In this document: positions 1 to 21,612 of the stretch, piece by piece | Numbering within the stretch: position 1 is the first letter of the stretch | Layout: each line of letters opens with the position of its first letter | Source: a virus | Virus record (IMG/VR): IMGVR_UViG_3300017742_001902 | Span: 1-21,612 of that record | Reading direction: 5' to 3' (one strand) | Length of the DNA: 21,612 bases | Made by a program: the position numbers and the translations under genes | The notes under the pieces: model-generated | The model's input: only the letters and a program-made list of their open reading frames with translations | The model's database searches: none | Told to the model about the DNA's origin: nothing

Positions 1-7
1 ACACCAA

Positions 8-253
8 ATGTATATGGAGTTCAAACGTAAAGAACTAGAAGACAGAGATGCTATGCGTGATGCACAGCGTCAAATGGCTTGGTTTGCATTGTTTGGTATG
101 TTACTATATCCATTCGCAGTTGTTCTAGCAGTGTTTGCAGGAATTGACGAAGCGGCAAAGATTTTGGGCTCGATGGCACCAACATACTTTGTATCAGTTG
201 CGGCGATTGTAGCGGCATTTTATGCTAAAGAAGCAGTTGGCCAAAAGAAGTAA
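8..253 (+). CDS. Small two-helix membrane protein, unknown function
   Basis: An 81-residue protein with a charged N-terminal stretch (about residues 4-22, rich in Lys, Arg, Glu and Asp) followed by two hydrophobic segments, about 25-45 and 55-74, and a short Lys-rich tail. This predicts a small inner-membrane protein with two helices joined by a short loop. The general shape resembles small phage holin-like or accessory membrane proteins, but I see no diagnostic motif and do not call it a holin. The ATG at 14 is an alternative start, and the reading frame stays open to the left window edge, so the true start may lie outside. It precedes dnaJ by 43 bases. Confidence 0.6.
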   Translation: MYMEFKRKELEDRDAMRDAQRQMAWFALFGMLLYPFAVVLAVFAGIDEAAKILGSMAPTYFVSVAAIVAAFYAKEAVGQKK

Positions 254-255
254 TC

Positions 256-293
256 AGTACTTATAATACATAGTAGTTTGTACGATAAGTATT
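256..293. repeat. Inverted repeat between the membrane-protein gene and dnaJ
   Basis: The arm AGTACTTAT (256-264) pairs with ATAAGTATT (285-293), nine pairs including one G-T wobble, around a 20-base loop. The right arm overlaps the GATAAGTA promoter-like element at 284-291. No T-run follows, so it does not look like an intrinsic terminator. It may be an operator-like site or two opposed copies of the promoter element. Confidence 0.35.
284..291 (+). promoter_or_regulatory. Late-promoter-like element GATAAGTA, 5 bases before the dnaJ ATG
   Basis: GATAAGTA resembles the T4 late promoter TATAAATA, which lies at -13 to -6. Here exactly five bases separate it from the ATG at 297, so the predicted first transcribed base is the A of the start codon. 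No Shine-Dalgarno sequence is visible. The same arrangement occurs at 4085 and 7902. Confidence 0.4.
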
Positions 294-296
294 AGT

Positions 297-1115
297 ATGG
301 ACTACTATGATATCTTAGGCGTTAACCGTGACGCATCCGATAAAGATCTAAAGAGCGCATACAAAAAATTAAGTATGCAACACCATCCTGATCGAGGTGG
401 GAACGAAGAACAATTCAAAAAAGTTAATGAAGCGTATAGTACACTAAAAGATCCGCAAAAACGCGGCATGTACGATCATCAGCAAAACGGTGGCGGACAA
501 GCATTTAATTTCAATACAGGTAATATGGGAAGCGGACATCCTTTTGAAGATCTCTTTGGACAGATGTTTGGACAAGGGTTTGCTCAACAAAGACGACAGC
601 CTAGAAATTCAGATGTAAATATAAAAGTTACAATAGAATTTGAAGAACAATTAATTGGTAAAAAGATATTAGCAACGTATAGGTTACGTAACGGACAAGA
701 AGAACGTGTAGATCTTGATATACCACCAGGTATTAAACATGGTGATAAAATACAGTATCAAGGACTAGGAGATAGTTCGTTACCAGGTCCAAGAGGTAAC
801 ATGTATGTTATAGTAAATGTCAAAGGCAAAGTAGGCTGGCGCAGAAGTAATGATGATTTAGTAGTTTTACAAAAAGTTAACTGTTTAGATTTGATTACCG
901 GTGGCAAAGTAATTATTAAAACACTTGATGATAAAAGTTTAGATCTCAATATTCCTGCAGGCACTAAAAATAATACTACATTTAATATTCCAGGATACGG
1001 AATACCTAATACTAAGTCTAGAATTAGAGGAAATATGTTAGTTACAATTGAGGCAGACATACCTAAATTATCGCAACAACAAATACGAGAAATTTTAAAA
1101 TTAAAAAATAGTTAA
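297..1115 (+). CDS. DnaJ-family co-chaperone lacking the zinc-finger domain (type II)
   Basis: A 272-residue J-domain protein. The J domain (residues 1-65) carries the HPD tripeptide at 30-32, which stimulates DnaK ATPase. A Gly/Phe/Gln-rich linker (about 64-100) follows, then a C-terminal substrate-binding region of two beta-barrel modules (about 105-260). The four CxxCxGxG zinc repeats of canonical DnaJ are absent, so this is the CbpA/DnaJB-like class. E. coli CbpA is about 306 residues, so this one is slightly short. The expected role is recruitment of host DnaK to phage proteins during assembly or replication. It is the first of two chaperone genes; clpA follows 82 bases later. It has no Shine-Dalgarno sequence, and a GATAAGTA element lies 5 bases upstream of the ATG. 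Confidence 0.88.
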   Translation: MDYYDILGVNRDASDKDLKSAYKKLSMQHHPDRGGNEEQFKKVNEAYSTLKDPQKRGMYDHQQNGGGQAFNFNTGNMGSGHPFEDLFGQMFGQGFAQQRRQPRNSDVNIKVTIEFEEQLIGKKILATYRLRNGQEERVDLDIPPGIKHGDKIQYQGLGDSSLPGPRGNMYVIVNVKGKVGWRRSNDDLVVLQKVNCLDLITGGKVIIKTLDDKSLDLNIPAGTKNNTTFNIPGYGIPNTKSRIRGNMLVTIEADIPKLSQQQIREILKLKNS

Positions 1116-1130
1116 TGAGTGAAGAAGGTC

Positions 1131-1158
1131 TTGACAAATTGCTAAAAGAATGTACAAT
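1131..1158 (+). promoter_or_regulatory. Sigma70-like promoter for the clpA-like gene
   Basis: TTGACA (1131-1136) and TACAAT (1153-1158) are separated by 16 bases, giving a predicted start near 1165 and a 33-base leader containing AGAGGAAAG before the ATG at 1198. The -35 context CTTGACAA is shared with the promoters at 11291, 17507 and 20664. The stretch 1116-1197 holds nothing else I can support. Confidence 0.65.
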
Positions 1159-1197
1159 AAGCTACAAATACTTATAAAATAAGAGGAAAGTATAAAC

Positions 1198-3438
1198 ATG
1201 GTTGAACCAAGTAAAGAGTTACAGTTAGTTTTTGATAAGAGTATAAGAGATGCACGTAAGTTACAACATGAGTATGTAACACTTGAACACTTACTTTTTG
1301 CAATGATGTGTTCTGATCAATTCTTTGAACTACTAAAAGGTTATGGTGCAGATGTTGACTATATTAAGTCTAATCTAGAGCACTTTCTAAAAACAAGCTG
1401 TGATGAAATTAAAACAGAAGAAACTAAACATAAGCCTAAGAAAACACAGTCTGTAGAGAGAGTGTTAAATAGAGCATTTACACAAGTTCTTTTTGCTGGT
1501 CGACCTGAGATTACACTTAGTGATGTACTATTAAGTATGATAGCTGAAAAGAAAAGTCATGTTAGTTACTACTTAGAAAAAGGCGGCATTGAAAAAGATC
1601 GTTTTGCAGAATATGTAACTGGTGAAATGGACCAAGTCTATCAAGACGAAGAAATGAGTGGTCAAACACAACGAGCATTACGAGCATTTACAACTAACCT
1701 AAATGACGAAGCTAAAAAGAACAAAATTGATCCTATTATAGGACGTTCAGAAGAACTTGAAAGTCTTGCACTAGCATTAGGACGTAGACAAAAGAATAAT
1801 GTATTAATGGTCGGTGACCCAGGTGTTGGTAAAACAGCAGTTGCAGAAGGCCTTGCATACAATATTATTCAAGGCAATGTACCAACATTCCTAAAAGATT
1901 ACGAAGTATACATGTTAGACATTGGTGCTATGTTAGCAGGTAGTAAATACCGCGGAGACTTTGAAGAACGTTTTAAACTGGTACTAGCAGGATTAAAAAA
2001 CAAAGGAAATACTATTATGTTCATTGACGAAGCACACATGATGAATGGTGCTGGTGCAGGTGGACAAGGCAATAGTAACGACTTAGCAAATATGTTAAAG
2101 CCAGCACTTACTAAAGGCAATTTAAAAGTTGTTGCGTCAACTACTTGGGATGAATACAGGAAGTACTTTGAAAAGGATCGTGCATTAATGCGTCGATTCC
2201 AAAGAGTAACAGTTGACGAACCTACACCAGAAGTAGCAAAGGATATTTTACACGGTATTAAAAAATATTATGAAGATTACCATGCAACAACTATTACAGA
2301 AGAAGCAATTTCTCAGGCAGTTAAACTTAGCGTAAAATATCAATCAGATAAGAAATTACCTGACAAAGCAATTGACTTGATTGACTTAGCATGTTCACGT
2401 TTTAAAATTAACGAAGAAGATGAAAAAATTGTTACTGGTGAAAAGATTGAATTTGAGCTTGCAAAATTAGTTAATATTCCTGCAGAAACAGTTTCACAAA
2501 AAGAAACAGACAATTTAAAGAATTTAGAAAATAATCTAAAAGGATCAGTGTTTGGACAAGATGACGCAATTGAAGGTATTGTAGATAAAATTCTTGTAGC
2601 ACAAGCAGGACTAAAACCTGATGATAAGCCAATTGGATCGTTTGTGTTTATGGGGCCAACAGGAACTGGTAAAACAGAAACAGCAAAACAACTTGCAATA
2701 CAGTTAGGTGTAGAACTTGTGCGGTTTGATATGAGTGAATATCAAGAGAAGCATAGTGTTGCTAAACTAATTGGTTCACCTCCAGGTTATGTAGGACACG
2801 AAGACAGTCAAGGACAGTTAATTGTTAAATTACAAGAACACCCTAATTGTGTACTACTATTAGATGAAATTGAAAAAGCACACCCAGATGTGTCACAAAT
2901 TTTGTTACAAGTTATGGACAATGGTAAACTGACAGGGTCTAATGGTAAAGAAGCAGATGCACGTAATTGTGTACTAATACTTACAACTAACTTAGGTGCC
3001 AAAGATTCAGAGAAAAATACTATTGGATTTGATGAAGACTTTGAACAAAATAATTACGAAGACAAAGAACTCAAAAAGTTCTTTGCACCAGAGTTTAGAA
3101 ACAGACTAGATGCTACAATTACATTTGCTAAACTTGGTAAGCCTGTAATGATGAAGATTGTTGGTAAATTCTTACTTGAATTAAAAGAACAAGTTGCAGA
3201 CAAAGGTGTTGTTGTAACACTATCTGATGAAGCATTAGACGCATTAGTTGATTTAGGATTTGATAACAAGATGGGTGCAAGACCACTACAGCGTGTTATT
3301 GATAAAGAAATTAAACGTCCTTTATCTAGAGAACTATTGTTTGGAAAGTTGAAAAACGGTGGTACGTTAAATGTTACTTATATAGATAGCAAGTTTACAT
3401 TAGAATGTGTAGCGGAGGCACTCATTGAATCTGTATGA
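1198..3438 (+). CDS. clpA: ClpA-type AAA+ unfoldase
   Basis: A full-length 746-residue ClpA homologue; E. coli ClpA is 758. An N-terminal Clp-N double repeat (about 1-145) is followed by two AAA+ modules with no ClpB-type middle domain. Module 1 has Walker A GDPGVGKT at 206-213 and Walker B FIDEAH at 275-280. Module 2 has Walker A GPTGTGKT at 486-493, a LLLDEIEKAHPD Walker B, and the conserved FAPEFRNRLD segment. Between them lies IGF at 609-611, where ClpA carries its IGL ClpP-docking loop, so binding to a host ClpP is plausible. No ClpP gene or ClpP domain is in the window. The protein should unfold proteins using ATP in the cytoplasm and either hand them to host ClpP or remodel phage complexes. 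It is transcribed from a promoter at 1131 and has a good Shine-Dalgarno sequence. Confidence 0.93.
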   Translation: MVEPSKELQLVFDKSIRDARKLQHEYVTLEHLLFAMMCSDQFFELLKGYGADVDYIKSNLEHFLKTSCDEIKTEETKHKPKKTQSVERVLNRAFTQVLFAGRPEITLSDVLLSMIAEKKSHVSYYLEKGGIEKDRFAEYVTGEMDQVYQDEEMSGQTQRALRAFTTNLNDEAKKNKIDPIIGRSEELESLALALGRRQKNNVLMVGDPGVGKTAVAEGLAYNIIQGNVPTFLKDYEVYMLDIGAMLAGSKYRGDFEERFKLVLAGLKNKGNTIMFIDEAHMMNGAGAGGQGNSNDLANMLKPALTKGNLKVVASTTWDEYRKYFEKDRALMRRFQRVTVDEPTPEVAKDILHGIKKYYEDYHATTITEEAISQAVKLSVKYQSDKKLPDKAIDLIDLACSRFKINEEDEKIVTGEKIEFELAKLVNIPAETVSQKETDNLKNLENNLKGSVFGQDDAIEGIVDKILVAQAGLKPDDKPIGSFVFMGPTGTGKTETAKQLAIQLGVELVRFDMSEYQEKHSVAKLIGSPPGYVGHEDSQGQLIVKLQEHPNCVLLLDEIEKAHPDVSQILLQVMDNGKLTGSNGKEADARNCVLILTTNLGAKDSEKNTIGFDEDFEQNNYEDKELKKFFAPEFRNRLDATITFAKLGKPVMMKIVGKFLLELKEQVADKGVVVTLSDEALDALVDLGFDNKMGARPLQRVIDKEIKRPLSRELLFGKLKNGGTLNVTYIDSKFTLECVAEALIESV

Positions 3439-4093
3439 GACAACTAAGTTATTCTGGGGAAAGTACTTATATAAGTTAGCTATAAGAAATGAACTAGCGC
3501 CAATATTTAGATGCAAGAATTTGTCTAATGCTAGACAAGAACTAGATAACCTTCAACTAAATTATGAAGCTGGACTACCATTAGAACGTGTTTCGTGGAA
3601 TAGAATACATCATGTAACTGAACATGCATTTATAGATGCTAAACTATTGTATAGTAACTTTAAAACAGCCGACGATTACTTGTTACGAATACAAGGAACT
3701 AGAATGAATATATATTCTAATGATAATTCTTGGTTGAAATATATTGCATCTATATTAGCAAAAGATAGTGTATGTGAATTTTGGGAACCAAGTATAGATA
3801 ACATTGATGTATTAGATTCTAATACAATTATAGTTCCTAAAAGTAATGGATATGAATATAAAGTAACCCTAAACAGTGTACTAGGTAACGATGGGTTTGC
3901 TACATTTGCAACTGCTAATCCACATCTAATTAAAGCAGGACCTGTACTAATGGAAGAAATGACAGCAAATGGCTATTGTAATAACTTATATTTTTATGCT
4001 AGAGATATGAAAGTAGTGCAACTTTGTAGTCTCTTATTAAACAATATTAGACGTATTGACAAATTAGTCGTTAAGTCTTATATAGATAAATAG
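3425..4093 (+). CDS. Unknown protein with TTG start, overlapping clpA
   Basis: A 222-residue protein I do not recognise. No ATG lies near the frame start. The TTG at 3425 is supported by the Shine-Dalgarno sequence GGAGG at 3414-3418, six bases upstream, and it overlaps the clpA end by 14 bases, which suggests translational coupling. The sequence is a mixture of helices and strands with no signal peptide and no clear membrane span. Three Cys residues lie in its second half and are not arranged as a metal site. The motif WNRIHHVTEHAF near residue 60 could be a His-containing site but is not diagnostic. Coupling suggests a function linked to the unfoldase, for instance an adaptor or a late protein, but this is inference. 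The end of the gene carries promoter-like sequences for the next gene. Confidence 0.7.
   Translation: MNLYETTKLFWGKYLYKLAIRNELAPIFRCKNLSNARQELDNLQLNYEAGLPLERVSWNRIHHVTEHAFIDAKLLYSNFKTADDYLLRIQGTRMNIYSNDNSWLKYIASILAKDSVCEFWEPSIDNIDVLDSNTIIVPKSNGYEYKVTLNSVLGNDGFATFATANPHLIKAGPVLMEEMTANGYCNNLYFYARDMKVVQLCSLLLNNIRRIDKLVVKSYIDK
4056..4084 (+). promoter_or_regulatory. Possible sigma70-like promoter inside the end of the TTG-start gene
   Basis: TTGACA (4056-4061) and TATATA (4079-4084) are 17 bases apart. The predicted start would fall only a few bases before the ATG at 4098, and the element abuts the late-like motif at 4085. It could be chance in coding sequence. Confidence 0.3.
4085..4092 (+). 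promoter_or_regulatory. Late-promoter-like element GATAAATA, 5 bases before the ATG at 4098
   Basis: GATAAATA differs from the T4 late consensus TATAAATA only at the first base. It overlaps the stop of the previous gene and ends exactly five bases before the ATG, with no Shine-Dalgarno sequence visible. It could start a leaderless late transcript of the structural-type gene that follows. Confidence 0.45.
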
Positions 4094-4097
4094 TTAT

Positions 4098-4448
4098 ATG
4101 GCACAGAGCGAAACAATATTATCAGCAAATACGCATCCGGGAGATAGTACAGTTCAAACTATCACGGGTGAAAAATATAAAGGTGATGGTTACTACGGTA
4201 GATCCGATGGTTTCCACACAGTACAATACAGTATAAACAGCTTTAAAGGCACAGTTAATGTACAAGCAACATTAGCTATTGATCCTGTGGAGGCTGATTG
4301 GTTTACTGTATATACACAAGCATACCTAGATGACCAAGGTGATACTGTAAGTAATATAACAAACTTTACAGGAAATTATGTATGGATTAGATCATACATA
4401 AGCAACTGGACTGAAGGCACTGTTAATATTGTACAACTAAATCATTAA
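4098..4448 (+). CDS. Beta-rich protein, probable virion structural component
   Basis: A 116-residue protein dominated by alternating hydrophobic and polar residues, rich in Thr, Ser, Asn and aromatics, as in a beta-sandwich. It has no Cys, no membrane segment and no signal peptide. The C-terminal part, with NFTGNYVWIRSYI and a final NIVQLNH, has the look of small beta-domains found in tail, neck or fibre proteins of marine T4-like phages, but I cannot assign a specific structure. It opens the long block that I read as late genes, and its putative late promoter fits a virion role. Translation may start on a leaderless mRNA. Confidence 0.6.
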   Translation: MAQSETILSANTHPGDSTVQTITGEKYKGDGYYGRSDGFHTVQYSINSFKGTVNVQATLAIDPVEADWFTVYTQAYLDDQGDTVSNITNFTGNYVWIRSYISNWTEGTVNIVQLNH

Positions 4449-4459
4449 GGCGGAACATA

Positions 4460-5035
4460 ATGGAACATTTTGTAAGAATAGTTTTTGAAAAAGACGAAAG
4501 TTTAACTGAATCAAAGTTAGACGAGTCAATTTTTCCAGGCAACGAACTTCTTGAAACAGAACAAGGAGCAAGTGTATATCATATACCTTTGCCAAGAGAA
4601 TTAAACGAAGAAGAAGCTGATGGCTATGCAGATCGTTTAAGTGCATATATGTTTGAACAAGGTCTTGAAGACTTTGATATTGAAATTTCAACAGATCAAG
4701 ATGAACCTATTAGTGAAGTAACATATGATGATGACGATGACTTCTTTATGGAGTATGGCGTTATGTGGTACAATGATGATGACAATCCAATAGACGAAGC
4801 AGAATATCAAGGACGTAAAGTTAAACTTGGTAAGCCTATGGCAGGTGATGTCAAGAAGTTTAAAGTATATGTTAAGAATCCAAAGGGTAATGTAGTCAAA
4901 GTTAACTTTGGACAAAAAGGCGTAAAAATTAAAAAAAGTAACCCTAAAAGACGTAGAAGTTTTAGAGCAAGACACAACTGTGATAATCCAGGACCGCGTC
5001 ATAAGGCACGTTACTGGTCATGTAGGAAGTGGTAA
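4460..5035 (+). CDS. Unknown phage protein: acidic N-terminal part, basic Cys/Trp C-terminal module
   Basis: A 191-residue protein with strongly split charge. Residues 1-115 are very acidic, including a run of five Asp around residue 91-95. Residues 118-191 are basic and contain RSFRARHNC near 166-174, then KARYWSCRKW at the very end. The conserved-looking Cys pair and aromatic-basic pattern suggest a nucleic-acid- or metal-binding module. A related-looking basic C-terminus occurs in the HAD protein at 6604-7662. I recall such C-termini in other marine T4-like phages but cannot name a family with certainty. The start follows AAGGCGGA. It sits between a structural-type gene and the putative capsid-targeted cassette, so a virion role is plausible. 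Confidence 0.65.
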   Translation: MEHFVRIVFEKDESLTESKLDESIFPGNELLETEQGASVYHIPLPRELNEEEADGYADRLSAYMFEQGLEDFDIEISTDQDEPISEVTYDDDDDFFMEYGVMWYNDDDNPIDEAEYQGRKVKLGKPMAGDVKKFKVYVKNPKGNVVKVNFGQKGVKIKKSNPKRRRSFRARHNCDNPGPRHKARYWSCRKW

Positions 5036-5036
5036 A

Positions 5037-5267
5037 ATGCGTATAGAAGAAATATTAACTGAAGCAGATAAACAAGGTTGGCTAGGTAAAGCATGGGACA
5101 CTGTGCTACATGGCAGAAAAGACCCACTTGTTCCTTGGGTTAGACAACATATACGCAGTAAAGGTACACAATGGATCTACAGAAATGTAGATAAACAGTT
5201 CCCAAAACGTTATGTAAGAAGTGATGTAAAGAGTGCTATAGGACAAGTACTAGGAACAGGAGCATAA
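5037..5267 (+). CDS. Small basic protein with capsid-targeting-like N-terminus
   Basis: A 76-residue protein. The start at 5037 is chosen because AGGAAGTGG (5024-5032) precedes it; an upstream in-frame ATG at 4980 lies inside the previous gene and lacks a ribosome site. The N-terminus MRIEEILTE-A resembles the T4 internal-protein targeting segment, with a candidate gp21-type cleavage LTE/A after Glu9. The remaining 67 residues are basic and Trp-rich (GWLGKAWDTV, PWVRQHIRSKGTQWIYRNV), suiting DNA or scaffold contact. Nothing catalytic is recognisable. The gene is one base from its neighbours on both sides. A packaged internal head protein is inference. Confidence 0.65.
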   Translation: MRIEEILTEADKQGWLGKAWDTVLHGRKDPLVPWVRQHIRSKGTQWIYRNVDKQFPKRYVRSDVKSAIGQVLGTGA

Positions 5268-5268
5268 C

Positions 5269-5604
5269 ATGCGTATTGATGAATTCACAGTACCACAAGA
5301 AACAAATTTAGGCTTTGATGTAGTTGATGACGTATGTGTATTCATGCGTAACGATCCTGTATTTTATAGAAAAAGTTTTTTTCCCACTATGTCTAAAATA
5401 GCTGACATGCATCGTAATGGTAAAGAAATTAATGCCAATGAATGTATGGGGTCTATGGTAGAAAATGGTATAAATTCTTATTGTAAGAAATTTAAAATTG
5501 CACCAATACCTGATGAAGTGTTTACACAAGATGATAGAACTGGTATTATAGACAAAATCTTTTCTGAGGAAATGGAATCAATCAAAGGTGGTGACTATAA
5601 ATGA
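5269..5604 (+). CDS. Unknown protein beginning MRIDEF
   Basis: A 111-residue protein of mixed charge. The N-terminus MRIDEFTVPQE partly resembles its neighbours' targeting-like segments but lacks a clean hydrophobic-x-Glu site in the first ten residues. The body is helical, with two Cys residues spaced 13 apart and no known motif. It starts after AGGAG and ends with a 4-base ATGA overlap into the nucleotidyltransferase gene, so the two are probably translationally coupled. A function tied to the nucleotidyltransferase or to the virion is inference. Confidence 0.6.
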   Translation: MRIDEFTVPQETNLGFDVVDDVCVFMRNDPVFYRKSFFPTMSKIADMHRNGKEINANECMGSMVENGINSYCKKFKIAPIPDEVFTQDDRTGIIDKIFSEEMESIKGGDYK

Positions 5605-6380
5605 GACTAAGACAATTATTTGAAGCACCTAGAACAGCCGTAATGGCTTTTGGTCGTATGAATCCTCCTACTATTGGTCATCAAAAACTTGTTGACAAGA
5701 TAAAAAGTATTCCTGGAGATCACTATGTGTTTCTTAGTCAAAGTCAAAAACCAAAAACAGATCCTTTAGCATTTGCAGACAAACTACGTTATGCTAAGTT
5801 CTTCTTTCCACAAGTTACAATAGGTAATCCTGAAGTAAAAACTATTATTCAAGCACTACAAAAAATTGCTGAATTAGGATATGAAAATTTATTCTATGTT
5901 GCTGGTAGTGATCGTGTACAATCATTTGAAGAATTAATTAACAAATACAACGGTATTGAGTATACATTTAAATCAATTAAAGTTGTAAGTGCAGGCGAGC
6001 GTGATCCAGATGCAGATGGTGCAGAAGGAATGAGCGCAAGTAAAATGCGTCAAGCGGCTGTAGATAATGATTTAGAATCATTTAAACAAGGTGTTCCACA
6101 ACCAAAACTAGCAGACGAAATGTTTGCGGCAGTTAGACAAGGTATGGGCATTACAGACAAAGAGCCTGAAATGGCAGAAGGCTGGTTCAGTGGAGATCCA
6201 TTACCTGCACCGGAATGGCTAAATGATGAAAACAAAGCGTTATGGCAAAAAATTGAACCTACTACTAAAGATAAAAGACTTGTAGCACAATTAAAAAAGT
6301 TACAAAGATTTATAAAAGCGGGTCTTACTGACGAAGCCAATCAAGTTATTACAAAAGAACTAAAGTTTCTACAGAGGTAA
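5601..6380 (+). CDS. Nucleotidyltransferase of the HxGH superfamily with capsid-targeting-like N-terminus
   Basis: A 259-residue protein. Residues 12-160 form a Rossmann-like nucleotidyltransferase: FGRMNPPTIGH at 17-27 (the TIGH variant of HxGH that binds the nucleotide phosphates), AGSDR at 101-105 and MSASKMR at 144-150 (the ISxxxxR-type motif). The family includes NMN adenylyltransferases, pantetheine-phosphate adenylyltransferases and cytidylyltransferases, and the substrate cannot be set from sequence. A second region (190-259), separated by an acidic linker, has amphipathic Lys-rich helices and no known motif. The N-terminus MRLRQLFE-A offers an LFE/A cleavage site after Glu8, as in T4 internal proteins, so the enzyme might be packaged and injected. 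It has a good Shine-Dalgarno sequence and an ATGA overlap with the previous gene. Confidence 0.78.
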   Translation: MRLRQLFEAPRTAVMAFGRMNPPTIGHQKLVDKIKSIPGDHYVFLSQSQKPKTDPLAFADKLRYAKFFFPQVTIGNPEVKTIIQALQKIAELGYENLFYVAGSDRVQSFEELINKYNGIEYTFKSIKVVSAGERDPDADGAEGMSASKMRQAAVDNDLESFKQGVPQPKLADEMFAAVRQGMGITDKEPEMAEGWFSGDPLPAPEWLNDENKALWQKIEPTTKDKRLVAQLKKLQRFIKAGLTDEANQVITKELKFLQR

Positions 6381-6382
6381 TC

Positions 6383-6607
6383 ATGGACGAACTAGCTGAC
6401 ATTGTTAGATTAGCTGGCGTTAATGAATTCAAAGGTTACTCTCCTTATGAAGGTTCTAATATATCCGTTACTGGTACAGAAAAACGTGAGATAGAACGTG
6501 ATAAAAATATCCAACCCGGCACAGACGAATGGTTCAAACTATGGTTTAGTCGTCCTTATTGGAAGGGACAGGAATATCCTGCAGGGTTACGAGGACGTAA
6601 AAAATGA
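6383..6607 (+). CDS. Small unknown protein beginning MDELADIVRLAGVNE
   Basis: A 74-residue protein. The first 15 residues form a hydrophobic-acidic helix ending in GVNE, a longer version of the targeting-like N-termini around it. The middle is polar, and the C-terminal half contains WFKLWFSRPYWKGQEYPAGL, rich in aromatics, followed by a basic tail RGRKK. No catalytic or metal motif is seen. It starts after AGAGGT and overlaps the next gene by four bases (ATGA). I recall similar small proteins in marine T4-like phages but no function. Confidence 0.6.
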   Translation: MDELADIVRLAGVNEFKGYSPYEGSNISVTGTEKREIERDKNIQPGTDEWFKLWFSRPYWKGQEYPAGLRGRKK

Positions 6608-7662
6608 AGATAACAGATATTCTAAATGAAGATGGTAGAATTGTAAAAGGCGTTAACACTACAGTTGATGTAGGCACTAACGAGATTAAGAAGCAAGCCG
6701 CAAAGTTTGGATTTAACGTAGACAAAGACGGCAAGCCGCCAACACTTAGTACTAAAGTAAAAGGCAAGAGTACAAATGTGTTATTTAATTTAGGTATGGC
6801 AGAAGGTAAAGAGCCTCTAAGATATACTGCCGCTGAATGGGCTATAATGGAAGGCGGACATAGTTTAGAAAACTCTGTAACACCGCAAAGACAAACAGGA
6901 AATTTATTTACATCATTACAGTCAACAAGACTAGTAAAAGAAGCAGAACGTACACTAAAAGAAACGCTAGGAGAAATTGCTCCTAATACAGAAATATTTG
7001 TGGACATGGACGGTGTACTTGCAGACTTCTTTGGCGAATGGGCTAAGTCTCAAAATGTTGATAACTGGAAAGACATTAAAGACCCAGCGGCGGCAATAAA
7101 CAAAATTAGAAACATTGATAATTTTTGGTTAGATTTACCATTACTACCGCAAGCAAAAGAATTGCTTATGCTAATTAAAAAAGTAAAAGGCAAATACAAA
7201 ATTTGTACAAGTCCATTAGCAAATGATCCTCGCAGTGAGCCACATAAGCGTAGATGGATTAAAGAAAATTTATCTTTCTTCCTTCCTGAAGAAGTAATTG
7301 TTACACACAACAAGCCAGCGTGGGCTAAACAAGATGACGGTACTCCTAATATACTCATCGATGATTATGGTGTAAACATTAATGCTTGGGAAGCTGCCGG
7401 AGGTATTGGATTTAAATACAAAGATCATAAGTTTGAACGTACAGCTAAAGATATCAAACAGCATATGCAAGAGCCTGTAGAAGAAAACTTTGCTGACGGT
7501 AAGAAAAAAGGCAAAAGCAGACCTGGCAGAGTAAAGAAGTCAGGTGCTAGTTGTAATGGTAGTGTAACAGCATTACGCAAACGTGCTAAGAACGCAAGTG
7601 GTGAGAAGGCTAAAATGTATCACTGGTGTGCGAATATGAAGAGCGGAAAGAAGAAGAAATAA
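6604..7662 (+). CDS. HAD-family 5'(3')-nucleotidase-like protein with targeting-like N-terminus and basic C-terminal module
   Basis: A 352-residue three-part protein. Residues 1-125 are a polar extension starting MKITDILNE-D, a candidate cleavage after Glu9. Residues 128-290 are a HAD hydrolase: DMDGVLADF at 134-142 (nucleophile Asp134, acid/base Asp136), CTSP at 201-204 (the motif II Thr/Ser position) and IDDY at 252-255 (motif IV). The DMDGVLADF form and overall length match 5'(3')-deoxyribonucleotidases, which dephosphorylate nucleotides. Residues 297-352 are a Lys/Arg-rich tail containing ASCNGS and MYHWCANMKSGKK, likely to bind nucleic acid. An enzyme with a DNA-binding tail and a head-targeting signal would fit packaging with DNA, but that is inference. 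It may instead repair or salvage nucleotides in the cytoplasm. Confidence 0.78.
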   Translation: MKITDILNEDGRIVKGVNTTVDVGTNEIKKQAAKFGFNVDKDGKPPTLSTKVKGKSTNVLFNLGMAEGKEPLRYTAAEWAIMEGGHSLENSVTPQRQTGNLFTSLQSTRLVKEAERTLKETLGEIAPNTEIFVDMDGVLADFFGEWAKSQNVDNWKDIKDPAAAINKIRNIDNFWLDLPLLPQAKELLMLIKKVKGKYKICTSPLANDPRSEPHKRRWIKENLSFFLPEEVIVTHNKPAWAKQDDGTPNILIDDYGVNINAWEAAGGIGFKYKDHKFERTAKDIKQHMQEPVEENFADGKKKGKSRPGRVKKSGASCNGSVTALRKRAKNASGEKAKMYHWCANMKSGKKKK

Positions 7663-7862
7663 TGTTTAGTAAACAATGTAAATTACACCTAGAAAAGCAA
7701 GGTGAAACAGGACTACAACATATGAAGACAGCACTAAAAACAGCAGTTAAATTACAGTTGTTAGTGCCAACACTAATAATACACAGTGTTGCACCAAGAT
7801 TTTTTACAAATACTGCATCAACTGTTATGAAAGATATTTTAGATGAAAGAGATAGACATTAA
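7662..7862 (+). CDS. Small DUF6356-like membrane protein
   Basis: A 66-residue protein starting at the ATG that shares one base with the previous stop (TAATG); an upstream in-frame ATG at 7626 lies inside the HAD gene. It carries HLEKQGETGLQH, then a hydrophobic stretch (about 27-42) and VHSVAPRFFTNTAS. This pattern (H-L...GE-x-x-x-x-H, then a helix, then H-x-x-x-P-x-x-F) matches what I remember of bacterial DUF6356 proteins. Function is unknown, and it is predicted to span the membrane once. Its presence among virion-type genes is odd. The assignment comes from memory of the family pattern. Confidence 0.6.
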   Translation: MFSKQCKLHLEKQGETGLQHMKTALKTAVKLQLLVPTLIIHSVAPRFFTNTASTVMKDILDERDRH

Positions 7863-7980
7863 ACACTATGTACATAAGTACAAAGAACACGAAGCAAAAA
7901 GGATAAGTACTAATATGCGTAATGCATATTGGAAACAATATCTATCGAAACTGAAGGAACAAGACAATGAAAATGTATGA
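7843..7980 (+). CDS. Possible 45-residue basic helical protein
   Basis: An ATG at 7843 inside the end of the previous gene opens a 45-residue frame that crosses the whole gap and ends at 7980, inside the Cys-rich gene. The product is highly charged (HYVHKYKEHEAKR, then YWKQYLSKLKEQDN) and would be helical. No Shine-Dalgarno sequence is evident. An internal in-frame ATG at 7915, five bases after GATAAGTA, could give a 21-residue product instead. It may be a real mini-gene or only the leader of the next gene. Confidence 0.35.
   Translation: MKEIDIKHYVHKYKEHEAKRISTNMRNAYWKQYLSKLKEQDNENV
7902..7909 (+). promoter_or_regulatory. Late-promoter-like element GATAAGTA before an ATG at 7915
   Basis: The same octamer as at 284, again exactly five bases before an ATG. 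The predicted transcript would begin at or near 7915 and include AAGGAAC, the Shine-Dalgarno sequence of the Cys-rich gene at 7967. The element therefore probably serves that gene whether or not the mini-frame is translated. Confidence 0.4.
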
Positions 7981-8398
7981 AGTATTTAATGAAGGTGCGG
8001 CTCCTTCAGCAGTTAAAAAATTAATGGCAGGACACAAGTATACTTGTAAAGATTGCGGTTGTGAAATGCATAATTGCAAACCAGATTGCGATTGTAAACA
8101 TGATTCACATGACGAAACAGGATCATGGTGGAAAGACGAAAACGGCAATGGTATTCCAGACGTAATGGAAGAATCAAAAGATACACACTGTTCAGACAAG
8201 TGTTGTGGCGCTGATGTAAAAGCAGAAGATTGTAAATGTCCTCCAACATGTAAGCATTGTAACTGTAATGCAGTAGCTGAAACTACTACTTCAGGCGGAA
8301 TAGCTACTTCAATGGGCGGTGGCAATGGGTTTGCTAACGGTGGGCCTGGTGTAATTAAACGTGCAAGAAAATCACGTAACAAAGCATCTAAACGATAA
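7967..8398 (+). CDS. Cys-rich, probably metal-binding protein with capsid-targeting-like N-terminus
   Basis: A 143-residue protein with 14 Cys in two clusters. Cluster 1 has Cys27, 30, 32, 37, 41 and 43 plus nearby His; cluster 2 has Cys75, 79, 80, 89, 91, 95, 98 and 100. Between them DENGNGIPD (57-65) resembles a calcium-binding loop of the thrombospondin-3/dockerin type. The Gly-rich segment at 109-128 is followed by a basic tail (KRARKSRNKASKR). The N-terminus MKMYEVFNE-G is the closest match in the window to the T4 internal-protein leader MKTYQEFIAE-A. I know no family with this layout. Zinc or other metal binding is a reasonable reading, since disulfides are unlikely in a cytoplasmic phage protein. 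It could condense or accompany DNA in the head. Confidence 0.7.
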   Translation: MKMYEVFNEGAAPSAVKKLMAGHKYTCKDCGCEMHNCKPDCDCKHDSHDETGSWWKDENGNGIPDVMEESKDTHCSDKCCGADVKAEDCKCPPTCKHCNCNAVAETTTSGGIATSMGGGNGFANGGPGVIKRARKSRNKASKR

Positions 8399-8401
8399 AT
8401 A
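8394..8401 (+). promoter_or_regulatory. Late-promoter-like element GATAAATA before the gene at 8432
   Basis: GATAAATA overlaps the stop of the Cys-rich gene. The predicted start near 8407 leaves a 25-base leader with TTGGAGAC before the ATG at 8432. A TATAAT hexamer at 8413-8418 lacks a good -35 partner. Confidence 0.4.
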
Positions 8402-8431
8402 CGTTATACTAGTATAATTGGAGACTTTTAA

Positions 8432-8767
8432 ATGAGAAAAGCAGAATTTAAAGAAGGGTTAGCTGACGAAGCACAACGTGCCGAAATGGATCACGAAGTG
8501 CAAATGGCTCGTGCTGATCTTTACAAGATTGCAAAATATGCAATCAAATTACACGATATGTTAAAAAGCGTAAGTGAAGCAGAAGGCTTAGAAGGATGGC
8601 AACAGGCTAAAATTACTAAAGCCGCTGACTACATTGGATCAGTGTATCATAACTTAGACTATGATCAAAAATTTGCTGGCGGACAAATAGCTGAAGAACC
8701 TACAGTTGAAGGTGATTACAAGCAGTCATTAAACGCTATCTTAGAAAAAAAATTAGCTGACAGTTAA
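8432..8767 (+). CDS. Helical phage protein, probable virion-associated
   Basis: A 111-residue, almost wholly helical protein. The core, roughly residues 12-85, contains YAIKLHDMLKSV, LEGWQQAKITKAADYIGSVYHNLDY, a pattern I associate with conserved proteins of marine T4-like phages, often beside structural genes; no biochemical role is known to me. The N-terminus MRKAEFKE-G contains a hydrophobic-x-Glu site after residue 8, as in several neighbours. It has no Cys and no membrane span. It has its own GATAAATA element and a clear GGAG Shine-Dalgarno sequence, so it may be made in quantity late in infection. Confidence 0.62.
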   Translation: MRKAEFKEGLADEAQRAEMDHEVQMARADLYKIAKYAIKLHDMLKSVSEAEGLEGWQQAKITKAADYIGSVYHNLDYDQKFAGGQIAEEPTVEGDYKQSLNAILEKKLADS

Positions 8768-8776
8768 GGACGTTCA

Positions 8777-10519
8777 ATGAGTAATGTCCGAAGCATATTA
8801 AATGTATTAGATGCAATCAACGAAAACACCGTTCCTACGCCTGAGCGCGAAGGCTGGTGGGCTGACGAAGATAGTACAAGTATAGACTTCCAAGGATATA
8901 ATCAAGATACTTACAGAGGAAAGCATCCTTTTGTAATTGTTAACAGAGGTAATCAAGTTACTCTTATTTGGATACCTACCGCTAAAGCTCGACAAGAAAT
9001 CAAAGCAAAATATCCTAACTCAATATTATACAAAACAGGTACTGAAAAGTCTCCACAGCCAATATCAGTATCAACTAGTAGTGTTGATAAAATTGAAAAA
9101 AAGTTAAATGATTATAAAGATACATTAGACAACTTTGTTAAGTCTGATCAAAAAGGATTAGCAAACAATCCTGAAGCAGTTGGTGCAATTACAGAGTTAA
9201 ATCAAAGACTTTCTACACTAGGATTTAGTGCAACTACAGGTTCAACAAAATACGATATTAAAACTGTTAATACAGTAAAAGCATTACAACAAGCATATAA
9301 TAATATGTACGGTGATCAAAGACTCAAAGTTGATGGTGACTTAGGACCAAATACGTTTAAATCGTTAACTGCCGTTGAAACATTAATAAAAAGGTTTAAT
9401 CTTCAAACTACAACTACAGAATCATTTAAAAGTGAAATTGCTAGAAATATTATTAAAGAAGAAGTAAGCCAACTAACTGGTCCTGACGCCGGCGAACTAA
9501 CAAAAACATTAGTTGCATTAGATAAATTTTATCAATCAGCAACTACTAACGGATTAACTGTTAGCCCTGAATTACAGCAAAAACTTATAAATGCTAGACT
9601 ATCGTTAGCAACACATACTATTGACGTATCAAGAGAAATAACACCATATATTAGTACAATATCTAAAGGTGCAGTTGAAAGATCAAAAGAACAGACTAAA
9701 GTAGCAACTGGTGGCGGCAAAATAACAGTAGAACCAACAAGCAGACTAGAAACCAAAGGTAAAACACCCGAACCTAAAGTTGTAAAAAAAGCAGAACCTG
9801 AAGTTGTAACACCCGAACCTAAAGTTGTAAAAAAAGCAGAACCTGAAGTTGTAACACCCGAACCTAGACCTAGCGTTCTTCCATTTAGAGGCGGCGATGA
9901 TATCCAAGCAATGCAATCAGATATGCTAGTATTGTTAAGTGCTTGGACAGGCAATCAAGAGACCTTTAAAGTAAAAGTACAAGAATTTATAGATCTATAT
10001 CAAGAAAGCATTAACAAAAATGGCGATGATCGTGTACGTATGCAAGCTGAAGGATTAATGCGTAGACTAATACAAATATTAATTGGTAATAGTAGAGTTC
10101 CTGATAATGTACAAAGCGACAGTGCAGGGAAAATTTTAATACGTAAAGATAAAATTGACAGAAGTACAGTTAAATTAATAAGAGACTTTAGAACTAGTCT
10201 AGGCGGGCCTAAGCCAGAGCCAGAGCCAGAGGAAGAGTCTAATGTTTTTGAGTTTCAAATAAACGGGTTTCCAGGTAAAATTACTATAACAGATGATAAC
10301 ACTATTGAAGCAGATGTATATGACTATGAATTTAAAAATGTCAAGTTTCTGCCTCCAAGAGCGTTCGAAGGCACTGATGATAGACCAGGAAAAGATGGAA
10401 CACAGATATATGGTAGTAATGATGCTAACGGCGCAACTAAAGCCTTTGATCAACAATGGGATGAGTTTTTTGAAAAACTTGCAGAAGCTGATAAGTTAGT
10501 TAAGGAAAGAAAAGACTAA
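8777..10519 (+). CDS. Large protein with a peptidoglycan-binding-type domain and Pro/Glu repeats
   Basis: A 580-residue multi-part protein. After an N-terminus with a candidate cleavage DAINE-N (after Glu16) and a small domain to about residue 90, residues about 130-205 match the PG_binding_1 pattern: leucine-rich helices, LGF, then LKVDGDLGPNTFKSL. This fold usually binds peptidoglycan peptides and often accompanies lysins, but no catalytic domain is visible. A helical region (210-300) follows, then a Pro/Glu/Lys linker with two identical 15-residue repeats (330-359). A helical domain (about 370-470), a second short linker PKPEPEPEEE and a beta-rich C-terminal domain complete it. No signal peptide is seen. 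A virion protein acting on the host wall during entry, or a scaffold-like internal protein, are both possible. It overlaps the next gene by one base. Confidence 0.65.
   Translation: MSNVRSILNVLDAINENTVPTPEREGWWADEDSTSIDFQGYNQDTYRGKHPFVIVNRGNQVTLIWIPTAKARQEIKAKYPNSILYKTGTEKSPQPISVSTSSVDKIEKKLNDYKDTLDNFVKSDQKGLANNPEAVGAITELNQRLSTLGFSATTGSTKYDIKTVNTVKALQQAYNNMYGDQRLKVDGDLGPNTFKSLTAVETLIKRFNLQTTTTESFKSEIARNIIKEEVSQLTGPDAGELTKTLVALDKFYQSATTNGLTVSPELQQKLINARLSLATHTIDVSREITPYISTISKGAVERSKEQTKVATGGGKITVEPTSRLETKGKTPEPKVVKKAEPEVVTPEPKVVKKAEPEVVTPEPRPSVLPFRGGDDIQAMQSDMLVLLSAWTGNQETFKVKVQEFIDLYQESINKNGDDRVRMQAEGLMRRLIQILIGNSRVPDNVQSDSAGKILIRKDKIDRSTVKLIRDFRTSLGGPKPEPEPEEESNVFEFQINGFPGKITITDDNTIEADVYDYEFKNVKFLPPRAFEGTDDRPGKDGTQIYGSNDANGATKAFDQQWDEFFEKLAEADKLVKERKD
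9764..9867 (+). repeat. 45-bp tandem repeat encoding a Pro/Glu/Lys linker
   Basis: Two identical 45-base copies (9764-9808 and 9809-9853) are followed by a partial third copy starting at 9854. Each encodes the 15-residue unit TPEPKVVKKAEPEVV. The exact nucleotide identity points to recent duplication, and copy number may vary between related phages. The protein segment would be an extended, stiff linker between domains. Confidence 0.9.
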
Positions 10520-11277
10520 TGAAAGTATATAGTATTATTACAGAAAACTCAAAGTCTGCCAAGGACGTTGCAAATATGTTTGATCAACAAACTTGGTACA
10601 AAATATTTGCACACTATTCTGCAACAGCAAACGGTGGCAACTATGAAAATCCTGGCATTAGTCTTGGTAATAATAAAGGATCTATTTTAAAACGATTACA
10701 AACTATGGATGTTGCTATAGGTAGTAAAATGGATCAATACACAAATAATTATGATTGGTTGCGTACAGCTAGACGTTATGGTTTAACTAAAGGATTATCT
10801 GTAGAAGCTGGGTGGGACGAAATAGCAAACCACTTGCGAAAAGGTACTATTGGTGACTATAGAAAATTAAAAGGCTTTGATGTTGCCGATAATCCATTAA
10901 CTGCTCCAAATGCAAGTCCTAACACATCTGAAACTAGAGAAAAATTTATTGAACTAGTTCGAGCAAGCGGATTAGTACCAAACAGTTTTTCCGATGCCGG
11001 TAAATTAAAAGCTGTATGGAAAAAATGTATAATGGAATGGTTACCAACACTCAGAGATGATGAGTGGAAACGTAAGTTAGACTGTGTTCCTGCTAATAAT
11101 CAATCAGGAGCTCCAGTTGTTGTATTATCAGCGAAAATGAGAGATCAATATTTAATTTCTAAACTAGGAAATGGTGCCATATCACTTGAAGATTTTGCCA
11201 AAGTATTGTATCAATGGTTAGTAAACGCTGATATGTTGTTTTCTAAAGACGGTTATTGTCAAGAACCAGAACAATAA
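10519..11277 (+). CDS. Unknown protein with capsid-targeting-like N-terminus
   Basis: A 252-residue protein beginning MKVYSIITE-N, with a candidate ITE/N cleavage after Glu9 and M-K-x-Y as in T4 internal proteins. The body is largely helical and basic to neutral, with Trp- and Tyr-rich stretches (DQQTWYKIFAHYSA, WKKCIMEWLPTLRDDEW). I recognise no catalytic motif, membrane span or signal peptide. It is the last gene of the putative late block. Its stop codon lies within a terminator hairpin, and it shares one base with the gene before it (TAATG). A packaged internal protein is inference from the N-terminus and context. Confidence 0.62.
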   Translation: MKVYSIITENSKSAKDVANMFDQQTWYKIFAHYSATANGGNYENPGISLGNNKGSILKRLQTMDVAIGSKMDQYTNNYDWLRTARRYGLTKGLSVEAGWDEIANHLRKGTIGDYRKLKGFDVADNPLTAPNASPNTSETREKFIELVRASGLVPNSFSDAGKLKAVWKKCIMEWLPTLRDDEWKRKLDCVPANNQSGAPVVVLSAKMRDQYLISKLGNGAISLEDFAKVLYQWLVNADMLFSKDGYCQEPEQ

Positions 11278-11290
11278 GTTCTTTTTTCTC
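11261..11290 (+). terminator. Intrinsic terminator at the end of the late block
   Basis: AGAAC (11268-11272), loop 11273-11277 and GTTCT (11278-11282) form a short hairpin running into a T-run at 11282-11287. An alternative 6-bp stem pairs 11261-11266 with 11278-11283. The stem is weak but well placed, overlapping the stop codon and lying directly before a strong promoter. Confidence 0.55.
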
Positions 11291-11319
11291 TTGACAAGCA
11301 ACTAAAATTCATGTATAAT
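11291..11319 (+). promoter_or_regulatory. Perfect consensus sigma70 promoter before the DsbA-like gene
   Basis: TTGACA (11291-11296) and TATAAT (11314-11319) are separated by 17 bases, the full consensus. The predicted start is near 11326, giving a leader of about 20 bases with AAAGGAG before the ATG at 11347. It should be recognised by unmodified host RNA polymerase early in infection and could drive genes up to DNA polymerase. Confidence 0.85.
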
Positions 11320-11346
11320 TAGTATAAATTAACAAAGGAGAACCTT

Positions 11347-11607
11347 ATGAGTGACCGTACCTATGGTGCAGAAGAAAAGGCAAAGCTGGAAAGAATCGTC
11401 CGTGAAGGCGTAACAGTAATGCAAGAAGTTGAAGATTTAAACTTAGGACTAAAAGATACTGTAAAAGCAGTAGCAGAAGAACTTGATATTAAACCTTCAC
11501 TAATTAATAAAGCAATTAAAATTGCACAAAAAGGTGATTGGGCGCAACACTATGATGCGTTTGATGATTTAGAAACACTTATCACTACACTTGGATATGA
11601 CAAGTAA
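11347..11607 (+). CDS. DsbA-like double-stranded DNA-binding protein
   Basis: An 86-residue, highly charged helical protein. Residues 37-62 (LKDTVKAVAEELDIKPSLINKAIKIA) look like a helix-turn-helix unit. Length, charge and layout match the small T4 DsbA protein, which binds double-stranded DNA near late promoters and modulates late transcription, and its homologues in marine T4-like phages. The assignment rests on recalled pattern, not alignment. It is the first gene after the consensus early promoter, which fits a regulator made soon after infection. The start has a strong AAAGGAG. It is followed after one base by a membrane-protein gene. Confidence 0.62.
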   Translation: MSDRTYGAEEKAKLERIVREGVTVMQEVEDLNLGLKDTVKAVAEELDIKPSLINKAIKIAQKGDWAQHYDAFDDLETLITTLGYDK

Positions 11608-11608
11608 T

Positions 11609-11890
11609 ATGCAGAAAATTAAGCAGTTTTGGATTAATAGTTATACAACTGATAAGGTTGCATTTGCATTTGAACTTATTAGTTTTGTCTTTACAGTGGC
11701 CGCTAGTTTAACATTAGCGTTCAATGCTAAAGACCCTAATATGCTTATTATCTATCCGTTCTTTTTTGTAGGATCGGTTACACAATGCTACGCGGCTGTT
11801 CGCAGAGGCGCGGCATGGGTAATGTTACTAACAGGTTACTTTGCTGTTATTAATGTATTTGGATATGGAGTTGCGGCACTATGGTGGTAA
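11609..11890 (+). CDS. Small membrane protein with about three helices
   Basis: A 93-residue protein with hydrophobic segments near residues 17-40, 48-63 and 70-90, predicting an inner-membrane protein of three helices. The start is uncertain: ATG 11609 follows the previous stop by one base, ATG 11597 would overlap it, and neither has a good Shine-Dalgarno sequence, so translation may be coupled. It overlaps the next gene, which encodes another small membrane protein, by ten bases, so the two probably act together. The function is unknown. Confidence 0.6.
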   Translation: MQKIKQFWINSYTTDKVAFAFELISFVFTVAASLTLAFNAKDPNMLIIYPFFFVGSVTQCYAAVRRGAAWVMLLTGYFAVINVFGYGVAALWW

Positions 11891-12099
11891 AACCCTATCA
11901 ACAACTAGCATGGTTTAGTACAGCATGTTTGTTGGTTGCGGCAACAATGGCCGCATTTAATTTATACCCTTGGTACATTTATGCATTTATTGCAAGCAAC
12001 AGTCTTTGGGTATTAATCGGTATCCTGTGGAAAGAACGTAGTCTTATTGTTCTAAACGCAGGATTAACCGTAATTTATGTTGCAGGACTTGTCCTGTAA
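11881..12099 (+). CDS. Small membrane protein, partner of the preceding gene
   Basis: A 72-residue protein with three hydrophobic segments (about 8-27, 31-48 and 54-72). The last half, with ASNSLWVLIGILWKERS and LNAGLTVIYVAGLVL, has the Asn/Trp/Gly spacing seen in small PQ-loop- or YgjV-like membrane proteins, but the match is weak. It starts inside the end of the previous gene (10-base overlap) with GGAG about 11 bases upstream. A two-subunit membrane complex is a fair guess from gene order. Confidence 0.58.
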   Translation: MVVKPYQQLAWFSTACLLVAATMAAFNLYPWYIYAFIASNSLWVLIGILWKERSLIVLNAGLTVIYVAGLVL

Positions 12100-12177
12100 T
12101 AAGTACTATTAACGCCAATGGCAATTGCCAGGCAAGAAGAAGGTTAAGTTGGCCATAAGCAACGAAGGAGAAAGTTA
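12098..12177 (+). promoter_or_regulatory. Structured leader of the DNA polymerase gene
   Basis: The 78-base gap contains AATAAGTA at 12098-12105 (one base off the GATAARTA element) and a perfect 12-base palindrome TGGCAATTGCCA at 12119-12130. Directly before the Shine-Dalgarno GAAGGAG lies a small hairpin: GTTG (12148-12151), an 8-base loop, CAAC (12160-12163). In T4 and RB69, gp43 represses its own translation by binding a hairpin with an 8-base loop beside its ribosome site. The placement here is similar, though the loop sequence is not shown to match. Confidence 0.4.
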
Positions 12178-14847
12178 ATGCCATATGTAGATGCGATGTT
12201 TGATCGCGATTCCGACATCATTCGAGTTGTCGAACGTAAAGATGGAAAGAGAGCTTTCCGAGAGTTTCCAACAAAATATACCTTTTATTATGAAGATCAA
12301 AGAGGCAAGTACAAGAGTGTGTACGGTGATCCTCTAAGTCGTATTGTATGTAAAAACACCAAAGACTTTCGTAAAGAAGTTGCTATTAACAAAGGCAAAA
12401 ACTTATTCGAAAGCGACATTAATCCTATCTTCCAATGTTTAAGTGAACATTATCTCAATCAAGATGCTCCTAAACTAAACATTGCATTCTTTGATATTGA
12501 GACTGACTTTGATCCAGAGCGCGGCTTTGCTGATCCAAGTGATCCCTTTATGCCTATTACTTCTATCTCTGTATACTTACAATGGTTAGAAACAATGGTA
12601 TGTTTAGCTGTGCCGCCAAAGACACTTACTATGGAGCAAGCAAAAGCAGAACTAGAAGGCATTGACAACGTAATGCTGTTTGAAAAAGAAGGTGATATGA
12701 TTGACACTTTCTTGACACTGATTGAAGATAGTGATATCTTATCAGGTTGGAACAGCGAAGGTTATGATATTCCGTATACTGTAAACAGAACTGCTCGTGT
12801 ACTAAGCAAAGATGACACACGTAGATTCTGTTTGTGGGGACAACTTCCTAAGAAACGTGAGTATGAAAAGTATGGTAAATCAGCTGTTACCTTTGACCTA
12901 ATAGGCAGAGTGCATTTAGATAGTTTGAATTTATATCGTAAATACACGTATGAAGAAAGACACACATATAGACTTGATGCCATTGGCGAAATCGAAGTTG
13001 GCGAAAACAAAGTCCCTTATGAAGGCACTTTGGACGCATTGTACAACAATGACTTTAGAAAGTTCATCGAATACAACATACAAGATACCGCACTACTGGA
13101 CAAGCTGGACAAAAAACTAAGATTTATTGATCTAAGTAACGAACTTGCACACGCAAACACTGTTTTGCTACAGACCACTATGGGTGCTGTTGCTGTTACA
13201 GAGCAAGCTATTGTTAATGAAGCGTGGCACAGAGGTTTACAAGTTCCAAATCGCCCAAAGCGTGATGAAGAAAACACACAAGCCGCTGGTGCATACGTAG
13301 CATTTCCTAAGAAAGGCTTGCACAAGTGGATTGCATCGATGGATTTGAATTCACTGTATCCTAGTGTTATTCGTGCATTAAATATGGGCCAAGAAACAAT
13401 CGTAGGACAAATACGTCCTGAAATATCAGATGCTCGTGTAACAGAAGACATGGGTCTAAAGAAGAAGAGCTTTGCTGGTAGTTGGGAAGGACGTTTTGCT
13501 ACAGAAGAATATGAAGCTGTAATGGAGCAACGCAAAGATGCTTCGTTAACTGTTGACTGGGAAGACGGTCGAAGTGATGTACTGTCAGGTGCAGAAATTT
13601 ATCAGTTAATATTTGACAGCAATATGCCTTGGATGCTTAGTTCAAACGGTACTATATTTACAACAGAGTTTGAAGGCGTTATCCCCGGACTACTAAAACG
13701 TTGGTACAGTGAACGTAAAGACTTGCAGAAAATGTTAAAGAAAGCAAAAGATGCAGGCAACGAAGCAGAAATTGAATATTGGGACAAGCGTCAGCTAGTT
13801 AAAAAGATTAACTTGAATAGTTTGTACGGTGCTATTCTAAATCCTGGTTGTAGATTCTTTGACAAACGTATAGGACAGTCAACTACATTATCAGGTCGTA
13901 CTATTGTTAAACATATGAGTGCAGAAGCAAATAAAGTTATTACAGGTACATATGATCACGTAGGTGATGCAGTTATATATGGTGATACAGACTCTGTGTA
14001 CTTTAGTGCATACCCAGCACTAAAAACAGATATTGAAAACGGCACAATTCCTTGGAACACTGACAAAGCTATTACACTTTATGATCAAGTTGCTGAAGCA
14101 GTAGACGGTACATTTGCTGATATGATGCAAGAAGCATTTCATTGTCCAAAGAGCAGGTCGGACGTTATTGCGGCAGGTAGAGAGATTGTTGCAGAGTCAG
14201 GCTTATATATTACTAAAAAGCGTTATGCGGCACTAGTCGTAGACAACGAAGGCTTTAGAACAGACACAGATGGCAAACCGGGCAAAGTAAAAGCAATGGG
14301 CTTAGACTTGCGTAGGTCAGATACGCCTGTGTTTATGCAGGAGTTCCTAAGTGAACTATTGCTTATGGTACTTACAGACATTCCACAAAAACAAATACTA
14401 GATCGTATTACAGAATTTCGCAAGGAGTTTAGTGAACGCCCTGGTTGGGAGAAAGGTGCGCCAAAACGTGCAAACAAAGTAGGTCACTACAAACGTCTTG
14501 AAGAAAAGCAAGGTAAAGCAAACATGCCTGGGCATGTACGGGCAAGCATTAACTGGAATACGCTCAAGCGTATGAACGGAGACAAGTACTCGCAAGAGAT
14601 TGTTGACGGTATGAAAGTTATTGTTTGTAAACTAAAACAAAACCCACTAGGATATACAAGTGTTGCTTACCCAACAGATGAATTGCGTATTCCAGATTGG
14701 TTTAAGGAACTGCCATTTGACGATGCGGCTATGGCAGAGACTATTATTGATAACAAACTAGATAATTTAATTGGTGTGCTGAACTATCCATTAGAAGATA
14801 CTAAGCAAGACACAACATTTTCAAGTTTGTTTGATTTCGGAGACTAA
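12178..14847 (+). CDS. 43: Family-B DNA polymerase, T4 gp43 type
   Basis: An 889-residue replicative polymerase; T4 gp43 is 898. The 3'-5' exonuclease motifs are present: FFDIETDFD with Asp106/Glu108, SGWNSEGYD at 189-197, and YNIQD at 299-303. The polymerase motifs are intact: DLNSLYPS with Asp389, KKINLNSLYG at 542-551, and YGDTDSVY with Asp603/Asp605. The C-terminus TTFSSLFDFGD resembles the clamp-binding tail of T4-type polymerases, and a clamp gene is in this window. The enzyme should copy the phage genome with proofreading, in complex with the sliding clamp. It may regulate its own translation through the leader hairpin. The Shine-Dalgarno sequence GAAGGAG lies seven bases before the ATG. 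Confidence 0.96.
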   Translation: MPYVDAMFDRDSDIIRVVERKDGKRAFREFPTKYTFYYEDQRGKYKSVYGDPLSRIVCKNTKDFRKEVAINKGKNLFESDINPIFQCLSEHYLNQDAPKLNIAFFDIETDFDPERGFADPSDPFMPITSISVYLQWLETMVCLAVPPKTLTMEQAKAELEGIDNVMLFEKEGDMIDTFLTLIEDSDILSGWNSEGYDIPYTVNRTARVLSKDDTRRFCLWGQLPKKREYEKYGKSAVTFDLIGRVHLDSLNLYRKYTYEERHTYRLDAIGEIEVGENKVPYEGTLDALYNNDFRKFIEYNIQDTALLDKLDKKLRFIDLSNELAHANTVLLQTTMGAVAVTEQAIVNEAWHRGLQVPNRPKRDEENTQAAGAYVAFPKKGLHKWIASMDLNSLYPSVIRALNMGQETIVGQIRPEISDARVTEDMGLKKKSFAGSWEGRFATEEYEAVMEQRKDASLTVDWEDGRSDVLSGAEIYQLIFDSNMPWMLSSNGTIFTTEFEGVIPGLLKRWYSERKDLQKMLKKAKDAGNEAEIEYWDKRQLVKKINLNSLYGAILNPGCRFFDKRIGQSTTLSGRTIVKHMSAEANKVITGTYDHVGDAVIYGDTDSVYFSAYPALKTDIENGTIPWNTDKAITLYDQVAEAVDGTFADMMQEAFHCPKSRSDVIAAGREIVAESGLYITKKRYAALVVDNEGFRTDTDGKPGKVKAMGLDLRRSDTPVFMQEFLSELLLMVLTDIPQKQILDRITEFRKEFSERPGWEKGAPKRANKVGHYKRLEEKQGKANMPGHVRASINWNTLKRMNGDKYSQEIVDGMKVIVCKLKQNPLGYTSVAYPTDELRIPDWFKELPFDDAAMAETIIDNKLDNLIGVLNYPLEDTKQDTTFSSLFDFGD

Positions 14848-14848
14848 A

Positions 14849-14962
14849 ATGAAGATTAAATTCGAAGCAGAAATAGATACTGAGAACACTCAGGACCTAA
14901 ATACTATTGAAGAATTAATTGCATTGCTAAAAAATTTAGCAGACAACTATTACGAGGAGTAA
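14849..14962 (+). CDS. 37-residue acidic protein between polymerase and reductase genes
   Basis: The ATG at 14849 lies one base after the polymerase stop, with CGGAG upstream, and the frame ends at 14962, one base before the next ATG. The product is acidic and helical (IEELIALLKNLADNYYEE). It fills the gap exactly and its last codons carry the Shine-Dalgarno sequence of the next gene, so it is probably translated. The function is unknown. Confidence 0.6.
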   Translation: MKIKFEAEIDTENTQDLNTIEELIALLKNLADNYYEE

Positions 14963-14963
14963 G

Positions 14964-15671
14964 ATGAACCTAAAAGTAACAGAAGTACAGCACTATACAG
15001 ATACGTTATTTCGTATTCGTACAGAACGCCCTAGTACATATAGATTCACAGCAGGTGAATTTACAATGATAGGTATGGGCGATAATGATGTTATGCGAGC
15101 TTACTCTTTTACAAGTGGTCCATATGATGAATACTTAGAGTTTTATAGTATTAAAGTACCAGATGGTCCTCTTACTAGCAGACTACAGCATATTAAAGTA
15201 GGTGACGAGCTTGAAGTAGGTAAAAAACCTACAGGCACACTTACATTAGCCAACTTAGAGCTAGGCGGCAACTTATGGTTGTTAGCTACAGGCACTGGCA
15301 TAGCACCGTTTATATCGCTTCTAAGAGACCCTACAACGTATGATCACTTTGATCAGATACATGTATACTGGAGTGTACGTAAAGCGGCAGAACTAGAAGC
15401 ATACGATAGTTTTTTACAAGAACAAGGTATTAAGTATACAGCAATAGTTACACAAGATCCTGAATGGACAGGACATAATAAACGTATAACAACATTTATT
15501 AGAGCAGGACAGATAGTACCTAATTTAGAACCTAGCGATCACAAAGTTATGATCTGCGGTAGTTTAGATTTTAATAACGAAGTAGCAGGCATGTTTGATG
15601 GCTGGGGATTTAAAGAAGGAAATCGTAAACAAGCGGGAACGTTTGTACAAGAAAAGGCATTTGTATCATGA
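14964..15671 (+). CDS. fpr: Ferredoxin/flavodoxin-NADP+ reductase
   Basis: A 235-residue FAD enzyme of the bacterial Fpr class. The FAD-binding half has RAYSFTS at 45-51 and GPLTSRLQ at 68-75. The NADP-binding half has ATGTGIAPF at 108-116 and MICG near 191-194. The C-terminus QEKAFVS resembles the long-tailed proteobacterial subclass that ends in an AFV-type extension. It moves electrons between NADPH and ferredoxin or flavodoxin in the cytoplasm. No ferredoxin is encoded here, so it would work with host carriers, for example to feed reductases or radical SAM enzymes. It overlaps the cytidylyltransferase gene by four bases (ATGA) and has a strong GAGGAG. Confidence 0.88.
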   Translation: MNLKVTEVQHYTDTLFRIRTERPSTYRFTAGEFTMIGMGDNDVMRAYSFTSGPYDEYLEFYSIKVPDGPLTSRLQHIKVGDELEVGKKPTGTLTLANLELGGNLWLLATGTGIAPFISLLRDPTTYDHFDQIHVYWSVRKAAELEAYDSFLQEQGIKYTAIVTQDPEWTGHNKRITTFIRAGQIVPNLEPSDHKVMICGSLDFNNEVAGMFDGWGFKEGNRKQAGTFVQEKAFVS

Positions 15672-16072
15672 AAGTAGGATTTACTTGTAGTACGTTTGAT
15701 TTGTTACACGCAGGACATTTAATTATGTTACGTGAAGCAAAAGAACAATGTGATTATCTTATATGCGGATTACAAGTTGATCCAAGTATAGATAGAAAAG
15801 AAAAGAACGCACCTATACAAACTGTAGTAGAACGCTACACACAACTAAAAGGTGTTGAGTATGTAGATGAAATTATTCCATACGGCACTGAAGCTGATTT
15901 AGAAGACATCCTTAGTATGTACCCAATTGATGTACGCATACTAGGAGAAGAATATCGCGACAAAGATTTTACAGGCAAGGACATTTGCCGTAAACGTGAT
16001 ATTGATTTACACTTTAATAAACGAGACCATCGTTTTAGTACAAGTGATTTACGGAGAAGAGTTTGTGAATAA
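15668..16072 (+). CDS. Cytidylyltransferase-like protein (TagD type)
   Basis: A 134-residue single-domain nucleotidyltransferase. CSTFDLLHAGH at 7-17 gives the HxGH nucleotide-binding motif, and HRFSTSDLRRRV near 120-131 matches the RxxxSTSxLR-like closing motif of glycerol-3-phosphate or similar cytidylyltransferases, whose usual length is close to 130. It should transfer CMP from CTP to a phosphorylated alcohol or sugar. The exact substrate is unknown. It sits in an operon with a phosphomannomutase-like enzyme and an SDR epimerase, suggesting activated-sugar or polyol synthesis. ADP-transferring relatives cannot be excluded. Confidence 0.82.
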   Translation: MKVGFTCSTFDLLHAGHLIMLREAKEQCDYLICGLQVDPSIDRKEKNAPIQTVVERYTQLKGVEYVDEIIPYGTEADLEDILSMYPIDVRILGEEYRDKDFTGKDICRKRDIDLHFNKRDHRFSTSDLRRRVCE

Positions 16073-16778
16073 ATTTATATTTGATGTAGACGGCACACTA
16101 ACACCAAGCCGTGGAAAAATTAATAAAGAATTTGAACAATGGTTCTTAGATTTTTGTTTAAACCAAGATGTGTATCTAGTTACAGGTAGTGATCATCCTA
16201 AGACTGTAGAACAAGTTGGTGAAGCTATTGTAAATGCATGTAAACGTGTTTATAATTGTAGTGGTTCTGATGTATATGAAAAAGGCAAGAACATAAGAAC
16301 AAATAGTTGGTCAATGCCTAAAGAGCAAATGAACTGGTTGGAAGATAGATTAGAAGAAAGTGCCTTTAATTTACGTACAGGCAACCATATTGAACAACGA
16401 CCTGGTATGGTTAACTTTAGTATAGTAGGACGTAATGCTAATCTTGAAGAACGTGCAAGATATGTAGCTTACGATAAGTTTGAAAACGAACGCAAATTAA
16501 TTGCAGACTTATTTGAACAACGCTTTCCACATATGCAAGCTACAGTAGGTGGCGAAACAGGTATTGATATTGCTCCTTTAGGTGCAGACAAAAGTCAAAT
16601 ACTTGCAGACTTTAACAAAAACGATAGAATATTATTCTTTGGTGATGCAATGGAAGAAGGCGGCAATGATTATCCGTTAGCAGTAGCATTAACTAACGGC
16701 GGATCTTTTGGAGTCAATGGATGGCAAGAGACTTGGAAACACTTACAAGATAAAAACATTTATAAAGGTTCAGTATAA
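16065..16778 (+). CDS. HAD enzyme resembling eukaryotic-type phosphomannomutase
   Basis: A 237-residue protein. I choose GTG 16065: GGAGAAGAG stands just before it, the HAD motif begins at once (FDVDGTLTPSRG, Asp7 and Asp9), and the upstream in-frame ATG at 15996 lies within the previous gene. Further matches to the eukaryotic PMM family run in order: TGSD in the motif II region, RPGMVNFSIVGRN followed by EERARYVAYDK, VGGETGIDIAPLGADKSQIL, and FFGDAMEEGGNDYPLA (motif IV). Human PMM2 is 246 residues, so length fits. PMM interconverts mannose 6-phosphate and mannose 1-phosphate through a phospho-Asp. A plain sugar-phosphatase activity is possible. It overlaps the previous gene by eight bases and the next by one. 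Confidence 0.8.
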   Translation: MNKFIFDVDGTLTPSRGKINKEFEQWFLDFCLNQDVYLVTGSDHPKTVEQVGEAIVNACKRVYNCSGSDVYEKGKNIRTNSWSMPKEQMNWLEDRLEESAFNLRTGNHIEQRPGMVNFSIVGRNANLEERARYVAYDKFENERKLIADLFEQRFPHMQATVGGETGIDIAPLGADKSQILADFNKNDRILFFGDAMEEGGNDYPLAVALTNGGSFGVNGWQETWKHLQDKNIYKGSV

Positions 16779-17563
16779 TGAAAATATTACTAACTGGTCA
16801 TAAAGGATTTATTGGTAGTTCATTATATAATGCACTTACATTGAATCATGAAGTTACAGGTATTGATTTAAAGGATGGTTGGGATAGAGATCATTTAAAT
16901 AATAATCAAGACTTACTAACTTGTGATTTTCCTAATATAGAATTTGATTTAATTATACATTTAGCAGGTAAAAGTGGAGTACGTGAAAGTTTTACAGACC
17001 CTGCAGGATATTGGAATAACAATGTAGAAGCAAGTAGACGTTTGTTTGACCGTTATCCTGATACACGTATACTATATGCAAGTAGTTCAAGTGCTTACGA
17101 GCCCGATTTGAACCCTTATGCGGCGTCTAAGTTTGTATTAGAAGAACTAGCAGAACGTTATCCTGATACATTAGGTATGCGTTTTCATACTGTGTATAGT
17201 GATAACTGTCCTAGAGAAAATATGTTCTTTAATAAACTACGAAACGGTAAACTTGAGTACACAACATCACATTATAGAGATTTTATACACTTATTAGATC
17301 TAATTGATGCAATACAAATCCTTATTAATAACAAACATGTAAATGGAATTATTGATATTGGTACAGGAAAGCCAATAAAGATCCAAACACTTGCACCTGA
17401 CTTACCAGTACGTATAACCACCCCAGGTGAACGTCAGTGGACTTGTGCAAATACAGAAAAAATGAAACGTTTAGGCTTTAAACCTAAATACTCGGTAGAA
17501 AAGTTCTTGACAAACAGCAACTTAGACAATATAATATATATAAACAATGGAGAAAAGGTATGA
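16778..17563 (+). CDS. NAD-dependent epimerase/dehydratase (extended SDR)
   Basis: A 261-residue extended short-chain dehydrogenase. The N-terminal Rossmann motif is GHKGFIGSS, with an Asp (GIDL) at the end of beta-2 that favours NAD. The active-site region has SSSSAYEPD followed by NPYAASK, the YxxxK pair. The length is shorter than the usual 300-330 residues, mostly in the substrate domain. Such enzymes epimerise, dehydrate or reduce nucleotide sugars. With the cytidylyltransferase and phosphomannomutase-like genes just upstream it suggests a small activated-sugar pathway. Its 3' end contains the clamp-gene promoter and it overlaps the clamp gene by four bases. Confidence 0.85.
   Translation: MKILLTGHKGFIGSSLYNALTLNHEVTGIDLKDGWDRDHLNNNQDLLTCDFPNIEFDLIIHLAGKSGVRESFTDPAGYWNNNVEASRRLFDRYPDTRILYASSSSAYEPDLNPYAASKFVLEELAERYPDTLGMRFHTVYSDNCPRENMFFNKLRNGKLEYTTSHYRDFIHLLDLIDAIQILINNKHVNGIIDIGTGKPIKIQTLAPDLPVRITTPGERQWTCANTEKMKRLGFKPKYSVEKFLTNSNLDNIIYINNGEKV
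17507..17535 (+). promoter_or_regulatory. Perfect consensus sigma70 promoter before the sliding-clamp gene
   Basis: TTGACA (17507-17512) and TATAAT (17530-17535) are 17 bases apart, inside the end of the epimerase gene. The predicted start is near 17542, giving an 18-base leader with GGAGAAAAGG before the ATG at 17560. It lets clamp expression be uncoupled from the sugar operon. Confidence 0.8.
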
Positions 17564-18288
17564 AAGACATATTACAAGACGTGGTAGCCCACACACACGC
17601 ACTAGGGTTCCTATCGTTAGTTAAAGTTAGCAACGACGATGGCACAGCAATTGACTCAATGGCTGAAGATCGAAGTGTTATTTTAACAGGATCAACAAGC
17701 ACACCAGTTGCAGAATTTACAGGCACATTTGGTATGCCTAACTTAGACAAGTTAGCATTGCATTTGAAAAATCCTGAGTATCAAAAAGATGCAAAGATTG
17801 ATGTAGTGCAAGCAGAGCGTAACGGCGAAACTATTCCAACACACATTCACTTTGAAAATGCAACAGGTGACTTTGAAAATGACTATCGCTTTATGAATAA
17901 AGCAATCATTGAAGAAAAACTAAAAACTGTTAAATTTAAAGGTGCAAGCTGGGCAGTAGAGTTTGCTCCAAGCATGGCAAGTATTGCACGTATGAAGTTG
18001 ATGAGTGCGGCACACGCAGAAGAACCTACATTTAATGTCAAGACTGTAGATGGTAACTTAGTATTCAGCTTTGGTGATGCAAGTACACACGCAGGCGAGT
18101 TTGTATTCCAACACGGAGTAGAAGGTACATTAACACACACTTGGAGTTGGCCTGTAGCACAAACACAAGCAATTCTAAACTTAGATGGTGACCTAACAAT
18201 GAGCATTAGTGATCAAGGTGCTATGAAGATTAGTGTTGATAGTGGCATGGTCAAGTACGATTATATTTTACCAGCGCAGAGCAAGTAG
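17560..18288 (+). CDS. 45: DNA polymerase sliding clamp, T4 gp45 type
   Basis: A 242-residue protein; T4 gp45 is 228. It has the two-domain clamp look: an N-terminal half with the PNLDKLALHL segment where gp45-type clamps have YDLNGFLG, and a second half of short strands, with a turn (MANIARM-like helix at about 145-150) and a C-terminal MVKYDYILPAQ. No Cys, signal or catalytic motif is present, as expected. The trimeric ring would hold the polymerase on DNA and, in T4, also activates late transcription through gp33/gp55. Sequence divergence from T4 is large, so the call rests on length, pattern and neighbourhood. The strong promoter upstream suits an early replication gene. Confidence 0.7.
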   Translation: MKDILQDVVAHTHALGFLSLVKVSNDDGTAIDSMAEDRSVILTGSTSTPVAEFTGTFGMPNLDKLALHLKNPEYQKDAKIDVVQAERNGETIPTHIHFENATGDFENDYRFMNKAIIEEKLKTVKFKGASWAVEFAPSMASIARMKLMSAAHAEEPTFNVKTVDGNLVFSFGDASTHAGEFVFQHGVEGTLTHTWSWPVAQTQAILNLDGDLTMSISDQGAMKISVDSGMVKYDYILPAQSK

Positions 18289-18291
18289 AAT

Positions 18292-19818
18292 ATGCGGAAA
18301 GATTTAACTACAGAACAAAAAGATTATGCACGTTTTTTACCTGCACTTAGTGGCTTCTATGCTACATACGTAGGTAAGCAACGTTTCGACGAGTATGTAG
18401 ATAAGTCGCGAATTCCTAGTAACTTTACACACGGTGTTGAAAGTCTAAACTATCTAAATGCACAAGAAGGCCAGTTCCAATATAAATGGAGTCTATACTC
18501 GGCAGGACATGCTGACTTAGATACAACTAAGGTTGTGCCTAAAGAAGACATGGTTCGTAATAGGGATAGAGACAACACTTGGTTACTTGGTGACTCAGGT
18601 GGTTTCCAAATTGGTAAAGGTGTTTGGGAAGGCGACTGGAAAGATCCTAATTGTCCTAAAGCGCAAAAGAAACGTGACGGTGTGTTACGTTGGATGGACG
18701 CTTACATGGACTATGGTATGATACTTGATATTCCAGCTTGGGTAGCACGTTCTCCTGAAGGTGCAAAAGCAACAGGTATTAGTACATACGATGAAGCTGT
18801 TAAAGCAACACGCATTAACAATGACTACTGGATGAAACATAGAACAGGTGCTTGTAAATTTCTAAACGTACTACAAGGTGAGAATCATGCAGATGCTGAT
18901 GACTGGTACGAGCAAATGAAAGATTATTGTGATCCAGCAAAGTATCCTGACAATCATTTTAACGGTTGGTCAATGGGTGGACAGAACATGTGCGATGTGC
19001 ATTTGGTTCTAAAACGCATAGTTACATTACACTTTGATAACCTACTACAGCAAGGCATACACGATGTAATGCACTTCTTAGGCACATCTAAACTAGAATG
19101 GGCTACACTATTAACTGATATACAACGAGCCGTAAGAAAGAATTATAATGAAAACTTTACTGCCACATTTGACTGCGCTAGTCCTTTCCTTGCAACCGCA
19201 AATGGACAGATCTACATTCAGAATGAAACTGAAGACAGAAGCAAATGGACGTATCGTATGGTGCCATCAGTTGACGATAAGAAGTATGCTTCAGACAACC
19301 GTGGATTTAGAGACACTGTTATATCAGATGGGGTATTTAAAAACTTTGAAGACTCACCGCTTACCGCAGAACTCAAAGTATCGGACGTTTGCACTTATGC
19401 TCCAGGCGACCTAAACAAGATTGGTAAAGAAGGAAAGACATCATGGGATAGTTTTTCATATGCGATCCAAATGGGTCATAACGTGTGGAGTCACATTAAT
19501 GCAGTTCAAGAAGCAAACAGACAATACGACAATGGAGTTATTCCAAAAATGCTTGTACAAGAGCAATTTGACAGGATTCTATTTAGAGATGTTGTGGAAG
19601 AAATATTCGCAATTGACAACAAAGAAGAAGCCCTAGCAAAGATTGATGAGTATTCAAAGTTTTGGATGGCTATTCCAGGTACAAGAGGTGCTATTGGTAA
19701 AAAGACTGTAAACGCTAGTACACACTTTAATGCATTGTTTGATGTTGAAGAACCGATTGTCAATGAAGACGAATTAGATGAAACTAAATTGGAGAACCTT
19801 GAGGATGAGCAATTATGA
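18292..19818 (+). CDS. tRNA-guanine transglycosylase/DpdA-like enzyme, candidate DNA 7-deazaguanine transglycosylase
   Basis: A 508-residue TIM-barrel enzyme of the TGT superfamily. Catalytic landmarks occur in TGT order: LLGDSGGFQ with Asp101 (base-binding acid), GMILDIPAW with Asp146, NVLQGE at 192-197, GWSMGG at 225-230, and FDCASP at 293-298 with Asp294 in the nucleophile position. Near the end, IQMGHNVWSHINAVQEANRQY resembles the TGT helix that carries a zinc-ligand His, but the CxCxxC ligands are reduced to one Cys (DVCTYAP, about 366-370). Phage DpdA proteins of this superfamily swap guanine in DNA for 7-deazaguanines, which blocks host restriction enzymes. The position beside the clamp and among replication genes favours DNA over tRNA as substrate. 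No preQ0 synthesis genes lie in this window. The Shine-Dalgarno sequence is weak. Confidence 0.78.
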   Translation: MRKDLTTEQKDYARFLPALSGFYATYVGKQRFDEYVDKSRIPSNFTHGVESLNYLNAQEGQFQYKWSLYSAGHADLDTTKVVPKEDMVRNRDRDNTWLLGDSGGFQIGKGVWEGDWKDPNCPKAQKKRDGVLRWMDAYMDYGMILDIPAWVARSPEGAKATGISTYDEAVKATRINNDYWMKHRTGACKFLNVLQGENHADADDWYEQMKDYCDPAKYPDNHFNGWSMGGQNMCDVHLVLKRIVTLHFDNLLQQGIHDVMHFLGTSKLEWATLLTDIQRAVRKNYNENFTATFDCASPFLATANGQIYIQNETEDRSKWTYRMVPSVDDKKYASDNRGFRDTVISDGVFKNFEDSPLTAELKVSDVCTYAPGDLNKIGKEGKTSWDSFSYAIQMGHNVWSHINAVQEANRQYDNGVIPKMLVQEQFDRILFRDVVEEIFAIDNKEEALAKIDEYSKFWMAIPGTRGAIGKKTVNASTHFNALFDVEEPIVNEDELDETKLENLEDEQL

Positions 19819-20014
19819 AAATGAGGAAGACAAACTCAGAGCCCACTACGACGAACTAAAACGGAAACATAGAGAGCTTGACGAAGAACTTGAAACCAAG
19901 TATAATAATGTTACAGTAACAGAAGAAGTGCGTAGAATGAAAACAATGAAACTTTATCTAAAGGACGAAATGCATCGAATTAACTTATATCTAATACAAA
20001 AAGGTTTAGAATGA
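19805..20014 (+). CDS. Small coiled-coil protein, DUF465/YdcH-like
   Basis: A 69-residue, highly charged helical protein. The start at 19805 (MSNYENEEDK) is preferred because GGAG lies 10 bases upstream; an ATG at 19778 is further inside the preceding gene. The order HYDELKRKHRELDEEL, then a short polar turn, then LKDEMHRINLYLI matches the two-helix hairpin of YdcH-like proteins, which are of unknown function. It overlaps the transglycosylase gene by 14 bases and the next small gene by four (ATGA), so all are probably cotranslated. Confidence 0.62.
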   Translation: MSNYENEEDKLRAHYDELKRKHRELDEELETKYNNVTVTEEVRRMKTMKLYLKDEMHRINLYLIQKGLE

Positions 20015-20172
20015 GTCAACTAACTGAAAAACAGGCTAGAAAAGACTTTAGAGAAATGCGTAAAAAAGACAAGATATTTTCTGAGCTTTGGCCTGATACA
20101 GATAGACAATTTTACGAATGGTGCTCTAATTACTTAGACTATAAGCACATTAAGGATAAAGATGAAACGTGA
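20011..20172 (+). CDS. 53-residue basic protein
   Basis: The ATG at 20011 overlaps the previous stop by four bases (ATGA) and is preceded by AAAAGG. The 53-residue product has a Lys/Arg-rich helix (EKQARKDFREMRKKDKIF) and an aromatic, acidic second half (FYEWCSNYLDY). It exactly fills the space between its neighbours and overlaps the next gene by 11 bases, so I take it as real. The function is unknown. Confidence 0.6.
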   Translation: MSQLTEKQARKDFREMRKKDKIFSELWPDTDRQFYEWCSNYLDYKHIKDKDET

Positions 20173-20683
20173 TTACAATATAGGAACAAAAGAACAAGTG
20201 ATATTCTTTACAGGTGTTGAAGTTGAAAAGACTCCAGCGTTTGGTATGAAGACATTGTTTGTTACTGGTAAACAAGACTACAATGAAATCATGAAGTACT
20301 ACAAAGAAGAACAATGTGAACACATTTTCTTTGGTGCTAATCATAGTTACAATCCTGTTACAGCAGATGAGTTTGAAGATTGGGATCTAATGATTCGTGC
20401 GTTTACTGATCAAGAAATATTATGTAGTTTAGACATACCAAGTACAATTAATATGGATTGGTTCTTAGATGGCGGACTAACTGAAACAGATTATTTTATC
20501 CCACAGATACGTGTTGTAGTACCTTATGTTAAACAGTGGAACTATAACACAATGGTTAAAATCGACGACAAAGATTTTAAAGCATCTAATCCAGGCGTTT
20601 GGTGCCATAGCCTGCATGATTTGATGGACCGTAATAAATTTACGGATTGGAGCAAATATGGCCTTGACAAAGTGATTAAATGA
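20162..20683 (+). CDS. Unknown protein, 173 residues
   Basis: A mixed alpha/beta protein with no membrane span. The first half (VIFFTGVEVEKTP, then TLFVTGKQDYNEIMKYYKE) alternates strands and helices like a small Rossmann-type or nuclease-type fold. Conserved-looking acidic clusters occur in the middle (DEFEDWD, SLDIPSTINMDW). I cannot match it to a family. AAGGAT precedes the ATG. Its 3' end holds the promoter of the following gene. Proteins of this general look occur in marine T4-like phages near replication genes, but the role is not known to me. Confidence 0.65.
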   Translation: MKRDYNIGTKEQVIFFTGVEVEKTPAFGMKTLFVTGKQDYNEIMKYYKEEQCEHIFFGANHSYNPVTADEFEDWDLMIRAFTDQEILCSLDIPSTINMDWFLDGGLTETDYFIPQIRVVVPYVKQWNYNTMVKIDDKDFKASNPGVWCHSLHDLMDRNKFTDWSKYGLDKVIK

Positions 20684-20692
20684 AAGTATACT
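20664..20692 (+). promoter_or_regulatory. Sigma70-like promoter before the gene at 20757
   Basis: TTGACA (20664-20669) and TATACT (20687-20692) are 17 bases apart, inside the end of the previous gene. The predicted start near 20699 lies just at the ATG at 20700, so translation most likely begins at the next in-frame ATG (20757), which has AGAGGAAG upstream. Confidence 0.7.
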
Positions 20693-20756
20693 ATAAACAA
20701 TGCAAGAACGTTATTACGACTACATGCTTCGCAGAACGAGAGAGGAAGATAACAAA

Positions 20757-21158
20757 ATGGCAATAGAAACATCTATGGACAAAGCAGAACGCAGTATTTG
20801 GGTAACCTTTAATAAAGAAGGTGTACACATGTACCCTGGTGCAGACACAGATCCTAAACTAGCAACCGGCGATTGGGATGACGTATCATTCCTTGGTATT
20901 CCACATCGTCATATTTTTCACTTTCGTGTTCGTATTGAAGTATTTCATAACGATCGCGACATTGAGTTTATTCAGTTCAAACGCTGGATGCAAAGACTTT
21001 ATGACGTTGAAGGTGTATTAGAGTTAAACCACAAGAGCTGTGAAATGATTGCAGATGACTTGTACAAAGAAATCGCTACAAAATACCCAGGCCGATTTGT
21101 AGAGATTAGCGTTGCAGAAGACAACGAAAATGGCTGTTCAATTTACTACCCTAGATAA
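20757..21158 (+). CDS. Unknown small protein, 133 residues
   Basis: The frame extends upstream to an ATG at 20700, but that start would leave almost no leader behind the promoter at 20664, while the ATG at 20757 has AGAGGAAG seven bases ahead. The product has alternating strands and helices, including SIWVTFNKEGVHMYPG, WDDVSFLGIPHRHIFHF and a repeated aromatic/His-rich core, ending in SIYYPR. This looks like a small compact alpha/beta fold with several His residues (PHRHIFHFRVRIEVFHN) that could bind metal or nucleic acid. I do not recognise a family. Confidence 0.65.
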   Translation: MAIETSMDKAERSIWVTFNKEGVHMYPGADTDPKLATGDWDDVSFLGIPHRHIFHFRVRIEVFHNDRDIEFIQFKRWMQRLYDVEGVLELNHKSCEMIADDLYKEIATKYPGRFVEISVAEDNENGCSIYYPR

Positions 21159-21180
21159 TGATAAGAGAGAGAACTCAAAA

Positions 21181-21390
21181 ATGTCTATTAAATTCAATCG
21201 TGAAGCATACACGAAAGTGTTTGACGACTTGGACAAATTCCGCGACTACTGTCGTTTTGAAGGAAAAGTCTTTAATGAAGCAGATATGTATAAGAAAGAT
21301 TCTTATGTATGGCAGGCTTATGGGAAATATCAAAACTACCTTCGTGCAAAGGCACGTAATGGTGGTCGCAACTTTAAACCACGGAGATAA
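21181..21390 (+). CDS. Small basic protein, 69 residues
   Basis: The start at 21181 (MSIKFNREAYTKV) has AGAGAGAA about eight bases upstream; an in-frame ATG at 21112 lies in the previous gene. The product is helical and aromatic (FDDLDKFRDYC, YVWQAYGKYQNYL) with a basic tail KARNGGRNFKPRR that suggests nucleic-acid contact. The function is unknown. It ends three bases before the next gene. Confidence 0.6.
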   Translation: MSIKFNREAYTKVFDDLDKFRDYCRFEGKVFNEADMYKKDSYVWQAYGKYQNYLRAKARNGGRNFKPRR

Positions 21391-21393
21391 CTA

Positions 21394-21612
21394 ATGACTA
21401 TTCATATTGTAGACATCGAAGCAGTAGACACACGCTACACAAAGCAATGGAAAGAATATCTTCCAAAGCAACTTCAACGAGCTACAAATGAAGAAATAAA
21501 TGTTATTAGTGGTGGCGAAACCCCTCAGGCTACAACACCTGGGGCGTTTCTAAACTTTGGTGGTACTAATGTGTACAAATCAAAACAACTAGAAACCATC
21601 GGTGAAATGTTC
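21394..21612 (+). CDS. Start of an unknown protein, cut by the window edge
   Basis: The first 73 codons of a gene that continues beyond the window. It begins MTIHIVDIEAVDTRYTKQW and contains TTPGAFLNFGGTNVYKS, with a strand-helix pattern at the start and a Gly-rich loop that could be the beginning of a Rossmann or glycosyltransferase-like fold. I recall similar N-termini in other marine T4-like phages but no function. CGGAG lies about 10 bases before the ATG. Confidence 0.6.
   Translation, partial: MTIHIVDIEAVDTRYTKQWKEYLPKQLQRATNEEINVISGGETPQATTPGAFLNFGGTNVYKSKQLETIGEMF

Follow-up and report, generated by a model that had tools for sequence, protein, structure and literature searches.

A cassette of unrelated marine phage genes shares an N-terminal tag resembling the T4 capsid-targeting sequence and probably encodes injected proteins

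The T4 internal proteins IPI, IPII, IPIII and Alt carry a short N-terminal capsid-targeting sequence (CTS) ending in hydrophobic-x-Glu, in which residues 4 and 7 govern targeting and residues 8 and 10 govern processing (PMC9026906). The phage gene cassette described here has a short N-terminal tag of the same kind, with hydrophobic residues at the same positions, the same ending and a shared register with the targeting and processing residues, and it further resembles the T4 set in its unrelated bodies, its small basic proteins, the presence of at least one enzyme, which in T4 is Alt, and the presence of gp21. It differs from T4 in having many more proteins per genome drawn from many more families, a common form of the tag that is one residue shorter, nucleotide-metabolism enzymes, common C-terminal basic Cys modules, and genes that adjoin gp43 and have their own late promoters. 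The ejection proteins of the giant phages phiKZ and SPN3US, which have longer propeptides and an inner body, are likewise head-packaged cargo whose propeptides are cut after Glu by gp21-like proteases, a likeness of features. The SPN3US protease motif is A-x-E, unlike (L/I)-x-E (PMC10052503). The cyanophage cytidylyltransferase/NMNAT locus (core cluster T4-GC190; S-CREM2 gp154-160, S-SCSM1 89-97) contains a nucleotidyltransferase homologous to that of the cassette with the same tag, also lies near replication genes and encodes proteins detected in virions, but the other bodies of the cassette are mostly non-homologous to it. Cyanophage papers class the proteins of this locus as virion or auxiliary metabolic proteins, and in the literature searched we found no link between it and a T4-type tag.

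The window, the whole 21,612-nt stretch analysed, is a fragment from which head genes are absent. Its ORF map places the cassette at about 4460-11277, flanked by Clp/DnaJ genes and gp43. All ORFs and N-termini of the original prediction were found at the positions it gave, most with ribosome-binding sites. In the features below, hyphens within tags mark the predicted cut.

4085..4092, + strand: -10 box GATAAATA of a T4-type late promoter, at the head of genes 4098/4460 and of the cassette
4460..5035, + strand: gene 4460 (phrog_7595, 1.3e-11), with tag MEHFVRIVFE-K in T4 register, an acidic middle and a second L/I-x-E site; the orthologue in relative G001 begins MTKKFRDYLAE-D
within 4460..5035, + strand: C-terminal end of gene 4460, a basic Cys domain ...RARHNCDNPGPRHKARYWSCRKW, 65% identical to a C48C1 protein starting MKKFKQYIDE-G
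4790..4798, + strand: predicted second cleavage site IDE-AEYQG (Glu113), aligned with LTE-AEYQG of C48C1, where a cut would free the basic C-terminal domain of the gene 4460 product
5037..5063, + strand: tag MRIEEILTE-A of the 76-aa product of gene 5037-5267, whose remainder beyond the tag is net +8; relatives have MLVHEIITE and MRVNEIITE
5269..5604, + strand: gene 5269, degenerate tag MRIDEF; relatives have MKIFEVTE/MVKVLEITE
5601..5624, + strand: short-form tag MRLRQLFE-A of the NMNAT/cytidylyltransferase-like nucleotidyltransferase 5601-6380 (phrog_3041, 1.4e-54)
6401..6421, + strand: IVRLAGV, the LAG docking-like motif of gene 6383-6607
6604..6630, + strand: tag MKITDILNE-D of gene 6604-7662, a HAD 5'-nucleotidase NT5C (PF06941, 3.6e-7) with a basic Cys C-terminal module
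7518..7659 (limits approximate), + strand: C-terminal module CNGSVTALRKRAKN..MYHWCANMKSGKKKK of gene 6604-7662
7662..7980, + strand: small untagged genes 7662 and 7843
7967..7993, + strand: tag MKMYEVFNE-G of the 14-Cys protein 7967-8398; related proteins begin MTKTFKDYLKE-A, the canonical form
8394..8401, + strand: the other T4-type late promoter box, GATAAATAC, which precedes 8432
8432..8455, + strand: short-form tag MRKAEFKE-G of gene 8432-8767, a helical protein (AlphaFold2 model of low confidence, mean pLDDT 64)
8777..8824, + strand: long tag MSNVRSILNVLDAINE-N of gene 8777-10519, with a PG_binding_1 domain (PF01471, 4e-7)
10519..10545, + strand: tag MKVYSIITE-N of gene 10519-11277, a helical protein (AlphaFold2 mean pLDDT 63, residues 1-10 low confidence); relatives, which a single-protein search did not return and synteny brought out, have MQVMQIIKE, MKVIQIIE and MKTIQIISE

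As a strict test we required hydrophobic residues at P7, P4 and P3 and Glu at P1, the positions that count in T4, with the Glu at residues 8-11 for the count within the window. Five of the 12 cassette ORFs passed, compared with 1 of 21 other window ORFs and 1.8% of control proteins. Eight genes had been listed as tagged, and four of them (5037, 6604, 7967 and 10519) fit strictly at Glu9. Gene 8777, listed for DAINE-N, fits all four positions but only in a longer leader (Glu16), and as the sole 16-residue case it is weaker, while 5601 and 8432 fit only in part, in a form one residue shorter that is frequent among relatives and retains P3 and the Glu but has no hydrophobic residue at the P4 targeting position. 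The eighth, AGVNE-F at 6383, does not hold up as a cleavage site, with hydrophobic-x-Glu present in only 30% of 60 orthologues. The list was also incomplete, in that gene 4460, directly upstream, fits strictly at Glu10, the exact T4 numbering. MRIDEF at 5269, described as a weaker case, is corrected to a degenerate tag, and gene 7662 has no tag, as described.

The N-terminal pattern in the cassette is far above chance. Across 157 syntenic IMG/VR loci, with flanking gene families as controls, 110/244 cassette families but 15/253 control families have a hydrophobic-x-Glu that ends at residues 7-11; under the harshest single-linkage clustering the counts are 31/102 and 11/147, respectively (p=4e-6), which bears out the claimed clustering of the motif in the cassette. 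In the same clustering, made on the bodies, the T4-type tag was found on 19/102 cassette and 2/147 control families (p=1e-6), in agreement with the claim that the downstream parts are unrelated. Internal protein stretches showed no comparable hydrophobic-x-Glu excess, and about half of the cassette families in the clade are without the tag. Family counts were used because a weight matrix trained on the relatives was swamped by the dominant nucleotidyltransferase family. MK/MR starts are frequent in AT-rich phage genes (15% of control families have K/R as residue 2) and lone examples are weak, but an origin of the pattern in chance or in N-terminal compositional bias, with such starts followed by a helix, is hardly credible given the controls from the same genomes and the placement of Glu at residues 8 and 9 in 26% and 14% of cassette families vs 3% and 4% of control families. 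Applied to the 276 genes of T4 itself, the pattern selects nine, among them ipII, ipIII, alt, gp2 and gp24, the last annotated as gp21-cleaved. T4 gp61.1 begins MKTFKEFIKE-D.

The expectation that the N-termini would be more conserved than the rest of each protein fails literally for some families, as in the 6604 HAD family, where plain identity is 0.38 at the N-terminus (first ten residues) vs 0.71 in the rest. The hydrophobic-x-Glu pattern is nonetheless conserved at 92-98%, the behaviour expected of a cleavable tag; it is kept in 98% of 43 orthologues of 6604, 94% of those of 5601 and 92% of 48 orthologues of 8432. Bodies swap between relatives while the N-terminal pattern persists. For 5601 we rejected a nucleotide-level constraint as the source of the shared N-termini, since tag and body have equal synonymous variation and selection thus acts on the protein; in 4460 and 6604 this variation is somewhat lower in the tag, on few comparisons. 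At the other end of the proteins, HWCANM, counted for the C-terminal module at 7518..7659, occurs in 104 cassette proteins across 22 families and in 0 control proteins. Many cassette proteins have basic C-termini.

On the + strand of the window, nATAAATA occurs only twice, at the head and in the middle of the cassette. Among relatives, late boxes lie upstream of 162/1041 cassette genes vs 68/1681 control genes, and one precedes 8432 in 86 of 110 orthologues (median -35). The position of the cassette between Clp/DnaJ genes and gp43 would suit a tag that docks proteins onto another phage structure or complex, such as the flanking replication machinery, instead of the head. We regard this as very improbable, since none of the replication genes tested has a late box (0/73 clamp genes, 0/144 g11347), the register and Glu agree with gp21 specificity, with P1' favouring G/A, and homologues are present in cyanophage virions.

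The protease itself and its cleavage sites, which the original prediction proposed to look for, are both found in the clade, which encodes T4-type gp20 (portal), gp21 protease, gp22 scaffold and gp23: PF03420 matches gp21 in relatives (1e-22 and 1e-25), and 34 gp23 sequences share an invariant L-x-E at residue 41, where T4 cleaves. Contig G018 carries both cassette and head genes. Profile searches of 16 fragmentary clade records with PF03420 and PF07068 gave no match, nor did cyanophage gp21 and gp23 protein queries in the long clade contigs tested, some of them without the head locus; a 156-kb record gave none because it stops just past the portal. The apparent absence of gp21 and gp23 was overturned when searching with the portal led to the head locus, in which both genes are present. 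The label 'marine T4-like' calls for amendment: the named viruses nearest in gp43 are the jumbo myoviruses Phosso (49%) and Atu_ph07 (43%), not cyanophages. Judged by sequence, on the criterion of close gp43, gp21 and gp23, the window falls outside the Kyanoviridae (cyanophages).

Virion detections come from cyanophage homologues. Mass spectrometry places a homologue of the 5601 nucleotidyltransferase in particles of S-SM1, S-SZBM1, S-SCSM1 and S-CREM2 (PMC3037559, PMC9146016, PMC9602691, PMC10665884), and the detected protein bears the canonical tag in S-CREM2, S-SZBM1 and S-SCSM1. Canonical tags in S-CREM2 occur on five proteins (SAM hydrolase gp6, gp13, kinase gp14, gp136 and cytidylyltransferase gp154), all in the virion list, and 0 of 167 undetected proteins match. 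Neighbours 89, 90, 92, 93, 95 and 97 of the S-SCSM1 nucleotidyltransferase likewise carry the label of virion proteins; in this phage, the canonical tag by itself shows no significant enrichment among virion proteins (1/47 vs 1/245). Genes 191 and 192 of S-SZBM1 have perfect tags yet were not reported in the virion, where small proteins may have been missed. Because many cyanophage virion cassette proteins are untagged, the tag is not required for presence in the virion and predicts it only in part.

These data also bear on whether the cassette proteins could be parts of the prohead core or scaffold that shape the head and are then cleaved and mostly lost, rather than cargo delivered to the host. 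T4 gp67 and gp68 are core parts of such behaviour, and core-like proteins beside the portal in the clade are also tagged (MKVSQIVVE-S, MNVYDILNE-D and MKINEIDE-G), but we consider this unlikely for cassette bodies that include enzymes (nucleotidyltransferase, 5'-nucleotidase), vary freely between relatives and have homologues that remain in mature cyanophage virions.

The reading we favour, with a probability of about 0.8, is that the cassette is a mosaic of late-transcribed genes for head-packaged proteins, which the tag would recruit, gp21 would cut and whose bodies would enter the host. Since unrelated genes nearly all start with the T4 head-loading tag, the set of swappable enzymes and small proteins is probably injected along with the DNA. 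In this phage, the short amphipathic tag, M-[KR]-h-x-[EDQ]-h-(h)-x-Glu, would act as the equivalent of the T4 CTS and bring each tagged protein to the prohead core, where the phage gp21 protease would cut after the Glu at head maturation and free the body. The freed body would stay with the DNA, in many cases aided by the basic Cys-containing C-terminal module, and enter the host at infection. Two enzymes are among the interchangeable bodies here, one NMNAT/cytidylyltransferase-like and the other a 5'-nucleotidase, beside a Cys-rich protein, a protein with a peptidoglycan-binding domain and proteins of unassigned function.

The 6383 family conserves h[KR]xLAG[VI], a motif present in 57 cassette proteins and 0/1865 control proteins, whose one other place of occurrence is the C-terminal end of scaffold gp22. 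We tentatively suggest that T4-superfamily cargo may borrow several head-protein docking peptides, namely the core/CTS tag, the gp22 C-terminal tail and the capsid-protein arm. Possible users of the gp22 tail would be the 6383 family, through h[KR]xLAG[VIL], and of the MCP N-terminal arm the cyanophage proteins S-CREM2 gp160 and S-SCSM1 97. If true, the borrowed peptides would together form a general code from which the injected proteins of these viruses could be read.

Whereas the internal proteins packed by T4 number four, in this marine clade, which is abundant and uncultured, the same tag appears to have become a platform for a changing cargo of enzymes and small proteins. The tag would explain the cytidylyltransferases, SAM hydrolase, kinase and Cas9-like nuclease in cyanophage virions. 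As a sequence-only predictor of phage proteins that enter the cell at time zero, many 'hypothetical' genes included, it would make it possible to predict, in specific and testable form, what marine T4-like phages inject.

The window, a 21,612-base IMG/VR fragment, runs from left to right through DnaJ, a Clp ATPase, small genes, the cassette (genes 4460 to 10519, named by start position), the DNA polymerase gp43, sugar/nucleotide enzymes and a sliding clamp, some of these names having been assigned by reading the sequences directly. The phage is a member of the T4 superfamily and not a cyanophage: the nearest named relatives of its gp43 are the jumbo myoviruses Phosso (49%) and Atu_ph07 (43%), Atu_ph07 shares the DnaJ-Clp-gp43 order, and close gp43 relatives occur in hundreds of IMG/VR contigs. 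A long conserved gene at 18292-19818 has the appearance of a putative queuine tRNA-ribosyltransferase/DpdA-type enzyme.

Mutagenesis of T4 IPIII found that targeting needs residues 4 and 7 and processing residues 8 and 10 (PMC9026906), and we defined a strict tag fit by these positions. Five window genes fit strictly: 5037, 6604, 7967 and 10519, all named in the original prediction, and 4460, which it overlooked and whose tag, MEHFVRIVFE, has numbering identical to T4. Among the other predicted tags, that of 8777 fits but lies inside a 16-residue leader, those of 5601 and 8432 are a form shorter by one residue, 5269 is degenerate, and 6383 conserves a different motif. The 4460 orthologue in a 156-kb relative, G001, begins MTKKFRDYLAE-D (hyphens mark the predicted cut), and in phage C48C1 a homologue of the 4460 C-terminal domain stands behind MKKFKQYIDE-G.

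Across 157 loci found by gp43 and HAD protein searches, we took the genes bounded by the conserved flanks (3425/4098 on one side, 11347 on the other) and set them against the remaining genes of the same contigs. A hydrophobic-x-Glu ending at residues 7-11 occurred in 110/244 cassette vs 15/253 control families grouped by protein body (p=2e-25), with a cassette profile in which position 2 is K/R, positions 3 and 6 are hydrophobic, position 5 is D/E/Q and the Glu stands at 8 or 9. Because shared C-terminal modules make these families overlap, we recounted by single-linkage clustering on the N-proximal body, obtaining 31/102 vs 11/147 (p=4e-6); the T4-like pattern gave 19/102 vs 2/147 (p=1e-6) and, once single-member families were dropped, 12/58 vs 0/101, and its strictest form (hydrophobic P7, P4 and P3, counted back from the cut) 7/102 vs 0/147 (p=0.002). 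Our simple, purpose-made gene caller is expected to give some wrong starts, which should blur the signal rather than create it.

In the HAD 5′-nucleotidase family (6604), identity is 38% over the first ten residues vs 71% over residues 12-40, whereas hydrophobic-x-Glu followed by G or D is kept in 98% (MRIRDITE-G, MKISDLLE-D, MKWLEFKE-G, MKLFEFLKE-D), which is the expected evolution of a cleavable tag. In the nucleotidyltransferase 5601, identical residues use a differing codon alike in tag (49%) and body (48%), and selection therefore acts on the protein. Tagged cassette families carry a median net charge of +6.3 in their last 40 residues vs +1.6 in controls (p=1e-16), and share C-terminal Cys modules, with HWCANM in 22 families and 0 controls. 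A 650-residue Melnitz protein (14914 onward) joins the tag MKKFSEIIE-A, a 5601-like nucleotidyltransferase and a 4460-like C-terminal domain, thereby linking two genes that stand separate in the window.

Other peptides may be docking signals. The motif h[KR]xLAG[VIL], found at the 6383-family N-terminus (window 6401-6421), at the extreme C-terminus of the same clade's scaffold gp22 and in 0 control proteins, is possibly a second docking peptide. GFTGAAAPxGPxAG[FY]DP, the major capsid protein N-terminal arm directly after its cleavage site, has near copies in cassette-located S-CREM2 gp160 (28342-29235), S-SCSM1_97 (10988-11173) and S-CAM9_158 (11772-12005), the first two virion-detected. Tag-like peptides also end two virion proteins (KTFRDFLN, S-CREM2 gp12; RTFKEFLEYIE, S-SCSM1_93), so a docking peptide may function at the C-terminus too.

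Neither Pfam searches nor cyanophage gp21 and gp23 proteins used as queries picked up the long contigs of the clade, because those records end near the portal or lack head genes. A portal search retrieved the clade's head locus (portal, acidic core protein, gp21, scaffold, gp23), which answers the proposed check with a gp21 homologue and a predicted Glu cleavage site in the capsid protein: gp21 matches PF03420 (1e-22 and 1e-25), and gp23 (PF07068, 1e-98) carries a Leu-x-Glu at residue 41 whose Leu and Glu do not vary across 34 sequences. One contig, G018 (175,736 bases), carries both head locus and cassette, the latter adjoining a gp43 78% identical to the window's. Proteins adjoining the portal are also tagged. 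Close to the G001 portal, two adjacent genes (7052-9744) resemble core or ejection proteins, one product being Ala/Gly-rich (683 aa, internal YIAE-A), the other disordered-looking (213 aa, beginning MKVSQIVVE-S).

The T4 late-promoter element, nATAAATA, occurs twice on the window + strand, at 4085 and 8394. Counting orthologues, which are not independent, it lies upstream of 8432 in 86/110 and 4460 in 28/64, vs 0/73 for clamp genes and 0/144 for 11347, and overall of 162/1041 cassette vs 68/1681 control genes. In 18/44 loci it also stands ahead of the head core gene, and the clade has a late sigma factor gene.

Among cyanophages the nucleotidyltransferase gene belongs to the core set, and its product has been found in purified S-SM1 (PMC3037559), S-SCSM1 (PMC9602691), S-SZBM1 (PMC9146016) and S-CREM2 (PMC10665884). 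Every virion nucleotidyltransferase whose sequence was read bears a canonical tag (MKNFSSFLTE-A, MRFRQFIIE-A, MKSFLQFLKE-A). In S-CREM2, 5/5 canonical-tag proteins, a SAM hydrolase and a kinase among them, are virion-detected, with matches in 0/167 undetected proteins (p ~7e-4); a Cas9-like protein is a sixth case, with FASFMAE-A within an apparently extended N-terminus. The S-SCSM1 nucleotidyltransferase neighbours are likewise labelled virion proteins; canonical tags alone are not enriched among that phage's virion proteins, and S-SZBM1 191/192 have perfect tags, yet were undetected in the virion. As a control, the pattern picks 9/276 T4 genes, including ipII, ipIII, alt, gp24 and gp2. T4 gene 61.1 (18966-19130, 54 aa, hypothetical) begins MKTFKEFIKE-D, close to the IPII/IPIII tag, and from this start is predicted to be an unrecognised internal protein; gp2 (76061-76885), the DNA-end protector, starts MAIFQIINE-S.

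In T4, late expression, tag-driven core targeting, gp21 cleavage, retention with the DNA and injection are established, and this chain fits every feature tested here. We infer packaging, cleavage and injection in the window's clade: cassette proteins would be expressed late and directed by the tag to the prohead core, cleaved there by gp21, and would remain with the DNA until injected. Virion-associated cyanophage enzymes have been listed previously, and uptake of various proteins by T4 relatives through the tag has been suggested (PMC9026906); the literature searched, with subscription journals and preprints mostly beyond its scope, yielded nothing that describes such a cassette or the presence of the tag in marine phages. 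Candidate roles of the enzymes in the host would be changing NAD or nucleotide pools, or countering defence.
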